Positions 1 through 64,000 of a stretch of DNA of 64,000 nt are shown here, piece after piece. The DNA lies in contig DAIDGX010000003.1 of assembly GCA_027452165.1 (NCBI GenBank), positions 124,001 to 188,000 of the forward strand, written 5' to 3'. Numbering within the stretch: the first letter of the stretch is position 1; every line of letters starts with the position of its first letter. The notes below the pieces were generated by a model, which saw only the letters and a list, made by a program, of their open reading frames with translations, was not told where the DNA came from and ran no database searches. Source of the DNA: Vulcanimicrobiota bacterium. Its GTDB lineage: Bacteria > Vulcanimicrobiota > Vulcanimicrobiia > Vulcanimicrobiales > Vulcanimicrobiaceae. A program made the position numbers and the translations under genes.

Positions 1-466
1 CGAGGGTGAAGCGGGCGGCAACCTCAGCCACGCGCCCCGCGCCGTTCGTGATGACAACGAATTGAATGATGATCAAAATCAGGAAGATCACGAAGCCGAC
101 GGCGTAGTTGTCGCCAACGACGTGTTGTCCGAAGAAGTCGATCACATGGCCGGCATACCCGTGCAGCAGAATCGCTCGCGTCGCCGTGATGTTCAGTGAA
201 AGGCGGAAGAGCGTGACGATCAGCAGGAGCGTGGGAAAGGCCGAAAACTCGAGGGCGTTCTCCGTGTACAGTGCCGTGCTGATGATGATGAGCGCGAGCC
301 CGATGTTGAGCGTCAGGAGGATGTCAAGCACCCAGGCCGGCACCGCGACGATCATCAGGATGACGAGCATCACCGACGCGCCCGCCACGAGGATCGGCGT
401 CGATGCAGCGAGTCGCTGCGCGACCGAGGTCCCTTGATTCGGCGCGGCCGGAGCCTGGCTAGCCAT
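1..466 (-). CDS. flhA: Flagellar export protein FlhA (N-terminal part, cut by window edge)
   Basis: Integral membrane component of the flagellar type III export gate. The 155 residues visible begin MASQAPAAPNQG and run into hydrophobic helices (ILVAGASVMLVILMIVAVPAW, then ALIIISTALYTENALEF) followed by the FPTLLLIVTLFRLSLNITATR stretch typical of FlhA. The start ATG shares one base with the flhB stop (TAATG), so translation is probably coupled. The cytoplasmic domain lies beyond the window. Family recognition is from sequence pattern and from position after flhB. Confidence 0.95.
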   Translation of the reverse strand, partial: MASQAPAAPNQGTSVAQRLAASTPILVAGASVMLVILMIVAVPAWVLDILLTLNIGLALIIISTALYTENALEFSAFPTLLLIVTLFRLSLNITATRAILLHGYAGHVIDFFGQHVVGDNYAVGFVIFLILIIIQFVVITNGAGRVAEVAARFTL

Positions 467-1530
467 TAAGCGATGGTCTTCCTCTTCAGCTTGTACACGA
501 ACGCGATGACCTGGGCCACCGCCGCGTACAGGTTCGGCGGGACCGCTTGATCGAGTTCGACACGCTCGTACAAGGTTCGTGCAAGCGGCGGGTTCTCGAG
601 GATCGGAATATCGTGCTCGCGCGCGATGTCGCGAATGCGCTTGGCCACGAGGTCGGCGCCCTTGGCGACGACGACCGGCGCATCCATCTTCACCTCGTCC
701 CACTCGAGTGCAACCGCGAAGTGCGTCGGGTTGGTCACGACGACCGTTGCGCGCGGAATCGCGGCCATCATGCGCCGGCGCGCGAACTCGCGCTGGCGCC
801 GCTTGACCGCAGCCTTCGCCTCGGGGTTACCTTCCGACTGCCGCTGCTCGTCCTTCACCTCGTTCTTGGTCATCTTGAGGTTCTCTTCGAGTTGCCAGCG
901 TTCGTAGAAGTAGTCCAAGATGCCGATCACCACGAGCAGCGCGCCGAATTTCCACGCGATCCCGAACACGAGCTCGAACACGATCGCGATGATGCTCGCG
1001 GGAGAGACTTGGCCGAGGAGCACGAAGACGCCCATGTTCGCGCGAATCGAGGTAAAGATGATGATCGAAACCGCAAACAGCTTGAGCACCTGTTTGGCGA
1101 GATTCACCGCGATGCGCTTGGAGAACAGGTTCTGAAATCCGGTCAGCGGGTTGAGTTTGGCGAAGGACGGCTTGAGCGCGTGGCCACTGAAGAGAAAGCC
1201 GAACTGCAACACGTTGGCCACGATGCCGGCGACGAACGCGATCCCGAAGACGATCGCGACCACGAGCGCGAGACCCCACGAGGCCTGCATGAAGAGCACG
1301 CCGACCGAGGTGATCGTCAGGTCGCTATGGTCGGCAACGTGCTGGAAGTAGGCCGCGAGCCCCCGCTCCATCCCGTTCATCATCGAGGCGAAGAGGGCGT
1401 GCAGCGTCAAGACCGTCACGAGGAAGATCACGCTGCCGGCAAGTTCCGAACTGCGTGGAACCTGGCCGCGATCGCGTGCCTCCTCGCGCCGTTTTGGTGT
1501 AGCCCGTTCGGTTTGTTCCGGCTTCGGCAT
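466..1530 (-). CDS. flhB: Flagellar export switch protein FlhB
   Basis: Membrane component of the flagellar export gate that switches substrate class from rod/hook to filament. At 354 residues it has the usual length, with four membrane helices in the first two thirds and the autocleavage motif NPTH at about residues 267-270. The C-terminal domain ends in a Lys/Arg-rich tail. It precedes flhA with a one-base overlap and is separated from fliR by a plus-strand gene (1654-2703), so flhBA probably needs its own promoter between 1531 and 1653; I saw no convincing one. A second gene carrying only the C-terminal FlhB domain lies at 31491-31793. Confidence 0.97.
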   Translation of the reverse strand: MPKPEQTERATPKRREEARDRGQVPRSSELAGSVIFLVTVLTLHALFASMMNGMERGLAAYFQHVADHSDLTITSVGVLFMQASWGLALVVAIVFGIAFVAGIVANVLQFGFLFSGHALKPSFAKLNPLTGFQNLFSKRIAVNLAKQVLKLFAVSIIIFTSIRANMGVFVLLGQVSPASIIAIVFELVFGIAWKFGALLVVIGILDYFYERWQLEENLKMTKNEVKDEQRQSEGNPEAKAAVKRRQREFARRRMMAAIPRATVVVTNPTHFAVALEWDEVKMDAPVVVAKGADLVAKRIRDIAREHDIPILENPPLARTLYERVELDQAVPPNLYAAVAQVIAFVYKLKRKTIA

Positions 1531-1653
1531 CGGCTATTCACTATTTTCGGCGCGTGGCTCGCCTTCCTGAGAAACGGCTTCACGCAAGCTAGCGGGAAGG
1601 CGACGGCGGCCTGCCAATAAGGAGGGCTGACCCGAAAGGAACACCCGTACGAG

Positions 1654-2703
1654 ATGACTGTGAAACGACTGCTCGGCGCGACCGTCGTCCTGATGGCCGC
1701 TGCGTTCTTGGCCGCATGTGGTAACGCGACCCCGATCACGAGCGGAACCCCGACCCCCTCCCCGACCATCACGCCCTTCGTTTCGGCCGAGTATAAGGCC
1801 GCGACCGCAGGTTCCCAGCCCTCGGGCATCAGCCGCGGCAACGACGGCGGCGTCTGGTTCACCGAACCCGCCGTCGATAAGATCGGCCACATCGCCACCG
1901 ACGGCACCGTGAGCGACTTCGGCGTCACCACCCCCAACGCGGACCCGATGGGGATTACCATCGGCGCCGACACGCAGATGTGGTTCACCGAGCCCGGCGC
2001 CGGCAAGGTTGCCCGCGTCGCGGGCGTCGGCGGCGTTATCGATGAGTTCACGCTGCCCACCGCCGGCGCGCAACCGACCGGTATCACCACCGGCCCCGAC
2101 GGCGCAATGTGGATTACCGACCCCGGCCTCGACCGGCTCTGGCGCATCACCACGAGCGGAGCTTGCTCGTACTACCAGCTGACGGCGGGGGCCAAACCCA
2201 CGTCGATTGCAGCCGGCCCCGACGGCCAAGTCTGGTTCGTTGAATCGGGTCTCAATAAGGTCGGCGCAATACCGGCGGCACAGGCCGTCGCATCGGTACC
2301 GCCCGCCTGCCCGCAGGGTCCGTCGCCAACCGAGTACGGTGGCTTCACGGCCAACGCCGGACTCGGCGTCATCGCGGCTGGCCCCGATTCGGCCATGTGG
2401 GTCACCGAGACGAACCTCGGGAAGCTCGCGCGCGTGCTCACCAACGGGACCGTGGCGCAAGAGATCGCGCTCAAGGGCGTGAGCGCCCCCTACGGCCTCG
2501 TGCTCGGCGCCGACCAGAACTTCTACATTGGCGACGGTACCGACGACGTGATCGCGCAGTACAATCCGCAGAGCGGCGCCATCGACGTCGTCTCCCCACT
2601 CACCAAACCGGCTGGGATCGACCAACTCGCACTCGGCCCGGATAGCGAGATATACTTCACCGAGAAAACGGCAAACCAAGTAGGACAGTACCGCTACTTC
2701 TAG
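1654..2703 (+). CDS. Secreted lipoprotein with Vgb-like (streptogramin lyase type) beta-propeller
   Basis: A 349-residue protein starting with a lipoprotein signal peptide (basic MTVKR, hydrophobic run, lipobox LAACG near residue 22), then a Pro/Thr linker and about six repeats of the pattern GPDG-x-x-WFTE-x-x-x-x-K(I/V)G. That repeat is typical of the virginiamycin B lyase/SMP-30-like propeller superfamily. Function is unknown: most members are not proven lyases, and I cannot confirm the His/Glu active residues. It lies on the plus strand inside the otherwise minus-strand flagellar cluster, between flhB and fliR, and ends at a strong hairpin. It looks like an independent insertion. Confidence 0.8.
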   Translation: MTVKRLLGATVVLMAAAFLAACGNATPITSGTPTPSPTITPFVSAEYKAATAGSQPSGISRGNDGGVWFTEPAVDKIGHIATDGTVSDFGVTTPNADPMGITIGADTQMWFTEPGAGKVARVAGVGGVIDEFTLPTAGAQPTGITTGPDGAMWITDPGLDRLWRITTSGACSYYQLTAGAKPTSIAAGPDGQVWFVESGLNKVGAIPAAQAVASVPPACPQGPSPTEYGGFTANAGLGVIAAGPDSAMWVTETNLGKLARVLTNGTVAQEIALKGVSAPYGLVLGADQNFYIGDGTDDVIAQYNPQSGAIDVVSPLTKPAGIDQLALGPDSEIYFTEKTANQVGQYRYF

Positions 2704-2727
2704 CGCCCACCCAAGACACGCAAACAC

Positions 2728-2755
2728 GGGGCCGCGGCAGATGCCGCGGCCCCTT
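2728..2755. terminator. Strong hairpin between the convergent lipoprotein gene and fliR
   Basis: Perfect 11-bp stem (2728-2738 with 2743-2753), loop AGAT, followed on the plus strand by TTCATGTTGTT. It lies 24 bases after the lipoprotein stop and just beyond the fliR stop, so it can serve both converging transcripts. The T tract is weak. Confidence 0.65.
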
Positions 2756-2762
2756 CATGTTG

Positions 2763-3545
2763 TTACGGCCCGCGCATCCCGCGCATCACCGCGTCCATCT
2801 GCGTTGAGATCGTGGTGAAGAGTTCCGGACCGACCGTCCCAATGAGTTGGATGCTCGCCGCCATCACGAGCAACCCGACGCCGATCTGAATCGGCAGCCC
2901 GATCACGAAGACGTTCATCTGCGGGGCAACGCGCGCCATGAACGCCATCATAACGTTGGTGAGAAAGAGCGCGATCACGATCGGTGCCGAGATCTTGAAG
3001 ACGACGAGAAACGCCTCGGTAAAGAACAGCACCACGTTGCCTGCGACGCTCGGATCGAGCGTGATATATGGCAACGGCACCAAATGAAACGAACCCGCGA
3101 TCCCCTCGAGCAACAGAAAGTGCGCGTTGGTCGTCAGAAAGATGAGCGTCGCGATCGCCAGTTGGAATTCGCCGATGATCGTGACGCTCTGTTGCGTCGT
3201 CGGGTTGATCACGTTGGCCACCGCAAAGCCGATCTGCAGGTCGATCAACTCGCCCGCGAACTGCACGCCTGCAAAGACGAGCGCCGCAACGAAGCCCACG
3301 ATCAATCCCAGCACGATCTGACTTGCGGCGCCAAGCGCAAGCCCGTACAGATCGCCCGAGAGATGCACGGTCGGCACCAAGCGATAGAGCAGAAACGAGA
3401 TGATAAGGCCGAAGCCCAAGCGTACGAGCGACGGAATCTGCGGTGCGGAGAAGACCGGAAAGACGAAGAGCATGGTGCTAACGCGCAAAAAGACGAGCAG
3501 GAACGTCTCAAATTGCGCGGCGGTGACCCCAAACAGATCGACCAT
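2763..3545 (-). CDS. fliR: Flagellar export gate protein FliR
   Basis: A 260-residue integral membrane protein starting MVDLFGVTAAQFETF and rich in hydrophobic helices, with the FliR-type stretch around FPVFSAPQIPSLVRLG and a C-terminal helix near IQIGVGLLVMAASIQ. It forms the export gate with FliP and FliQ. It is the last minus-strand gene before the lipoprotein insertion; flhB normally follows directly. It lies 14 bases after fliQ. Confidence 0.96.
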   Translation of the reverse strand: MVDLFGVTAAQFETFLLVFLRVSTMLFVFPVFSAPQIPSLVRLGFGLIISFLLYRLVPTVHLSGDLYGLALGAASQIVLGLIVGFVAALVFAGVQFAGELIDLQIGFAVANVINPTTQQSVTIIGEFQLAIATLIFLTTNAHFLLLEGIAGSFHLVPLPYITLDPSVAGNVVLFFTEAFLVVFKISAPIVIALFLTNVMMAFMARVAPQMNVFVIGLPIQIGVGLLVMAASIQLIGTVGPELFTTISTQMDAVMRGMRGP

Positions 3546-3559
3546 GACCCCTCAGGCCG

Positions 3560-3829
3560 TCATTTTACGAAGTTTGGCATACTCGAAAATACCCGGCTGC
3601 AAAAATCCGTCAACAGCGCGAGTATGAACGGCCCGAAGAACAGCAGGGCAAATGCCGAGACGATGATCTTGGGGATGAACGCAAGCGTCGGCTCTTGGAT
3701 TTGCGTGACGGCTTGAAAGATCGAGACCAGAAGGCCGACGACCATGCTCAAGATCAGCACCGGAGCGGCCGCTACCAGCGCGACGAAGATCGCTTCGCGG
3801 CCGATCGAGATCGCGTCGCCGGGCGTCAC
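3560..3829 (-). CDS. fliQ: Flagellar export gate protein FliQ
   Basis: An 89-residue protein with two membrane helices, which is the normal FliQ size, and the conserved VSIFQAVTQIQEPTLAFIPK segment between them. It starts with GTG, and the last four bases of fliP overlap the start (GTGA), indicating translational coupling. It acts with FliP and FliR in the export gate. Confidence 0.96.
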   Translation of the reverse strand: MTPGDAISIGREAIFVALVAAAPVLILSMVVGLLVSIFQAVTQIQEPTLAFIPKIIVSAFALLFFGPFILALLTDFCSRVFSSMPNFVK

Positions 3830-4635
3830 GGGTGAAAGCTCTGGAAGAGCGCGCTCACCGTCAGGTCCCAGCCGTCGATCAGGATGAAGATCAACACCTT
3901 GAACGGTAGCGAGATGATCACGGGCGGAATCATCATCATGCCCATCGAGAGCAGGATGCTTGCCACGACCATATCAATGACGATAAACGGAATGTAGATT
4001 GCGAAGCCGATCTCGAAGGCCGTCTTCAACTCCGAGAGCGTGAAGGCGGGAATCAGCAAATAGGTCGGAACGTCGCTCTGCTTTGCCGGACGCGGCTCTT
4101 TCGAGATCGCGTAGAACAGCATGATGTCCTTCTCGCGCGTCTGTTTGAACATGAATGCGCGTAGCGGCTTTGCGGCCCGGTCCAGCGCCACCGATTGACT
4201 TATCTGATGCTTCAGATACGGCTGCACGGCGTTCGTATTGACGTCGCGGATCACCGGGTTCATGACGAAAAACGTCAAGAGCAGAGCAAGGCCGACGAGC
4301 ACCTGATTCGGCGGCACCTGTTGCGTGCCGACGGCGGTGCGTACGAACGAGAGCACCACGATGATACGCGTGAACGACGTCATCATCACAAGGATCGTCG
4401 GTGCAAGCGCGAGCACGGTAAGCAGCAACAGAATCTGCAGCGCGCCAACCACCTGCTGCGGGTTCTTCGCCGCGCCGACGCCGATCTGCACTTGCGGGAA
4501 CGGCACCGTCGGTGCGCTCGGTGCCGTCTGCGCCGTCGCGATCGCGGGAAGCACCCACAGGAAGAGCACCGCAAGACCGGCGCTTGCGAGGAAGATGCCG
4601 TGTTCGCGTATGAGCCGCGTGAAGAACGCGCGCAT
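3826..4635 (-). CDS. fliP: Flagellar export gate protein FliP
   Basis: A 269-residue protein with a cleavable-looking N-terminal signal (MRAFFTRLIREHGIFL, ending near AIATAQ), then the conserved FliP membrane region around TSFTRIIVVLSFVR and GTQQVPPNQVLVGLALLLTFF and the C-terminal YIPFIVIDMVVASILLSMGM helix. I chose ATG 4635, two bases after the fliO stop, instead of a much longer in-frame opening that would run through all of fliO. It forms the core of the export pore with FliQ and FliR. Confidence 0.96.
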   Translation of the reverse strand: MRAFFTRLIREHGIFLASAGLAVLFLWVLPAIATAQTAPSAPTVPFPQVQIGVGAAKNPQQVVGALQILLLLTVLALAPTILVMMTSFTRIIVVLSFVRTAVGTQQVPPNQVLVGLALLLTFFVMNPVIRDVNTNAVQPYLKHQISQSVALDRAAKPLRAFMFKQTREKDIMLFYAISKEPRPAKQSDVPTYLLIPAFTLSELKTAFEIGFAIYIPFIVIDMVVASILLSMGMMMIPPVIISLPFKVLIFILIDGWDLTVSALFQSFHP

Positions 4636-4637
4636 CG

Positions 4638-4994
4638 TTACGAGCGCCTCCGCAATGCCTTGAACGCCTCGCGCAACGAGGCGCCCTGCGCTCGCGCGAG
4701 CGACCGCTGCTCGGAAAGCCACGCATCGATCTCGTCGGCGGGCAATTCGGCAAGCGTCGATGGGCTCGCGTGCTGACCACCGCCCACGAGCAGGTAGCGC
4801 GAACCCACCTTCACCACATGGAGCGAGCCGTGTTGCGAGAGCATCGTCGATTCGAGCACGCTGATCAGACGCCGGTCCGCCGACGCGATCACGCGGCCAC
4901 GCGCAAAGCCGCGCACCACCACGTACAAGCCGCCGAGCATCAGCGCGACGACGAGCAACGCAACGAAGTAGTTGAACCAAAAGCCCGAGGTCAT
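4638..4994 (-). CDS. fliO: Flagellar assembly protein FliO
   Basis: A 118-residue protein with one N-terminal membrane helix (FNYFVALLVVALMLGGLYVVV) followed by a small cytoplasmic domain with the FliO-like pattern RLISVLESTML-x6-LHVVKVGSRYLLVGGG. FliO assists assembly of the FliP ring. It lies between fliY and fliP as in Bacillota flagellar operons. Sequence conservation in this family is low, so identity rests partly on position. Confidence 0.9.
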   Translation of the reverse strand: MTSGFWFNYFVALLVVALMLGGLYVVVRGFARGRVIASADRRLISVLESTMLSQHGSLHVVKVGSRYLLVGGGQHASPSTLAELPADEIDAWLSEQRSLARAQGASLREAFKALRRRS

Positions 4995-5006
4995 GACGAG
5001 GGGCGC

Positions 5007-5951
5007 CTACTGCGCCTGCGGATTCAACTCGCTGATCTTGACCGCGTATTTGTCGTCCACGACGACCACCTCGCCGCGCGCGATCAAAATGTTGTTGACG
5101 TAGAGATCGATCGGATCGGCCGCAAGCTTGTCGAGCTCGAAGACCGTCCCCGAGGAAAGCGAGACCACCTCACGCAGCGGCATCACGGTCTTGCCGAGCA
5201 CCGCGCTGATCTGCAGCGGAACGTCGTGTACGAGGTCGAGGTTCGCTTGGCCCGGTTGCGCCGCGCGCACTTGGGTCGGCTGCATAGCCGTATAGGCGAC
5301 CGGCTGAGCATTCGGCGGCGGTGCCGAGGGCTTCGCGGGCTTCTTGGCGGCCGGTCTCTCAGCGGCCGGCGCAGGCGTAGGCGCGGGTGCGGGCCCCGGT
5401 GCAGGCTCCGGCGCGGATGCGGCGGGGGCCGCGGCGGCCGAAGGCGAGATTCCGAGCTTCGAGAGCGTGATCGCGGCAAAATCGACGGTAAGACGCGGCA
5501 TCAAACTCTCGCCGAGCATGACCGCGCCCTCGTACGACTCGAAGGGGGGCGGCGGCAGGAGCGTGACGTCGCTGCAGAGCGCGGCATGAACGCCGTCGGC
5601 CGAGGTCCCGATCTCTTTGGCCAGTTGCTCGGCCATCGCGCTTGCGATTTGGGAGACCGTCTCCGAGGCGATCGAGAGTTGCATCGGGCCCATCTCGGTC
5701 ATCTCGTCGCCGCCTCCGAGCATCACCCCGACGATTGCTTGCATATCGCTCTTGGGGAAGCGCACGACCACCTGAGCCCCGAGCGAGGCGATCTCGGCGA
5801 TCGTCACGAGTTCGTCGCCATCGACACGGATCGAGCCGTCGTGATCGTTACGCGCGGCCGGGGTCGCGGTCGCGGGCTGTTCGACCAACCGGCCGAGAAC
5901 GGCGCCGGCCGCGGCCAGCATCGAATCGGCAAGCTGCTGCATCTCGGGCAT
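5007..5951 (-). CDS. fliY: Flagellar switch protein FliY/FliN (CheC-like domain plus SpoA domain)
   Basis: A 314-residue fusion. The first part (to about residue 160) has CheC-like patterns, a Pro/Ala-rich linker of about 60 residues follows, and the last 85 residues form the FliN/SpoA domain (DVPLQISAVLGKTVMPLREV, then LNVNN-like VNNILIARGEVVVVDDKYAVKI). This two-part design is that of FliY in Bacillota rather than the short FliN of enterobacteria. It belongs to the C-ring with FliM and FliG. Whether the CheC-like part still dephosphorylates CheY-P cannot be judged here. Confidence 0.93.
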   Translation of the reverse strand: MPEMQQLADSMLAAAGAVLGRLVEQPATATPAARNDHDGSIRVDGDELVTIAEIASLGAQVVVRFPKSDMQAIVGVMLGGGDEMTEMGPMQLSIASETVSQIASAMAEQLAKEIGTSADGVHAALCSDVTLLPPPPFESYEGAVMLGESLMPRLTVDFAAITLSKLGISPSAAAAPAASAPEPAPGPAPAPTPAPAAERPAAKKPAKPSAPPPNAQPVAYTAMQPTQVRAAQPGQANLDLVHDVPLQISAVLGKTVMPLREVVSLSSGTVFELDKLAADPIDLYVNNILIARGEVVVVDDKYAVKISELNPQAQ

Positions 5952-5954
5952 TGG

Positions 5955-6950
5955 TTATTCGTCCTCGTTCGAAATGACGTGTGCGACTTGCATCGCGAGA
6001 TGATCTTTGTTCACGCCGGGAAAGACCTGGAACTTCTCTTTGTCGTTGACCTTGGCGCTAAACGGCTCGCTCGTGAGCTTATCGAAAACGACAACGTCAC
6101 CCTCGCGCAGGCTCACCAGATCGCGCAGCGAGACCATGGTCCGGCCAAGCTCCACCTCGATATCCACGCCGGCACGTTCTACGTTGCGCGTGAGTTGCGC
6201 GATATCTTCTTCCGTCATCCCGCGGCCGGCGATCACGGTGGGCGACCACTGGAAATCGGTCAGTTGCTGACTGATCGACTGCAGCACCAGGTACGGCAGA
6301 CAGAAGTTCATCACGCCCGCCATATCACCGATCTTCAACTCCATCGACACGTACGCGACGATCTGGTCGAGTGGGATGATACGCGGAATGAACTGCGGGT
6401 TCGAGTCGAGCGCTTCGATCTTGAGCGAGAGCGTGAGCAGGTAGTTCCACGACTCGCGATAGCTGTTGAGCATGCGCGCCATGAATCGCTGCATCAGGGT
6501 CCGCTCGATATCGGTGAGGTCACGCAGCTTGTTCGGAAACCAACCAGGGCCGCCGAGCAGACGATCGATAATCGAGAAGACGAGGTTCAGATCGACCTGC
6601 ACGATGCCGCTACCGGGCAGCGGATCCATCGAGTAGATGGCCAGGATCGACGGGATGCCGATCGATGCGATGAAGTCGCCATAGCTGATCTGCTCGATCG
6701 AAACGATCGTGGCCTCGACGCGAGTGCGTAGATAGACCGAGAGCGAGTTGTTCAGCAGGCGCGTGAAGTTCTCGTGCAGCGTCCGAAGCGTCTGCAACTG
6801 GTTGTTCGTAAACTTGTCGAGCCGCTTGTTGAAGCGAAAATCAAACGACTTGACGCGACGGCCATCGATCGCCTCTTTCGCCGGCCCGCCTTCGGTGCCG
6901 GAGAGCTGATTGATGAGTGCGTCAATTTCCTCTTGCGAAAGACTCGACAT
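5955..6950 (-). CDS. fliM: Flagellar motor switch protein FliM
   Basis: A 331-residue C-ring protein. It starts MSSLSQEEIDALINQL, the short N-terminal CheY-P binding peptide of FliM, followed by the CheC-like middle domain and the C-terminal SpoA domain (VELGRTMVSLRDLVSLREGDVVVFDKL). It stops three bases before fliY starts and lies 9 bases after motB. Length and domain order are normal. Confidence 0.97.
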   Translation of the reverse strand: MSSLSQEEIDALINQLSGTEGGPAKEAIDGRRVKSFDFRFNKRLDKFTNNQLQTLRTLHENFTRLLNNSLSVYLRTRVEATIVSIEQISYGDFIASIGIPSILAIYSMDPLPGSGIVQVDLNLVFSIIDRLLGGPGWFPNKLRDLTDIERTLMQRFMARMLNSYRESWNYLLTLSLKIEALDSNPQFIPRIIPLDQIVAYVSMELKIGDMAGVMNFCLPYLVLQSISQQLTDFQWSPTVIAGRGMTEEDIAQLTRNVERAGVDIEVELGRTMVSLRDLVSLREGDVVVFDKLTSEPFSAKVNDKEKFQVFPGVNKDHLAMQVAHVISNEDE

Positions 6951-6959
6951 ACGAGGGGG

Positions 6960-7730
6960 TTACTGCCCTTTCTCCAGGTCCGCGTCGGCCCCGCCGCGCA
7001 GGAGCACAATATCGACACGCCGGTTTTGCTGCCGTTCTGTGGGGGTGCTGTTGTTGTTGAGCGGCCGGTACTGACCGAATGCTTCGACGCTGATGCGCTT
7101 TCCTGGAATGCCGCCATTATCGGTGAGATAGCGCGCGACGCCTACCGCGCGCGCCGCCGAGAGCTCCCAGTTTGATGGGTAGAGCGCCGTCGAGATCGGC
7201 ACGTTGTCGGTGTATCCCTGGACCGCGATATTGTGCCCGTTGCTCTTGAGCAGCGGCTCGATCGTTCGCAGGACCGCGAGCGTCTGCGGACGCAATTCGG
7301 CGCTTCCGCTATCGTAGTACGACTTATCCGAGAAGAGCGTGATCACGAGACCACGCGCCTCCGAGTGCACCTGAACTTGCTGTTCGAGATGATTCTGCTT
7401 GACGTACTTCTCAAGCTCTTTTTGAATCGCCGGAATGCTCGAGCTTGCTTGAAACGACTGCGAACCGTTTGCGCCGCCGTTGGGAGGCTGATTGATCGAC
7501 CACACGTTGTTGAAACCGCCCGAAACCGACTTTGCAAATGCCTGCACCTTAACGCGGCTGATGGTGGACATAGCGAAAAGGATGATGAAGAGCGCGAGCA
7601 TGAGCGTGATCATATCCGCGTAGGTGAGCAGCCAGCGCATCATGCCCGCCGTCTCGAGCTTCTCCTCGGGCTTCTTGGCTCGGAGGCTCGACTCTGCCGC
7701 GCGTGCCGCGCTCTTGATCGGTTGTGCCAT
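6960..7730 (-). CDS. motB: Flagellar stator protein MotB (OmpA-like peptidoglycan-binding)
   Basis: A 256-residue protein with one membrane helix near residues 30-52 (MMRWLLTYADMITLMLALFIILFAMS). This holds the proton-binding Asp in the TYADM motif. A plug-like linker and a C-terminal OmpA/MotB domain with NWELSAARAVGVARYL and QNRRVDI follow. It pairs with MotA to form the ion-driven stator anchored to peptidoglycan. It lies 14 bases downstream of motA and directly upstream of fliM. Confidence 0.96.
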   Translation of the reverse strand: MAQPIKSAARAAESSLRAKKPEEKLETAGMMRWLLTYADMITLMLALFIILFAMSTISRVKVQAFAKSVSGGFNNVWSINQPPNGGANGSQSFQASSSIPAIQKELEKYVKQNHLEQQVQVHSEARGLVITLFSDKSYYDSGSAELRPQTLAVLRTIEPLLKSNGHNIAVQGYTDNVPISTALYPSNWELSAARAVGVARYLTDNGGIPGKRISVEAFGQYRPLNNNSTPTERQQNRRVDIVLLRGGADADLEKGQ

Positions 7731-7744
7731 TGCTACGATGCCGC

Positions 7745-8587
7745 TTATGCCGACGAGGCCGAGTAGCCGGCCTCACCCGCCATCGCGCCGCCCTCTTCGA
7801 TCTCCGACTCACGATCCTTCGGATCGAGGAACGCGAGAAGCTTCTCTTCAAGCAAACGCGGGTTGTCGCCGGCCTGGATCGCGAGGATGCCCTCGATCAT
7901 GATCTCGCGCACGAGCAGCATCTGCCCGTTGCGCTCCTTGATCTTCGTACCGATCGGCAACCACAGCAAGTTCGCAAACATGATGCCGAAGAAGGTCGCG
8001 ACGAACGCAACGGCGGTCGCGGTACCGATCGAACCGGCGATGTTCGTGCTCTGACTCGCCTCACCCAAACCCTTGAGCATGCCGATCAGGCCGAGCACCG
8101 TGCCGATGATACCGAGCGTCGGCGAGTAGCCGCCGAGACTCATAAAGACTTGTTCGGCCTTCGCGCCCTGCTCTTGTGCGTTGCTGACCTCGGTCTCGAG
8201 GACTTTGCGAATGATCTCGGTGTCGCGCCCGTCGATGACGAGCTGGATGCCTTTGCGCATGAACTCGTCGTCCAGCGCCGCCGCCTCGTTTTCGAGCGCG
8301 AGCAGGCCTTCGCGGCGGGCCTTTTCAGCAAATGAGACGAGCGTCACGATCACATCGCGTTCGTGGTAATTCGGCTCGGAGAAGGCGGTACGAAAACCGC
8401 CGAAAAAGCCGCGCAGGAACGTGCGCAAGGGAAACGAGGTGAGGGTAGCGCCGAGCGATCCGCCGAGGATCAGCACGAACGCATCCCACCGTCCGAAGAA
8501 GATGCGCGGGTCGATACCGCCGACGGCCCCGGCTAGGAAGATGACACCGAATCCCAACACGAGACCCAGTATGGTGGCTAAATCCAA
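7745..8587 (-). CDS. motA: Flagellar stator protein MotA
   Basis: A 280-residue membrane protein with four helices. The first is ATILGLVLGFGVIFLAG, and the paired helices around GGYSPTLGIIGTVLGLIGML and GTATAVAFVATFFGIMFANLLW include the conserved Pro residues of the stator channel. It starts with TTG and has a GGAGAG ribosome site about seven bases upstream. A candidate FliA-type promoter lies 40 to 65 bases upstream. Nothing in the sequence decides between H+ and Na+ as the coupling ion. Confidence 0.95.
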   Translation of the reverse strand: MDLATILGLVLGFGVIFLAGAVGGIDPRIFFGRWDAFVLILGGSLGATLTSFPLRTFLRGFFGGFRTAFSEPNYHERDVIVTLVSFAEKARREGLLALENEAAALDDEFMRKGIQLVIDGRDTEIIRKVLETEVSNAQEQGAKAEQVFMSLGGYSPTLGIIGTVLGLIGMLKGLGEASQSTNIAGSIGTATAVAFVATFFGIMFANLLWLPIGTKIKERNGQMLLVREIMIEGILAIQAGDNPRLLEEKLLAFLDPKDRESEIEEGGAMAGEAGYSASSA

Positions 8588-8627
8588 CGCTCGCTCTCCG
8601 TTTTTGAGTAACCCGCGCCTTTACCGG

Positions 8628-8651
8628 GTATCGGCTGCCGCCGTTTGTTTA
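8628..8651 (-). promoter_or_regulatory. Candidate sigma-28 (FliA) promoter for motA
   Basis: On the minus strand, GCCGATAC (8635-8628) matches seven of eight positions of the FliA/SigD -10 consensus GCCGATAA. A TAAA is present upstream (8651-8648), but the spacing is 12 bases, not the usual 15. It sits in the flbD-motA gap and predicts a leader of about 35 bases. fliA is in this window. The short spacing lowers confidence. Confidence 0.35.
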
Positions 8652-8673
8652 TCAAGTTCCGGTAAGGGTGCCC

Positions 8674-8871
8674 CTACCCTGCCTCGGGCGGGCCGTAGAT
8701 CCGCCGCTTGAACGCGACGATTTTCTTTTGAATGTCGAGCATCGAGTCGCGTACGATGATGCGATTTCCCGACGTCAGCGTGACGACCGTATCCGGGGTC
8801 TCCTCGATCTGCTCGATGAGGTCGCTATTGACCATCATCGGATGGCCGTTGAGCCGCGTAAGGGCGATCAC
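8674..8871 (-). CDS. flbD: FlbD/SwrD-family flagellar protein
   Basis: A 65-residue protein starting (GTG) MIALTRLNGHPMMVNSDLIEQIE, followed by TPDTVVTLTSGNRIIVRDS. This is the signature of the FlbD/SwrD family found after flgE in many flagellar operons. In Bacillus subtilis the relative SwrD is known to boost motor power. Here it lies between flgE and motA, consistent with a stator-related role; that role is inference. Confidence 0.88.
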   Translation of the reverse strand: MIALTRLNGHPMMVNSDLIEQIEETPDTVVTLTSGNRIIVRDSMLDIQKKIVAFKRRIYGPPEAG

Positions 8872-8884
8872 ACCCGTCCTCCTT

Positions 8885-8936
8885 CCCGAACGCGTTCGGG
8901 TGATGTGGGGGCGGCGCGTACGCCGCCCCCCGTTTT
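8885..8936. terminator. Two hairpins between flgE and flbD
   Basis: A 16-base perfect palindrome CCCGAACGCGTTCGGG (8885-8900) is followed by a 10-bp stem (8907-8916 with 8921-8930, loop CGTA). The run of T lies on the plus-strand side (GTTTT), so on the minus strand the structure is a hairpin without a U tract. It may attenuate or stabilise the transcript between flgE and the motor genes rather than stop it fully. Confidence 0.4.
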
Positions 8937-8945
8937 GGCCGTGGT

Positions 8946-10811
8946 CTAGTTCTCGCTAGCCTGAAGGTGCGTGACGGTGATCAGGTTCTGGTCCGCCGTC
9001 GTAATGCCGCGCGAGTTCGCTTCGAACGCGCGTTGGGCCACGATGAGCTTGGTGAACTGATCCGCGAGGTTGACGTTGGACTGTTCGAGCGAACCCGCCA
9101 CGATCTGTCCGTAACGTCCAACCGATGCCGTACCCACTTGGGCAAGTCCCGAGGCGGCCGTCTGGCCGAACTGGTTGCCACCGAGCCGCTGCAGACCTTG
9201 CTCGTTTTGGAACGTCGCAAGCGCGACTTGTCCGAGCGTCTTCTGCTGCCCGTTGGTAAACGATCCCGTGATCGTGCCGTCGAGGCCAACCGTGATGTTC
9301 GAGAGGGTACCGGCCGTGTATCCGTTCTGGGAGATCACGTTTGCCGTCGAGGTTCCCGCCAAGCTCGCGTTGTTCGAGTAGTCGAGCCCAATCGGTCCCG
9401 GCGTCGGGGCAGCACCGCCCGCTGTGGGAGCGCTCGCGTTGTTGCCCGCGCCGGGTCCCCAGGTGCTCACGTTGACCTGATTGCCCTGGGAGATGGCCGG
9501 CGTGCCGCCGCCCGCGCTGTGAATGTAGCCCGCCGCGTTCACGGCGATGCTCTGCCCGGCAGCGACGGACTCGATCGAGGACGAGTTGATAAACTGGCCG
9601 TTCTGATCGAAGTACACGAAACCGATCGTTCCCGACGATCCGGTTCCGTAGGAGGGGGCGGTGACGGCACCGGCCGCGTTGATCGACCCCGGGGTGGCGA
9701 TCGTCTGAATCTGCGTCCCGTCTGCGAACGAGGCCGTTACCTTCCAGCGCGTCGCCGGCGTATGGGCCTTACCGTTGGCATCTTCAACGTTGCTCGGCAG
9801 ACCGTTAGTCGCCGAGGTGACCGCGAAGGTTGCCGTGCCGGCGGCAAGGGGTGACGCCGGAATGGTGAAGGTCGCGCCACCCATCGTCACCGTCTGCGCG
9901 CCGCCGCTCACGTTCACGGCTTGGGTGTTGCCCAGCGTGTCGGTCACGGTTGCGGTCGTCGCGCTCGTCTGCGTGACGGTAATCGTATCGTTGGTATTCG
10001 TCGCCGGCGCGACGATCGGCGCGCCGGAGATCAGGGCCGGGTTCGAACCGCCGACCGCACCCGCGGTCGCGGCGGTCGCGCCGGTGGCATCGGGGGTGTA
10101 GGTCAGTTGCATTTGGTGCGCGTTGCCGAGCGAGTCATAGACCGTCGTCGAAACCGTGAAGGCCTGTCCGACGTTCGCCGACGCACCGACGGTGTTCAGG
10201 AACTGCTGCGACCACTGCGTCTGATCGAGATTACCACCGAGCGACATGTCGAAGACCTGGTCGTTCGAGCTCGGACCAACCTTCACGCCCGAGCCGGTTG
10301 CCGTGGCTTGCTCCTGCAGTCCAATCGGCACCGTGATATCACCCGGCGATCCGGTTGCGGTCACGACGCCGTTTGAATTCGCGGTGTAGCCTTGCACGGC
10401 AAGACCGGAAGCGGGATCGTAGAGCAGACCGTTTGCGTTCAACGAGAACGCGCCGTCGCGCGTATAGACGGGCGTATTGGAACCGTCCACGTTGCGCAGC
10501 ACGAAGAAACCGTCGCCGTTGATCGCAAGGTCGGTGTTGATACCGGTCGTCTCGAGCCCGCCTTGCGCGAACTGCGTATCGACCGTATTCACTTTGACAC
10601 CGAGACCGCTATCCATCGGATTAACGCCGCCGAGCGTCTGCGAGGGCCCCGACGGGTAGCCGGTTTGTTGATAGAACAGATCGGCAAAGGTCATACGCTG
10701 TCCCTTAAAGCCGACCGTCGCCGTGTTGGCGATGTTGTTCGAGAGCATGTCGATCCAGCTTTGGTATGCGTTCAAGCCGGATATGCCCGTGAACAGTGAG
10801 TCGAAAGCCAT
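8946..10811 (-). CDS. flgE: Flagellar hook protein FlgE
   Basis: A 621-residue hook subunit. The N-terminus (MAFDSLFTGISGLNAYQSWIDMLSNNIANTATVGFK) is the flagellar rod/hook motif, and the C-terminus (SNVNLADQFTKLIVAQRAFEANSRGITTADQ) is the matching helix that packs against it. The central region is Thr/Ala/Gly-rich with repeats and makes the protein longer than the roughly 400-residue enterobacterial hook protein. It lies downstream of flgD, as expected for hook assembly. Confidence 0.95.
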   Translation of the reverse strand: MAFDSLFTGISGLNAYQSWIDMLSNNIANTATVGFKGQRMTFADLFYQQTGYPSGPSQTLGGVNPMDSGLGVKVNTVDTQFAQGGLETTGINTDLAINGDGFFVLRNVDGSNTPVYTRDGAFSLNANGLLYDPASGLAVQGYTANSNGVVTATGSPGDITVPIGLQEQATATGSGVKVGPSSNDQVFDMSLGGNLDQTQWSQQFLNTVGASANVGQAFTVSTTVYDSLGNAHQMQLTYTPDATGATAATAGAVGGSNPALISGAPIVAPATNTNDTITVTQTSATTATVTDTLGNTQAVNVSGGAQTVTMGGATFTIPASPLAAGTATFAVTSATNGLPSNVEDANGKAHTPATRWKVTASFADGTQIQTIATPGSINAAGAVTAPSYGTGSSGTIGFVYFDQNGQFINSSSIESVAAGQSIAVNAAGYIHSAGGGTPAISQGNQVNVSTWGPGAGNNASAPTAGGAAPTPGPIGLDYSNNASLAGTSTANVISQNGYTAGTLSNITVGLDGTITGSFTNGQQKTLGQVALATFQNEQGLQRLGGNQFGQTAASGLAQVGTASVGRYGQIVAGSLEQSNVNLADQFTKLIVAQRAFEANSRGITTADQNLITVTHLQASEN

Positions 10812-10911
10812 GTAGTTGACCTCACATGGGATCCGCAGCGCATCGATCCGTCAGCGCCGCGGCCGAGGCTCCGCATGCGGTCCGCCTCGGGTTGGTGTGT
10901 TGATTATTCGG

Positions 10912-11331
10912 TTAGATGATCGCCGCCGAGTCGATGTTGGTGAACACGTTCTCCTTCATCGATTCCGAGTCAACGGCGGTAATGACGGTCCGGTTTTTTA
11001 TGCTGACCACCATTGCGACGTCGCGCACGATGAAGAGCGAATTTTTTGCGCCCTTCGCAGCGGCTTTGTCGGCCATCACGTTCATCTTCTTCACGTCGTC
11101 TGCCGTGAGGCTGATATTGCGTGATTCCAACCGTTGCATCGCGTGCGCCGAAAACCGCAGCGGTTCGTTCGACGTGGTCGATGATGGCTGCGCCGTCGCA
11201 TTGTCGAGCACCGAGCGAAAACTCGGAGCTCCCGACGGCGGTATCTCGACCGGTCGCCCGACCGGACGCGGTGCCGGACCCGGAATGATCCCGGGTGGTT
11301 GGATACGATTGACTTCGTTGTTGCCGTCCAC
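10912..11331 (-). CDS. TIGR02530-type flagellar operon protein
   Basis: A 139-residue protein (GTG start) with a Pro-rich N-terminal 60 residues and a conserved C-terminal domain: FSAHAMQRLESRNISLTADD, then KGAKNSLFIVRDVAMVVSI and ending VFTNIDSAAII. This pattern matches the small conserved proteins found between flgD and flgE in Bacillota and related phyla. The function is not established. It starts four bases after the flgD stop, within the hook gene block. Confidence 0.85.
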   Translation of the reverse strand: MDGNNEVNRIQPPGIIPGPAPRPVGRPVEIPPSGAPSFRSVLDNATAQPSSTTSNEPLRFSAHAMQRLESRNISLTADDVKKMNVMADKAAAKGAKNSLFIVRDVAMVVSIKNRTVITAVDSESMKENVFTNIDSAAII

Positions 11332-11334
11332 GGG

Positions 11335-11829
11335 CTAGCCCGCGATCCCCACGATCTGCGACGTCGAGAACAGCAAGGGGTTGCCGCTGCTGTCCGTAAT
11401 CGGCTTTCCGGACGAATCGTTCATCGTGAAGTACGGTTGCCCGCTCTGCACGCTGATCGACGAGATCGTTCCGGTGACCGTTGACGTATTGCCGGTCGTG
11501 GAACTCGTCCCCGTATTGACCGTCGCTTGTTTCCCGAGCAACGACGCCGCTTGCATGACGCCAAAGTTGCTCTGAAAGCTCTGGAACGCGGAGGTGAGTT
11601 GTTGCTGGTACTGCAGTTGCGACATCTGGGCGAGCTGCGTTACCGATTGTGTCGGGTCTTGCGGCTGCGTCGGATCTTGATTCTGCAGTTCCGTGGTGAG
11701 CAATTGAAGAAACGCATCCGGACCGAGCGACGTGTTGCTCGAATTCGAGCTACTCGTACTCGGCTGGTTGACATTGATGAGCGAGTTGATCGGCGGTGGC
11801 GCCGTTCCCGCTACAAATGCCGCTGGCAT
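11335..11829 (-). CDS. flgD: Hook assembly scaffolding protein FlgD
   Basis: A 164-residue hook-cap protein. The N-terminal half carries the diagnostic LGPDAFLQLLTTELQNQDPTQPQD motif and MSQLQYQQQLTSAFQS; the C-terminal part is a short beta-rich domain ending in ISTSQIVGIAG-like sequence. It lies directly after fliK, as in Bacillus-type operons. It is shorter than enterobacterial FlgD (about 230 residues) because the C-terminal domain is reduced. Confidence 0.93.
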   Translation of the reverse strand: MPAAFVAGTAPPPINSLINVNQPSTSSSNSSNTSLGPDAFLQLLTTELQNQDPTQPQDPTQSVTQLAQMSQLQYQQQLTSAFQSFQSNFGVMQAASLLGKQATVNTGTSSTTGNTSTVTGTISSISVQSGQPYFTMNDSSGKPITDSSGNPLLFSTSQIVGIAG

Positions 11830-11841
11830 ACGTTATTCTCC

Positions 11842-13473
11842 TTACGCTAGGTAATTGAAAAGCTCGAGGCCGTTACCGCTCACGAGGGGCGGTCCGTTTG
11901 CCGCGAGTGTTGCGGGCTCGTTCTGCGCTGCACCGGGCACCTCGTGCACGGTGTAGCGACGACCGAATCCCGCGGTACGATCCCGGTTTTGCTCGCGACC
12001 GGCGTCGCCGCCGGAAACGTCAACCGAGAATCCCGCAAGGTTGAGACCCGCTTGCGCGAGCGACTGTGCGAGATGATGTTGGTTCTCGAGCAATGCGCTC
12101 TTAACGTCGGCGTTTTGCGCGATGACGCTTGCGCTGATCTGGGAACCTTGCACGGTGATCTTCATCGTAACGTCGCCGAGGTTCGCCGGCTGCAGCCGTA
12201 GCCGCATCTGCGAATCCCCTTGCGCGTTCGTACGCATCACCATACCCTTGACGATCTGGGCGATCAGCGCATTTGCGTCGGTTCGCGCCTGTGCCGCTTG
12301 CGCTTCGCTCATATGTTGTACGAGCGTTTGCAGGTGCATCGGGGAGACCGCAGCAGCCGAGGCCGCATTGACGTTCGCGGTCGCAGAGGTCGTCGGTGCC
12401 GTTGACGTTTGCCCGAAGAGCTCGGAGTTGCGATCGTGTCCGAACGAATTGCCGCCCGCGTTTGCATCGGACGTACCCGATGCGGACGCGTCGGCAACGA
12501 CGCTCGCGATCGCCGCAGCGAACCGCTCGGCGATCGCGGCCGGCGTCTGCGCACCGCGCGAATTTGCCGGAAGCGTGGCCGAAGCCGGTAGGTTACCGTT
12601 GATCGCCTGGTCGGCACCCGACGCACGCACGATCATGCGGGCGAGGAGGTCCGGCGCGTTCGCGATCGTGATCGTGGGCGCGCCGACGCCGGCGGCGAGA
12701 CGGCCCGTATCGACCATCGCAAGACCGTTTTGCAACGGAGGATGGCCGGCGGGAGACGGGAGGACGGGCTGGGCAGTATGGAGCGGCGCGTTCGTCGCCT
12801 GCGATTGCAGTGCCGTTGCGGCGCTAGCCATGAGCGAGCGCACAAGGGAAGAGGCATCAAGCGTGCTCGATGCATCGTTCGTCTTCTGCTGGGCCGGGGG
12901 TTCTTTCGCCGATTTGGCGTCCAAGAGCGATCCCGCGATCTCGTTCTGCTGCCCTGCACCATTCGTTCCCCTCGCAAGCTCGTTGACCAGAGCGGTCAAG
13001 CGATTCGCGAGGGCTGCCACTTGGTCGGAGGCATTCTCCGGTGGCGCAATGCCCGGTGGGGCGGTGCCCGGTGGCGCAAGCGCTTGCATCAGCGTCTGCG
13101 TCATCGTGCTCGTCATCCGATCGAGCGCGTTCGGCTGCACTTTCCCGGCTAGGAGTGACCGTACCGAGGCGCTGACGCGCTGTGCAATCGAGTTCGCGAT
13201 CGTCGAGAGGGGCATGCCGTTACGAACGTACTGCGCGAGGGTCGCTTGGGGATCGCTCACCGGTGCGGACGTCGCAACGGCGGGCGGTTGCGCGGAGACG
13301 CCCGTGCCCGAAAGCAGCGAGGCGACTTGCGTACCGAACAACGCGGAGAGATCGAGGCCCGAAAGGGCAAACCAATCCGTGCCCTTCGGCCCGAAGATTC
13401 CCTTCGGCAGTGCGTTCGCCGCGGATTTCACCGCCGCGGCAGGCATGCCCGAGTGGATGGAAGTTACGCTCAT
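11842..13473 (-). CDS. fliK: Flagellar hook-length control protein FliK
   Basis: A 543-residue secreted ruler protein. The first 400 residues are low complexity and Ala/Thr-rich. The C-terminal domain holds the conserved core MRLRLQPANLGDVTMKITV, then LAQAGLNLAGFSVDVSGG, which contacts FlhB to switch export specificity. It is the first flagellar gene downstream of the trp/aroF cassette and has its own canonical ribosome site. The complementary strand carries a long open frame (12122-13654), which I regard as a composition artefact. Confidence 0.93.
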   Translation of the reverse strand: MSVTSIHSGMPAAAVKSAANALPKGIFGPKGTDWFALSGLDLSALFGTQVASLLSGTGVSAQPPAVATSAPVSDPQATLAQYVRNGMPLSTIANSIAQRVSASVRSLLAGKVQPNALDRMTSTMTQTLMQALAPPGTAPPGIAPPENASDQVAALANRLTALVNELARGTNGAGQQNEIAGSLLDAKSAKEPPAQQKTNDASSTLDASSLVRSLMASAATALQSQATNAPLHTAQPVLPSPAGHPPLQNGLAMVDTGRLAAGVGAPTITIANAPDLLARMIVRASGADQAINGNLPASATLPANSRGAQTPAAIAERFAAAIASVVADASASGTSDANAGGNSFGHDRNSELFGQTSTAPTTSATANVNAASAAAVSPMHLQTLVQHMSEAQAAQARTDANALIAQIVKGMVMRTNAQGDSQMRLRLQPANLGDVTMKITVQGSQISASVIAQNADVKSALLENQHHLAQSLAQAGLNLAGFSVDVSGGDAGREQNRDRTAGFGRRYTVHEVPGAAQNEPATLAANGPPLVSGNGLELFNYLA

Positions 13474-13476
13474 TGT

Positions 13477-13487
13477 TCACCTCCTTT
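13477..13487 (-). promoter_or_regulatory. Near-perfect Shine-Dalgarno sequence of fliK
   Basis: AAAGGAGGTGA lies three bases before the fliK ATG on the minus strand, one of the strongest ribosome sites seen in the window. It supports ATG 13473 as the start and an independently efficient initiation after the aroF gene 130 bases upstream. Confidence 0.8.
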
Positions 13488-13606
13488 CGTTTGTGATGAC
13501 TCGTTACCGTGCGCCCTGCCGGCGGACGTGGCGACTAGTGAACCACATTGACCGAGAGGGACGACTCATCGGAACCTACGGCTTTTGCCGGAGATCCCTA
13601 ACTAGC

Positions 13607-14422
13607 TCATCGGCAAGCCGTGGCGACGATCTTAGGCTCCCGCACGCTTGCTAGACGCATCATAAGCTCGGCAAAGGCCTCCAGATCGAGCGCCTGTTCG
13701 GCGTCCGACTTGGCCCGGGCCGGTTCCGGATGCACCTCGACCATCGCGCCATCCAAACCGCAGGCCGCCGCCGCGGCGACGAGGGGGGCGATCAGGCTTC
13801 GCCGTCCCGTCGCATGCGAGGGATCGACGATAACCGGGAGATGGGTGAGCTCTTTGAGGCGCAGCGCTCCGGCCAGGTCGAGCAGGTTGCGCGTATGGGG
13901 GTCGAAGCCCCGCACCCCGCGCTCGCAAAGCACGACGTTCGGGTTTCCCTCGAGCAGCGCGTACTCGGCTGCAAAGAGCAACTCGTCGAGCGTCGCCGCC
14001 GGGCCGCGTTTGAGCAGAAGCGGCCGCCCGGTCCGCGCCGCGGCCTGAATCAGCGCAAAGTTCTGCATGTTCCGCGCGCCGATCTGAATCATGGCTACCT
14101 GCTCCGCGAGGATGGGGAGCTGCTCCACGGCGAGGGCCTCGACGACCGCGGGCAGGCCGGTGCGGCGCGACGCGGCGGCGATAAGCTCGACCCCGCGCTC
14201 GCCGAGCCCTTGGAAGGAGTAGGGCGAGGTACGCGGCTTGAACGCGCCGCCCCGGAGCAGGCCTGCGCCATGCTGGGCGACACCGCGGGCCGCGCTCTCG
14301 ATCTGCATCTCGTCCTCGATTGCACAGGGGCCGGCGATAACGACGAAACCCTCGCCGATGGTGACGTCATCGACCTGGACGACCGTGGTAGCGGCGTTCG
14401 TGCGTCGCGCTAGTTCGTACAT
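13607..14422 (-). CDS. aroF: 3-deoxy-7-phosphoheptulonate (DAHP) synthase, AroAI-beta type
   Basis: First enzyme of the shikimate pathway; it condenses phosphoenolpyruvate and erythrose 4-phosphate. The 271 residues show the type I-beta/KDO8P-like pattern: VVIAGPCAIEDE, LLRGGAFKPRTSPYSFQGLG, IQIGARNMQNFALI, RPLLLKRGPAATLDE and VIVDPSHATGRR. There is no clear chorismate mutase domain; the N-terminal 28 residues are too short. A Trp-rich leader and a terminator lie upstream (14459-14608), so expression is probably attenuated by charged tRNA-Trp. It follows trpE-trpG and sits inside the flagellar operon before fliK. Confidence 0.93.
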   Translation of the reverse strand: MYELARRTNAATTVVQVDDVTIGEGFVVIAGPCAIEDEMQIESAARGVAQHGAGLLRGGAFKPRTSPYSFQGLGERGVELIAAASRRTGLPAVVEALAVEQLPILAEQVAMIQIGARNMQNFALIQAAARTGRPLLLKRGPAATLDELLFAAEYALLEGNPNVVLCERGVRGFDPHTRNLLDLAGALRLKELTHLPVIVDPSHATGRRSLIAPLVAAAAACGLDGAMVEVHPEPARAKSDAEQALDLEAFAELMMRLASVREPKIVATACR

Positions 14423-14458
14423 GCTGCTTTTCTCAAACCTCGGGGTGGAACAGAGAAT

Positions 14459-14491
14459 AAAAAAAGGCCGCCCGGTTATCGGGCGGCCTTT
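14459..14491 (-). terminator. Intrinsic terminator between the Trp leader peptide and aroF
   Basis: A 12-bp perfect stem (14480-14491 with 14463-14474, loop of five) is followed on the minus strand by a run of seven T. It starts 27 bases after the leader-peptide stop and ends about 37 bases before the aroF ATG, so it is placed to terminate transcription before aroF. A second hairpin (GTCGCG/CGCGAC, 14508-14528) spans the leader stop codon and could be the competing or pause structure. I could not draw a clean antiterminator that uses the terminator arm. Confidence 0.85.
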
Positions 14492-14518
14492 CGATCGTTG
14501 CTACGGTGTCGCGTTATG

Positions 14519-14608
14519 CTATCGCGACGACGACCATGGGGCGCACGCCTCACCGGCACTCAGTGCGGAGAGTTGATGCCACCACCACGAAAACGCGAAG
14601 GTCGTCAT
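14519..14608 (-). CDS. trpL: Trp leader peptide (29 residues, three Trp codons in a row)
   Basis: A small open frame on the minus strand reads MTTFAFSWWWHQLS and ends at TAG 14519-14521. Codons 8-10 are three consecutive TGG (14587-14579), and a fourth TGG is codon 25. Trp is rare, so such a run is the hallmark of a transcription-attenuation leader peptide. It lies between trpG and a strong intrinsic terminator. No good Shine-Dalgarno is visible before the ATG, so initiation may be leaderless-like or weak. Product function: ribosome stalling sensor of charged tRNA-Trp (family knowledge plus inference). Confidence 0.82.
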   Translation of the reverse strand: MTTFAFSWWWHQLSALSAGEACAPWSSSR

Positions 14609-14618
14609 TGTTCGCAAG

Positions 14619-14647
14619 AACGTATCATGTGGCGCCCGGGCTGTCAA
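14619..14647 (-). promoter_or_regulatory. Candidate promoter for the trpL-aroF leader
   Basis: An exact TTGACA (14647-14642) overlaps the trpG stop codon. With a 17-base spacer the -10 position reads TACGTT (14624-14619), only three of six matches. A start site near 14612 would place the leader ATG almost at the 5' end. The box suggests aroF can be transcribed separately from trpEG, but the weak -10 makes this uncertain. Confidence 0.4.
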
Positions 14648-15222
14648 CGGTGCGCAAGCGCGAGGAAGTTACGCGCGAGCCGGTCGCCGTGTTCGCTGAG
14701 GACGGATTCGGGATGGAACTGTACGGCGTGCACCGGGCGCTCGCGGTGCGCGATGCCCTGCACCACACCGTCGGCGCTGCGGGCGGTAACCCGCAGCGCA
14801 TCGGGCAAACTCGATGCGTCGAGACAGAGCGAATGGTAGCGCGTCACCGTAAGCGGCGAAGGAATCTGCGCGAAGAGCCCGGTGCCGTCATGCTCGATCA
14901 GGCTCGTCTTGCCGTGCATTTGCGAGGGCGCGTGTACAACGTGCGCGCCTAACACCTCGCCGATCGACTGCAGCCCCAGGCATACGCCGAGCACCGGAAC
15001 GCCACCGTCGATCGCCGCGCGCAGCACCTGCAGCATGCGTGGTTGCTGCGCTGGATTTCCCGGACCCGGCCCGATCACGAGCGCTCCGTAGCAGCTCAAC
15101 AGCGCCGGCTCCAAACGCATGTCATCGTTCAGCACCACGTCAAGCTGCGCACCGGCCGACGCGAGCAGATGTACGACGTTATAGGTAAAGCTATCGTAGT
15201 TATCGACGAAGAGAACGTTCAC
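14644..15222 (-). CDS. trpG: Anthranilate synthase component II (glutamine amidotransferase)
   Basis: Supplies ammonia from glutamine to TrpE. The 192 residues form a class I glutamine amidotransferase with the nucleophile C81 in GVCLGLQ, the catalytic H170 and E172 in QFHPES, and the oxyanion-site GPGPGNP at 51-57. The start is GTG and overlaps the trpE stop by four bases (GTGA), so the two subunits are coupled. Such subunits often also serve PabB; only one trpE-type partner is present here. Confidence 0.94.
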   Translation of the reverse strand: MNVLFVDNYDSFTYNVVHLLASAGAQLDVVLNDDMRLEPALLSCYGALVIGPGPGNPAQQPRMLQVLRAAIDGGVPVLGVCLGLQSIGEVLGAHVVHAPSQMHGKTSLIEHDGTGLFAQIPSPLTVTRYHSLCLDASSLPDALRVTARSADGVVQGIAHRERPVHAVQFHPESVLSEHGDRLARNFLALAHR

Positions 15223-16547
15223 AAGTGCACCCCCAAGACCTCGCGCGCGATCCGCGTTTTGTGGAGCACCTCTGCATACTCAGCCTCCGGATCGCTGTCC
15301 GCAACGATGCCTGCAGACGCCTGCCAATAGGCAGATCCATCCTGCACGTGGACGCTGCGAAGCGTGATACAAGAATCAAAGTCGCCGTTGAATGCAAAGC
15401 GTCCGATGCTGCCGGCATAGAAACCGCGCGTCACCGGTTCGAGTTGGTCGATCAGTTGCATCGCGCGAACCTTCGGTGTCCCAGTTACCGTGCCGGCAGG
15501 GAAGCCGGCACGAAATAGGTCGAGCCCGTCGCATTCGTCGCGCAGACGTCCGACCACGTCGGAGACGATGTGCATCACGTGACTGTAACGCTCGATGCGC
15601 AGCAGTTCGTCCACTTCGACGCTGCCGTAATCGCAGACCATCCCGAGATCGTTGCGGCCCAGATCCACGAGCATCACGTGCTCCGCGCGCTCTTTTTCGT
15701 TTTCGAGCAGTTCACGTTCGAGCGCGAGATCGGCCTCCGGCGTCGCGCCGCGCGAGCGCGTGCCAGCAAGCGGCCGGATACGCGCCCGGCGTCCTTCGAG
15801 ACGAACCAAGAACTCCGGCGAAGCGCCAAGTAACTGCCCGAACGGTGTATCGACATAGAACATGTACGGCGAAGGATTGCGCCGGCGCAATGCCCGGTAC
15901 ATATCGAGCGGCGTCCCTTGTAATTCAACGCCGAAACGGATCCCCAGTTGCAACTGATAGCAGTCGCCGTCGTAGATGTGGCGCTTTACGCGTGCGACGC
16001 GTTCGAGGTAGGCCGCACGGTCCATCGATGCGCGCACCGGCCCGCGCCCGGCCACCGTGCCCGCGAGTCGAGGGGTGGAGGCGAGCAACCGGCCGAGGTA
16101 CGCATCGAGTCGAGCGTCGAGCGCCGCCGCGTCGTCGCCGCAACCCCACAGGACGAGCGTATGGGTGAGATGGTCGAAGACAAGCCACGTGCCGGGAATG
16201 GCGACGTAGGCGGCCGGACTCTGCGGCGCGTCAGCGGCACGCGAGGGAAGCAGCGCATACGGACGCGCCGCGTCGTAGGCAAAGACGACGAGTGCACCGC
16301 CGAGCCCGCTTTCATCCTCGACCGGGCGGTACGCCTCGATGCTCGCGCGCACGCGGCCGAGCATGTCGGGCGACGGATCGAATGCCTGCGTCCGTAGATA
16401 GTCAAGGCCGACGAATGAGTAGCGTGAAAGCTTGCCGCCATGCTCGACGCTTTCGAGCAGGCACGATGCGCCCGGCTCAGCGAGAGCAAGAAACGCGCCG
16501 ATCGGTGTGAGTACGTCGGCGGGAACGGAACGCGTGCGGACGATCAA
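15219..16547 (-). CDS. trpE: Anthranilate synthase component I
   Basis: Converts chorismate to anthranilate, the first step to tryptophan. It has the Trp feedback site (LLES at about 30-33, then RYSFVG) and the chorismate-binding domain with RPLAGTRSRGATPEAD, VMLVDLGRNDLGMV, GFPAGTVTGTPKVRAMQLI and the C-terminal ASAGIVADSDPEAEY. The Ala in AGTR, in place of the Lys of PabB, favours TrpE. The assigned start is TTG 16547, 12 bases after the MotE-like stop; no strong ribosome site decides it. No attenuator precedes trpE; it appears to be transcribed with the upstream flagellar genes. Confidence 0.92.
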   Translation of the reverse strand: MIVRTRSVPADVLTPIGAFLALAEPGASCLLESVEHGGKLSRYSFVGLDYLRTQAFDPSPDMLGRVRASIEAYRPVEDESGLGGALVVFAYDAARPYALLPSRAADAPQSPAAYVAIPGTWLVFDHLTHTLVLWGCGDDAAALDARLDAYLGRLLASTPRLAGTVAGRGPVRASMDRAAYLERVARVKRHIYDGDCYQLQLGIRFGVELQGTPLDMYRALRRRNPSPYMFYVDTPFGQLLGASPEFLVRLEGRRARIRPLAGTRSRGATPEADLALERELLENEKERAEHVMLVDLGRNDLGMVCDYGSVEVDELLRIERYSHVMHIVSDVVGRLRDECDGLDLFRAGFPAGTVTGTPKVRAMQLIDQLEPVTRGFYAGSIGRFAFNGDFDSCITLRSVHVQDGSAYWQASAGIVADSDPEAEYAEVLHKTRIAREVLGVHL

Positions 16548-16559
16548 ATGGCGGCGCGA

Positions 16560-17210
16560 TTACCGCTTGAGTTCGGGATGTTCCTGCGTCAACTCGGCGG
16601 CGTACGTGGCCGGAAGCGCATCGAGAATCGCCCCAACGGCATCCGGGGACATCTGCGCCAGCACCTGTGCCACGTACGGAACGGGCAGCTTCTGCACCAC
16701 CTTCGCGGCATTGTCGGGCTCCATGTTCGCCCAGTAGGACGCGGTGCGCCGCAGCGCGGCGGCATCACTCGCGCTCGTGCCGGTTCCCGACGCCGTCGTC
16801 GCCCCTGCGAACGCATTCGGCGACGCTGCGACGACCGGTGACGGGCTCGCCGCCGCCGCGGCGTGCTTGGCGTTACGCGCCATAAGCGTCCCGACTTGGG
16901 CATTGAGCGCGGCTATCTTCTTGTCCTTAGTCGCATTTTGCGTCTGCAGAGCGGCAACTTGCTTCTGCAGCGCCACGATCTGTTGATTGCGCTCTGTGAG
17001 CACTTGGTTCTGTGCGGCGAAATGGAAGGGCGCAGCGACCGTGTTGAATGCGTTCGCGCTCGACTTCCAGGCGGGCGCAAGCGGGCCGTTTGCGATCACG
17101 TCGCGTGACGGGCCCCACACGAACGCCACGATAACCAGTGCGATCGCGATCACGGGAAGAATCAATCGCTTCCACGGAAACGGCTTGCGCCGCCGGCGCG
17201 TAACGATCAC
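16560..17210 (-). CDS. MotE-like flagellar protein with MgtE N-like domain
   Basis: A 216-residue protein (GTG start): basic N-terminus, one membrane helix (LILPVIAIALVIVAFVW), a coiled coil around residues 65-110 (LTERNQQIVALQKQVAALQ) and a C-terminal four-helix domain resembling the MgtE intracellular N domain (YWANMEPDNAAKVVQKLP, then VAQVLAQMSPDAVGAIL). This is the layout of YlxF/MotE-type proteins found after fliJ; MotE is known as a stator chaperone in some bacteria. The start overlaps the fliJ stop by four bases. Exact role here is inferred. Confidence 0.83.
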   Translation of the reverse strand: MIVTRRRRKPFPWKRLILPVIAIALVIVAFVWGPSRDVIANGPLAPAWKSSANAFNTVAAPFHFAAQNQVLTERNQQIVALQKQVAALQTQNATKDKKIAALNAQVGTLMARNAKHAAAAASPSPVVAASPNAFAGATTASGTGTSASDAAALRRTASYWANMEPDNAAKVVQKLPVPYVAQVLAQMSPDAVGAILDALPATYAAELTQEHPELKR

Positions 17211-17662
17211 GGTAAACCTCCTGCTGCGGTCCGCCCATACCGGCGGGCGTTGCCGTCGTCCAGTTCGTTCTGCTCGATGCGCGACTCCTCGGCGCGATGC
17301 GCGAGATACCGATGCTCCTTGAGCTTATCGACCACCTTGCGCTCCTTGGTGGCCCCGAGCAGATCGGCGCGAGCTCGCTCGAGCGACACGCGCCGCTCGG
17401 CGACGACGCTGATCTGGGCGACGATGCAGCGATCGAGGAACTGCCCGTGTGCGTAGTGGCGCCGCAACGATTCCGCGTCGAGCCCGCGGTGAGCGGAACG
17501 CAACCGGTCGGAATTCTCCTTGAACTCGGCGTTAAGGCGTTTGAGTTCGCTCTCGGCCTCGGTAAGGTCTCGCAGGCGCGAAGCGACCACCTGTTGCTTC
17601 TCGTCCTCGATACGCTTGCGATGTTCCAGCACCGGCTCGAGCGAAAACTTGAAACGTTTCAT
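17207..17662 (-). CDS. fliJ: Flagellar export chaperone FliJ
   Basis: A 151-residue, highly charged and almost fully coiled-coil protein beginning MKRFKFSLEPVLEHRKRIEDEKQ, the classic FliJ N-terminus. FliJ acts as the central stalk of the FliI ATPase and escorts export chaperones. It overlaps fliI by four bases upstream (ATGA) and the MotE-like gene by four bases downstream. Confidence 0.93.
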   Translation of the reverse strand: MKRFKFSLEPVLEHRKRIEDEKQQVVASRLRDLTEAESELKRLNAEFKENSDRLRSAHRGLDAESLRRHYAHGQFLDRCIVAQISVVAERRVSLERARADLLGATKERKVVDKLKEHRYLAHRAEESRIEQNELDDGNARRYGRTAAGGLP

Positions 17663-18975
17663 GCGACGTTCATCACTTGTGCGAGCGTCTGTTCGTACGA
17701 ACTGGTCTCATAAATACCCTGACGCAAAAAGTGGCGGGTCGCTTCGATCTTCGAAATCGCAAGGTCGACGCGCGGGTTGCTTCCCTGCACGTAGGCACCG
17801 ATATTGATCAGGTCTTCAGCTTCGCGGTAGGTCGCGAGCACGTCGCGAATTGCCGAAGCCGCCGAGTAGTGATTTGCATCGACGACATCGGGCATAACGC
17901 GGCTGACGCTCTGGAGCACGTCGATTGCCGGGTAATGGTTGGCCGAGGCAAGTTGTCGCGAGAGAACGATGTGCCCGTCGAGAATCGAGCGTACTGCATC
18001 GGCAATCGGCTCGTTCATGTCGTCTCCATCGACGAGCACCGAGAACAGTCCCGTAATCGTGCCTCGTTCGGATGTTCCCGCACGTTCGAGCAATTTTGGC
18101 AGCAGCGCAAAGACCGAAGGCGTGTAACCGCGTGTCGTGGTAGGCTCACCGATAGCGAGCCCAACCTCGCGCTGCGCCATGGCAAAACGCGTGACGGAGT
18201 CCATCATGAACATCACGTCGAGGCCCTGATCGCGAAAGTATTCGGCGATCGTCATCGCGGCAAAGGCCGCCTTGATACGTACGAGGGCCGGCTGATCGCT
18301 CGTCGAGACGATCACGACACTGCGCCGCAGCCCCTCCTCGCCAAGATCGCGTTCGATGAAATCCCGAACCTCTTTGCCGCGTTCGCCCACGAGCGCGATC
18401 ACGTTGACATCGGCCGTCGTGTTGCGCGCAATCATACCGAGGATCGTCGATTTACCAACGCCCGAGCCCGCAAAGATGCCGACGCGCTGACCCTTTCCGC
18501 ACGTGAGCAGGCCGTCGATGGCGCGTATACCGAGTGCGAGGGGCTCGGTGACACGCCTACGCGATAGCGGCGGCGGCGGCGACGCGGTCACGAGCGCGCG
18601 GGCGCCCGCGACGATTGTGCCCTTCCCGTCGATCGGCCGACCAAGTCCGTTGAGCACGCGACCGAGCAGATGATCGGTGACGCCGATCTGCAGTTGCTCG
18701 CCCAGGGCAACGACGTCGCTGCCGGCGCCGATTCCCATCAACTCGCCGAGCGGCATGATCAGCACCTTGTTATCGCGGAAGCCGACGACCTCGGCAAGTA
18801 CCGGTTCGGCCGTGCGCTTATAGCTGATCTCACACGTTTCGCCGATCGCCATATTCGGGCCGAGACTTTCGATCACCACACCGATGACCTGCCGCACCTT
18901 TCCATACTCACGCACGAGATCGGCGCGGCGCAGCGCTTCGAGATACGGCTCGGCCGAAAAGACCGGCGTCTCCAT
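17659..18975 (-). CDS. fliI: Flagellum-specific ATPase FliI
   Basis: A 438-residue ATPase of the F1-beta/T3SS family. The Walker A motif GSGVGKST is at about 170-177, the Walker B region is DVMFMMDSVTRFAMAQREVGLAIGEPTTTRGY, and the C-terminal domain holds NHYPAIDVLQSVSRVM. It energises substrate unfolding for flagellar export with FliH and FliJ. Its order fliH-fliI-fliJ and the overlap with fliJ are standard. Confidence 0.98.
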   Translation of the reverse strand: METPVFSAEPYLEALRRADLVREYGKVRQVIGVVIESLGPNMAIGETCEISYKRTAEPVLAEVVGFRDNKVLIMPLGELMGIGAGSDVVALGEQLQIGVTDHLLGRVLNGLGRPIDGKGTIVAGARALVTASPPPPLSRRRVTEPLALGIRAIDGLLTCGKGQRVGIFAGSGVGKSTILGMIARNTTADVNVIALVGERGKEVRDFIERDLGEEGLRRSVVIVSTSDQPALVRIKAAFAAMTIAEYFRDQGLDVMFMMDSVTRFAMAQREVGLAIGEPTTTRGYTPSVFALLPKLLERAGTSERGTITGLFSVLVDGDDMNEPIADAVRSILDGHIVLSRQLASANHYPAIDVLQSVSRVMPDVVDANHYSAASAIRDVLATYREAEDLINIGAYVQGSNPRVDLAISKIEATRHFLRQGIYETSSYEQTLAQVMNVA

Positions 18976-18978
18976 ACG

Positions 18979-19857
18979 TCAGCTCGCTTGCGCTGGCGGA
19001 TGCAACTCGCCTTCAGCCGACGGGCCGAGGGCAATCGAGTCGTCATTCACGATCGCGCGCCGTGCTTCGCGGAGCTGCGTCGTAATCTTTGCATCGATCG
19101 TCCCCGATTCCGTTTCGACGAGCACACCTCCGCGATCGACGCGCTGATCCTCCACCACCCGAAGATGTTCGATGTCGCTCGAGGCGACGATAGCGTCGCG
19201 ATGATGACGAATCACCTCGATATCCGCCGGATTCACACGTAACGTCACCACCTCACGTGCGAGCACGCGTGCTACTGCTTGGCGCACGTTCTCCACCACG
19301 ACGTTTGGATTGGAACCGACCTCCGTATGAACGACGCGCTCGGCGACGTCGAGCGCAAGACGTACCATCTCGGGCTCCGCCGCCGCGAACATCGCCTCGC
19401 GTTGCGCGCGAACGCCGGAGATGAGCCCGCGCAACGTCGCGAGTTCCGGCTCGAGTTGCAATCGCGCTTCCTCTTGCGCAGCCGCGCGGCCGTCGGCAGC
19501 ACCGCGCTCGCGCGCCTGCGATTCGAGTTCGGCGACCTGTACATCGGCACGCTCGAGGAGCTCGAGTGCCGCGCGTTCTGCATGTTCGAGCAACGCCTGC
19601 GCGTCGGTCGCGGCACGATCGATCAACGCTTCGGCGTCGCCACGCACGGCCGCCCAATCGACGCGCGATTCCTCCACGAGCATCCCCCCGTGCTCACTCG
19701 GGCGCTCGGAAAATGCGTCGCGCTCGTCGATAAATGGAGAAGCAAATCGCTCGTCGGCCTCGTGTGCCGCGGCAACCGGCGCTTCGGACTCGATGCGCGG
19801 TACGTGAACCACGTATGCCGTATCGGTGACCGAAGCCGCCTTGACAATCTTGCCCAT
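18979..19857 (-). CDS. fliH: Flagellar assembly protein FliH
   Basis: A 292-residue regulator of FliI. The N-terminal 80 residues are poorly conserved, the middle is a long Ala/Glu-rich coiled coil (about 85-165), and the C-terminal domain has the FliH/V-ATPase E-like pattern MVRLALDVAERVVHTEV, then RVLAREVVTLRVNPADIEVI and GTIDAKITTQLREARRAIV. It starts just downstream of the duplicated fliG tail and stops three bases before fliI. Confidence 0.9.
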   Translation of the reverse strand: MGKIVKAASVTDTAYVVHVPRIESEAPVAAAHEADERFASPFIDERDAFSERPSEHGGMLVEESRVDWAAVRGDAEALIDRAATDAQALLEHAERAALELLERADVQVAELESQARERGAADGRAAAQEEARLQLEPELATLRGLISGVRAQREAMFAAAEPEMVRLALDVAERVVHTEVGSNPNVVVENVRQAVARVLAREVVTLRVNPADIEVIRHHRDAIVASSDIEHLRVVEDQRVDRGGVLVETESGTIDAKITTQLREARRAIVNDDSIALGPSAEGELHPPAQAS

Positions 19858-19863
19858 GAGCGC

Positions 19864-20052
19864 TTAAACCAGCCGCTCGTCCTTCGCGCCGCGCGCGATG
19901 ACGATCTGCCTGTTCCGCCCAAGCGGGCTACGCCCGCTCGGGGACCCGAGCGTTGAAACGGCGCTCCGCGGCTGCGCCGCTGCACGCCCCCCGCGCGCCT
20001 GCGCGGGGCCCCCATCGAAGAAAACGGGGCGCCAGTCGCACGTCGTCGTCAT
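19864..20052 (-). pseudogene. Small frame ending in a second copy of the FliG tail
   Basis: A 62-residue open frame begins at an ATG that overlaps the fliG stop (ATGA) and ends with RQIVIARGAKDERLV, the same 14 terminal residues as FliG after a G-to-R change. The underlying 43 bases (19868-19910 versus 20053-20095) match at 39 positions. All differences inside the codons are silent, and the stops differ (TGA versus TAA). The first 47 residues are encoded by palindrome-rich sequence and look like insert, not protein. I read this as a duplicated fliG end split by a repeat element; whether it is translated is unknown. Confidence 0.6.
19911..20049. repeat. Palindrome-rich insert between the two fliG tails
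   Basis: Three close hairpins are visible: AGCGGGC/GCCCGCT (19922-19938), GCGGC/GCCGC (19968-19980) and CCCCGCGC/GCGCGGGG (19989-20008). They lie between the two copies of the fliG end. A 12-base piece, CGTTTTCTTCGA, also occurs in inverted form on both sides (near 20017 and 20097). The layout resembles a REP or RPE-like interspersed element; confirmation needs other copies elsewhere in the genome. Confidence 0.5.
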
Positions 20053-21128
20053 ACCAACCGTTCGTCCTTCGCGCCGCGCGCAATAACGATCTGCCCGTTT
20101 TCTTCGAGGGTTCGGATGACGTCCACGATTTGCTGTTGCGCTTTGCCGACTTCGCGCATGCGCGTCGGGCCGAGGAGCTCGATCTCTTCTTTGAGCAACG
20201 ATGCGGCGCGTGACGACATGTTCTTGTACACGCGCTGGAGCAGCTCTTCGTTCGCCACCTTGAGCGCGAGCGCAAGATCCTTGCCATCGACCTCTTTGAG
20301 GATACGCTGAATCGAGCGGTCGTCGAGGTTGATGATATCTTCGAAGACGAAGAGCAGGTTCTTCACCTCTTGCGCGAGTTCGGGGTCGCGCTTGGTGAGG
20401 CCGTCCAGAATATTCTTCTCCGTTTCGCGATCGACGAAATTCATCACGTTGGCGAGCGACTGCACGCCGCCGGCCTTCGCGAAATCCGCGCCGCTCACGA
20501 GCAGACGGCGGCCCAGCAGTTCGTCGAGCTGCTCCAACACTTCCGGCGCCGTTTTCTGTAGGATCGCGATGCGCATCGCCACCTCGGCCTGCAGATCGGG
20601 CGGAAGCGCCGAAAGTACGGCACCAGCCTGCTCGGCGGCCATGTATACGAGGATCAACGCGATCGTCTGCGGATGTTCGTCCTGAATGAATTGCAGGAGT
20701 TGCGCGGGCTCGGTCTTCTTTATCAGTTCGAGCGGGTTGCCGTGCTTGAGCGCCGCGAAGAGGCGCGACGTCATGTCATCGGCCTGACCGGAGCCGAAGC
20801 TCCGCTCGAGGATCTCCTTCGCGTACTCGATGCCGCCTTCGTTGATGTACTTTAGGGCGATTGCGCGCTGGTACGCTTCCTGAACGACCGCGTCGCGTTT
20901 CTCGAGCGGGACCGTCGTAATCTTTGCGATCTCGAGGACGATGCGTTCCACTTCGTCCTGGCGCAAGAATTTGAAGATGGTCGCCGAGAGTTCGAGACCG
21001 AGCGTGATCAACAGGATCGCGGCTTTTTCTGGCCCCGAAATTTCAAGTTGCGGCATCTCGGGCATCGTCCCAAACGGCGCGTCTGGAAGGTCCCCAAAAC
21101 CAGAGAGGTTCACGATCGGCGATTCCAT
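20049..21128 (-). CDS. fliG: Flagellar motor switch protein FliG
   Basis: A 359-residue rotor protein. The N-terminal domain (SGPEKAAILLITLGLELSATIFKFL) binds FliF, the middle domain carries the EHPQTIALIL motif (HPQT at about 155), and the C-terminal domain has the charged helix region (LLFVFEDIINLDDRSIQRILKEVD) that meets MotA. An extra N-terminal 28 residues precede the usual start. The final 14 residues are duplicated downstream (19868-19910). Confidence 0.97.
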   Translation of the reverse strand: MESPIVNLSGFGDLPDAPFGTMPEMPQLEISGPEKAAILLITLGLELSATIFKFLRQDEVERIVLEIAKITTVPLEKRDAVVQEAYQRAIALKYINEGGIEYAKEILERSFGSGQADDMTSRLFAALKHGNPLELIKKTEPAQLLQFIQDEHPQTIALILVYMAAEQAGAVLSALPPDLQAEVAMRIAILQKTAPEVLEQLDELLGRRLLVSGADFAKAGGVQSLANVMNFVDRETEKNILDGLTKRDPELAQEVKNLLFVFEDIINLDDRSIQRILKEVDGKDLALALKVANEELLQRVYKNMSSRAASLLKEEIELLGPTRMREVGKAQQQIVDVIRTLEENGQIVIARGAKDERLV

Positions 21129-21204
21129 TATGAAGTCGCTCCCGCCCGGCTCGCGCGATGCGCCGTCGAACGTTTGGCGTTCTGCAGTGTGCGTGCGTAC
21201 GTGA

Positions 21205-22863
21205 TCATTCGGCGAGCCACAGTTTCACGAGCTTGGCGATAGAGTCTGGGTTCTCTTGGGCCACGGTCGTGACGTACTCGACCATCTGTTCGCGCGTAAG
21301 GTCGGCCGCCGAGCGAATCGGCGCGGCGATCCCCGGTGCACCCTCGAGCATTGGATGCTCTTCGAACGGCGGCAACTCTTCGGCAAGCGAGGTGTCGAAG
21401 GATGGCAGTTCGGTCGAGGGCATGAAGCCGCGCTGGCGGCGACGGCTCACGAGCAACCCCAGCGCGGCGAGCAACGCGACGCCACCGACGGCGAGCAATG
21501 CCCAGAGCGGGATGCCGAGGACGGTGGTCGTGGCGACGCCCTGGACCGGGCGCGCCGTCACCGACGGGTTGAACGGAATCGCTTCGACCGAGACCTGATC
21601 GCCCTGCGCGAGGTTTAATCCGGCAGCAGCAATCACGGCGTTGCGAATCTGTTGCACGTTCGCCGGCGTCAGTTGATATGGCGCGACACCGTTCGGGCCG
21701 CCGGCGCTCGATGAATCGACCAGCACCGCGACGCTCGTCTGCAACACTTTGCCCGGCGCGTCGATGTGCTTGATGTTCTGCACCGAAATGTCGTAGTTCG
21801 TGGTCGCTTTTGATTTGTTGTAGCGCCCGTTCGCGGTTTGGGCCGACGGCGCTTGATAGGTTCCGATATTGCTCGTCGTACCAGGAACGCCGATCGCCGC
21901 TTGACGCACCGGCTGGGTCCCGTTGTACGACTCACGTTCGGATTGCTGCGAGAGCACCGTTCCCTGCGGCGCATACACCTTGCTCTCCGACGACACCGCG
22001 TCGAAATCCATCTTCGTCGAAACGCGTGCGACCGCACGGTGTTTGCCGAGCGTATCATCGAGCATCGACTGCACGCTTTGCTGAAGGGCAGCTTCGTAGC
22101 GCTCCTTGGCGAGCAGTTGTTCCTGGGTCATTTTGAGCGCATCGGCACCCGTCGAATCCGAGCCGGTTCCGGTCGGTCCCTCACCAGGCAACAGAATCTG
22201 CCCGTCCTGGTTGACGATCGTGACGTTCACGGGCTTCAAACCATCGACCGCCTCAGCGACGAGCATCGTGATGCCCTTCACCTGGCTCGGGTCGAGCGAT
22301 TGACCCGGCTTCGTTTTGATCGCAACCGACGCGGTGGTCGGCTCCTGGGTCGAGCTATACAGCGTTTGATCGGGCGTTGCGATGTTTACGCGCGAAGACT
22401 CGACGGGGTTGAGCCCGTCGATCGTGCGCTGTAACTCGCCTTCGATCGCGCGCGTCTTGTCGAGCTTCTCCTGGAACTGGGTCATGCCGAAGTTCGTCTT
22501 ATCGAAGATCTCGTATCCGACGCTGCCGCCCTTGATCAGGCCCGCGCCCGCAATCGCCACGCGCTCGTCGCTCACGTCTGCGGCGGGAACATAGACGATC
22601 TTCCCGTCGGCCGAGAGGCGATAGGGAACCTTGTCGTCCTTCAGATGCTGGGTCACCGACGCAGCGTCGCTCGTGGACAGGTTTGAGAAGAGCACCTTGT
22701 ACGTCGGTTGACGCCCGAAGTACAAGTACGAGAGTCCGAGGAGGCCCAACACGACGACGGCTATGCCACCAACGGCAAGCATCCGTGACTGGCGATTCTG
22801 GCCATCCCAGAGTGCGCGCATACGGCCGGCCAAATCGGACCAGATCGAGGTTAAACGATCCAC
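21205..22863 (-). CDS. fliF: Flagellar MS-ring protein FliF
   Basis: Forms the membrane-embedded MS ring. Two membrane helices flank a large periplasmic part: the first near LAVGGIAVVVLGLLGLSYLYF, the second VLGIPLWALLAVGGVALLAALGLLV. Ring-building motifs such as YKVLFSNLSTSDAASV and RVNIATP lie between, and the C-terminal tail that binds FliG closes the protein. I prefer GTG 22863 because AGGA lies nine bases upstream; an in-frame start at 22947 would add 28 residues with no family support. fliE, flgB and flgC are absent from the window. Confidence 0.93.
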   Translation of the reverse strand: MDRLTSIWSDLAGRMRALWDGQNRQSRMLAVGGIAVVVLGLLGLSYLYFGRQPTYKVLFSNLSTSDAASVTQHLKDDKVPYRLSADGKIVYVPAADVSDERVAIAGAGLIKGGSVGYEIFDKTNFGMTQFQEKLDKTRAIEGELQRTIDGLNPVESSRVNIATPDQTLYSSTQEPTTASVAIKTKPGQSLDPSQVKGITMLVAEAVDGLKPVNVTIVNQDGQILLPGEGPTGTGSDSTGADALKMTQEQLLAKERYEAALQQSVQSMLDDTLGKHRAVARVSTKMDFDAVSSESKVYAPQGTVLSQQSERESYNGTQPVRQAAIGVPGTTSNIGTYQAPSAQTANGRYNKSKATTNYDISVQNIKHIDAPGKVLQTSVAVLVDSSSAGGPNGVAPYQLTPANVQQIRNAVIAAAGLNLAQGDQVSVEAIPFNPSVTARPVQGVATTTVLGIPLWALLAVGGVALLAALGLLVSRRRQRGFMPSTELPSFDTSLAEELPPFEEHPMLEGAPGIAAPIRSAADLTREQMVEYVTTVAQENPDSIAKLVKLWLAE

Positions 22864-22934
22864 GCCAAGCGTTCCTATTTCTCCAAAAGCCGACCATGGC
22901 TGCATCGCCGGCCATCCGTGTCCGGCGAGGGAGA

Positions 22935-22958
22935 AGTCCGCCGGCAAACCGCCGGACT
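22935..22958. terminator. Imperfect hairpin between purA and fliF
   Basis: AGTCCG (22935-22940) pairs with CGGACT (22953-22958) around a GC-rich loop that can extend the stem imperfectly. There is no T tract. It sits in the short gap between purA and fliF and may mark the boundary of the flagellar transcript. Confidence 0.3.
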
Positions 22959-23041
22959 ACTATCCCGTGTATCGGTCGCGTGCGCGCCGCCTTTTACCAT
23001 AAGCCGCGCGCCCGTGCGAAATCTTCACGGGCCGGCGCAGC

Positions 23042-24310
23042 TCAACGGGCGAGCTGCGAACGCTCCCTTCCTACCGAGACGAGTTCGACCGGCACCTGCA
23101 GTAACTCTTCTATGCGTCCGACATAGCGGCGCGCGGCGTCCGGCAAATCCGCAAGCGACCGTACGTCACCAAGCGGCTCGCTCCAGCCCTCGCATTCCTC
23201 CACGACCACTTCCAGCTCGGGCGAGCCCGCCGCCGCAAAACCGACGCTGCGCCCGCGCTCGCGATAGCCGGTGACGATGCCGAGCCGCGTGAAGCCCGAG
23301 AGCACGTCGAGCTTGGTGATCGCAATCGAGGTTAAGCCGTTCAAGCGCACCGCGTAGCGTCCGGCAACGGCGTCAAACCAGCCGCAGCGGCGTGGACGCC
23401 CGGTCACCGTGCCGAACTCGCCGCCCGCCGCGCGCAGGCGCTCGCCCAGCTCTCCGTGCAACTCCGATGGGAATGGCCCCGCACCCACACGGGTGCAGTA
23501 TGCCTTGACCACGCCGATCACGCGGCCGATCGCGGTCGGGCCGAGGCCGAGACCCGTGCACGCACCACCGGCGATCGTGTGGGAGCTCGTCACGTACGGG
23601 TAGGTGCCGTAGCCGACATCGAGCAGCGACCCTTGCGCGCCCTCGATGAGCACGCGCTTGCCCGATTCGAGCGCCTCGTGCAGGTAACCAACCCCGTCAA
23701 CCACGTGACCGCGCAGGCGCTTGGCCGCATCGAGCGTGGCGGCGACGATCTCGTCTTCGCTCGCGATGCTCTCGCCCTCGAGCGATGCCGAGCGACCGAG
23801 CATGTTCAAACGGATCTTCTCCGCGAGCATCTCGGGACGCGCCAGATCGCCGAAGGTGATCCCCAAGCGCGCAACTTTGTCGCCATAGGCCGGGCCGATA
23901 CCACGGCCGGTCGTCCCGATGGCGCGCGAGCCGCGGGCGCGCTCGCTCGCTCGGTCGGCGGCGGCGTGATAGGGCAGCACGAGGTGCGCGCGATCCGAAA
24001 TGCGCACCCGCGAAATATCGACACCGATCGCGGCAAGCCGATCGAGTTCGTCGAGCAACCCGTTCGGGCTCACCACGGTTCCGCCGCCGATGAAGAGCTC
24101 CACGTGCGGATTGAGCACGCCCGAGGGCACGATACGCAGGGCCAGGTCGGTCTCGCCCACCTTAATCTGATGGCCAGCGTTATCGCCTCCGCCGAAGCGC
24201 GCTACCAGGTCGTACTCCTGTGCGTAGAGATCGACGATACGCCCTTTGCCTTCATCGCCCCACTGGATGCCGACGATGACGTCGGCGCTACCGTAACCGG
24301 CTTTGCTCAC
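23042..24310 (-). CDS. purA: Adenylosuccinate synthetase
   Basis: Joins IMP and aspartate using GTP, the first step from IMP to AMP. The 422 residues carry the N-terminal phosphate loop GDEGKG (about 18-23), GGDNAGHQI, IGTTGRGIGPAYGDKV and the C-terminal base-recognition TKLDVLSG. I chose GTG 24310, preceded by AGGA five bases upstream; the open frame continues about 98 codons further but without purA similarity. It follows a GH125 gene and hpt, so purine salvage and AMP synthesis share a transcript. Confidence 0.96.
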   Translation of the reverse strand: MSKAGYGSADVIVGIQWGDEGKGRIVDLYAQEYDLVARFGGGDNAGHQIKVGETDLALRIVPSGVLNPHVELFIGGGTVVSPNGLLDELDRLAAIGVDISRVRISDRAHLVLPYHAAADRASERARGSRAIGTTGRGIGPAYGDKVARLGITFGDLARPEMLAEKIRLNMLGRSASLEGESIASEDEIVAATLDAAKRLRGHVVDGVGYLHEALESGKRVLIEGAQGSLLDVGYGTYPYVTSSHTIAGGACTGLGLGPTAIGRVIGVVKAYCTRVGAGPFPSELHGELGERLRAAGGEFGTVTGRPRRCGWFDAVAGRYAVRLNGLTSIAITKLDVLSGFTRLGIVTGYRERGRSVGFAAAGSPELEVVVEECEGWSEPLGDVRSLADLPDAARRYVGRIEELLQVPVELVSVGRERSQLAR

Positions 24311-24336
24311 GTGGTCCTGTTCTTTCTGCGTGCGAA

Positions 24337-25650
24337 CTATTGCGAACGGAACTCGAGGTCGCTCGTGTTGCCCATCGGAATCTCGCTGACGCCGTCGAAC
24401 TGCGTCATGATAAATTCCGAAAAAAGCGCGTTCGGCCACCCGAAATCTTGCCGCGTGAAACGCTTGGGATCGTTCGGATCGAACGACTCGTGCAAGAGGT
24501 GATCGCCGGGATCGCTCGCAAGCAGTTGCGCGAGCACGTCCTCTTTTTCCGGCTGATTCGAGGCGGTTAAGCCTTGCATCACGAGCGCGAGCGGCCAGAT
24601 CCAATGATCGGGCGTATGATAGCTGCCGATACCGCGCGCGATCTTACCCTCGTAAAACGACGGGTTGTCTTGCGAAAGCAGAAAGCGCCGCGTGTTTTGG
24701 TAATAGCGGTCGTCGGCCGAGGTGTAACCGATATACGGCGCCGAGAGCAGGCTCGGCACGTTGGCATCGTCGGTCAAAATCGCGTGACCCAGCCCATCGA
24801 CTTCATAGGCATAGATGTAGCCGTACTTTGGTACGTACACGAGGCCATAGGTCTGGATTCCGCGCTGGACTTCATCGCGCAGGGCCGTCGCTTGATTGGC
24901 TTTGATGACGTTATGATAGACGTCGCGTTCGATCTCGGCCATATCGCCGAGCGCGACGACGGCAAACATCTCCGACGGAATCAGAAAATTGTAGTAGCAG
25001 GCGTCGTCCGAAGGGCGAAAGCCCGTCCAGATCATGCCGGTATATCCGACCGGCCGCCCTTTTCCGTCGTTGCTGAGTTCGGGTTCGGTGTAATGCGAGT
25101 TGAGCGGGTGATCCTGCTCGCGTTCCATCGTCTCGAGCACCGAATCAAGCGCCTTCTGGAAGTCCGGCGTGAAGATCGACGTATCACCCGTCGTCTTCCA
25201 GTAACTCCACGCAAACGTCATCGGATAGGCCAGTGAGTCGAGTTCGAACTTTTGCTCCCACACGCGATAGTCGAGCGTGAAGGCATTTGCGTACGGATCG
25301 ATCTGCAAGTATTTTGCCAAGCGCGCGATGATCGCACGCAGCAGCGCGCGCACGTCGGGATCTTTCTTCGCGAAGTAGAGATACGGCCGCGATTGCGCGC
25401 TCGCATCCCGTAGCCACTCGGCCGGAATGTCGCCGGTCTTGACGTACGCCGTGCCGTCGGGAGTATAGACGGCGAGTTTGTTCGTGTCGAGCAATGCCGC
25501 GCGGAACATCTCCTGCAGATGCGTGTTCGGACTACGATAGTCGTCCGCGGCTCGCGTGATCGACTTCAGCTCCAGTGACGGCGCGCGCAGCGGGCTGATC
25601 ACGATCGCGAGCGCGGCCACGAAGGCGAGTAATCGAGCGATGTTATTCAC
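24337..25650 (-). CDS. Secreted GH125 family exo-alpha-1,6-mannosidase-like glycosidase
   Basis: About 437 residues with an N-terminal signal-like helix (ARLLAFVAALAIVISPL). The mature part has GH125 patterns: YVKTGDIPAEWLRDASAQSRPYL, YTGMIWTGFRPSDDACYYNFLIPSEMFAVVALGDM, GLGHAILTDDANVPSLLS and GSYHTPDHWIWPLALVMQG. The family removes alpha-1,6-linked mannose without a metal. The GTG at 25650 overlaps the hpt stop (GTGA) and is the likelier start; GTG 25656 is also possible. It is an odd partner for hpt and purA. Substrate specificity is inferred from the family only. Confidence 0.85.
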   Translation of the reverse strand: MNNIARLLAFVAALAIVISPLRAPSLELKSITRAADDYRSPNTHLQEMFRAALLDTNKLAVYTPDGTAYVKTGDIPAEWLRDASAQSRPYLYFAKKDPDVRALLRAIIARLAKYLQIDPYANAFTLDYRVWEQKFELDSLAYPMTFAWSYWKTTGDTSIFTPDFQKALDSVLETMEREQDHPLNSHYTEPELSNDGKGRPVGYTGMIWTGFRPSDDACYYNFLIPSEMFAVVALGDMAEIERDVYHNVIKANQATALRDEVQRGIQTYGLVYVPKYGYIYAYEVDGLGHAILTDDANVPSLLSAPYIGYTSADDRYYQNTRRFLLSQDNPSFYEGKIARGIGSYHTPDHWIWPLALVMQGLTASNQPEKEDVLAQLLASDPGDHLLHESFDPNDPKRFTRQDFGWPNALFSEFIMTQFDGVSEIPMGNTSDLEFRSQ

Positions 25651-26156
25651 GGCCACGTCCCATGCGCGTACAACCCCTGAAGTTCCCGGTAGTGTCCGTG
25701 GTAATCGAGCCCATACCCTACGATGTACACGTCGGGAACCTCGAAACCGCGGTAAGTGATCTCAATATCGGCAATTCGGCGCGCCGGGCGATCCAGGAGC
25801 GCACAGACGGCGAGCGAGGCCGGCTCGCGCGCCCGTATCGATTTCACGATATATTGCAGCGTCATCCCGGTATCGATCGTATCCTCGACCAGGATAACGT
25901 GCCGCCCCTCAACCGATGCTGAGGTGTCCTTTTGGAAGCGGATGCCCTCATGCGTCGAAAACTTGGTGACGGCGATGAAATCGTATTCGCACGGAATCTG
26001 GATCGCTCGTGTCAGATCCGCGAGGAAGACGGCGGCGGCGTTCAACACGCCGAGGACGACCGGCACTTTGCCGGCGTAATCGTGCGAAATCTGCGTTCCG
26101 ATCTCGCGTACGCGCGTGGCGATCGCCTGGGCGCTGTAGAGCTCTTCGCCGATCAT
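25647..26156 (-). CDS. hpt: Hypoxanthine (guanine) phosphoribosyltransferase
   Basis: Salvages hypoxanthine or guanine with PRPP to IMP or GMP. The 169 residues hold the PRPP-binding motif VILVEDTIDTGMT (87-99) and the C-terminal base-binding region RGFEVPDVYIVGYGLDYHGHYREL. The start overlaps the upstream small gene by four bases (ATGA), and the stop overlaps the GH125 gene. Together with purA it points to a purine-salvage operon. Confidence 0.94.
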   Translation of the reverse strand: MIGEELYSAQAIATRVREIGTQISHDYAGKVPVVLGVLNAAAVFLADLTRAIQIPCEYDFIAVTKFSTHEGIRFQKDTSASVEGRHVILVEDTIDTGMTLQYIVKSIRAREPASLAVCALLDRPARRIADIEITYRGFEVPDVYIVGYGLDYHGHYRELQGLYAHGTWP

Positions 26157-26482
26157 GCGGCGTCCGCCAAACGTCCGAACAAACGCTCGGCGTCGCGACG
26201 GGTGAGCAACTTCACGCGCACGTTCGGATGGTGGCGGTGCAACAGGCGGACCTTACGATTTTTGCGGGTGTTCAGTGCGGGCTTCGCGACCGTCAGTTCC
26301 ACGTAGAGGTCGAATTCGGGCAAATAGAAGTCCGGCGTAAAAAACGCGACGGGCCGGCCGCGTTCGTCCCACGCAATGGGAAACGATCGCGGTTCGTACT
26401 GCCACACGATGCGGTAGAAATCGAAGATGCGGGCGAGTGATGCTTCGCTCTCATGCGCAAACGAGACCCGTGACGTAGCCAC
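26153..26482 (-). CDS. Small hypothetical protein, possible PD-(D/E)XK nuclease fold
   Basis: About 109 residues from GTG 26482 (start uncertain; a longer frame overlaps the kinase gene). The core reads PIAWDERGRPVAFFTPDFYLPEFDLYVELT followed by KNRKVRLL and NVRVKLLTRRDAERLF. The alternation of TPDFYLP, a beta strand ending in VELT, and a basic helix resembles PD-(D/E)XK or TnsA-like nuclease cores, but the usual ExK is ELT here. It is coupled to hpt by ATGA. No function should be assumed. Confidence 0.55.
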   Translation of the reverse strand: MATSRVSFAHESEASLARIFDFYRIVWQYEPRSFPIAWDERGRPVAFFTPDFYLPEFDLYVELTVAKPALNTRKNRKVRLLHRHHPNVRVKLLTRRDAERLFGRLADAA

Positions 26483-26492
26483 GGGCTCCAAT

Positions 26493-27647
26493 CTACGACG
26501 AGAGCGCCGTCGATTCCGCCCGCGCCGACGGAAGTCGCAGCGTAAATCGCGCGCCTCCGAGGGGTGAGGAGCCGGCGCAGACGGTGCCGGACGCGCGTTC
26601 GACGATCGAGCGCACGATCGCAAGGCCAATCCCCGCGCCACGAACGGCTGCCGTGCCGCTGCCGCGTACGCGATGCGCAAAGATACGCTCGCGTTCGGCG
26701 AGCGGAATGCCCGGCCCATCGTCATCGACGTCGATGTATGCAAACGGGTCCTGGCGTCTCACGGTCAGTTGCACGCGACCGCCCGGTGCGCCATACTTCA
26801 CCGCGTTCTCGAGGAGGTTCAAGAGCGCGTGCAGACACGCATCGGGATCGATCCGTGCGCGTACGGATCGGCCCGCCGGCGCAACGACGCTGATAGACGC
26901 CTCGTGCGCGATCGGAGCGATCGCGTCGGCCGCGGCACGTGCGACGGCGCAGAGATCGGCCTCACGCGTCTCGTGTGCATACCCCACGTCGAGCAGCGAA
27001 AAATCGAGCATGCCATCAACCAAGCGTTCGAGCCGCAGCGCCTGCGTGCGAACCACCTCGAGAAAGCGCCGGGCTGCCGGCGCGGCGACGTCACCGTCGA
27101 GCACGGTCTCCACATAGCCGCGAATCGACGTGAGGGGCGTGCGCAGTTCGTGACCGAGCGTTGCCAAGAATTCGTACCGCTCGCGCTCGCGTGCGCCGCG
27201 TTCGAGCGCTCGTTGTACCACGTCGTCGTTGCGCTCCAGATCGTGCGCGGAGAGCAGCGGACACCATCCGGCCTCCATGCGTCTCCCGGTCGCGTTCGCG
27301 ACCGCGGCGGTGATGCGTTCGAGCATGCGTCGCGCATCGAGCGCTTGCGCGAACGCGCCTTCGCGCGCCGGCGCCAGCATCGCGATGGCAAACCACTCGC
27401 TGCCCGCATCATGGGCGAGGAGGTCTCCCTCGCGCATGATCCGTGCCGCAGCAGCTTCGATCGCCTGGCTCGTACACCGTTCGAGACGGCGCGCGGCGGG
27501 CCGTCCTTCGCGCCATGCCCGTTGTGCGAATTCCGGCAGACGAAAGACGAGCAGCGGGATACTGCACGGAGCGGTGTCACCGCGGGCGGCGAATGCGGCC
27601 CTGACCGCGGCGTCGAGCGCAGCGCAGGTTACCATCGCGCCCATCAT
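26493..27647 (-). CDS. Soluble sensor histidine kinase with degenerate GGDEF-like N-terminus
   Basis: A 384-residue kinase without membrane helices. The HisKA box GHELRTPLTS places the phospho-acceptor at H166; the ATPase domain has LLNLLENAVKYG, DDDGPGIP and GAGIGLAIVRSIVERASGT. The N-terminal 130 residues contain DLLAHDAGSEWFAIAML (81-86 AGSEWF in the position of GGDEF), suggesting a decayed diguanylate-cyclase fold used as a sensor. It overlaps the response regulator by four bases (ATGA), so the pair is co-translated. The signal is unknown. Confidence 0.9.
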   Translation of the reverse strand: MMGAMVTCAALDAAVRAAFAARGDTAPCSIPLLVFRLPEFAQRAWREGRPAARRLERCTSQAIEAAAARIMREGDLLAHDAGSEWFAIAMLAPAREGAFAQALDARRMLERITAAVANATGRRMEAGWCPLLSAHDLERNDDVVQRALERGARERERYEFLATLGHELRTPLTSIRGYVETVLDGDVAAPAARRFLEVVRTQALRLERLVDGMLDFSLLDVGYAHETREADLCAVARAAADAIAPIAHEASISVVAPAGRSVRARIDPDACLHALLNLLENAVKYGAPGGRVQLTVRRQDPFAYIDVDDDGPGIPLAERERIFAHRVRGSGTAAVRGAGIGLAIVRSIVERASGTVCAGSSPLGGARFTLRLPSARAESTALSS

Positions 27648-28330
27648 GCACGCGCGAATTTATAGCCGTATCCGTGCACCGTCTGCACGACCGGTGCGAG
27701 GTGCCCCTCTTCTTCGATTTTCAGGCGCAGGCGCCGGATGTGCACGTCCACCGTACGCGGATCGCCGTCGTAATCGAAACCCCACACACGTTCGAGTAAG
27801 CGCTCGCGCGAGAGCGCGATCCCGGCGTTATGGGCAAGTTCGAGCAAGAGCGAAAACTCTCGTGGTTTCAGGTGTAGATCGACGCCGTCCACTCGCACCT
27901 CACGCGCCGCTTCGTCGATCTCGAGTCGTCCGAAGGCTAGGAGTGACGGAGTCTCGACGGTGCGCCCGGAGCGACGCAAAACGGCGCGAACCCGCGCGAC
28001 GAGTTCACGCGGCGAGAACGGCTTGCAGACGTAGTCATCGACCCCGAGTTCGAATCCTACGACGCGGTCTATCTCGTCGCTTCGGGCCGTCAGCACGACG
28101 ATCGGCAGGGGCCGCTGCTCGCGTCGCAGGGCGCGCGCAACGTCGTACCCGTCAACACCGGGGAGACCGATATCGAGGATCAGCAAATCTGCGCCCCGCC
28201 GCGCATGGCGCAACGCCGCATGACCATCAACGGCAGGCACGACGGTAAATCCATCGCGTTCCAGATGGTGCAGGAGCAATTCGCGAATGGCCGCGTCGTC
28301 TTCGGCAACGACGATGATCGGTGAGCCCAT
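27644..28330 (-). CDS. OmpR/PhoB-type DNA-binding response regulator
   Basis: A 228-residue regulator: receiver domain with EDD at 10-12, phospho-acceptor D53 (LLILDIGLPGVDGYDV), the switch T in VVLTARSD and the Lys in CKPFSPREL; then a winged-helix domain with LKPREFSLLLELAHNAG and VDVHIRRLRLKIE ending VHGYGYKFA. I used ATG 28330, since a longer frame upstream overlaps recX. It is the partner of the adjacent kinase. Target genes are not evident. Confidence 0.94.
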   Translation of the reverse strand: MGSPIIVVAEDDAAIRELLLHHLERDGFTVVPAVDGHAALRHARRGADLLILDIGLPGVDGYDVARALRREQRPLPIVVLTARSDEIDRVVGFELGVDDYVCKPFSPRELVARVRAVLRRSGRTVETPSLLAFGRLEIDEAAREVRVDGVDLHLKPREFSLLLELAHNAGIALSRERLLERVWGFDYDGDPRTVDVHIRRLRLKIEEEGHLAPVVQTVHGYGYKFARA

Positions 28331-28373
28331 ATCGCCGAAGGTGCCCGGGCATCGCCCATCCGCGCCATCGGCC

Positions 28374-28847
28374 TCAGGTATCGGGCAGCATCTCCCCGCC
28401 CGCAAGCGGACCGAAACGCGACGCATGCTCCCGCAGCGTCGCATAGACCAGTGACGCCGGAAATCCCAAGCGCTCGAGCCCGCGCGCCGCCGACGGGTAC
28501 GAAAGCGTCGGGGTTTTGCGTACCAGCGCGTCAAGCGCCCGCGCCGCACGGGCGCGCTCGTCCTCTTCGAGCTCGACCACTGCCATACGCGCCGCGTCAC
28601 GGTCGATCCCTTTACGAACAAGCTGGCCGACCAAACGCATGTTGCCGATCGCCTTGCGTTGACGTTCGACGTAGAGCCTCGCATAGAGACGGTCGTCGAG
28701 AAATCCATCAGCCCGGCAACGAACGACGACACCACGAATGGTGTCGTCGTCATAACCGCGGCGTTCCAGTCGCGTCCAGAGTTGCGCCTCGGTGAGACGC
28801 TGCCGGGCGAGCAACGCGAGCGCCTGTGCGTACGCGTTCTTCGCCAT
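28374..28847 (-). CDS. recX: Regulatory protein RecX
   Basis: A 157-residue, all-helical protein with three RecX-like repeats, including [58 protein letters not shown] and a third degenerate repeat near [13 protein letters not shown]. RecX modulates RecA filaments. It begins five bases after the recA stop, the usual arrangement. Confidence 0.93.
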
Positions 28848-28852
28848 CGCTC

Positions 28853-29908
28853 CTACTCTACGCCCTCACCGCGTGCAACCACGGCGGCTTGCGCGTGGCC
28901 ATTGCGTGAAACGCTCTGCGCGAGAGCTTCGCGAATCTTGGCTTCGATCTCCAGCGCGACGTCGCCATGCTCTTCGAGGAACGATTTCGCGTTCTCGCGT
29001 CCTTGCCCGATCCGCTGCTCGCCATACGTGTACCACGATCCGCTCTTACCGACGATGTTTTGCTCGAGCGCAACGTCGAGGATCGAGCCCATCTTCGAGA
29101 TTCCGTGGCCATACGTAATATCGAATTCCGCCTGACGAAACGGCGGAGCAACCTTATTTTTGACCACCTTCACGCGGGTGCGGGAGCCTACCACGTCTTG
29201 ACCGACTTTGATCTGTTCGAGCTTGCGCACGTCCAGGCGAACCGAGGCGTAGAACTTGAGCGCGCGTCCGCCTGAGGTCGTCTCGGGGTTGCCGAACATT
29301 ACGCCGACCTTCTCGCGTAGCTGGTTGATGAAGATCATCACGGCTTTGCTGCGCGAGATTGCAGCGGTCAGTTTACGCAGCGCTTGCGACATCAACCGCG
29401 CTTGCAAGCCGACGTGCGCGTCACCCATGTCGCCTTCGAGTTCGGCTTTGGTCACGAGCGCCGCGACCGAGTCCACCACAATCACGTCCACCGCGTTGCT
29501 ACGCGTGAGCATTTCGGCGATCTCAAGCGCCTGTTCGCCCGTATCGGGTTGCGATACAAGAAGACTGTCGAGATCGACACCGAGTGCCGCGGCATAGTTC
29601 GGGTCGAGCGCGTGCTCGACGTCGACGAACGCCGCTGTCCCTCCGCCCTTTTGTGCTTCGGCAATCGCATGGAGCGCAAGCGTCGTCTTACCGCTCGACT
29701 CCGGTCCGTAGATTTCGACGATGCGTCCGCGAGGAAGTCCGCCGACCCCCAATGCCAGATCGAGAGCGATCGATCCCGTCGGCACGACGTCGAAGGCCAT
29801 CTTCTCTTGAAAATCGCCCATACGCATGATCGAGCCTTTGCCGAATTGGCGCTCGATCTGGGCGAGGGCGTTGCTCAGGGCGACTTGCCGTTCGTCTTGC
29901 GATGCCAT
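28853..29908 (-). CDS. recA: Recombinase RecA
   Basis: Homologous recombination and SOS co-protease. The 351 residues include [22 protein letters not shown], the Walker A GPESSGKT (68-75), [35 protein letters not shown] and the L2 loop region [18 protein letters not shown] chose ATG 29908 because a GAGGAGAG ribosome site lies upstream; an earlier ATG would add 20 residues atypical of RecA. I saw no convincing LexA box in the 100 bases upstream. Confidence 0.98.
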
Positions 29909-30008
29909 AGTCGTCTTCTCTCCTCGTAGCTGCTTCGCGGTTCTCGGTTGCTCTATCACGGTATTCACTCAACGGACTTTCGCATACAAGGATGCCAGCA
30001 GGGTGGCA

Positions 30009-30938
30009 TCACGTTCGGACGGTATCGGGCGCGTCATCGAAGAGCGCGCGCGTAAATTCGGAAGCGTCGAATGGACGCAGCGCATCGGCGCTCTCGCCGA
30101 GCCCCACGAATTTGATCGGGATCTCGAGCGCATCGACGATCGCTACGAGCACGCCGCCCTTGGCGGTGGAGTCGAGTTTGGTAACCACAACGCCCGTCAG
30201 GTCCGTCGCATCGTTGAAGAGCTTCGCCTGAGAAATGGCGTTCTGTCCGGTGGTACCGTCAACCACGAGCAGCGTCTCCGCCGGCGGTGCGCCGAGCTCA
30301 CGCTCGATGACGCGGCGAATCTTTTTGAGCTCCTCCATCAAATTCGTCTTGGTCTGCAAGCGCCCAGCCGTGTCGATGAGCACGACATCCACGCCTCGCG
30401 CCATGCCTGCCTTGACGCCGTCGAACACGACCGAGGCCGGATCGGCGCCCTCGGCGCCGCGCACGATCTCGCTGCCGCTACGCTCGGCCCAAATCGCGAG
30501 CTGCTCGGCCGCCGCCGCGCGAAACGTGTCGCCCGCCACGAGCAGCACCCGCTTGCCCTCACCGCGCAGCCGGGTCGCGAGCTTGCCGATCGTCGTCGTC
30601 TTTCCACTTCCGTTGACGCCGACCACGAGGAGCACGGCCGGGCGCGTCCCGATCCGCAGTTCCGGGTGCGGCAAGGTCAAGAAGCGTTCGACATCGCTAT
30701 GGAAGCGCGCGACGGGCTGATCGGTCGTCTTCCAGCCCTCCTGCTTGGCCACGGTCTGCAGGCCCTCGACGATCTTCGTCGTCGTCGGAACGCCGAAATC
30801 TCCAAGGATCAGCGTCTCCTCCAGCTCGTCCCAGAACTCCGGCGTCAACGGCGCCTTGCTGCGACCGAGATGCTGAACCGCGGCGAACGTGTCGCGCGCC
30901 TTGCCGAGGGATGCTCGAAGCCGTTGAAACCAACTCAC
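30009..30938 (-). CDS. ftsY: Signal recognition particle receptor FtsY
   Basis: GTPase that docks SRP-ribosome complexes at the membrane. The 309 residues (GTG start) have the N domain, then GVNGSGKT (107-114, G1), DTFRAAAAEQL, DTAGRLQTKTNLMEEL and TKLDSTAKGG. It lacks the long acidic A domain of E. coli FtsY, as in many bacteria. It lies upstream of recA with a 100-base gap. Confidence 0.97.
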   Translation of the reverse strand: MSWFQRLRASLGKARDTFAAVQHLGRSKAPLTPEFWDELEETLILGDFGVPTTTKIVEGLQTVAKQEGWKTTDQPVARFHSDVERFLTLPHPELRIGTRPAVLLVVGVNGSGKTTTIGKLATRLRGEGKRVLLVAGDTFRAAAAEQLAIWAERSGSEIVRGAEGADPASVVFDGVKAGMARGVDVVLIDTAGRLQTKTNLMEELKKIRRVIERELGAPPAETLLVVDGTTGQNAISQAKLFNDATDLTGVVVTKLDSTAKGGVLVAIVDALEIPIKFVGLGESADALRPFDASEFTRALFDDAPDTVRT

Positions 30939-30984
30939 GGGTGAGCATCTTCGCGGCGCCTAATCGAACTCCTGTTCGATACTT

Positions 30985-31488
30985 TCAGGCGATCGGCTCC
31001 AACCCGGCAAGGGCACTGGCCCGGATGCGCACCGGTTGCGGCGCCCCGCCATCGACCCGCACGGGGTACTCGAAGGTGACGTCCTCGCACCCGATATGCG
31101 GACGCATCAGGTCGGCCAGGCGCCCCTCGACAAAGACGCGCCGCCCGGATCCAAACGGCGACATACCCGCAACGAAGTGCAGTTCGAAGACCGCCGACGA
31201 TGGAACGAAGGTAGTCACCCCACGTCCAAAGCACTCGCGGGTCGCAAGCGAAAGCGCGTCGGCGAGGCCCGTAAACTCATCGTCGTCCACACGCGCACCT
31301 ACTTCGTCGTAGCAGTGCTCTCGATCGATCGCATAACGCACCGGGCCCGCCCCGTACAAGAACTCGACGCGAAACCTCCGTGCGCCGAGCGTGACGAGCA
31401 ACTCACCGCCGAGCGGCGTGCGTCGCCGCTCGACGATGCGATCGTCGCCGCCGCGCATCGTGCGCGACCACCAGAGGCGCCGCCACAT
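30985..31488 (-). CDS. Hypothetical protein
   Basis: A 167-residue protein I do not recognise. The N-terminus is MWRRLWWSRTMRGGDDRIVERRR; the rest alternates short beta-like stretches (GELLVTLGARRFRVEFLYG, VFELHFVAGMSPFG) without membrane helices or cysteine motifs. It begins two bases after the FhlB-like stop, so it belongs to the same transcript as the FhlB/FliK-like pair, and ends 46 bases before ftsY. It may be a flagella-linked or unrelated accessory gene. Confidence 0.6.
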   Translation of the reverse strand: MWRRLWWSRTMRGGDDRIVERRRTPLGGELLVTLGARRFRVEFLYGAGPVRYAIDREHCYDEVGARVDDDEFTGLADALSLATRECFGRGVTTFVPSSAVFELHFVAGMSPFGSGRRVFVEGRLADLMRPHIGCEDVTFEYPVRVDGGAPQPVRIRASALAGLEPIA

Positions 31489-31490
31489 CG

Positions 31491-31793
31491 TCAGCGTCGC
31501 TCGCGGGCCGCGGCATCGACGCGGTACACGTACGCCAGCACCTCCGCGACGACCGCGTAGAGCTCGCGCGGAATGTAGTCGCTCAGGTCGAGGCGCGCCA
31601 GGGCTTCGACGAGCGCTGCATCTTCGAAGAGCGGAATGCCATGCTCGTGTGCGACTCGCAGAATCTCTTGCGCCGTCGCACCTCGTCCGACCGCAAGTAC
31701 CTGCGGCGGCTCAGGTTTGAGCGGATCGTACTGCAGCGCGGCCGCTGCAGGGCGCTTGAAGAGTGACTTACGGAAATCGAAGAATTTGCTCAC
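31491..31793 (-). CDS. FhlB-like protein (stand-alone FlhB C-terminal domain)
   Basis: A 100-residue protein (MSKFFDFRKS) whose body, AAALQYDPLKPEPPQVLAVGRGATAQEILRVAHEHGIPLFEDAALVEALARL, matches the FlhB domain after the cleavage site, with the YIPRELYAVVAEVLAYVY end. The NPTH cleavage motif itself is absent. The GTG start overlaps the upstream FliK-like stop (GTGA); another GTG is at 31808. A FliK-like plus FhlB pair of this kind exists in Bacillus (ylqG-ylqH). It may stand in for the C-terminal part of FlhB; this is inference. Confidence 0.88.
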   Translation of the reverse strand: MSKFFDFRKSLFKRPAAAALQYDPLKPEPPQVLAVGRGATAQEILRVAHEHGIPLFEDAALVEALARLDLSDYIPRELYAVVAEVLAYVYRVDAAARERR

Positions 31794-33625
31794 GCCCGCA
31801 TATCCCACGTCGATGAGCGCTCGGCGCGCGTCGCCGGAGCCTCCGACGCATCGAAATCGGCCGGAACGTTCGCGGTTTGCCCGGCGGGCGCAGCTCCCGC
31901 GTCGAGTGCAGCGACGCGATACCGCAATGCTTCCAAACGCGCGCGCAGCTCTCCGAGCGTGCCGCGGAAGCGTTCGGCAAACGTCGAGGTTTGCGTCTTT
32001 ACGTCGATGCTGACCGCGCGTCCGACCGTCTGCACGTCGATCGCGACGGTTCCAAGCGTCTTGGTATCCAACACGAACCCCAAATGAAAGTTGTCCGCGT
32101 CGAGCGCGCGTCCGTTTCCCGAGGGATCGCGCGCGATCCGCAGCTGCGTCGGCTTTCCGCCTTCGAAAAAATAGGCGGGCAGCGGGATCGTGATCGCGTT
32201 TGGATCGTTTGCTTGCGACGAGAGCACGTTCACCTGCACGGCCGTCGTTGCTACAAGCGCATCGCGCAACGCTTGAATGACGTTCGGCGATGCATCGCGG
32301 GGCGAACTCTGCGTGAGCGCAAGCAGCACCGCCTTCACGTCATGCTGGTATGCGGCCGTACGTTCAGCCACGTGCGCAGCTGCGCTCGCAGCATTCGACG
32401 CGGGCGCAAGCGCAGGCGCTTCCGGCAGGTTCACCGTCGAGGGCGCGGGGGACGCCGCAGCGGCATGCGGCCCTGCGCTCGCGCTCGCGGGCTCTTGCGG
32501 TGCCGCGAGTACCGCGCGCGCAAGCTGGACGAATTTTCCCTCGGCGCCGTCGAGCACGTGCGAGACAAACGCCGCGAGTTGCTCCGGCAACGTGGCGGGC
32601 GCGCGCAGGTCGAGCTCTCCGACAAACGAGAGCAGCGAACGCAGCGTGCCGACCCGCGAATCGGGCGCGAGCTTCGCGAGTTGCGCATCCAAGCGTTCAA
32701 ATGCGCTCGTGAGCGCCTGCGTCGCGCTCTTCACGATCCGCGCTGCCGCGAGCGTGGTCGCCGTCGCCGGTACCCGCACGCGTGCAAGCAGCGCGGCCTC
32801 CGGCGTCGATGGCGCTCGGACCGTACGCGGCGCGACCGACTCGCTTGCGGCCGCGGGACGCGCCGTCATCGGCGGCGGTGCGGCGGCGGCCGGATGTGGG
32901 GCGGCTATCGGGCGTGGGGCGGCAGCCGGGCTCGAGGCGGCCGCCGTGCGTGCGGAGGGCGTCGATGCGGCCGGCGCAGGCGCGGAGGCCGGTGCCGGGG
33001 CCGCCTTCGCAGCCGGCTGGGGCAGCGGGGTACGATTGAGCGCGATGCGCGCTTCGAGCGCACCCGCTGCGCTCGCGGGAGCCGGCGGCTCTGCGGAGGC
33101 CGGTGCTTGCGCGTTCGGCGCAGCGGTTGGCACCACCGAGGCGGCAACGAAGATCTCGCGCGGCGGAGCAAGCGAGACTTCCGGTGGGGGCGGCGCCGCG
33201 TTCGCCGGCGCCGTTGCAGGCGGTGCGGGTGCCGGCGGCGGCGCGCTGCGCAACACCGCAGTCTGCGGCGCATTTTGTGCAGGTACTTGGATGTTCGGCT
33301 GCGGCGGCGGATTGTTCGGATCGATGACGCCGAGGTTGCGCACGATGATCGCCGCGCTTGTAAAACCGGTCACCTGCAGCTGCAGCTGCTCGCCCGGATT
33401 CACGCCCGAAGGCAAGCGCGCGGCGATCGTCTGTCCGAGGACCGACAAGCGATCGCTTCCATTCTCCGGCGGCAGAACCGTCGCGGTGAGGATATCACCA
33501 ACGCTGAGTTGGGCCTGAAATGCTTGCGTCGCGGCACCGAGGTCGAGGGCCGCTTCTTCGATGGCTGCTTGCGCATTGGCAACGATCTGAGCTGCGAACG
33601 CGGCGAGCGGGTCGAGTCCGGACAT
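31790..33625 (-). CDS. FliK-like hook-length control domain protein
   Basis: A 611-residue protein. Residues 1-100 are ordered (VGDILTATVLPPENGSDRLSVLGQTIAARLPSG), followed by about 250 residues of Pro/Ala-rich low complexity, a helical region, and a C-terminal domain (IPLPAYFFEGGKPTQLRIAR, then FHLGFVLDTKTLGTVAIDVQTVGRAVSIDVKTQT) with the shape of the FliK C-terminal domain. It is coupled to the FhlB-like gene. The genuine FliK is at 11842-13473, so this is a second, divergent ruler-like protein. Confidence 0.75.
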   Translation of the reverse strand: MSGLDPLAAFAAQIVANAQAAIEEAALDLGAATQAFQAQLSVGDILTATVLPPENGSDRLSVLGQTIAARLPSGVNPGEQLQLQVTGFTSAAIIVRNLGVIDPNNPPPQPNIQVPAQNAPQTAVLRSAPPPAPAPPATAPANAAPPPPEVSLAPPREIFVAASVVPTAAPNAQAPASAEPPAPASAAGALEARIALNRTPLPQPAAKAAPAPASAPAPAASTPSARTAAASSPAAAPRPIAAPHPAAAAPPPMTARPAAASESVAPRTVRAPSTPEAALLARVRVPATATTLAAARIVKSATQALTSAFERLDAQLAKLAPDSRVGTLRSLLSFVGELDLRAPATLPEQLAAFVSHVLDGAEGKFVQLARAVLAAPQEPASASAGPHAAAASPAPSTVNLPEAPALAPASNAASAAAHVAERTAAYQHDVKAVLLALTQSSPRDASPNVIQALRDALVATTAVQVNVLSSQANDPNAITIPLPAYFFEGGKPTQLRIARDPSGNGRALDADNFHLGFVLDTKTLGTVAIDVQTVGRAVSIDVKTQTSTFAERFRGTLGELRARLEALRYRVAALDAGAAPAGQTANVPADFDASEAPATRAERSSTWDMRA

Positions 33626-33631
33626 CTTCGC

Positions 33632-33952
33632 CTACACGGTGACGTCGATGAAGTGCTCGCCGTCACCCGCAAGACCGAGCGGAGAGGCTTCGTCCGGCGC
33701 CTCGTACGTGCGGCGCCGCTCTTGCGGCGTGTAGCCGCCGCTCCCGCTCCCATCCTCGTTCGTTTGGATTACCGAACCTTCGGCGTGCGCGAGCTCCGCA
33801 ACCGATTCCTCACGCTGCTGAAGCTGTGCGACGAAGGCGGATTGAGCCGCCGCCTGCGCGGCCTGAGGGGCCGTTTGCGCGTTAGTAGCCTGGGCCGCGT
33901 TCTGCGGCGCGGCCAGGTAAGCGAGTTGCAGATCCACGGGTCGGATCGCCAT
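33632..33952 (-). CDS. Small conserved flagellar-operon hypothetical protein
   Basis: A 106-residue protein beginning MAIRPVDLQLAYLAAPQNAAQ, a short start motif seen in small proteins near flagellar genes of Bacillota. The rest is Ala/Gln-rich and then acidic with no recognisable fold. Its 5' end overlaps the fliA reading frame by 71 bases and it ends six bases before the FliK-like gene. Function unknown. Confidence 0.65.
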   Translation of the reverse strand: MAIRPVDLQLAYLAAPQNAAQATNAQTAPQAAQAAAQSAFVAQLQQREESVAELAHAEGSVIQTNEDGSGSGGYTPQERRRTYEAPDEASPLGLAGDGEHFIDVTV

Positions 33953-34811
33953 GCCCCGATACTTCCCCTCGCAAGGTACGTTCTACTTTAGTATCGGGTA
34001 TCACCGGGGGCTTTCTGAGGTATTTCTGTTTGACGGTCGGGTCGTCTTCGCGGTAGCCGAGGTCGTCGCGCAGCTCCCGCAAGCGCTGGCGCAGGTGAAT
34101 CACCGCCTGGGCATGGATCTGCGAGACCCGTGACTCGGAGACGCCGAGCGCGCCCTTGATCTCCTTGAGCGTCTGCCCCTCGAAGTAGTAGAGCTGGATC
34201 ACGGTACGCTCTTGCGGTGGCAGACTCTCGACGGCATGCACGAGCTCGCTGCGGACCTCGCGCGACTCGACCTCGCTCATTACGTCGTTGTCGTCGTCAC
34301 GCAGCGTATCGACGAGGGGAATCTCGTAGCCCTTTTCGTTGGGCAAGAACTCCTCGAGCGAGAGCACCGCGGTTCCGCGCACGCGTTGCACCAACTGGTC
34401 GAGTTCCTTGACCGAAAGCCCCATCCGCGCCGCGACCTCTTCGTCGGTCGGCGCGCGGCCGTTGGTCGTTTCGAGCTCTTGATAGACGCGCTCAAGTTCG
34501 CGCGCGCGCTGACGAACGGCGCGCGGCACCCAATCGAGCGAACGCAGGGCGTCGAGAATCGCGCCGTTGATACGGGTGATCGCGTAGGTTTCGAACTTCA
34601 CCCCGCGCGCGTCATCGTATTTCTCGATGGCGTCGATCAAACCCAAAATGCCGTCGTTGATGAGATCGTTGATCTCCACGTTCGGCGGAAGGTTGACGGA
34701 GATCCGGCCAGCCACGTACTTCACAAGGTGTAAGTACTTGTGGACGATCTCTTCTCGCGAGAGTTCGACGCCGCCGATCACGTAGCGACGGGAACTACGG
34801 CTCAGCTTCAT
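33882..34811 (-). CDS. fliA: RNA polymerase sigma factor FliA/SigD (sigma-28)
   Basis: About 309 residues. Region 2 reads LVKYVAGRISVNLPPNVEINDLINDGILGLIDAIEKYDDARGVKFETYAITRINGAILD, region 3 RARELERVYQELE, and region 4 LPPQERTVIQLYYFEGQTLKEIKGALGVSESRVSQIHAQAVIHL. It directs late flagellar and chemotaxis promoters. I used ATG 34811 because the longer upstream frame has no similarity. A roughly 50-residue C-terminal tail beyond region 4 overlaps the next gene by 71 bases and is unusual; a shorter protein from a sequencing frameshift cannot be excluded. Confidence 0.94.
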   Translation of the reverse strand: MKLSRSSRRYVIGGVELSREEIVHKYLHLVKYVAGRISVNLPPNVEINDLINDGILGLIDAIEKYDDARGVKFETYAITRINGAILDALRSLDWVPRAVRQRARELERVYQELETTNGRAPTDEEVAARMGLSVKELDQLVQRVRGTAVLSLEEFLPNEKGYEIPLVDTLRDDDNDVMSEVESREVRSELVHAVESLPPQERTVIQLYYFEGQTLKEIKGALGVSESRVSQIHAQAVIHLRQRLRELRDDLGYREDDPTVKQKYLRKPPVIPDTKVERTLRGEVSGHGDPTRGSATRLPGRAAERGPGY

Positions 34812-34899
34812 GCAACCCCGACAGCGTGCGGCATGCACGCCTCGTGCGTCATATTCACAACCCGGAGAGCGGCTCCTACCCCGACACGCATGACGGGCG

Positions 34900-35976
34900 T
34901 TAAGCTTTTGCCACGCCCGCGAGATCGCACACGATCGGTGCGATGTCATCGAGCGGCGCTTCGCGATCGACCAGGCCCTCCTTCGCCGCGGCGCGCGGCA
35001 TGCCATAGACGACGCAGGTTTCCTCGTTCTGCCCAAGGACGTAACCGCCGCGGTCCTTGATCGCGCGCAAGCCGCGAACGCCGTCTTGTCCCATCCCGGT
35101 GAGGATGACGGCGAGCGAGGCTCGACCGTACGCCTGTGCAATCTGCGCCGTCATCACATCGACGCTCGGAACATGCAGCGAGGTGCCGTCGTCTTCGACC
35201 AGGCGCACCTCGGTCTCGTGGCCCGTCCGGCGCAGCGCAACCTGCTTGCCCGAGGGCACGATCAATGCGGTTCCGGCCTCGAGGATCATGCCGTTAACGG
35301 CCTCGTGTACGGCGATCTGACTCTGCGAGTTCAAGCGATCGGCGAGCGGCCGGGTGAACCCGAGCGGCATGTGCTGAACGATGAGCACCGGCAACGGAAA
35401 GTTTGCCGGCAAGCGCGGCACGACGTGCGAGAGCGCGACCGGCCCGCCTGTGGAGGTACCGATCGCAACGCATTGGTACGGCGACGAGGTGATGGCCCGA
35501 GCGGCCGGAGGCGCGACGATACGTACCGGCTCGGCCTCCGGCAGCGGATGATGTACGATCGGCTGCGCGGGCTGGGCGCCGCGCCGCGAGACCGCGCGCA
35601 CTTTGGCGATCAGATCGCGGGCCACGTCGGTGATGTTGACGTACGCGGCATCGGGCTTCGCGATGAAATCGACGGCGCCAAGTTCGAGGGCTCGGAACGT
35701 CGTCTCCGCACCCTCACGCGTGAGCGAACTGCACATGATGATCGGCGTTCGGTGATCCGCGACGATCCGCCGGATCGCTTCGAGCCCGCCCATCCCGGGC
35801 ATCTCGACGTCCATCGTGATCACGTCGGGCACCACCTGCAGCGCCTTGGTGACGGCTTCTTCACCGCTACGGGCCGTCGCGATCACCTTGATGTCCGGCT
35901 CGTTTTCGAGCATGGTCGTAATGGCCCGGCGCATGAACGCCGAGTCATCGACCACCATCACGTTTATCTGTGCCAA
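34900..35976 (-). CDS. cheB: Chemotaxis response regulator protein-glutamate methylesterase CheB
   Basis: Demethylates/deamidates chemoreceptors. The receiver domain has D56 (DVITMDVEMPGMGG) and K107 (IAKPDA); the C-terminal methylesterase domain has the catalytic Ser in GTSTGGP (S175), His in QHMP (H202) and the Asp in TGMGQDG. The start is TTG 35976 with AGGA close upstream. It lies between cheR and fliA. No receptor genes or cheA are in the window. Confidence 0.97.
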   Translation of the reverse strand: MAQINVMVVDDSAFMRRAITTMLENEPDIKVIATARSGEEAVTKALQVVPDVITMDVEMPGMGGLEAIRRIVADHRTPIIMCSSLTREGAETTFRALELGAVDFIAKPDAAYVNITDVARDLIAKVRAVSRRGAQPAQPIVHHPLPEAEPVRIVAPPAARAITSSPYQCVAIGTSTGGPVALSHVVPRLPANFPLPVLIVQHMPLGFTRPLADRLNSQSQIAVHEAVNGMILEAGTALIVPSGKQVALRRTGHETEVRLVEDDGTSLHVPSVDVMTAQIAQAYGRASLAVILTGMGQDGVRGLRAIKDRGGYVLGQNEETCVVYGMPRAAAKEGLVDREAPLDDIAPIVCDLAGVAKA

Positions 35977-35982
35977 GATATC

Positions 35983-36804
35983 CTATTTCCGTCGGTAGTA
36001 GATGGCTTTAGGGGTAACAACAGGCTCGTAGAGATCGGTGATGCGCATGATCGACTCCGCATGCCCGAGGAAGAGAAATCCGCCCGGACGCAGCGCCTGA
36101 GCGAACGCTTCGACCACTCGTTTTTGCGTTGGTTTATCAAAATAAATCAAGACGTTGCGGCAAAAAATCGCATCATGAATGCCCATTGCGGCGACGGCCT
36201 TCGCGTCGAGAAGATTCATGCGCGAGAACGAGACCATGCGCTTGATCTCGTCGTTAATGAAGAATCCGCCTTCGAATGCGCGGAAATACCGTTGCACCAT
36301 CTCGACCGGGGTGGCGCGGAACGAGAGCTCGCGATAGAACCCGGTGGTCGCCTTGTCGAGCGCCCGCGGCGACAGGTCGGTCGCGTGAATCGTCACGCTC
36401 GACGGATTGATCCGATGCGCTTGCGTGAGCATCATCGCGATCGTGTACGGCTCCTCGCCGGTCGAGCACGCCGACGACCAGACGCGCAGGCGCCCTCCGC
36501 TGCGCAGCGTCTCGTCGAGGACATCGGTCACGAGCACGTCCAACTGGGCTCGTTCGCGAAAGAAGTAGGTCTCGTTGTTGGAGAGCACCGACGCAAGTTC
36601 AGCCCATTCGGCCTCGCGATCGGGTGAGGCAACCAAGAAGCGCTGATATTCGGCGAAATCCGCGACACGCGCTTTGAGCAAGCGCGTCTGCAAGCGGCTC
36701 TGCAACAGAAACTGCTTGGTGTCGTCATAATAGATTCCGAAGCGTTCGCGAATGAGATCGCGAAGCGCCCGGAACTCACTCTCCGATATACCGATCGTCG
36801 ACAC
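35983..36804 (-). CDS. cheR: Chemotaxis protein methyltransferase CheR
   Basis: SAM-dependent methyltransferase of chemoreceptors. The 273 residues (GTG start) have the N-terminal helical domain (FRALRDLIRERFGIYYDDTKQFLLQSRL), SNNETYFFRE, the SAM motif RVWSSACSTGEEPYTIAM, and IFCRNVLIYFDK. It starts the cheR-cheB-fliA group, in which the enzymes with opposing actions are adjacent. Confidence 0.97.
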   Translation of the reverse strand: MSTIGISESEFRALRDLIRERFGIYYDDTKQFLLQSRLQTRLLKARVADFAEYQRFLVASPDREAEWAELASVLSNNETYFFRERAQLDVLVTDVLDETLRSGGRLRVWSSACSTGEEPYTIAMMLTQAHRINPSSVTIHATDLSPRALDKATTGFYRELSFRATPVEMVQRYFRAFEGGFFINDEIKRMVSFSRMNLLDAKAVAAMGIHDAIFCRNVLIYFDKPTQKRVVEAFAQALRPGGFLFLGHAESIMRITDLYEPVVTPKAIYYRRK

Positions 36805-36838
36805 GTGCTAAATTCCGTGTGCGACGTTCGCCGCTCGA

Positions 36839-38035
36839 TCAGGCGAAACTTGCCCGCACCCCAAAACGCGCGGCATTTGCGTAAAGCACCAGTTTGTCGC
36901 GTAGCGTTCGTTCGTGCTCCTCGCGTTGGAGCGCGTCCGAAAACGCGCGGCTACGCGCGAGTTGCTCGAAGAGAAGCTCGAAGCGAGCCGGGCGATCTTC
37001 GAGGAAGCGCATGAGGCGCACGCGGTGCTCCAGGCGCCGCTGGAAGCGCGCTTGCAGTTGCCGGGCGTAGCGTGCCGCGGCGGCATGGGGGCTCGCACGA
37101 TGCGTGGCGATCGCGTCGGCGGCCAGCCGGCCGCTCATCGCCGCCTCGTAGATACCCTCTCCGTTGGTGGCATCGACGAGCCCTGCTGCCGTACCGCCGA
37201 GCATGTGTACGCCCTCGGCGACGCGGGCGCGCGGCCACCCGCCATAAAGAAGATGCCCCTCTTCTTTGACGCGCAGCACGCGAGAGGTTGCAAAGAGCCG
37301 AGCGCGCACGCGTTCGGTGAACGCATCGAGCTCCTCGCGTAGCGCACGGCCGTTCATCTTGCCGGTGAGCCCGAGGCCGATGGCCAAGTGGTCGCGCTTG
37401 GGAAACATCCAGGCGACGATCTGGCGACCGTCTCGCGCGCGATAGTAGTGCAACTCGAGCGTCTGGTACGTAACCGGCCGCGCGGGGCGATCGAGATAGA
37501 GACGATGTTGCAGCGTCGTCATCAATCCGTGCTGCCAGCGCGGATCGGCAAACGAGCTACGCTCGAGTTTTGCGGTCGCTCCCTGCGCGAGAAAGACCGC
37601 ATTGGCCCGGAGGGTACGCCGTTCCCCACTGCGCAGATCGGCGTACTCCACGAGCGTCCCGGCGGCGTCCGCGCGGACGTCGCGCATCAATGCGCTCGTG
37701 CGAATCTCGGCGCCTTCACGCATCGCGAGCCGCGCCATCGTCCCATCGAGTTCCTCGCGCGTGGTCGTGTGCCCGGGTCCAAACGCGATCTCGTGCTCGC
37801 GCCCGTCGTTATCGAAAAGCGCAAGGCGCGGCGTATCGCAATGCACGAGCGAGCGCGGCAGATCGAAGGTCGCACAGAATCCGGGACGCAGCCCCGCAGC
37901 GCAGACGCGCTTTTCGCCGACGACGGCATCTTTGTCGAGGACGATCGTGGCGATGCCTGCGCGCGCGGCCTCGCGTGCCGCCGTGGCGCCGGCCGGCCCG
38001 CAGCCCACGATGAGAAAGTCGGTGGACTCTACCAT
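36839..38035 (-). CDS. Geranylgeranyl-reductase-family FAD oxidoreductase
   Basis: A 398-residue flavoprotein from ATG 38035. The N-terminal Rossmann motif VGCGPAGATAAREAARAG and FGPGHTTTREELDGTMA are typical, as are YYRARDGRQIVAWMFPKRDHLAIGLGL and the GGTAAGLVDATNGEGIYEAAMSG motif that binds FAD near the end. Members saturate isoprenoid chains of lipids or chlorophylls, or act on other polyprenoids; the substrate cannot be deduced here. It is divergent from ppa (78 bases between starts). Confidence 0.88.
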   Translation of the reverse strand: MVESTDFLIVGCGPAGATAAREAARAGIATIVLDKDAVVGEKRVCAAGLRPGFCATFDLPRSLVHCDTPRLALFDNDGREHEIAFGPGHTTTREELDGTMARLAMREGAEIRTSALMRDVRADAAGTLVEYADLRSGERRTLRANAVFLAQGATAKLERSSFADPRWQHGLMTTLQHRLYLDRPARPVTYQTLELHYYRARDGRQIVAWMFPKRDHLAIGLGLTGKMNGRALREELDAFTERVRARLFATSRVLRVKEEGHLLYGGWPRARVAEGVHMLGGTAAGLVDATNGEGIYEAAMSGRLAADAIATHRASPHAAAARYARQLQARFQRRLEHRVRLMRFLEDRPARFELLFEQLARSRAFSDALQREEHERTLRDKLVLYANAARFGVRASFA

Positions 38036-38113
38036 GCGCTCACCGAGGTTGGCTCCGCGTGCGACAAAATCCGTCAAGGTTCGCAGCGCTTGGCGAACGA
38101 AGCACGCTGGGTC

Positions 38114-38656
38114 ATGAACACGCCGCACCCCCGGAACTATCTGCATCTGCCGCTCGGTGAGGGACAGCCCGACGAGATCAACGTCGTCGTCGAGATCCCC
38201 GAGAAGTCGCGAAACAAGTACGAGTACGACAAGACGCTCGACATTTTTCGGCTCGATCGCGCGCTACACTCGGCGATCCACTATCCGGGCGACTACGGCT
38301 TCGCACCGCAGACCCTGGCGCTCGACGACGACCCGCTCGACGTTCTGGTGCTCGTGATCGAGCCCACCTTCCCCGGCTGCCTCGTGAAGGCGCGGCCGAT
38401 CGGGTTGCTCGAGATGATCGACGGCGGCAAGTCCGACGAGAAGATCCTCGCGGTGCCCGTCGGTGAGCCCGCCTTCGACGAGATCCACAACTTCACGCAA
38501 ATTTTCCCGCACCTGTTGCGTAAGGTTTCGCATTTTTTCGAGACCTACAAAGCGCTCGAGGGCAAGCAGACCGAGGTCGGCGCCTGGCGCGATGCCGCCT
38601 ACGCGCGGCGCGTGATCTCCGAATGCTATCAGCGCTTCCTCGAGCACGACAATTAA
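38114..38656 (+). CDS. ppa: Soluble inorganic pyrophosphatase (family I)
   Basis: Hydrolyses pyrophosphate to phosphate. The 180 residues contain EIPEKSRNKYEYDK, LHSAIHYPGDYGFAPQTLALDDDPLDVLVL (metal-binding Asp residues at 71-76) and KARPIGLLEMID-GGKSDEKILAVP. I used ATG 38114; a much longer frame upstream overlaps the flavoprotein gene antisense. It sits directly upstream of the membrane pyrophosphatase. Confidence 0.97.
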   Translation: MNTPHPRNYLHLPLGEGQPDEINVVVEIPEKSRNKYEYDKTLDIFRLDRALHSAIHYPGDYGFAPQTLALDDDPLDVLVLVIEPTFPGCLVKARPIGLLEMIDGGKSDEKILAVPVGEPAFDEIHNFTQIFPHLLRKVSHFFETYKALEGKQTEVGAWRDAAYARRVISECYQRFLEHDN

Positions 38657-38682
38657 CCCCGAACCGCATTTTCTAAAGGAAA

Positions 38683-38752
38683 AGTAGCAAGGGGGGCGGT
38701 ACCGCCGTCCGTTAAGCGGCGCCCACCAGGAGGGCGCTGCATTGCTGCTACT
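38683..38752 (+). promoter_or_regulatory. Structured leader upstream of hppA
   Basis: A possible three-way junction: AGTAGCA (38683-38689) pairs with TGCTACT (38746-38752) and encloses the 12-base palindrome GGCGGTACCGCC (38695-38706) and the hairpin GCGCCC/GGGCGC (38719-38737). It ends 20 bases before the hppA GTG. It could be a regulatory RNA or simply repeats. It does not match the fluoride riboswitch core, which I checked because fluoride inhibits pyrophosphatases. Confidence 0.35.
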
Positions 38753-38772
38753 CCATTGGTAAGGGAACTCAC

Positions 38773-40881
38773 GTGACGGAACTGCCTCTTGCGATTTGGG
38801 CCGGCCTCATCGGCGGCTTGCTCGCCGTGCTCTACGGCGCCATCCTCATCGCCTGGGTGCTTCGGCAGCCCGAAGGCAACGACCGCATGAAGCAGATCGC
38901 GGCGGCGATTCAAGAAGGCGCGATGGCCTTCTTGAAGCGTCAGTACACGACGATCGGCATCGTGGCGGTCATTCTCGCTATCCTCATCTTCATCGCGCCG
39001 CCGCTCGGCTGGCAGGCTGCGGTGGGCTTTCTGATCGGCGCGGTGCTCTCGGGCGCGGCCGGTTTCATCGGCATGATCGTTTCGGTCCGCGCCAACGTGC
39101 GCACGGCGGAAGCCGCGCGCGGAGGTCTCGGGCCCGCGCTCAACGTCGCCTTCCGCGGCGGCACGGTGACGGGCATGCTCGTGGTCGGACTCGGACTCTT
39201 CGCCGTGAGCGGCTACTATGCGATCCTGCTCAACGTCAACGACGGATACGCAACGAAGTCCCTCGGCGCGATGGTCGGCCTCGCATTCGGCTGCTCGCTC
39301 ATCTCGGTCTTCGCACGTCTGGGCGGCGGCATCTACACCAAGGCCGCCGACGTCGGCGCAGACCTGGTCGGCAAGGTGGAGGCCGGCATCCCCGAAGACG
39401 ATCCGCGTAACCCCGCGGTCATCGCCGACAACGTCGGTGACAATGTCGGTGACTGCGCCGGCATGGCGGCCGATCTCTTCGAGACCTACTGCGTCACGAC
39501 GGTCGCGGCGATGCTCTTGGGCAACCTCGTCTACGGCGACGAGCGGGGCGCGGTCACCTTCCCGTTGCTGCTCGGCGCGCTCTCGATCGTTGCGTCGATC
39601 GTCGGCTCGTGGGTCGTCGGCATGGGCAAAGTGCAGAAGTCACGCATCATGGGCGCCCTGTATAACGGCATGATCGTCGCGGGCGTCCTGGCGCTGATCG
39701 GCTTCTATCTGGTCACGCAGAACGTATTCGGCGGATCGACCGACCCGAGCGCGATGAGCATCTTCTTCTGCGCGGTCGTCGGCGTAGCGGTCACCGGTCT
39801 CATCACGATCATCACCGAGTACTACACCGGCACGCAGTTCTCGCCGGTGCAGCGCATCGCGAAGGCGTCCGTCACCGGTCACGCCACCAATATCATCGCG
39901 GGCCTCGCGGTCTCGATGCAGGGCACGGCACTGCCTGCGATCGTAATCGTCGTGGGCATCCTCGTAAGTTTCTCGCTTGCGGGAACCTACGGCGTCGGCA
40001 TCGCGGTGATGTCGATGCTCTCGCTTGCCGGCATCGTCGTTGCGATCGATTCGTTTGGACCGATCACCGACAACGCAGGCGGCATCGCGGAGATGGCCGA
40101 GATGCCGGAAGACGTGCGCAACGTCACCGACCCGCTTGACGCCGTCGGCAACACGACGAAGGCCGTGACCAAGGGCTACGCGATCGGATCGGCGGCACTC
40201 GCCGCGGTCGTCCTCTTTGCGTCGTTCCTTCAAGAGCTGATCAAGGCGAAGTGCGGCCCGTCGGCCGGAACCGATTGTGCCGCAGGCGTCACCAACCTCT
40301 TCGCCATCGGCGACCCGTACGTGCTCTCGGGCCTCTTTATCGGCGGGCTCCTGCCGTATCTGTTCGCGTCGCTCTCGATGGAGGCGGTCGGGCGCGCGGG
40401 CGGCGCCGTGGTCGAAGAGGTCCGTCGTCAGTTCCGCGAGATCCCGGGCATCATGGAAGGCACCGCGAAGCCGGATTACGGGACAACTGTCGGGATCGTG
40501 ACCACCGCCGCGCTCAAGGAGATGATCGTTCCCGCGCTCATCCCGGTCGGTGTGCCGATCGTCGTCGTGCTGCTCACGGTCTTCAACGTGCTACGAGGCG
40601 ACACGGGCGCACAGTTGATGGGCGGCATCCTCGTCGGCTCGATCGTCACGGGGCTCTTCCTTGCGATCTCAATGACGACGGGTGGCGGCGCATGGGATAA
40701 CGCGAAGAAGTACATCGAGGACGGTCACTTCGGCGGCAAGGGTTCGATCGCTCATCAGGCAGCGGTAACCGGCGACACCGTGGGCGATCCGTATAAAGAC
40801 ACCGCAGGCCCGGCGATCAACCCGATGATCAAGGTCCTCAACATCGTCGCTCTACTGCTCGTGGCGTTCCTCGCCCACTAA
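38773..40881 (+). CDS. hppA: Membrane-bound proton-translocating pyrophosphatase
   Basis: A 702-residue ion pump with about 15-16 membrane helices. It holds the substrate loop [20 protein letters not shown], then [29 protein letters not shown], and the C-terminal [17 protein letters not shown]. The [10 protein letters not shown] motif has Lys at about 463, the residue associated with K+-independent H+-pumping enzymes; K+-dependent forms have Ala. It starts with GTG and ends at a strong terminator. With ppa it gives the cell both soluble and energy-conserving PPi hydrolysis. Confidence 0.97.
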
Positions 40882-40902
40882 AAGCTCGGCACGAAACGAA
40901 AT

Positions 40903-40937
40903 GCGGGTTCCCTCTTGGGGGGACCCGCTTTTCGTTT
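40903..40937 (+). terminator. Intrinsic terminator after hppA
   Basis: GCGGGT (40903-40908) pairs with ACCCGC (40923-40928), with TCCC/GGGG extending the stem inward, followed by TTTTCGTTT. Flanking CGAAA and TTTCG can lengthen it. It lies 21 bases after the hppA stop and just before the M48 protease gene. Confidence 0.85.
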
Positions 40938-40954
40938 GCGAAGGTGGAGTAGAG

Positions 40955-41740
40955 ATGAAACGATCACGCATAGGACCGCTCCCTCGACTGCGCGCCGCCT
41001 TCGCCACGACGGTGCTGCTGCTTGCCACGGTGCGACCGGCGTTTGCTTACACGCAAGAACAACAGTGGGAGCTCAAGGTCGGTCAGCAGTACTACCAACA
41101 GTTAGAGCAGCAAGGCAAAATCATCCGCTCGTCGCCGTACTACAAGATCCTCGATCCGATCGCGCATCGTATCGCAGCGGTCGCCGACAAGCAGTACTTC
41201 ATGCCGTTTCACTTCTATCTCGTGAAGGACAGTCAGCCCAACGCATTCTCCGTTCCGGGCGGCCACGTGTACGTGACGACGGCGATGATGACGTTTGCGA
41301 AGAACCAGCAAGAACTCGCCGGCGTCCTGTGTCACGAAGTCTCGCACGACATTCATCACGACGTGTACAACCTGCAAGCAAAGAACCAGCGCTTGAGTCT
41401 GCTTGCCGGCATCGCAAGCCTGCTCGTCGGGCGCAATCAAATCGGTCAGTTCCTCGTGGGAACCGGTGCACAACTCCAGAGTTTAAGCTATTCGCGTCCC
41501 GTCGAAAGCGCGGCCGATCATACCGGGGCATACATCTGCGCCGCAGCGGGCGAGAACCCGTGGGGCATGGTCTGGCTCTTCAAGCGGTTCGAGAGCCGCC
41601 CAAGCGGCGTGCCGCTCGAGATGCTCTCCGATCATCCGCGTGACGATCACCGCGTCACCGATCTCGAGAACCTCTTCGCTGGCGATCGGCGCACCTTCGG
41701 GCGTTTTAGTTCAAACGTGCGTACCGCAACACCGCTCTAA
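40955..41740 (+). CDS. Secreted M48-family metalloprotease
   Basis: A 261-residue protein from ATG 40955 with a signal peptide (RLRAAFATTVLLLATVRPAFA). It carries the zinc motif HEVSH at 127-131 inside LAGVLCHEVSHDIHH, and a downstream VESAADHTGAY that supplies the third ligand Glu. This is the BepA/YcaL-like M48 type, often linked to envelope protein quality control. There is no TPR domain. It follows hppA after a terminator, so it likely has its own promoter. Confidence 0.9.
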   Translation: MKRSRIGPLPRLRAAFATTVLLLATVRPAFAYTQEQQWELKVGQQYYQQLEQQGKIIRSSPYYKILDPIAHRIAAVADKQYFMPFHFYLVKDSQPNAFSVPGGHVYVTTAMMTFAKNQQELAGVLCHEVSHDIHHDVYNLQAKNQRLSLLAGIASLLVGRNQIGQFLVGTGAQLQSLSYSRPVESAADHTGAYICAAAGENPWGMVWLFKRFESRPSGVPLEMLSDHPRDDHRVTDLENLFAGDRRTFGRFSSNVRTATPL

Positions 41741-41776
41741 CGCGTCTGCTTCACCGGCTGCAAGGACGCACGCCAC

Positions 41777-43069
41777 CTACTCGACGGCGCGATCCGATGT
41801 AAGCGGAACCTCCGCGCTGACCGCCGATTCAAGCGACGTGGTAACATCGACACCCTCTCGCACATCGTCGCTTTGGCGCGTCACGCGCGCCGCGATTGCA
41901 AGCGATGCCAAGAGCAGCACGCCACCGGCAACCCAGGCGGCACTCGGCGCTCGCCATTCGTGCGAGGTCGAGATCGAGAAGGCAAAAATTCCCGTGAAAA
42001 GCAGCGGGCCGACGAGCATGCCGATGCTACGTAACATGGTGATCGCGCCCTGCAACTCGCCTTGTTCGTGCGCGCCGACGCGCCGCGTCATGATCGCTTG
42101 CGATGCCGAGGTCGCGATCATCCACAACATGTTGACGGCGATTGCAATCCAAAAAACGAATTGATTGATGCCGTAGAGCAAAAAGCCCACGCCACCGAAA
42201 AACAGCCCGATCATGAGCGCCTTGCGCTCGCCGAAACGATCGACGACGCGCTGGATCACGAACGCGGAGATGATAACGGTCAGCACGCCGACCAGCGCGA
42301 GCGAGAGGCCGACGGTCTTCATCGTCCATCCAAATGCATACATGGTGAAGAGCACGAAAAGCTGCGGCAGCGCCTCGTGCGCGATATAGCCAATCGCGTT
42401 CACGGTCGCAAGACCCGAGAGCTCGCGGTGCCGGCGCAGCATGCGCAGCGAGCCGAGCGGGTTCGCACGAGCCCACGAAAATGCGTTGCGTCGTTCGCTA
42501 CCAAGCGACTCGGGCAACACGACCAAACCATAGAGAAAATTCACGAAACTGAGCGCCCCAGCCACCCAGAAGGGTAGCCGCGGATCGTGCGCGCCGAGAA
42601 GCCCGCCGATCGCCGGGCCAACCACGAAGCCGATACCGAAGGCGGCGCTGATCATGCCGTATGCGCCGGCCCGCTTTTCCGCCGGGGTAACGTCGGCGAC
42701 GTACGCACTTGCCACCGTGATGCTCGCAGTCGTCGCCCCCGAGAGCACACGCCCGATGAAGAGCCAGCCCACGTTCGGCGCGAGCGCCAGGATCGCATAG
42801 TCGAGACTGGTGCCGATGTTGGAAAGCAGCACGACGGGGCGCCGGCCGATCCGATCCGACAGCGTTCCGAGCACCGGCGACGTGAAGAACTGGACGAGCG
42901 CGAAGATCGTTGCAAATGCACCGCTCAAGAGCGACGCACTCGCATAACTCCCATGCTCGAAATGCAGGAGCAGCGGCTGGAATACCGGGATGATGATCCC
43001 GAGCGCAAGCATGTCGAACAGCACCGTCACGAAAATGAACGACATGGCGGCGCCGCGTCGTTGCATCAT
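41777..43069 (-). CDS. MFS exporter of the TetA/drug-resistance type
   Basis: A 430-residue transporter with twelve predicted membrane helices. The motif A between helices 2 and 3 reads GTLSDRIGRRPVVLLS, and motif C in helix 5 reads GFVVGPAIGGLLG, both typical of 12-helix drug/H+ antiporters such as TetA. The N-terminus (FIFVTVLFDMLALGIIIPVFQPLL) is also TetA-like. The substrate is unknown. It overlaps the upstream membrane-protein gene by four bases. Confidence 0.88.
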   Translation of the reverse strand: MMQRRGAAMSFIFVTVLFDMLALGIIIPVFQPLLLHFEHGSYASASLLSGAFATIFALVQFFTSPVLGTLSDRIGRRPVVLLSNIGTSLDYAILALAPNVGWLFIGRVLSGATTASITVASAYVADVTPAEKRAGAYGMISAAFGIGFVVGPAIGGLLGAHDPRLPFWVAGALSFVNFLYGLVVLPESLGSERRNAFSWARANPLGSLRMLRRHRELSGLATVNAIGYIAHEALPQLFVLFTMYAFGWTMKTVGLSLALVGVLTVIISAFVIQRVVDRFGERKALMIGLFFGGVGFLLYGINQFVFWIAIAVNMLWMIATSASQAIMTRRVGAHEQGELQGAITMLRSIGMLVGPLLFTGIFAFSISTSHEWRAPSAAWVAGGVLLLASLAIAARVTRQSDDVREGVDVTTSLESAVSAEVPLTSDRAVE

Positions 43070-43572
43070 GCCGCGACGGTCGTGTGATCCAACGCTTCGT
43101 ACTTCCGATAGACGACGAGGTAGGTGACGCCGATGATGGCGATCGCAAAAACGAGCAAGCCGTCACCGACAACGACGCCGATGCTACTCGTCACCGGAAT
43201 CGCGACGCGGATCAGCGCGCGCAGCACGAAGGCGCCGAGGTAGATTCCGGCGGTCGCCCACGACGCCCCCAACCGCATAACGCCGTGGCGATCCGTTGCC
43301 TCAACCTGCGTATGATGTCCGCGCAGCATGCCGAGCGTAACGCCGCCCGCGAGCCCCAACACGACGGCAAGCGCGATCTCCCATACGGGCGCCGGCGCGG
43401 CGTGCTCGCCGCCATAGATCGCTAATGCCGCAAGCATCATCAAGAGGCCGGCCGAAGTCCACATGCGGGTCACGCTGATGCGCTGCGGGCGCGCGGCCCG
43501 CACGAGCACGATCGCCCCAATGGCGATCCAAGCGACGATCGATACGCCGAGATTCCCAGCCTGTCCGCCCAC
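43066..43572 (-). CDS. Hypothetical membrane protein
   Basis: About 168 residues from GTG 43572, chosen because GGAGGA lies just upstream. It has five or six membrane helices (VSIVAWIAIGAIVLV, LLMMLAALAIYG, WEIALAVVLGLAGGVTLGMLRGHHTQVE). The layout, with a GMLRG-type loop after the third helix and a basic VVYRKYEAL end, resembles CcdC/DUF1453-like proteins, but I cannot confirm the family. It is coupled to the MFS exporter gene. Confidence 0.65.
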   Translation of the reverse strand: MGGQAGNLGVSIVAWIAIGAIVLVRAARPQRISVTRMWTSAGLLMMLAALAIYGGEHAAPAPVWEIALAVVLGLAGGVTLGMLRGHHTQVEATDRHGVMRLGASWATAGIYLGAFVLRALIRVAIPVTSSIGVVVGDGLLVFAIAIIGVTYLVVYRKYEALDHTTVAA

Positions 43573-43599
43573 TGCTCCTCCATTCCTACGGTTCCGGTC

Positions 43600-43641
43600 A
43601 ATAAAAAGAAACGAGCGGTGCCGCAAAGCGGCCCCGCTCGT
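43600..43641 (-). terminator. Intrinsic terminator after rplL
   Basis: A 14-position stem with one mismatch (43628-43641 with 43611-43624, loop of three) is followed on the minus strand by TTCTTTTTATT. It lies about 30 bases after the rplL stop and ends the rplJ-rplL transcript. Confidence 0.88.
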
Positions 43642-43671
43642 TCTATGTCGATTCGCGAACCGAAGTTTCGG

Positions 43672-44040
43672 TTACTTGATCTCGACCTTGGCGCCGGCTT
43701 CTTCGAGCTTCTTCTTGATGCTCTCGGCTTCGTCTTTGTTGATGCCTTCTTTGACGGCCTTGGGTGCGCTCTCGACGAAGGCCTTCGCCTCGGTGAGGCC
43801 GAGGTTCGTGATCTCGCGCACGGCCTTGATGACCTTGATCTTCTCGGCGCCCGCATCCGCGAGCACGACGTCGAATTCGGTCTTCTCGGCGGCCGGAGCG
43901 GCGGCGGCGGACGGGGCCGCCATCATCATTGCGGGCGCGGCCGCGCTGACGCCGTACTTCTCTTCGAGCTGCTTGACGAGGTCCGCGAGCTCGAGAACGG
44001 TGAGCTTATCGATCTTTTCGATGAGTTCGGCAACTGCCAT
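43672..44040 (-). CDS. rplL: Ribosomal protein L7/L12
   Basis: A 122-residue stalk protein: N-terminal dimerisation helix ([31 protein letters not shown]), an Ala/Met hinge, and the C-terminal domain [35 protein letters not shown]. It binds L10 and recruits translation factors. It lies 18 bases after rplJ. rpoB, which often follows, is not in this stretch. Confidence 0.98.
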
Positions 44041-44058
44041 GATACTAGTGATTCTCCT

Positions 44059-44592
44059 TTAAGCGTTCGAACCCGCGGCTTCTTTTTGCTCGCGGATGGC
44101 GTTGAGCACACGGACGAGTCCGCTCTGATTGCCCGAAAGCACGGTGACGAGACCGCGCAGCGGGCTTGCAAGCGTACCGACGAGTTTGGCGATGAGTTCC
44201 GGCTTCGGCGGAAGCGCTGCAAGCACTTCGACCTGCTTGGCATCGACGAGTTGCCCGTCGATGTACGCAGCCTTGATTCCAAGTTTCTTGGAATCGTCGG
44301 CGAATTGTTTGATCGCTTTTGCGGGTGCAACGGGATCGTTGCCGGCAAAAACGATGCCGGTCGGGCCGTGAAGGTACGATTCGAGTTTGCTCGCGATATC
44401 TTCACCCGCGGCAATCTTGAAGAGCGTGTTCTTCACAACGGCGTACGTGTTGCCGTCTTTGCGCAGCTCGCCGCGGAATTTCGTGATCTCATCCACGGTG
44501 AGGCCGGCGAAGTCGGTCAAAAACACGTTCGGCGTCTCGGCGAGCCGATCGCGTAACTCTTGAACCGCGGCTTCTTTACGTGCGGTTGGCAT
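44059..44592 (-). CDS. rplJ: Ribosomal protein L10
   Basis: A 177-residue protein with the L10 start (RKEAAVQELRDRLAETPNVFLTDFAGLTVDEITKFRGELRK) and AVVKNTLFKIAA; the C-terminal helix holds the L7/L12 binding region. It is separated from rplA by about 2.7 kb of plus-strand genes, so the usual rplKAJL operon is split here. Confidence 0.97.
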   Translation of the reverse strand: MPTARKEAAVQELRDRLAETPNVFLTDFAGLTVDEITKFRGELRKDGNTYAVVKNTLFKIAAGEDIASKLESYLHGPTGIVFAGNDPVAPAKAIKQFADDSKKLGIKAAYIDGQLVDAKQVEVLAALPPKPELIAKLVGTLASPLRGLVTVLSGNQSGLVRVLNAIREQKEAAGSNA

Positions 44593-44616
44593 TGACGTTG
44601 TGTCGCTTTCTTAGCA

Positions 44617-44650
44617 TGAAAAAAGCGCTCCATCCGTCCGGAGGGCGCTT
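44617..44650 (-). terminator. Hairpin with T run in the rplJ leader
   Basis: AAGCGC (44645-44650 side) and GCGCTT pair around TCC/GGA, followed on the minus strand by TTTTTTCATG, 25 bases before the rplJ ATG. It could be an attenuator in the L10 leader (L10 autoregulation acts on this leader in other bacteria) or the end of an upstream transcript. I could not make out the L10 kink-turn. Confidence 0.6.
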
Positions 44651-44681
44651 CACGTCGGCAACGTCAAGCGACACGTCTCGT

Positions 44682-44708
44682 GTCATCCTGAACTTGTCGA
44701 AGGACGAA
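44682..44708. repeat. REP-like interspersed motif
   Basis: The sequence contains TCCTGAACTTGTCGAAGGAC, a close variant of the CCTGAGCTTGTCGAAGG imperfect palindrome that is scattered between genes in many bacterial genomes. It lies in the 250-base gap between rplJ and the carbonic anhydrase gene. The rest of that gap shows small GC hairpins only. Confidence 0.45.
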
Positions 44709-44845
44709 CGCACCTCGGTAGTCCCCTTGCGGGATTAAGGCCTGACGGCCAACTACGGTCTTCGGAGCCGTCGCACAGAATAGCACGGGTCACCCCAGCT
44801 GCGCAAGCCAAGAGGTCGCCCCTGCACGGCAGCGAACACGCCCGC

Positions 44846-45520
44846 ATGCGCTATGGACGACGCGAATTCCTCACCGCTGCCGCCTTGGGCTTCACGGCGC
44901 TGGCAACCCCAGCCCGGACGCTTGCCATGCCCGCGCGAGCGGCACACTCCCTACGCGAGCTTCTCGCCGGCAACGCCCGCTTCGTCGCGGACAGGGCCGC
45001 GTGCCCGCCACTTACCGCGCGGCGCTTGGAGCTTGCCCGCGGACAAGAGCCCTTCGCGATCATCGTGAGCTGCTCGGACTCCCGCGTGCCGGTCGAGACG
45101 ATCTTCGATCAACCTCCGGGCAACATCTTCGGCGTCCGCGTTGCAGGGAATTTCGTTGACGAGCATGGCCTCGGTTCGATCGAGTACGCGATCGCGGCTC
45201 TGCACGCATCCCTGATTTTCGTACTCGGCCACACCGCCTGCGGAGCCGTGAAAGCCGCGGTCGAGTATGTCGAGAAGGGCACTAAGCAGCCCGGTCACAT
45301 CCAGAGTCTCGTGGAGGCGATCGCCCCGGCCGCACGCGCAAGCGAGCCGGGCGACACGCGCGGGTGGATCGCGCGTGCCACCGAAGGCAACGTCCACGAT
45401 ACCATCGCCGCGCTTGCGCGACGCTCGACCATCGTTGCGACCGGACTGCGTGACGAAAAGCTCGCGATCGCCGGCGGTGTGTACGATCTCCATAGCGGAA
45501 GAGTCGAGATCGTCGCGTAG
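44846..45520 (+). CDS. Tat-exported beta-class carbonic anhydrase
   Basis: A 224-residue enzyme for CO2/bicarbonate interconversion. The N-terminus RYGRREFLTAAALGFTALA is a twin-arginine type signal, so this copy is probably periplasmic. The catalytic core has the zinc ligands C76 (SCSDSR with D78 and R80), H129 and C132 (GHTACGAV). A second beta-class copy follows 12 bases later; the two cores are very similar (ETIFDQPPGN in both), suggesting tandem duplication with different cellular location. Confidence 0.93.
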   Translation: MRYGRREFLTAAALGFTALATPARTLAMPARAAHSLRELLAGNARFVADRAACPPLTARRLELARGQEPFAIIVSCSDSRVPVETIFDQPPGNIFGVRVAGNFVDEHGLGSIEYAIAALHASLIFVLGHTACGAVKAAVEYVEKGTKQPGHIQSLVEAIAPAARASEPGDTRGWIARATEGNVHDTIAALARRSTIVATGLRDEKLAIAGGVYDLHSGRVEIVA

Positions 45521-45532
45521 AACTACGCGCGC

Positions 45533-46171
45533 ATGCCGCACCGCCGTCCATCTACCCCCGACCATGCCTTCACCCTGCTGCGCGAGGGTAACGAGCGTTT
45601 CGTGAGCGGCAAGCCGCTTGCACCGCAGCCCTCTGCCGAGCGCATCGAGCTCGCGAGCGGGCAATCGCCGTACGCGGTGATCCTCGGATGCTCGGACTCC
45701 CGCGTGCCGATCGAGACGATCTTCGATCAGCCGCCGGGGAACCTGTTCGTCGCGAGGGTGGCCGGCAACATCGTGAGCGCCGAGGGGATCGCAACGATCG
45801 AATACGGGGTCGAGGTCCTCGGTGCTATGGTCGTCCTCGTGCTCGGACACTCCGCCTGCGGCGCGGTCCTAGCGGCGATGCAGCACGTCGAGGGCGCGAA
45901 CACCTTTCCCGGACATATCGGCCTGCTCGCCGAGGCGATCGCCCCCGCGGCCGAGCGCGCCCACACGCAACCCGGCGACTGGTACGCAAACGCGATCGCG
46001 GAGAATGCCCGCGCCTGCGCCGCCGAGATCCCGCGGCGGTCGGAGGTGATCCGCGACGCGATCGAGCAGCGCGGCATCCGCATCGCAAGCGCGGTGTACG
46101 ACCTCCACACCGGCCACGTCGAGTTTGCCGGCGTGCGCTCCGCCAGCCACGCGCGCGCTACGTCCGGCTAA
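45533..46171 (+). CDS. Cytoplasmic beta-class carbonic anhydrase
   Basis: A 212-residue paralogue of the preceding gene without a signal peptide. Zinc ligands are C53 (GCSDSR, D55 and R57), H106 and C109 (GHSACGAV). It follows in the same direction after 12 bases, so both are likely co-transcribed. One exported and one cytoplasmic enzyme would equilibrate CO2 across the envelope; that role is inference. Confidence 0.92.
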   Translation: MPHRRPSTPDHAFTLLREGNERFVSGKPLAPQPSAERIELASGQSPYAVILGCSDSRVPIETIFDQPPGNLFVARVAGNIVSAEGIATIEYGVEVLGAMVVLVLGHSACGAVLAAMQHVEGANTFPGHIGLLAEAIAPAAERAHTQPGDWYANAIAENARACAAEIPRRSEVIRDAIEQRGIRIASAVYDLHTGHVEFAGVRSASHARATSG

Positions 46172-46222
46172 GTACATTTTGCCTCCTGGCGCGAATACGG
46201 CATTCCCGTTAAGCTTCGGTTA

Positions 46223-46241
46223 AGGGTACTGTCGGTACCCT
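46223..46241. promoter_or_regulatory. Inverted repeat upstream of the EXORDIUM-like gene
   Basis: AGGGTAC (46223-46229) and GTACCCT (46235-46241) form a 7-bp inverted repeat with a five-base centre, ten bases before the ribosome site of the next gene. It could be an operator or a leader hairpin. No -10/-35 pair stands out. Confidence 0.35.
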
Positions 46242-46260
46242 GCTGTAAGTGGAGGTTTAT

Positions 46261-47223
46261 TTGCGCCCTCTCTCTATGCGATTGCTTCCGGCCGTCGTTG
46301 CGGCCTCGCTCCTTGCCGCCTGCAGCGGTAACGGTGGTTCGACCCTCCCGAATACGCTCACACCGCAGGCCAACGGCTTCACGCCGACCGGCCAATTCAC
46401 CGCGGTCGATGATGCATCTCAGACGATCTACTTCATGCCGACGATGGCCGCGTTCAGCGCGACCGGCGGCCACGTTACGCCGATGGGCAAGCGCTCCGGC
46501 TCGAGCGGCGGCAACCTGAACTACGGCGGCGGTCCGATCCAAACGGCCCCGAAGACCTACGTCGTGTACTGGGGCTCGGCCTGGAACGGCAGCGGCGACC
46601 CAGACGGCGTCAAAGCCTATCTGAACAACTTCCTCTCGCATGTCGGCGGAACGACGTGGAACGCGACGGTAACGCAATACTATCAGAAGAACCCGTCGGC
46701 GAACGTCGGCAACCCGTCGGGCAATTTCGGCGGATCGTACGTCGATACGTCGAGCAGCCCGCCGAAGAGCCCCTCGCAGAGTCAAATGGCAGCTGAAGCA
46801 GCGAAAGCCGCTGCGCACTTCGGTAATTATTCGGTGAGCGCGCAGTACATCGTTGCGATGCCGCACGGCATCTCGCCCTCGGGCTTCAAGCGCAGCTACT
46901 GTGCCTATCACTCCTCCACCTCGGCCAGCGGCGGCACGATCTCGTGGACGAACCTTCCGTACCTTCCCGACGCGGGCTCGGGCTGCGGCGCCGGTTCGGT
47001 AACGGGTAGCGTCCTCGACGGCGTCTCGATCGTCGAAGGGCACGAGATGGCCGAATCCGAGACCGATCCGCATCCGAGCAGCGGCTGGACCGATTCATCG
47101 GGCGCGGAGATCGGCGATAAGTGCGCGTGGGTCAATCTGCAGAACACCGACCTGAACGGCACCTACTTCCCGACGCAACCGCTGTGGAGCAACGCCAGCA
47201 GCAGCTGCGTGCAGAGCTACTAA
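46261..47223 (+). CDS. Lipoprotein with EXORDIUM-like domain and GHExAE motif
   Basis: About 320 residues from TTG 46261, chosen because GGAGG lies five bases upstream; GTG 46249 would include the ribosome site itself. A lipoprotein signal (LLPAVVAASLLAACSG) is followed by TYVVYWGSAWNG, WNATVTQYYQ, and the C-terminal VEGHEMAESETDPHPSSGW with EIGDKCAW. The YYG-like, GHE-x-AE-x-x-(T/S)(D/N)P and EIGD-x-C order resembles plant EXORDIUM/PHI-1 proteins. The HExxxE pattern hints at a metal site, but activity is unknown. Confidence 0.72.
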   Translation: MRPLSMRLLPAVVAASLLAACSGNGGSTLPNTLTPQANGFTPTGQFTAVDDASQTIYFMPTMAAFSATGGHVTPMGKRSGSSGGNLNYGGGPIQTAPKTYVVYWGSAWNGSGDPDGVKAYLNNFLSHVGGTTWNATVTQYYQKNPSANVGNPSGNFGGSYVDTSSSPPKSPSQSQMAAEAAKAAAHFGNYSVSAQYIVAMPHGISPSGFKRSYCAYHSSTSASGGTISWTNLPYLPDAGSGCGAGSVTGSVLDGVSIVEGHEMAESETDPHPSSGWTDSSGAEIGDKCAWVNLQNTDLNGTYFPTQPLWSNASSSCVQSY

Positions 47224-47254
47224 CGCGCAAACGCGCACTCGCACACGCGGCGAG

Positions 47255-47298
47255 AACGAAAGAGGCCCCCGGTCGAGCGACCGGGGGCCTCTTTCGTT
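47255..47298. terminator. Bidirectional 20-bp hairpin terminator
   Basis: A perfect 20-bp stem (47255-47274 with 47279-47298, loop GAGC) with AAAG on one side and CTTTCGTTT on the other. It serves the plus-strand lipoprotein gene and the minus-strand rplA, which converge here. Confidence 0.9.
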
Positions 47299-47316
47299 TG
47301 GCTAACGCTTTGACGC

Positions 47317-48018
47317 TTACGCGGTCACGCGCGCGCGGCTCGGATCGACCTTGACACCGGGGCCCATCGTGCTCGTGAGCGTGATGCTCTTGATATACGT
47401 ACCCTTCGCTGCCGCCGGCTTAGCACGAACGATCGCGTCGAGTAGCGTGTTCACGTTCTCCAGCAGTTGATTCGCATCGAACTGCGACTTGCCGACGATC
47501 GTGTGGATGATCGCCGTTTTGTCGAGGCGGAACTCCACCTTACCAGCCTTGATGTCGCGGATCGCGCCCGCGATGTTCGCCGAGACGGTACCGGCTTTCG
47601 GGTTCGGCATCTTCTGCGCGAGAATACGGCCGAGCTCCTTACCGACGAGCGCCATCATATCCGGCGTCGCGACTGCGACGTCGAACTCGGTGAATCCGCC
47701 CTTGAGCTTATCGATCAGATCCTGATCGCCAACGTGATCGGCGCCGGCATCCTGCGCAGCTTTAGCGTTGTCGCCCTTGGCGAATGCGATCACACGCACG
47801 GTGCGGCCCGTGCCGTGCGGCAGCAACACCGTACCGCGCACGTTCTGATCGCTCTTCTTCGGATCGACGCCCAAGCGAATGTGAATCTCGACCGTCTCGT
47901 TGAACTTCGCGTTCGCGTTCTTCTTCACGAGATCGATCGCTTCGACCGGCGCAAAGAGCGCCTTCTTGTCGTAGTTGGCTGCCAGCGTCTTATAACGTTT
48001 ACCGTGATGCTGTGGCAT
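47317..48018 (-). CDS. rplA: Ribosomal protein L1
   Basis: A 233-residue protein with the L1 start ([41 protein letters not shown]) and the RNA-binding region around [22 protein letters not shown]. In many bacteria L1 represses its own operon by binding the rplK leader. It shares one base with the rplK stop. Confidence 0.97.
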
Positions 48019-48440
48019 TATTCGACCTCCACGCCCATCGAGCGCGCCGTTCCGGCGATGATCTTCTTTGCGGCATCGATGTCATTTGCGTTGATGTCGG
48101 GCATCTTCACCTTCGCGATCTCTTCGAGCTGCGCGTTCGTGAGCTTACCGACCTTGTTCCGATTGGGTTCTTTCGAACCCGAGTCGATCTTCAGCGCCTG
48201 TTTGATCAGGAACGACGCCGGAGGCGTCTTCGTGATAAACGTGAACGTGCGATCTTCAAATACCGTGATCTCGACCGGAATGATCATACCCGCCTGCGAT
48301 GCGGTACGTTCGTTGTACTGCTTGCAGAAGTCCATGATGTTGAGCGAGTACGGGCCGAGTGCGGGACCGATCGGCGGCGCGGGGGTCGCTTTGCCTGCCG
48401 GGATCTGTAGGCCGATCTTGCCTACGACCTTCTTTGCCAT
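48018..48440 (-). CDS. rplK: Ribosomal protein L11
   Basis: A 140-residue protein, [29 protein letters not shown], with [13 protein letters not shown] and the C-terminal rRNA-binding domain ending [14 protein letters not shown]. The start ATG is about 20 bases from paired hairpins (48462-48609), a possible regulatory leader. Normally nusG lies just upstream; here 600 bases intervene. Confidence 0.98.
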
Positions 48441-48461
48441 TGGTTGTCGTCTCCGTTAAAC

Positions 48462-48609
48462 CGAATCGTTTTGATCCGATTCGAACGCTGGAGACGTCCG
48501 CATCTTCGCATCGTGCAAAAACGCTATTGCCGGACCTTTCGCTCCCGCGCATCCTGCGCTCCGCGAGAAGCTCCGAGCCTCCCTCATTCGAATCGGATCG
48601 AACCGATTC
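48462..48609 (-). promoter_or_regulatory. Candidate regulatory leader of rplK with competing pairings
   Basis: Two local hairpins are visible: CGAATCG/CGATTCG (48462-48483) and GAATCGG/CCGATTC (48590-48609). A 13-base segment of the first (48473-48485) is also the exact reverse complement of 48587-48599 in the second, so a long-range stem excludes both local ones. This is the place where L1 binds in many bacteria; mutual exclusion suggests a switch, but no binding site is proven. Confidence 0.45.
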
Positions 48610-48734
48610 TCCCCCCATATTCCGGCTGATCAGGTGTGGGGGTAACCACCTGGCCAAACTCGAGTAGCTTACGGCACGTGATGCACGCTTGTAAAGTGGA
48701 GAGCTCGCATATCGTCACCCCACCATGGAAGCCG

Positions 48735-49035
48735 GTGGCGGAGGCCCGAGCGGGCGTCCCAGGTGGCGGAGGCTCGAGCGGGCTTCGGTGGCCGGGGCTC
48801 TGAGAAATTCGCGAAGCGGGACGGCGAGAGCGGATTTTCAGGCAGCAGCGTTTCTCCTTGGATGGAGCAACGCGGGCATCCCAGGTGGCGGAGGCTCGAG
48901 CGGGCTTCGGTGGCCGGGGCTCTGAGAAATCCGCGAAGCCGGGACGGCGAGAGCGGATTTCTCAGGCAGCAGCGTTTCTCCATGGATGGAAAAACGCGGG
49001 CGTCCCGGCTGCCGAAGCCCGCTCGAGCCTCCGCC
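48735..49035. repeat. Tandem repeat of about 121 bp with inverted end between rplK and nusG
   Basis: A unit beginning AGGTGGCGGAGGCTCGAGCG occurs at 48762 and again at 48883 (period 121), with only scattered differences; a partial related start is seen at 48735. A 24-base core, 48766-48789 and 48887-48910, recurs as an exact reverse complement at 49012-49035, just before the nusG stop. Small open frames across it change frame between copies and look non-coding. The inverted copy could fold with either direct copy and act as a terminator for nusG. Confidence 0.8.
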
Positions 49036-49040
49036 GCCCG

Positions 49041-49730
49041 CTACACCTTTTCGACTTGGAAAAATTCGAGCTCGACCGGGGTTTCGCGGCCGAAGATCGA
49101 GATGAGCGCGCGCAGGCGCTCTTTCTCGGGCTGGATCTCGTCAACGACACCCGTGAAGTCGAAGAACGGGCCGCTCGTGACCTTCACGCGATCGCCCTTG
49201 GCGAAGTCGATCTTGAGCTTGGGCGCTTCGATGCCCATCTGCTTAAGGATCGTCTTAACCTCTTTGTCCTGCAGCGGAACGGGCTTCTCGCCGGGTCCCG
49301 GGCTGCCGACGAAGCCGGTGACACCCTGCGTGTTGCGCACGACGTACCACGACTGGTCGTCCATGATCATCTCGACCAGGACGTAGCCGGGGAAGACCTT
49401 CTTCGGGGTGATCTTGCGCTTGCCGTCCTTGAACTCGACCTCGTCCTCCATCGGGACGAGCACGCGGAAGATCTTGTCCTGCATGCCCATCGAGTGGATA
49501 CGGCGCTCGAGGTTCGCCTTTACCTTGTTCTCGTAACCCGAGTAGGTATGAATGACGAACCACGTGCGGTTGTCTTTTTTTGCTGCCGGACGCTCGCGAA
49601 CGTCGGACTCGGTCGCGGCTTGGGCGGCATCGTCGTCCGCGTCGTACGCAGCCGCGAACGGTCCGTCCTGCATCGCTTGAGCACTCGCGATTGTCTCGTT
49701 GCCGTCGTCGTGTTCGAATTCGGTGGTCAT
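49041..49730 (-). CDS. nusG: Transcription termination/antitermination factor NusG
   Basis: A 229-residue protein. An acidic, non-conserved N-terminal extension of about 55 residues (MTTEFEHDDGNETIAS) precedes the NGN domain (WFVIHTYSGYENKVKANLERRI, FPGYVLVEMIMDD, GVTGFVGSPG) and the C-terminal KOW domain (FAKGDRVKVTSGPFFDFTGVV). It follows secE, as usual. The extension is longer than in E. coli NusG. Confidence 0.97.
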   Translation of the reverse strand: MTTEFEHDDGNETIASAQAMQDGPFAAAYDADDDAAQAATESDVRERPAAKKDNRTWFVIHTYSGYENKVKANLERRIHSMGMQDKIFRVLVPMEDEVEFKDGKRKITPKKVFPGYVLVEMIMDDQSWYVVRNTQGVTGFVGSPGPGEKPVPLQDKEVKTILKQMGIEAPKLKIDFAKGDRVKVTSGPFFDFTGVVDEIQPEKERLRALISIFGRETPVELEFFQVEKV

Positions 49731-49751
49731 GTTAAACGGTGCGCCGGTCCT

Positions 49752-49976
49752 TTACAGGCTCAGCGGATGAAGCAGTTTGAAGACGTAGCCAAACAGCTGG
49801 TCGAGCGCAAAGGTGAAGAGCCCAATCCCGATCACGAGAGCGAGCGTAAGAACCGTTGCCGACACCCACTCGTCGCGGGTCGGCCACGTTACGCGGCGCA
49901 ATTCGGCGATGACGCCGGCAACGAAATCGTTGCGGGCCACCGTCTGCGCGTTCTTCTTTTGCTGGTCGTTCACCAC
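49752..49976 (-). CDS. secE: Preprotein translocase subunit SecE
   Basis: A 74-residue single-helix SecE, with the conserved amphipathic segment VIAELRRVTWPTRDEWVSAT before the membrane helix VLTLALVIGIGLFTFALDQLF. It is part of the SecYEG channel. It lies between tRNA-Trp and nusG. Confidence 0.95.
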   Translation of the reverse strand: MVNDQQKKNAQTVARNDFVAGVIAELRRVTWPTRDEWVSATVLTLALVIGIGLFTFALDQLFGYVFKLLHPLSL

Positions 49977-50001
49977 TCGTCAACTCCACGGAATACTTTG
50001 G

Positions 50002-50074
50002 CAGGGCGGACAGGACTCGAACCTGCAACCGGCGATTTTGGAGACCGCTACTCTACCAATTGAGCTACCGCCCT
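50002..50074 (-). tRNA. tRNA-Trp (anticodon CCA)
   Basis: The minus strand folds as a standard cloverleaf: acceptor AGGGCGG/CCGCCCT, D arm GCTC/GAGT, anticodon loop CTCCAAA with CCA, and T arm GCAGG-TTCGAGT-CCTGT. The discriminator is G, as expected for Trp. CCA is not encoded. It sits between rpmG and secE, a classical location. Confidence 0.95.
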
Positions 50075-50123
50075 ACGCTTTTTGCCCCTGGTTTCGCCAG
50101 AAGCAAAAAACCGATTGCTACGT

Positions 50124-50288
50124 TTACTTGGTCTCGCGATGGGAACGGTGGCAACGGCAGAAGCGGCAATACTTGCTCAGCTCGAGCCGATCCGTCGTCT
50201 TTTGTTTATTCTTCTGCGTGTTGTAATTGCGGCGCTTGCACTCGGTGCATGCCATCACGACCATCACGCGATTCTCTTTTTTCGCCAT
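50124..50288 (-). CDS. rpmG: Ribosomal protein L33
   Basis: A 54-residue protein, [20 protein letters not shown], continuing with NYNTQKNK and ending [14 protein letters not shown]. Two CxxC pairs (C14/C17 and C41/C44) form a zinc ribbon, so it is the zinc-containing type. A tRNA-Trp follows 49 bases downstream. The gene is too short for common ORF cut-offs but unambiguous. Confidence 0.96.
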
Positions 50289-50308
50289 CTCTTAGCCTAC
50301 CACGAACA

Positions 50309-50334
50309 TAAAGAAAACGGACTCCCGGTCCGTT
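50309..50334 (-). terminator. Terminator between tRNA-Arg and rpmG
   Basis: AACGGAC/GTCCGTT (50316-50322 with 50328-50334) is followed on the minus strand by TTTTCTTTATG. It is only about 20 bases before the rpmG ATG. Upstream, TGTGATAAT resembles an extended -10 element for the transcript entering rpmG, but no good -35 was found. Confidence 0.6.
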
Positions 50335-50459
50335 CAGCTCCGCAAGATTATCACATCCCAACGCCCCAAGCAAGGCCCACCGTCGCTTTCAAGCCGGGTC
50401 CGTTTCGGGCGGCGCCACGGCCGCGCTCCGGGATCGCGAGGCGCCGCGTCGGTACAGTG

Positions 50460-50533
50460 TGCGCTCGGGCGGAATCGAACCGCCAACCTCGGCCTTAGGA
50501 GTGCCTTGCTCTATCCAATTGAGCTACGAGCGC
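50460..50533 (-). tRNA. tRNA-Arg (anticodon CCU)
   Basis: Minus-strand cloverleaf with acceptor GCGCTCG/CGAGCGC, D stem GCTC/GAGC, anticodon loop CTCCTAA (anticodon CCT) and T arm GGCGG-TTCGATT-CCGCC. The anticodon stem has A-G mismatches at both ends and only three central G-C pairs, which is unusual but the rest is standard. The discriminator is A. Confidence 0.9.
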
Positions 50534-50579
50534 CCGCTTCCGTCTCGGAGTTACCCACGCGACGCAGGGCGGCCTTCCC

Positions 50580-52217
50580 TTACGCGAGTGGCGGAGGGGA
50601 CCCTTCGACGCGCCACGCGACGAACCGGTCGACCAGGTGCGGATCGAACTGCGTGCCCGCACACCGTTGCAGTTCGCCCAGGGCCGCATCTTCGGTGATC
50701 CCCCGATGGTAGGGGCGGTCCTGGACCATCGCCGAGAACGCATCGAGGATCGCGATCGCCCGGGCGAGCAGATGGATGCTTTCGCCCGCGATCCCGTGCG
50801 GGTACCCGGCGCCGTCGTAGCGTTCGTGATGCTCGCCGACGATCCGGGCGACCTCTTCGTAGCCGGGGTGAGAGCTCAGAATGTTGCGCCCGTAGGTCGC
50901 ATGCTGCTGCGCAGCCTGATATTCAACCGTCGAGAGGCGCCCAGGCTTGACCAGAATGCGGTCGGAGACGAGCAGTTTACCGACGTCGTGCAAGAGACTG
51001 CTTTGCAATAACAGCGCGAGCGCGGAATGATCGAGTTCGAGGTTATATTCGCACCACAACTTTGCCATCGTGTTGACTTGAAGCAGGTGCACGCGGGTGT
51101 ACGGATCGCGGTCGAGCAGACCCTCCACGATGGTCTCGATGCCGGCAAACGAGCCGTGAATCGTGTAGGCATCGACATCGTCTTCACCGATCGGACGACA
51201 GCCTTGCTTGCGCGAGAGGCGCGTACGATGCACGCAGAGCGCAACCACGTCCGAGCGGTTTCCCGCATCGAACGGTGCAACGACGTACCCGCATGCAAGC
51301 GACACCGGTAGCGTTTGATCGCGCGCAACGTACGCCAAATCGTTCAGACGTGCGTTGAGCCGTTCGACCGCGTGCACGATCAAATCCGGCGTGCGATCGC
51401 GGAGGATCACGAGGAATACGTCGCCGCCGAAACGGCCCACGGTAATCGTCTCGTCGGCGCTCTCGAGCTCGCGCAATGCATCGGCGACGCTACGCAGCAC
51501 CACATCGCCTTCGTCGTGCCCGTACGTTTCGTTGAACATGCCGAAGTTGACGATGTTCAGCATCACCGCGGTGATCGGATGGGTCGAGGTCGCCCCCGCG
51601 AGCGCCGATTCGAGCTCGCGCGACATGCGCGAATGGTTGGCAAGCGAGGTAAGCGGATCGTACTCGGCGGTGCGCTGGAGCGCTTGATACATGCGCTGGT
51701 TCTCGACCGCGACCCCGAGATAGTGGCCGATCGCCGCTACGGTCTCGACGTCCTCCTCGGTGTACGCATCGGCATTGGTGGTCTGCACCGAGAGACATCC
51801 CAGTTGCGCGCCACCCGAGCGCATCGGCACGAACATGGCGGAGACGGTGTCGTTCGTCCACGGCCGGTCGGCGTTGAGCGGCGAGGCCCCTTCGGGTGCC
51901 CACACCGCGGGCGAATTGCCCCAGATGATCTCGCCGGTCTCGATCACCGCCCGCGCGCGGGATTTCGAACCGAGCGGAATGTGCGGATAGCGCCGGATCT
52001 CGCCGTGGTCGTAGCAATACTCCACCGAATGCCGGCCGTCGGGACGCGCAAGGGCGATGAAGACGACGGACGCGTCGATGTACTCGGCGAGCAGTTGCGT
52101 GAGCCGGTCGAAGAGCGCGCCGAGCGACAGGTCGGTAGCCAAAAGTGAAGCGACCTTCCGCATAAGAAGGCGATCGCTGGTTCGCTGAGCGCGTTGGCCG
52201 ACCGGGTTTTCCGTCAA
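50580..52217 (-). CDS. GAF-GGDEF-HD-GYP protein, probable c-di-GMP phosphodiesterase
   Basis: A 545-residue soluble protein with a GAF domain (about 25-175), a GGDEF-like domain (about 185-330) whose signature reads GGDVF (264-268), and an HD-GYP domain with HD at 410-411 and HHERYDGAGYP at 463. The Glu needed for diguanylate cyclase activity is lost, while the phosphodiesterase residues look intact. It likely lowers c-di-GMP in response to a GAF ligand. The start is TTG 52217 with GGAG upstream. It stands alone between a tRNA and methionine sulfoxide reductases. Confidence 0.9.
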   Translation of the reverse strand: MTENPVGQRAQRTSDRLLMRKVASLLATDLSLGALFDRLTQLLAEYIDASVVFIALARPDGRHSVEYCYDHGEIRRYPHIPLGSKSRARAVIETGEIIWGNSPAVWAPEGASPLNADRPWTNDTVSAMFVPMRSGGAQLGCLSVQTTNADAYTEEDVETVAAIGHYLGVAVENQRMYQALQRTAEYDPLTSLANHSRMSRELESALAGATSTHPITAVMLNIVNFGMFNETYGHDEGDVVLRSVADALRELESADETITVGRFGGDVFLVILRDRTPDLIVHAVERLNARLNDLAYVARDQTLPVSLACGYVVAPFDAGNRSDVVALCVHRTRLSRKQGCRPIGEDDVDAYTIHGSFAGIETIVEGLLDRDPYTRVHLLQVNTMAKLWCEYNLELDHSALALLLQSSLLHDVGKLLVSDRILVKPGRLSTVEYQAAQQHATYGRNILSSHPGYEEVARIVGEHHERYDGAGYPHGIAGESIHLLARAIAILDAFSAMVQDRPYHRGITEDAALGELQRCAGTQFDPHLVDRFVAWRVEGSPPPLA

Positions 52218-52324
52218 GCAGAGCTCCGTCCTTGAGGTGGGACTTCCGTCCTATGCCAGATTCCTGGTACTGATGTTCCTTCCCCCCGGGAGGCCCATTT
52301 TCCGGAGGCGAACAGCCGCCCAGC

Positions 52325-52798
52325 ATGGACTACGAAACCCTTGTCGCGTCGGTCACGGGCCTGCTCTTGGGCGAGCCCGACATCATCGCGAATGCCGCGA
52401 ACTTTGCCGCCTTCGTGTACCACGAATTGCCGGAACTCAACTGGGCGGGCTTCTACTTTCCTAACGCCGCCGGAGATCTGGTGCTCGGACCGTTTAACGG
52501 GCGCCCGGCCTGCACGCGGCTGCCCCGCGGGCGCGGCGTGTGCGGCGCGGCCTTCACGCAGCGACGTACGCTCGTCGTGGACGACGTGCATGCCTTTGGC
52601 GATCACATCGTCTGCGACAGCGCCTCGGCATCGGAGATCGTGGTGCCACTGGAGCGCAACGGCGAGGTCTTCGGCGTGTTCGACGTCGATAGCCCGCGCG
52701 TCGCGCGCTTCAGCGACGCCGACCGGCACGGCATCGAACGCTTGGTTACCGCGTTCGTCGGCGCCGTTGGGACAAGCGCGGTACCGCGACCGGTTTAG
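52325..52798 (+). CDS. msrC: Free methionine-(R)-sulfoxide reductase (fRMsr, GAF fold)
   Basis: A 157-residue GAF-domain enzyme that reduces free L-methionine-R-sulfoxide. The diagnostic stretch LNWAGFYF, LVLGPFNGRPACTRLPRGRGVCGAAF, DDVHAFGDHIVCDSASASEIVVPL is present with the redox cysteines C63, C73 and C97. It converges with msrB on the other strand and their ends overlap by four bases. Confidence 0.93.
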   Translation: MDYETLVASVTGLLLGEPDIIANAANFAAFVYHELPELNWAGFYFPNAAGDLVLGPFNGRPACTRLPRGRGVCGAAFTQRRTLVVDDVHAFGDHIVCDSASASEIVVPLERNGEVFGVFDVDSPRVARFSDADRHGIERLVTAFVGAVGTSAVPRPV

Positions 52799-53199
52799 CC
52801 GCCCTTGCGGAACGAAAGCGAGAGCGAGTTGATGCAGTAGCGCGTGCCGAGCGGGCCCGGACCATCCTCGAAAACGTGTCCGAGGTGTGAATCGCAGCGC
52901 GCGCATCGCACCTCGGTGCGATGCATGCCGTGACTGAAGTCCTCGAGCAACCGCACGTGCTGCTGCTGCTCGGGGTGCGTGAAGGACGGCCATCCGCAAT
53001 GGGAATCGAACTTCGAATCCGACGTAAAGAGCTCGGCGCCGCAGGCACCGCAACAGTACATGCCATCGTCGCGTACGTCGAGGAGGGCGCCGGTAAAGGG
53101 GCGCTCGGTGCCGGCTTGACGCAGGATCGCATAGCGCTCGGCGCCGAGCTCCGCGAGCCATTGGGCCTCCGACTTAGCGGGTTCGCTCTCGTGTTTCAT
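52795..53199 (-). CDS. msrB: Peptide-methionine (R)-S-oxide reductase MsrB
   Basis: A 134-residue enzyme from ATG 53199 (an earlier start would run into tRNA-Thr). Zinc cysteines C50, C53, C99 and C102 ([13 protein letters not shown]) frame the active site, and the catalytic Cys is C122 in [16 protein letters not shown] is conserved. Together with the convergent free-Met-R-sulfoxide reductase it covers free and protein-bound R-sulfoxide. Confidence 0.95.
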
Positions 53200-53250
53200 C
53201 ACCGATAGAACGCCGCACGGGGCCGGTCCGGATGCATCCACACGAGATGG

Positions 53251-53322
<72 letters not shown>

Positions 53323-53343
53323 ACATCGACGGCCGGCGCTTGG

Positions 53344-53414
53344 AGCGGGCGGCGGGAATCGAACCCGCGCTGTCTGCTTGGAAGGCAGAAGCACTACCAC
53401 TATGCAACGCCCGC
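53344..53414 (-). tRNA. tRNA-Gly (anticodon UCC)
   Basis: Minus-strand cloverleaf with acceptor GCGGGCG/CGCCCGC, anticodon stem TCTGC/GCAGA, loop CTTCCAA (TCC) and T arm GCGGG-TTCGATT-CCCGC. Discriminator T. It lies between tRNA-Tyr and tRNA-Thr. Confidence 0.95.
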
Positions 53415-53423
53415 GAACCGGGT

Positions 53424-53447
53424 CCCGCGGCCGGTCGAGGCCGCGGG
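53424..53447. other. Spacer hairpin between tRNA-Tyr and tRNA-Gly
   Basis: CCCGCGGCC (53424-53432) and GGCCGCGGG (53439-53447) form a 9-bp perfect stem with loop GGTCGA. There is no T tract, so it may be a processing signal of the tRNA transcript. Confidence 0.5.
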
Positions 53448-53458
53448 ATTTCAAAACC

Positions 53459-53543
53459 TGGGCAGGGCTGGATTCGAACCAGCGTAGCGCTTTCGCGCGC
53501 CGAATTTACAGTCCGGTGCCTTTAACCACTCGACCACCTACCC
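53459..53543 (-). tRNA. tRNA-Tyr (anticodon GUA)
   Basis: Minus-strand class II tRNA with acceptor GGGTAGG/CCTGCCC, anticodon stem CCGGA/TTCGG, loop CTGTAAA (GTA), a long variable arm (GCGCGCGAAAGCGC) and T arm CTGG-TTCGAAT-CCAG. Discriminator A. It is the first of the Tyr-Gly-Thr cluster. Confidence 0.95.
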
Positions 53544-53619
53544 ATGAGGTCCCGGCACGGCTAACCACGGTACGATATCACGGGTCCCGAGTCCTCGCAA
53601 CTCCCGAAATCCGCATCGC

Positions 53620-54063
53620 TCACGCCGGCGCATTGTACTTCAGGAAGACGCGCTCGCGCTGCCAGCCTTCGCGCTCGTAGAGACGCTGCGCGGCCCTATT
53701 GTCGTCGGCGGTTTCGAGAAACATGCCCGCCGCCCCGATCTCGCGAGCATAGGCGCGCGCCGCGCGCAACAGCGCCGCACCAACGCCACGACGGCGCGCA
53801 CGGGGATCGACGAAGAGGTCTTCGAGGATCAGCGCCGTCCCAAGCCATACGGTTGAGTAGGTGCGAAATAGTTGCACGAAGCCCACGGCCGCGCCGTCGC
53901 CTCGCGCGAGGAAGATCGCTCCCGTCTCATCGCGCAACATGCGCTGCACAAATGCGTGTTCCGCCGCCGCATCGTGGCGCTGCCCGTAGAACTCGCGGTA
54001 CCCGCGCACGAGCGGGAGCAACTCCTCGATGCCGGCAAGCCGGGCGCGTTCGATCTCGATCAT
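53620..54063 (-). CDS. GNAT-family N-acetyltransferase
   Basis: About 147 residues from ATG 54063 (MIEIERARLAG); ATG 54084 is an alternative. The acetyl-CoA loop is LEDLFVDPRARRRGVGAALLRAARAYARE (motif A, R-x-x-G-x-G/A), followed by LETADDNRAAQRLYEREGW. The substrate is unknown. It is divergent from the FAD oxidoreductase, with 44 bases between starts. Confidence 0.88.
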   Translation of the reverse strand: MIEIERARLAGIEELLPLVRGYREFYGQRHDAAAEHAFVQRMLRDETGAIFLARGDGAAVGFVQLFRTYSTVWLGTALILEDLFVDPRARRRGVGAALLRAARAYAREIGAAGMFLETADDNRAAQRLYEREGWQRERVFLKYNAPA

Positions 54064-54107
54064 CGCGTACACAGGTCCCTTCATGGCTCTGCGCGTAGCC
54101 GTGGCCC

Positions 54108-55694
54108 ATGGCAACGACGTACGACGCAATCATCATCGGCGGCGGGCACAACGGCCTCGTCACCGCGTGTTATCTGGCAAAAGCAAAGTGGAACGTCCTC
54201 CTGCTCGAGCGCCGGTATATCGTGGGCGGCGCCTGCGTCAGCGAAGAGACGTTTCCGGGCTTCAAAGTCTCGACCGCGGCATACGTCAACAGCCTCTTCC
54301 GCCCCGAGATCGTGCACGACCTCAATCTCGGTGCGTATGGTTTCGAAGCGGTCGAGCGCAATCCGGCTTCGTTCTCGCCGTTTCTCGACGGCCGTTACCT
54401 CATGCTCGGTCGCGACCGCGCGAGCGACCTCAGCGAGATCGCGAAGTTCAGCGCACGCGATGCGCAAGCGTACCCGCAGTATGAAGCGATGTTGGAACGC
54501 GTCGCATCGGTCATCGAGCCGACGCTGACGCAGATTCCCCCGAACCTGCTCAAACCCAAACTCAGCGATCTGCCTCGCGCGCTCTCGCTCGGACGCGCGT
54601 TGCAAAAGATGGGTCCGGCCATGAATGAAGCGGTGGAGGTGCTGACGGGGGCCGCGCGGCCGATCCTCGACCGTTGGTTTGAGAGCGAGCCGTTCAAGGC
54701 CACGCTTGCGACCGACGCGATCATCGGCGCGTTCATGGCGCCGTCGATGCCTGGAACCGCGTACGTCCTCTTCCACCATGTGATGGGCGAGACGAACGGC
54801 AAGAAAGGCGTATGGGCGTACATGCGCGGCGGCATGGGCGGCCTCACGCAATCGCTCGCCAAAGCGGCGCAGGATCTCGGCGTGGAGATTCGCACCGAAG
54901 CCGAAGTGGTGAAGATTCTCACGAAGAACGGCGTGGCCGTCGGCGTCGCCCTTGCAAACGGCGATGAGTTCCGGTCGCGCACGGTGGCAAGCGGGGTCGA
55001 TATGCACCTCACGTTCGAACGCTTTCTCGCGGACGAAGCGCTGCCGCAGGAGTTCCGCTCGGCGCTCAAACGCATCTCCTACGACAGCGCATCGGTCAAG
55101 ATCAACGTCGCGCTCGATCGTCTGCCGAGCTTCACGGCGCTGCCAGGACACGAGCCCGGCCCGCAGCATCATGGCACGGTGCACTTGTGCGAGACGCAAG
55201 ACTTCATCGAGCGCGCCTACGACGATGCAAAGTACGGCGAGCCCTCGCGCGAACCGGTCGTTGAATGCTGCCTCCCGTCGTCGGTCGATCCGACGGTCGC
55301 GCCTGAAGGCAAGCATCTGATGTCGATGTTCGTGCAGTACGCGCCCTACAAACTACAAAGCGGACCGTGGACGAAGGCGATCAAAGACGAGTTTGCGGAT
55401 CGCTGTTTCGATATCGTCGAGCGTTACGCGCCGGGCTTCAAGAACTCGGTGATCGCGCGCCAGATCCTGAGCCCGGTCGATATCGAAGCGACCTTCGGAC
55501 TCACCGGTGGGAACATATTCCAAGGCGCGATGCCGCTCCACAGCCTCTACGCGTTCCGCCCCGTTCCCGGCTATGCCGACTACACGACGCCGGTGAAGAA
55601 TCTCTACATGTGCGGGTCGGCCGCGCATCCCGGCGGCGGCGTGATGGGCGCACCCGGTTGGAATGCCGCGCGGGAGATGCTCAAACGTCGATGA
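54108..55694 (+). CDS. FAD-dependent oxidoreductase (phytoene desaturase/PYROXD2-like)
   Basis: A 528-residue flavoprotein. The N-terminal dinucleotide motif IIIGGGHNGLVTACYLAKAKWNVLLLER and the C-terminal FAD motif YMCGSAAHPGGGVMGAPGWNAA place it in the CrtI/PYROXD2 group. The VWAYMRGGMGGLTQSLAKAAQDLGVEIRTEAEV segment is typical of that group. No other carotenoid genes are nearby, so a carotenoid role is not supported. It overlaps the following hydrolase by four bases. Confidence 0.87.
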   Translation: MATTYDAIIIGGGHNGLVTACYLAKAKWNVLLLERRYIVGGACVSEETFPGFKVSTAAYVNSLFRPEIVHDLNLGAYGFEAVERNPASFSPFLDGRYLMLGRDRASDLSEIAKFSARDAQAYPQYEAMLERVASVIEPTLTQIPPNLLKPKLSDLPRALSLGRALQKMGPAMNEAVEVLTGAARPILDRWFESEPFKATLATDAIIGAFMAPSMPGTAYVLFHHVMGETNGKKGVWAYMRGGMGGLTQSLAKAAQDLGVEIRTEAEVVKILTKNGVAVGVALANGDEFRSRTVASGVDMHLTFERFLADEALPQEFRSALKRISYDSASVKINVALDRLPSFTALPGHEPGPQHHGTVHLCETQDFIERAYDDAKYGEPSREPVVECCLPSSVDPTVAPEGKHLMSMFVQYAPYKLQSGPWTKAIKDEFADRCFDIVERYAPGFKNSVIARQILSPVDIEATFGLTGGNIFQGAMPLHSLYAFRPVPGYADYTTPVKNLYMCGSAAHPGGGVMGAPGWNAAREMLKRR

Positions 55695-56497
55695 TCGATT
55701 CGCAAAAGCTGACGATCGCGCTCGACGACGACGCACACACCACGCTCGAACGCTGGGGCACGACCGGCCCCGTGATGCTCTGCGTGCACGGCATGACGAG
55801 TTCTCGTCGATCGTGGCTGCGCATCGCGAAGCGATATGCCGATCGTTATCAAGTCATCACCTACGATCAACGCGGGCACGGAGACAGCGCCGGTGTCGCA
55901 GGCCCGATGTCGCTCGAACGCGGGGTACGCGATCTGGAGAATGTCGTCGCCGCGATCGGCGGCGCGGACATCCTGATCGGGCACTCGTGGGGCGGCGCGG
56001 TCGTCGTACGTGGCGGCCTTCGCACGCCGGCGTCGCGCATCGTCGCGGTCGATCCGATGATCGTGCAGGTCAACGACGCGTGGTACGACGAGTTCATCGC
56101 CGAACTCGACGATGCGTTCAAGCTCACCGGCGAAGCGCGCGACGCAGCGATACGCGGCGACTACACGCAGTGGCATCCGGACGACGTCGAAGGTAAGGTC
56201 CACGCGATGCACGCGATGACGAGCGCGCCGATACGCGGGCTCCGCGACGAGAATCGCGACGGCCGCTGGGATCTGCGCGCCGAGATCGCCACCTACGACA
56301 AACCGCTCTTCCTCGCGATGGCAGGACGCGACGGCAGCATCGTGCCAAGCGAGGTGATCGACCAGATCGAAGGCGACCACACGCCCGCGGTGCAGATCGT
56401 CACCTTCGAAGACCAAGGGCACAACCTGCACCGCACCGACTTCGAGAGCTTCGCGGTGGCGCTCGATGCGTTTCTCGCCGGCCACGCCATCGCGTAG
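55691..56497 (+). CDS. Alpha/beta hydrolase
   Basis: A 268-residue hydrolase from ATG 55691 overlapping the preceding stop (ATGA). The nucleophile elbow is GHSWGG (S99), the oxyanion region VHGMTSS, the Asp in MAGRDGS and the His in DQGHNLH complete the triad. The sequence MTSSRRSWLRIAKRYADRYQVITYDQRGHGDS is typical of esterase/epoxide-hydrolase-like enzymes. The coupled flavoprotein suggests a two-step pathway, substrate unknown. Confidence 0.88.
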   Translation: MIDSQKLTIALDDDAHTTLERWGTTGPVMLCVHGMTSSRRSWLRIAKRYADRYQVITYDQRGHGDSAGVAGPMSLERGVRDLENVVAAIGGADILIGHSWGGAVVVRGGLRTPASRIVAVDPMIVQVNDAWYDEFIAELDDAFKLTGEARDAAIRGDYTQWHPDDVEGKVHAMHAMTSAPIRGLRDENRDGRWDLRAEIATYDKPLFLAMAGRDGSIVPSEVIDQIEGDHTPAVQIVTFEDQGHNLHRTDFESFAVALDAFLAGHAIA

Positions 56498-56550
56498 CGG
56501 CACAGACCAGGATGCTAGGCGGCCCCGTGGAAACCGGGCTTGCCCTTTGT

Positions 56551-56632
56551 GCCGACGTGGCTGAGTGGTTGAAGGCACCGCACTTGTAATGCGGTCCGAA
56601 AGGCATCGCCGGTTCGAATCCGGCCGTCGGCT
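56551..56632 (+). tRNA. tRNA with UGU (Thr) anticodon and class-II-like body
   Basis: Acceptor GCCGACG/CGTCGGC, perfect anticodon stem CCGCA/TGCGG with loop CTTGTAA (TGT), and T arm GCCGG-TTCGAAT-CCGGC. The D arm (GCTGAGTGGTTGAAGGC) and the 13-base variable region (TCC-GAAA-GG-CATC) are of the Ser/Leu class II type. G1-C72, C2-G71, discriminator T and anticodon match Thr identity and the window's tRNA-Thr(GGU). Thr is most likely, but Ser charging cannot be excluded from sequence alone. Confidence 0.75.
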
Positions 56633-56653
56633 CACTTCCCCCTCGAGGACATC

Positions 56654-56983
56654 GTGCAACCCGTCAAACCCAAGTGGCTCGAGAGCGGGCTCGTGCTCGT
56701 CTGCGAGCGTTGCTTCAAAGAGCGCATTCCCGAAGAGGCTCCCGAGGTCGCCGAGCGCATCGGTGATTTCAACCTGCGCGACTGGTTGAAATCCGAGCTC
56801 AAAGAGCACGGTGCGTGGGGACCGATCCGCGTGATTTCCACGAGTTGCATGGACGTCTGCGCCAAGGGTCGCGTCACCGTCTGCATCGATTCGAAGGACG
56901 GCGACGCGGCCGAGGTGATGGTGGTCGACCCGCTGGAGGAACGGCAAGCGATCTACAACCGGATCGTCGAGCGCCTCGGCTAA
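56654..56983 (+). CDS. Thioredoxin-like [2Fe-2S] ferredoxin-type small protein
   Basis: A 109-residue protein (GTG start, GAGGA upstream). Four cysteines sit in CERC (about 17-20) and SCMDVC (about 65-69), the spacing seen in thioredoxin-like ferredoxins and related DUF1636-type metal-binding proteins. The rest is acidic with MVVDPLEERQAIYNRIVER at the end. The iron-sulfur cluster is inferred, and partners are not visible. Confidence 0.7.
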   Translation: MQPVKPKWLESGLVLVCERCFKERIPEEAPEVAERIGDFNLRDWLKSELKEHGAWGPIRVISTSCMDVCAKGRVTVCIDSKDGDAAEVMVVDPLEERQAIYNRIVERLG

Positions 56984-57025
56984 TCTGCGCGTCTATCCGG
57001 AAATTTTCGACGGCACGGCTCAATC

Positions 57026-57042
57026 CTGACAAGACCTGTCAG
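57026..57042. promoter_or_regulatory. Inverted repeat upstream of the VOC gene
   Basis: CTGACA (57026-57031) and TGTCAG (57037-57042) flank five bases, 24 bases before the VOC start. It could be an operator; no promoter hexamers at proper spacing were found. Confidence 0.35.
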
Positions 57043-57065
57043 ATACAGGCGCGTAGGATAGCTCC

Positions 57066-57437
57066 ATGAGCACAGCAAGCACCAACTCTCTCTCGCTTCG
57101 CGGCATCGACTTCGTGATGTTCCAAGTCACCGACATGCCGCGCGCGCGTGCCTTCTGGGAGGCACTGCTCGACCTCACCCCGGGTGAGTTCACCTCCGAG
57201 TACTACGTCGAGTACGACCTGCCCGACGGTAAAACGTTCGCCCTTGGCAAGCATCCGACCCAGCCGCATGTCGCTATGGGCGGCGTGATGTTCGGCATCG
57301 GCAACGCTAAAACGGCCGCCGAGCGCGTGACGGCGCTCGGTGGCACGTTCCATGCGAATTTCGGCGGAAACATTTGCACGACCGCATGGTGTACCGATCC
57401 CGTGGGCAACTACTTCGGCCTACACGAACGCTTCTAA
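57066..57437 (+). CDS. VOC-family (glyoxalase/bleomycin-resistance-like) protein
   Basis: A 123-residue two-module VOC protein: FVMFQVTDMPRARAFWEALLDLTPG starts the first beta-alpha-beta-beta-beta unit, and PVGNYFGLHERF ends the second. Metal-ligand positions are not clear. Such proteins are dioxygenases, isomerases or binding proteins; function unknown. It is upstream of a convergent hairpin shared with sigH. Confidence 0.87.
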   Translation: MSTASTNSLSLRGIDFVMFQVTDMPRARAFWEALLDLTPGEFTSEYYVEYDLPDGKTFALGKHPTQPHVAMGGVMFGIGNAKTAAERVTALGGTFHANFGGNICTTAWCTDPVGNYFGLHERF

Positions 57438-57441
57438 AGCG

Positions 57442-57478
57442 CGAACGACGGGACCGCACCCGGCAGTCCCGTCGTTCG
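57442..57478. terminator. Hairpin between the VOC gene and sigH
   Basis: A 13-bp perfect stem (57442-57454 with 57466-57478, 11-base loop) lies between converging genes. No T tract on either strand, so termination would be weak unless protein-assisted. Confidence 0.5.
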
Positions 57479-57503
57479 TGGCATCAGAGCCGCTCGCCCG
57501 GAT

Positions 57504-58151
57504 CTATTGGAATTCGAACTCGGCGAGGTTTTTCTCGATCTTCCGCTTGACGCGCTGGAGCGCGTTGTCGATCGACTTCACGTGGCGACCGAGATCGCGC
57601 GCCATCTCCTGGTAGCTCTTGCCCTCGAGGTACGATTCGAGCACCTGAGATTCGAGCTCCGAGAGATTCTGGCGAATGCGCTGACGGATATCGTCGGAGA
57701 CTTCCTGTGTGACCACGAGCTCTTCGGGGTCGGAGGTCTTTTGCGACGCCATCACGTCGAGCAGCGTGCGCTCGCTGTCCTCGTCGTAGATCGGCTTGTT
57801 CAGCGAGATGTACTGATTGAGCGGAATGTGCTTCTGACGGGTCGCGGTTTTGATCGCGGTGATGATCTGCCGCGTGATGCACAATTCGGCGAACGCGCGA
57901 AAACTCGAGAGCTTGTCAGCCTTGAAATCGCGCACGGCTTTATAGAGGCCGATCATACCTTCTTGGATGATATCCTCGCGATCGGCACCGATCAAAAAGT
58001 AACTCTTCGCTTTGATGCGGACGAAGTTCTTATACTTGTTGAGGAGGTACTCCATCGCCAGGTTGTCGCCCGACTTCGCGATGGCCACGAGATCCTCGTC
58101 CACTCTCTCGTGGTATTCCAAACCATCCGACACGGGATGGGTCATAGCCAT
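57504..58151 (-). CDS. sigH: RNA polymerase sigma factor SigH (sigma-30 type)
   Basis: About 215 residues from ATG 58151. Region 2 (AMEYLLNKYKNFVRIKAKSYFLIGADREDIIQEGMIGLYKAVRDFKADKLSSFRAFAELCITRQIITAIKTA) and region 4 (NLSELESQVLESYLEGKSYQEMARDLGRHVKSIDNALQRVKRKI) match the Bacillota SigH group. It occupies its usual place between rlmB and the rpmG-secE-nusG block. A near-perfect promoter lies upstream (58227-58255). SigH here need not mean sporulation; it is also used for competence or stationary phase. Confidence 0.95.
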   Translation of the reverse strand: MAMTHPVSDGLEYHERVDEDLVAIAKSGDNLAMEYLLNKYKNFVRIKAKSYFLIGADREDIIQEGMIGLYKAVRDFKADKLSSFRAFAELCITRQIITAIKTATRQKHIPLNQYISLNKPIYDEDSERTLLDVMASQKTSDPEELVVTQEVSDDIRQRIRQNLSELESQVLESYLEGKSYQEMARDLGRHVKSIDNALQRVKRKIEKNLAEFEFQ

Positions 58152-58226
58152 AGTCAATTGTCGCCTCGTGGGATCGATGTGTCGCAAGACGTGGCCGGGG
58201 CCGATCGAGCGCGACACATCCGCCTG

Positions 58227-58255
58227 ATTATAGGAGGGGGTCCTCCTCCCGTCAA
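58227..58255 (-). promoter_or_regulatory. Near-consensus sigma-70 promoter for sigH
   Basis: On the minus strand TTGACG (58255-58250) and TATAAT (58232-58227) are separated by exactly 17 bases, a five-of-six and six-of-six match. The predicted start near 58220 gives a leader of about 70 bases. The spacer is itself GC-rich and partly palindromic (GGAGG...CCTCC), a possible operator between the boxes. Confidence 0.85.
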
Positions 58256-58277
58256 GGACGATGCAAGCGGCGCGGGC

Positions 58278-59054
58278 TCAGGCTTTGGGCCGGCGCTGGC
58301 GGAGCACCTCGTACATGAGGACCCCGGCGGCGACCGAAGCGTTGAGCGACTCGGTCACCCCCGGCATCGGAATTCGCACCAGGTAATCGCATTCGCGGGC
58401 GACCAGCTGTGCGAGCCCGGCCCCTTCCGCCCCGATTACGAGCGCCAGATCGCGGTCGAAGTCGGCCTCGTACATGGCCACCGACCCCGGCCCTGCATCC
58501 GCGCCCGCGACCCAAACCCCGGCCTTCTTCAGCGTGCGGATCGCATCGTTAACGTTGCCGACCCGAACGATCGCCAGGTGCTCGGCAGCTCCGGCAGCGG
58601 CCTTCCGCACGGTGGCATTCACGCCGGCGGAGCGGCGCTCGGGGAGGATGACGGCATCCGCGCCTGCGCACTCGGCGGTGCGAATGATCGCGCCGACGTT
58701 GTGCGGGTCGGTCAGATGGTCGAGGATCACGAAGAACCCATGCACACCCTTGCGCGCTCCGATGACGTCGTGGAGGCTCGCGTAGGCGAACGGCGGGGCG
58801 ATCGCGATCACGCCCTGGTGCGCTTTGAACGGGAGCCGCGCGAAAAACGAGCGGTCTTCGAAGCGCACGGTGACGTCACGCTCTTTGGCGTCTGCGATGA
58901 GCTTGCGCAACTGCGGGTCACGCTTGCGATCGTCGGCGACGTGGATCGTCCGAAGCTTCTCATCCGCTGCAAGCGCCTCTTCGACCACGTGAATCCCGTA
59001 CATCACATCGTCGTAATCCAATGCGCGCTCGCGCTGCGACCGCTGCTGCGGCAT
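58278..59054 (-). CDS. rlmB: 23S rRNA 2'-O-methyltransferase RlmB (TrmH/SpoU family)
   Basis: A 258-residue SpoU methyltransferase from ATG 59054. The N-terminal substrate-binding part (MYGIHVVEEALAADEKLRTIHVADD) is followed by the knotted domain: ILDHLTDPHNVGAIIRTAECAGADAVILPERRSAGV, LALVIGAEGAGLAQLV and VRIPMPGVTESLNASVAAGVLMYEVLRQR. It lies between cysS and sigH, the order also seen in Bacillus (there with mrnC and yacP, which are missing here). Confidence 0.94.
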   Translation of the reverse strand: MPQQRSQRERALDYDDVMYGIHVVEEALAADEKLRTIHVADDRKRDPQLRKLIADAKERDVTVRFEDRSFFARLPFKAHQGVIAIAPPFAYASLHDVIGARKGVHGFFVILDHLTDPHNVGAIIRTAECAGADAVILPERRSAGVNATVRKAAAGAAEHLAIVRVGNVNDAIRTLKKAGVWVAGADAGPGSVAMYEADFDRDLALVIGAEGAGLAQLVARECDYLVRIPMPGVTESLNASVAAGVLMYEVLRQRRPKA

Positions 59055-59062
59055 GCGCTTGC

Positions 59063-60493
59063 CTACCCTGCGATGCTCCAACTGGTGCCTTCTTTCGAGT
59101 CTTTGATGGCAATGCCGCAACGGGCGAGCGCATCGCGTAGACGATCCGACGCAGCCCAATCCTTATTCGTGCGCGCATGCGAGCGCTGCGCGATCACGCG
59201 CTCGATCGCCTCGTCCGGCGTGGCGCCGTCGAGCGAGAGTTCTTGGCCCAGCTCGGCCTGCAACCGCGCGACCAGGTCAGCAGGCAGCGCGAGCGGCGGC
59301 TCTTCAAGCCACGCACTCGTCGGCGCGATGCCGAGCAACCACAGCGCCCGTTCGAACTCATAGCGAGCCTGAGGCGTTGCCTCCGGCGACCACTGCAACA
59401 ATTCCGCAAGCGCAACCGAGGTATTCATATCGTTGCAAAGCGCCGTTTCGATGCGCGGCAGCATCTCGTAGTCTCCCTCACGCGCGCTCACCACGGCGAG
59501 ACGGCGATGGGTTTTTTTCAAGCGCTCGAGCGTGATCGTCGCGGACGCAATCGAGTCCTCGGTAAAGTTCATGACCTTGCTATAACCTGTCGTCAAGAAC
59601 GTCATCCGAACAGCTTGCGGATCGTGACGTGCGAGCAGATCGCTGAGCGGCTCGAAATTTCCAAGCGACTTCGACATCTTGCGTCCATCGAAGTTCAACA
59701 GACCGCCATGCAACCAGACGTTGGCCATCGGCGGATGCGCCATCAGCACCTCGCTCTGCGCGATCTCGTTTTCGTGGTGCGGAAAGATCAGGTCGGCTCC
59801 GCCGCCGTGGATGTCGAATCCGGTTCCCAGTGGGTCCAAGAGCGCGTGCGACATTGCCGAACACTCGATATGCCAGCCTGGCCGGCCGTCACCATACGGT
59901 TCGAACGGCCATCGCGGCTCTCCAGGCTTCGCGAATTTCCATAGCGCAAAATCCAAGGGATCGTCTTTAAATTCATCCACCTCGATGCGCGCGCCGGACT
60001 GTAGCTCGTCAATATTGCGGTTGCTCAGCGCTCCGTAACGCGGGAAGCGGCTGACCCGATAGTAGATGCCGTCGGTAGCCACGTACGCGTAGCCACGTTC
60101 GATCAGCTCCCGAATCATCGCTTGAATCTCGGGTATGAACTTCGTCGCGTACGGCTCGTGGTCGGGCTCCAGGACACCGAGCGCGCGCATCGACGCCTTG
60201 AAGTCCGCATAATAGCCCGAGACGATCTCGTACCAATCTTCGCCCGTCTCGCGCGCGCGGTTGATGCTGCGATCGTCGATATCGGTTACGTTCTGTACGT
60301 ACGTCACGCGATAGCCGAGATGCATCAACAGGCGGCGCAGCAGATCGAAAAAGAGAAACGAGCGCGCGTGCCCGAGATGCGCCTGCGCCGACGGCGTCAA
60401 ACCGCAGACGTAGATGCGAACCTCGCGGTCGCGTAGCGGAACAAAGCGTTCGAGCGAGCGGGTGCGCGTGTTGTAGAGGTTTAGATCACCCAC
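59063..60493 (-). CDS. cysS: Cysteinyl-tRNA synthetase
   Basis: A 476-residue class I synthetase (GTG start). HLGH at 39-42 is the HIGH signature, GRKMSKSLGNF is the KMSKS loop, and zinc ligands C30, C211-region (GWHIECSAM) and HHENEIAQ are present. The C-terminal anticodon domain is shorter than in many species. It overlaps the cysE stop by 13 bases. Confidence 0.97.
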   Translation of the reverse strand: MGDLNLYNTRTRSLERFVPLRDREVRIYVCGLTPSAQAHLGHARSFLFFDLLRRLLMHLGYRVTYVQNVTDIDDRSINRARETGEDWYEIVSGYYADFKASMRALGVLEPDHEPYATKFIPEIQAMIRELIERGYAYVATDGIYYRVSRFPRYGALSNRNIDELQSGARIEVDEFKDDPLDFALWKFAKPGEPRWPFEPYGDGRPGWHIECSAMSHALLDPLGTGFDIHGGGADLIFPHHENEIAQSEVLMAHPPMANVWLHGGLLNFDGRKMSKSLGNFEPLSDLLARHDPQAVRMTFLTTGYSKVMNFTEDSIASATITLERLKKTHRRLAVVSAREGDYEMLPRIETALCNDMNTSVALAELLQWSPEATPQARYEFERALWLLGIAPTSAWLEEPPLALPADLVARLQAELGQELSLDGATPDEAIERVIAQRSHARTNKDWAASDRLRDALARCGIAIKDSKEGTSWSIAG

Positions 60494-61164
60494 GACCAGG
60501 TCTCTTCGCGCTCCGCCTCTTCTACCTCGGCCACACGGGCCTCGAGCCGATCGATGCGACGCATCAGGTGCTTGATCGCATCGGCGTTGGGATCGGGCAT
60601 CTCCACCTGCGGGCGGTCCGGAACCGCACGGACCGGCTTGCCGTCAAGCGCGACGACGTGCGCGGGAATACCGACGACCGTCGCGTTTGCCGGTACATCA
60701 CGCACGACGACCGAGCCGCTTCCGATGCGCGCACCGTCGCCGACCGTGATCGCACCGAGTACGCTCGCGTTCGCGCCGACGATCACGTTCGCGCCGAGCG
60801 TCGGATGACGCTTCACGTGCGCGAGCGACGTTCCGCCAAGGGTCACGCCTTGATAGATCGTGCACCCGTCACCGACCTCGGCGGTCTCACCGATAACAAC
60901 GCCCATCCCGTGGTCGATAAAGACGCTCTGTCCAATCGTCGCACCCGGATGGATCTCGATGCCCGTGAGAAAACGCGCTACGTGCGAGAGCCAACGCGGC
61001 AGAATCGGCACGCCCGCACGATGCAAGCGGTGGTTGAGCCGATAGAACGTCAGCGCGTGAAAGCCGGGATACGAAAGGACGACGTCGAGCCATCCGCGAG
61101 CGGCGGGGTCGCGCTCGAGCGGGGCTCTCAGATCGTTCACTATCGTTCGAAAGGGATTGGGCAT
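60481..61164 (-). CDS. cysE: Serine O-acetyltransferase
   Basis: A 227-residue left-handed beta-helix acetyltransferase. It acetylates serine in cysteine synthesis. The C-terminal half has the hexapeptide repeats (GIEIHPGATIGQSVFIDHGMGVVIGETAEVGDGCTIYQGVTLGG, then AHVKRHPTLGANVIVGANASVLG), preceded by the helical N-domain. It is next to cysS, linking cysteine supply and cysteinyl-tRNA. A coiled-coil tail (HLMRRIDRLEARVAEVEEAE) extends the C-terminus. Confidence 0.96.
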   Translation of the reverse strand: MPNPFRTIVNDLRAPLERDPAARGWLDVVLSYPGFHALTFYRLNHRLHRAGVPILPRWLSHVARFLTGIEIHPGATIGQSVFIDHGMGVVIGETAEVGDGCTIYQGVTLGGTSLAHVKRHPTLGANVIVGANASVLGAITVGDGARIGSGSVVVRDVPANATVVGIPAHVVALDGKPVRAVPDRPQVEMPDPNADAIKHLMRRIDRLEARVAEVEEAEREETWSWVI

Positions 61165-61222
61165 GTTCGTCTAGTGTAACGCGGCCGGTCAAGGCAGGGT
61201 TACGACGCCGTCCGGCTAGCGC

Positions 61223-61777
61223 CTAATCGGCGTCCTCCGGTTTGCTCGACGGGATCACTTCGAACGGCTGACCATCGGGCCCGTAAGCGATCGGCTCGAG
61301 GCCGCGTCCGTGCAGGAGCCGCGAGCTTACCGCCCCGATGCGGATCAACATCCGATCGTGTCCGAGCAAGGGGAAGAGCAACTCGAGCGGCGGGCCCGTC
61401 CGCTCGCCCGTGAGTGCCATCCGTAGCGCGGCGTTCGCGTCGGCGGCGCAGATGCCGAACTCCTGAGCGATTGCCGGCACGTCGTGCGCCAGCGGCAGCC
61501 CGCGCAACTCGGGCTGATGATCGATGTACTGCCCGACGGCATCCAAAAAGAACAACACGTTACGCGTGCGCAAGCGTTCGAGTTCGAGCGCGGGGATAAC
61601 GCACGCCTCCGCGCGCAAGGCCGCAACGCGCGAAAACGCATCATCCACGTCGCGTAGCTCATCGCCGTAGGCTTCGAGGAACGTATCGATCCAGCGTAGC
61701 GCCGCATCCGGCGCAGGGTCTTCGAGAAAACGCCAACGCTGCATCGCGGACGTCATGCGTGCTCGATCGACGTTCAT
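61223..61777 (-). CDS. Stand-alone anticodon-binding domain of glutamyl-tRNA synthetase (reduced gltX)
   Basis: A 184-residue, all-helical protein between ispF and cysE, where gltX stands in Bacillus-type order. Its C-terminal half, VPAIAQEFGICAADANAALRMALTGERTGPPLELLFPLLGHDRMLIRI, aligns with the GltX anticodon-binding domain (compare the conserved TG-x-x-x-GP-L/E pattern before the last helix). The Rossmann catalytic domain with HIGH/KMSKS is absent, and there is no room for it before ispF. The ATG overlaps the ispF stop by four bases. Either a relic, or a trans-acting tRNA-binding domain; the full enzyme must be elsewhere. Confidence 0.83.
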   Translation of the reverse strand: MNVDRARMTSAMQRWRFLEDPAPDAALRWIDTFLEAYGDELRDVDDAFSRVAALRAEACVIPALELERLRTRNVLFFLDAVGQYIDHQPELRGLPLAHDVPAIAQEFGICAADANAALRMALTGERTGPPLELLFPLLGHDRMLIRIGAVSSRLLHGRGLEPIAYGPDGQPFEVIPSSKPEDAD

Positions 61778-62262
61778 CGCTCCTCACCCATGGATTCGAT
61801 TGCACATACCGCGTAGGCCGCGACTCCCGTGCCGTCGCCGGTGTAACCCATACCTTCGCTCGTTTTCGCTTTGACGCTCACCGCGTCAAGATCGAGCTCA
61901 AGCACGGTCGCGATCCGCTCGCGCATGCGTGCGATGTACGGCGCAAGCTTCGGACGATCGACCACGATCGTAGCGTCCACGTTGAGCACATGGTAGCCGC
62001 GTTCGCGCAGCATTGCGATGCACTCCGCGAGCAAGCGCATGGAATCAGCATCTTTCCAGCGCGGATCGCTGTCGGGAAAGTGACCGCCGAGATCGCCGAG
62101 CGCCGCCGCGCCGAGCAACGCGTCGGACAGCGCGTGCGCAAGGACGTCGGCATCGGAGTGGCCGAGTGCGCCGCGCTCGAACGGCACCTCGACGCCGCCC
62201 AACACGAGACGCCGTCCCGCGACCAACCGGTGGGCATCGAATCCGTGACCGACCCGCATCAT
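61774..62262 (-). CDS. ispF: 2-C-methyl-D-erythritol 2,4-cyclodiphosphate synthase
   Basis: A 162-residue MEP-pathway enzyme from ATG 62262. RVGHGFDAHRL holds the zinc Asp/His, followed by LGHSDADVLAHALSDALLGAAALGDLGGHFPDSDP and KAKTSEGMGYTG. Trimers make the cyclodiphosphate. The start overlaps the ispD stop (ATGATG), and the gene is followed by the reduced gltX. Confidence 0.97.
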   Translation of the reverse strand: MMRVGHGFDAHRLVAGRRLVLGGVEVPFERGALGHSDADVLAHALSDALLGAAALGDLGGHFPDSDPRWKDADSMRLLAECIAMLRERGYHVLNVDATIVVDRPKLAPYIARMRERIATVLELDLDAVSVKAKTSEGMGYTGDGTGVAAYAVCAIESMGEER

Positions 62263-62960
62263 GCCTGCATCTCCGTTGCGACACGCCCCTGTAACAACAG
62301 CTCCGCACGCGCGAGATCGTGCGCGTGCGTCACTTTGAAATTCTCGCCCGTGGCCGGAACGATCGCCACCTCGCAACCGATCGCTTCGAGCAGCGCGACG
62401 TCGTCGGTTGCCTCGATCTGCGTCTGCAGCGCTTGAGCGTGCGCGCGTTCAAGATCGTCGCGCCAGGCAAACTGCGGCGTTTGCGCCGCCCACAGCGTTG
62501 TACGATCGAGCGTCTGCCGGACGGTCATCGAGGCTGCATCGACGATCTTGATGGTATCGACGACGGGGGTCGCGATCACCGCACCGCGTCCCGGGCGAAC
62601 CTCGCGCATGCCCGCGCGAACGTCTTCGACGCGTACGAGTGGACGCGCACCATCGTGCACGAAGAGTGCGTCCGGTGCGGCCGAGAGCGCGCGCAAGCCG
62701 GCGGCGACGCTCGCTTGGCGGGTCGCACCGCCGGCAACGACCAGCGTCGATCGCCCCGGCAGCAGCCGCGCGACGAGTTCCCCCATCGGCGCGAGCCATT
62801 CGGCTTCGGTCACGACGACGATCTCGACAAGCTCCGGCACCTGCGCGAATGTCCGCAGAGACCATCCGACCATCGGCAATCCGGCGAGCTCAAGGAGTTG
62901 CTTGGGGCGCCCGAAACGCGTTCCGCGCCCCGCTGCGACGACGACGACAGCCCAGGTCAT
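62259..62960 (-). CDS. ispD: 2-C-methyl-D-erythritol 4-phosphate cytidylyltransferase
   Basis: A 233-residue nucleotidyltransferase. The CTP loop is VVAAGRGTRFGRPKQLL, then VHDGARPLV, the Asp in TDDVALLEA and KVTHAHDLARAE are conserved. I used ATG 62960, which overlaps the upstream YacL-type stop by four bases; the longer upstream frame belongs to that gene. It is adjacent to ispF, but the two are not fused. Confidence 0.97.
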   Translation of the reverse strand: MTWAVVVVAAGRGTRFGRPKQLLELAGLPMVGWSLRTFAQVPELVEIVVVTEAEWLAPMGELVARLLPGRSTLVVAGGATRQASVAAGLRALSAAPDALFVHDGARPLVRVEDVRAGMREVRPGRGAVIATPVVDTIKIVDAASMTVRQTLDRTTLWAAQTPQFAWRDDLERAHAQALQTQIEATDDVALLEAIGCEVAIVPATGENFKVTHAHDLARAELLLQGRVATEMQA

Positions 62961-64000
62961 CGCGTCGCGACGTTGCCTCTCGGGCGCGCAAAGATCATGC
63001 GTCCGGCTGAGGTCTGCAGCACGCTCGTCACCACGACGTCGGTCGTCTCTCCGATCAGCCGGCGGCCGTGATCGATGACGATCATCGTTCCGTCCTCGAG
63101 GTAGGCGACGCCTTGCTGCGCTTCCTTGCCTTCGCGAATGACGTGTACGTGCAACTCTTCTCCCGGAAGAACCACGGGGCGCAGTGCCGTCGAGAGGTCG
63201 TTGATATTCAAGACCTCGACGCCCTCCACGTGCGCGATACGATTCAGATTGTAATCGTTGGTCAGCAGCTTTGCGCCGCGTTCTTGCGCGAGGCGCACCA
63301 GCTTCGCATCGACGCCGCCCGGGGCCAGATCGTCGTAGTCGCGTTCGTCGATCTCGAGGGTACGCACCTCTTGCAGACGGCTGAGAACGTCGAGCCCGCG
63401 CCGTCCGCGCATACGCTTTTGCGCATCCACCGAGTCGGCGATCGCTTGCAACTCGCGCAATACGAAGCGCGGAACCACGAGCACGCCTTCGAGAAAACCG
63501 CTCTCCACGATCTCGACGATCCGTCCATCCACGATCACCGAGGTGTCGATCACCTTTGCAACGTTTGCCGTCCCGTTCGCCTGCCGGTTGCCGGTTGGCC
63601 ACAATCGATTCTTCGCTCCAACGCGCGCTCCAAGATACGCGCAGAAGATCGCAATGAGCAGATACACCACGATCGCGAGGTATCCGCCGACGCGGCCGGT
63701 CGAGGTGAAAAATTCAAACAGGATGCTCTTGATGAGCAACGCGATGCCGAGTCCCGCGATGAGACCCGCCGCACCGCCCGCGATCTCGCCGGGTGCCAGC
63801 CGTTCGATGGCACCCTCGGCCACGCGCAACTCGTCTTCGAACAGGCTCTGCGCGACCGGCGCAAGCAACAAACCGACCAGGGCTCCCGCGACCGGCGAAG
63901 CGACCAGGAACGTCCATTGCAGCGCCTCGCTTGCAAAATGCAGCGAAAATACGTTGAGGTACGCTTCGCGACCGAGCAAAAAGCCCGTAACCGCGAAAAC
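62957..64000 (-). CDS. YacL-type PIN and TRAM domain membrane protein (5' end cut)
   Basis: At least 347 residues continuing off the window edge. Several N-terminal membrane helices (VAGALVGLLLAPV, GGAAGLIAGLGIALLIKSILF, YLAIVVYLLIAIFCAYLG) precede a PIN nuclease-like domain (VIDTSVIVDGRIVEI with acidic residues, later LLTNDYNLNRIA) and a TRAM domain (VHVIREGKEAQQGVAYLEDGTMIVID). This is YacL of Bacillota. The visible TTG 63979 is internal: in-frame hydrophobic codons continue to 64000. It starts the ispD-ispF block. Confidence 0.93.
   Translation of the reverse strand, partial: VFAVTGFLLGREAYLNVFSLHFASEALQWTFLVASPVAGALVGLLLAPVAQSLFEDELRVAEGAIERLAPGEIAGGAAGLIAGLGIALLIKSILFEFFTSTGRVGGYLAIVVYLLIAIFCAYLGARVGAKNRLWPTGNRQANGTANVAKVIDTSVIVDGRIVEIVESGFLEGVLVVPRFVLRELQAIADSVDAQKRMRGRRGLDVLSRLQEVRTLEIDERDYDDLAPGGVDAKLVRLAQERGAKLLTNDYNLNRIAHVEGVEVLNINDLSTALRPVVLPGEELHVHVIREGKEAQQGVAYLEDGTMIVIDHGRRLIGETTDVVVTSVLQTSAGRMIFARPRGNVATR

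What the first reader, a model, noticed from the sequence alone, without database searches (positions are those of the whole stretch)
19864..20110. Duplicated fliG tail with only silent differences
The last 14 FliG residues are encoded twice, at 20053-20095 and 19868-19910. Codon differences (GTT/GTC, ATT/ATC, GAA/GAG, TTG/CTG, GTA/GTT) are all synonymous, which implies the second copy was or is under protein-level constraint, or came from gene conversion of an older paralogue. Between them lies a three-hairpin palindromic insert, and a 62-codon frame links the copies through ATGA.
Basis: seen in the sequence. Interest (0 to 1): 0.6.

Follow-up and report, generated by a model that had tools for sequence, protein, structure and literature searches.

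The report
Guide-bearing mobile element behind fliG
The doubled end of a flagellar gene is the footprint of a tiny, previously undescribed kind of mobile DNA element that inserts inside the ends of essential genes, leaves the gene whole by doubling its end, and often carries a stretch complementary to the exact spot where it inserts.

Summary
The last 17 codons of fliG (NGQIVIARGAKDERLV*) occur twice, 185 nt apart: 44 of 51 nt identical, six silent codon differences (one in the stop) and one replacement at the repeat's first edge. Between them lies a three-hairpin insert. BLAST finds one copy in this genome, but a covariance model finds 5-6 there, matches in 65 of 99 genomes of this bacterial family, and none in 50 other genomes of the phylum. 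Covariation supports the fold strongly. Copies sit in rnpB, at tRNAs and at gene ends; no Rfam family matches. At 16 sites the interrupted gene stays whole because its 3' part lies on both sides. Coding copies differ by 26 synonymous and 2 replacement codons. In fliG the downstream copy is native and the in-gene copy diverged; in rpsH of G016 the in-gene copy matches another genus (28/30 nt). Beside the hairpins lies an antisense of the target spanning the insertion point, for fliG, nusG, a 'box' gene and tRNA-Gln. In tRNA-Gln it is conserved in 12 genomes of six genera and changes together with the target. I read this as a self-rescuing, probably base-pairing-guided mobile element. Its enzyme is unknown.

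The parts
20049..21128 (-). fliG coding sequence (359 aa), host gene of the insertion
   Evidence: orthologues at 85-98% identity in relatives
20049..20099 (-). T1: end of fliG (NGQIVIARGAKDERLV*) upstream of the insert; carries the non-native synonymous codons
20094..20107 (-). target stretch TCGAAGAAAACGGG around the insertion point, complementary to the antisense segment
20015..20028 (-). antisense segment CCCGTTTTCTTCGA, spanning the insertion junction of fliG; its core is the same in G011 and G015
19917..20013 (-). structured core of the element (covariance model match, 66 bits, E 2e-10)
   Evidence: covariation
19989..20008 (-). hairpin 1 (CCCCGCGC-AGGC-GCGCGGGG)
19960..19988 (-). hairpin 2 with conserved internal loop GCA/GGA and GGAG motif
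19918..19943 (-). hairpin 3 (CCCGAGCGGGC-GTA-GCCCGCTTGGG)
19864..19914 (-). T2: displaced native fliG end, directly after the element's 3' end and before fliH
19864..20052 (-). 62-codon open frame starting at the ATG that overlaps the fliG stop and ending with T2
18979..19857 (-). fliH, next gene of the operon

Best explanation
The doubled fliG end flanks one copy of a previously undescribed family of small, non-coding, structured mobile elements that I found only in this bacterial family. A unit of about 120-230 nt consists of a copy of the target gene's 3' end (T1), a short spacer, in several target-specific lineages an antisense of the target spanning the insertion point, and a scaffold of two or three hairpins. 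It inserts inside the 3' part of a gene; T1 completes the gene and the native end (T2) is displaced downstream, so the host gene survives. T1 and T2 differ almost only silently because each was selected as the end of a working gene, in several cases in different genomes. Shown: anatomy, fold, family, gene rescue, restriction to the family in the genomes searched, presence/absence between relatives, covarying antisense. Inferred: the antisense guides the choice of target by base pairing (about 55%), and insertion uses an unidentified enzyme acting in trans or host repair.
For: Homologous insert at the same site in three genera, absent from congeners G001 and G002. Fold: 97.4% of cells paired and 386 double-sided changes against 96 in shuffles over 70 copies. 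65/99 family genomes by model R1; 64/99 by model R2 and 0 of 50 others in the phylum. Gene restored at 16 sites (tRNA-Gln, Ala, Arg, Val, fliG, rpsH, nusG, 'box' gene); identity 93% inside the gene remainder and 35% in the next 12 nt at the 14 non-tandem sites; codon differences 26 silent / 2 replacement. T2 of the window is native: it matches G002 at 5/5 informative sites where T1 differs. rpsH of G016: T1 matches the G005 gene end 28/30 while the rest of rpsH is about 76%, and its core is among the closest to G005 elements (0.80, equal to one G011 element). Antisense across the junction (from -5..-12 to +1..+19) in fliG, box and tRNA-Gln, scoring 11-24 in the clear cases against at most 8 for other families' junctions, and in nusG. 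tRNA-Gln: 12 genomes of six genera with guide and scaffold; 14/14 complementary at -6..+8 in 10 of 12, with matched target/guide changes in G004 and G112. Repeat spacing there is always 153-228 nt; three tandem tRNA ends in G085.
Against: No mobilising enzyme was found: RT in 12/99, Y1 transposase in 4/99, IS110 in 19/99 genomes, none tracking copies. Copies within a genome are not clearly more alike than copies of different genomes (p 0.19), so no recent burst; several sites (rnpB, infB and atpB leaders) are shared by congeners and look inherited. The antisense is not detected at rpsH, tRNA-Ala, tRNA-Arg, tRNA-Val and the G089 tRNA-Gln site. T1 and T2 could be homogenised by exchange between tandem units, which would mimic fresh insertion. 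In the box gene the core lies in the opposite orientation to gene and antisense, so antisense and core are not always one fixed arrangement.
Confidence: 0.5

Rival explanations
1. Ordinary small integrative element: a trans-acting tyrosine or other site-specific recombinase inserts a miniature element whose attP carries the 3' end of the target gene; the antisense is an arm-site or hairpin feature, not a guide.
For: Doubling of tRNA 3' parts and silent differences in protein-gene ends are the classical signature of such integration (my knowledge). Duplicates end at or near the gene end. Tandem units as in tandem integrations.
Against: No unit carries a gene; no kb-sized version at tRNA-Gln in 99 genomes (spacing always 153-228 nt). 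One scaffold type serves many unrelated targets. A junction-spanning antisense that changes with the target is not an attP feature that I know of.
Confidence: 0.2
2. Target-site duplication by an unknown transposition or repair mechanism (SINE-like or template switching); the antisense is a by-product made by fold-back copying at each insertion and has no guiding role.
For: Duplication length varies widely; some look fresh and run about 43 nt past the tRNA (G002). The antisense keeps its place in the box gene although the core is inverted. In G011 the fliG core is closest to another element of the same genome (0.85), although the antisense is fliG-specific.
Against: In the tRNA-Gln lineage the antisense is inherited flush with hairpin 2 in 12 genomes and takes the place of hairpin 1. 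No reverse transcriptase in genomes with many copies, e.g. G001.
Confidence: 0.18
3. An old, vertically inherited regulatory RNA behind fliG and other genes that arose by local duplication and is repeatedly lost by recombination between the direct repeats; not mobile.
For: Some sites are shared by whole genera; within-genome similarity is not raised; hairpin 2 holds a GGAG ribosome-binding motif and in some loci leads straight into a start codon. The frame into T2 is open in 8 of 8 coding cases (joint p 0.008).
Against: The same fold lies in rnpB, tRNAs and unrelated genes; T2 matches the host's own gene end although cores of the same target lineage differ by 20-30%; T1 of rpsH in G016 resembles that of another genus.
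Confidence: 0.12

Closest known systems
Rickettsia palindromic elements (RPE) and similar small palindromic repeats found in RNA and protein genes (from memory)
   Same: About 100-150 nt, palindromic, low copy, found in rnpB, tRNA loci and protein genes
   Different: Here gene ends are doubled and the stop codon precedes the element in the gene's own frame; junction-spanning antisense; strongly covarying three-hairpin fold
REP/REPIN elements with RAYT transposases
   Same: Short hairpin repeats without genes
   Different: Y1 transposases are nearly absent (4/99 genomes); gene ends are duplicated
Integrative elements and satellites using 3' gene ends as attB (e.g. tRNA islands, prophage e14 in icd; from memory)
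   Same: Displaced native gene end, replacement end with silent differences, tandem units possible
   Different: 122-228 nt, no gene, no recombinase, structured scaffold, antisense of the target junction
IS110/IS1111 bridge RNA (from memory)
   Same: Element-borne sequence with complementarity to both sides of the target point
   Different: One contiguous antisense to a single strand; no DEDD transposase in most carriers; gene end duplicated
Group I intron internal guide sequence (P1/P10), IStrons (from memory)
   Same: Antisense spanning the two sides of an insertion point
   Different: No catalytic core; no Rfam match; the gene is complete without splicing

Membership tests
Group I intron / IStron | Catalytic core P3-P9 recognisable by covariance model | tested here: not met
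   No intron match in the window region or in nine element loci
Group I intron / IStron | Guide complementary to both sides of the insertion point | tested here: met
   Antisense spans the junction in fliG, box and tRNA-Gln targets
IS110/IS1111 with bridge RNA | DEDD transposase encoded by the element or present with it | tested here: not met
   No gene in the unit; PF01548 in 19 of 99 genomes, absent from G001, G002, G011, G089, G005 which hold many copies
REP/REPIN-RAYT | Y1 (RAYT) transposase in the genome | tested here: not met
   PF01797 in 4 of 99 genomes
Retroelement / group II intron / retron | Reverse transcriptase in carriers | tested here: not met
   PF00078 in 12 of 99; absent from G000, G001, G005, G089
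Integrative element at a 3' gene end | Displaced native gene end and replacement end | tested here: met
Integrative element at a 3' gene end | Carries or is paired with a site-specific recombinase | tested here: inconclusive
   No gene between T1 and T2 (122-228 nt); a recombinase in trans was not searched, since tyrosine recombinases are ubiquitous
MITE | Terminal inverted repeats | tested here: not met
   The only inverted-repeat pair reported in window 19700-20300 is the antisense/target pair
Any curated RNA family | Rfam match | tested here: not met
   No credible element match; only RNase P, tRNA and M-box neighbours above cut-off
Rickettsia palindromic element | Kept in frame inside the gene product | tested here: not met
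   The fliG stop precedes the insert; only a separate downstream frame is open

The most novel reading that the evidence does not exclude
A new class of minimal, RNA- or ssDNA-guided homing elements: units under 230 nt that carry a guide for one site in an essential gene, a structured scaffold and a rescue end of that gene, spread between species, and use an enzyme supplied in trans.
Probability: 0.38. Interest if true: 0.95.

Novelty: new variant of a known kind. Interest (0 to 1): 0.78.

Why it matters
Small palindromic repeats are usually treated as junk or terminators. Here one family leaves readable evidence of how it may choose its site (junction-spanning, covarying antisense) and how it avoids killing the host (a duplicate gene end). 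If the guide reading holds, these would be among the smallest guided mobile elements and the partner enzyme would be new. Even if not, the family explains doubled gene and tRNA ends in many genomes of this phylum.

Tried and rejected
BLAST for further insert copies in the genome: only chance hits; sequence search is blind to this family. Pattern search for the CCCGTTTTCTTC motif: of the few hits only the three fliG loci were elements. Rfam: none. RT, Y1, IS110 as partner enzymes: no tracking. Viral contigs: no match for one exact pattern. Recent within-genome burst: not supported. First idea of a fixed-length target-site duplication: rejected, since the shared stretch follows the gene end; later softened, since tRNA-Gln copies can run 0-43 nt past it. 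Gene conversion from a fliG paralogue: single FliG match in this genome. Junction antisense as part of one fixed arrangement with the core: rejected because the box-gene cores are inverted. The automatic score missed the antisense of nusG and box G078 because tandem duplication put it inside the repeat; for nusG it is plain, for box G078 by inspection. Literature searches found nothing that describes this family.

Full report
1. The observation. On the minus strand fliG (20049-21128) ends in NGQIVIARGAKDERLV*, and the same end appears again 185 nt downstream, just before fliH. Over 51 nt, 44 are identical. Of seven codon differences six are silent, including the stop, and one (GGG/AGG) lies at the first edge of the repeat. 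The insert is strongly folded. One feature was missed: the insert holds CCCGTTTTCTTCGA, the exact reverse complement of fliG sequence at the start of the doubled stretch.

2. The site in relatives. FliG orthologues were fetched from relatives and the fliG/fliH junction compared. Congeners G001 and G002 lack the insert. Genomes of two other genera, G011 and G015, have a homologous insert at the same place with the same antisense core; G011 also has the doubled end (48 of 51 nt identical), G015 has lost it or never had it. In the window's genome the downstream copy (T2) has the codons of G002 at all five informative sites, and the in-gene copy (T1) carries the changes.

3. A family of structured elements. 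A covariance model from the three fliG inserts finds matches in 65 of 99 genomes of the family. A second model from 70 copies finds 64 of 99 and none of 50 further genomes of the phylum. Its pairs are kept at 97.4% of cells, with 386 double-sided changes against 96 in shuffles, so the fold is well supported. Copies lie in rnpB (loop of P12), next to or inside tRNA genes, in leaders (infB, atpB, fliG; gene names from my reading of the translated starts) and at gene ends. The family is not in Rfam. The window's genome holds 5-6 copies.

4. How the host gene survives. At 16 sites the 3' part of the interrupted gene lies on both sides: tRNA-Gln, Ala, Arg, Val; fliG, rpsH, nusG, and a gene with tail NWIAPKGKLA* that I call 'box'. 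ARAGORN finds the intact tRNA on the T1 side. At the 14 non-tandem sites the two copies agree at 500 of 538 nt inside the gene remainder but at only 58 of 168 in the next 12 nt, although the remainder ranges from 19 to 55 nt. So the shared stretch follows the gene, not a fixed length. In other tRNA-Gln carriers it runs 0-43 nt beyond the tRNA, so the rule is 'at least to the gene end'. Coding copies differ at 26 synonymous and 2 replacement codons.

5. Where the silent differences come from. In rpsH of G016 nine of ten codons differ, all silently (TGG cannot). T1 matches the rpsH end of G005, a different genus, at 28 of 30 nt, while the rest of the gene is about 76% identical. The core of that insert is among the closest to two G005 elements (0.80 and 0.78; one G011 element also 0.80). 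T1 and element therefore look imported together, and the native end was pushed downstream. The same reading fits the window (native T2, divergent T1), though no donor was found there. In fresh cases (G011 fliG, box G076 and G072, several tRNAs) the copies are identical or nearly so.

6. The antisense. Between T1 and the core, three target families (fliG, box, tRNA-Gln) carry an antisense spanning the insertion point, scoring 11-24 for own junctions against at most 8 for junctions of other families in the clear cases; nusG shows the same. The tRNA-Gln lineage is the best evidence: twelve genomes of six genera (g1, g3, g9, g19, g25, g51) carry guide and scaffold behind an intact tRNA-Gln, and the guide pairs over positions -6 to +8 at 14 of 14 in ten of them, 13 of 14 in G075, and 11 of 14 in G119, where one inserted base shifts the count. 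Where the tRNA differs, so does the guide: G004 (position 0, A to C) and G112 (positions -5 and 16). In this lineage the antisense takes the place of hairpin 1 and sits flush against hairpin 2, so it is an inherited part. The window's genome has a guide remnant without scaffold behind its tRNA-Gln. Against a simple guide RNA: in the box gene the core is inverted relative to the antisense, and five other duplicated sites show no antisense.

7. Mechanism. Shown: structure, family, gene rescue, native T2, presence/absence, covarying antisense. Inferred: insertion at the junction chosen by base pairing; an enzyme in trans. RT, Y1 and IS110 families do not track the element. No kb-sized version was seen at tRNA-Gln. 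The strongest rivals are a recombinase-driven miniature integrative element, and target duplication with an antisense made as a by-product.

8. The 62-codon frame. The frame into T2 is open in all eight coding cases (marks G072 as interrupted only because its T2 is in frame with T1 and the scan met T1's own stop). Joint chance is about 0.008, and in five the start codon overlaps the T1 stop. Three of these five are related box sites, so this is weak. A coupled peptide is possible but not needed.

9. Caveats. All genomes are assemblies under neutral handles, mostly of uncultured bacteria; some are incomplete. Old sites may be vertical. Exchange between tandem copies could keep T1 and T2 alike. 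Similarity within genomes is not raised. Literature was searched only in open papers.

Noticed in passing
L148, L152, L153, L156, L157, L176, L195, L196 (rnpB): The element sits in the P12 loop of RNase P RNA in several genera, sometimes as tandem or opposed copies; the RNase P model still matches across it.
   Followed up: partly
L035 2947-3009, L062 2920-3005, L299, L270, L301: Hairpins 1 and 2 alone, followed by UUUAAA and a start codon, form gene leaders; the conserved GGAG of hairpin 2 is placed like a ribosome-binding site.
   Followed up: no
L396 (G000:C21:250-750): Behind the single tRNA-Gln of the window's genome lies a terminator and then a guide remnant GGCGGAGTCAAAAGTCCGCTGCC without scaffold or second tRNA end.
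   Followed up: partly
L178, L194, L207 (infB leader); L284, L277 (atpB leader): Element copies directly upstream of infB and atpB shared within or between genera, perhaps taken over as leaders.
   Followed up: no
L168, L169, L198, L218, L238, L243; L173, L203, L206, L222: Two protein genes carry an antisense-oriented element at the same 3' site in several genera; the reading frame appears to run into hairpin 3.
   Followed up: no
L280 (lpxA start), L192: Duplication of about 36 nt at the 5' end of lpxA around an element, so duplications are not confined to 3' ends.
   Followed up: partly
L224, L199, L168 flanks: A different dispersed repeat, close to CCTTCGACAGGCTCAGGATGACA, occurs near and inside old copies.
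   Followed up: no
window 48734-49017: Direct repeats of 59-71 nt (96% and 85% identical), start spacing 122-124, apparently unrelated to this element.
   Followed up: no
window 47266-47367: Weak second match of the element model (19 bits, E 0.057), probably chance.
   Followed up: no
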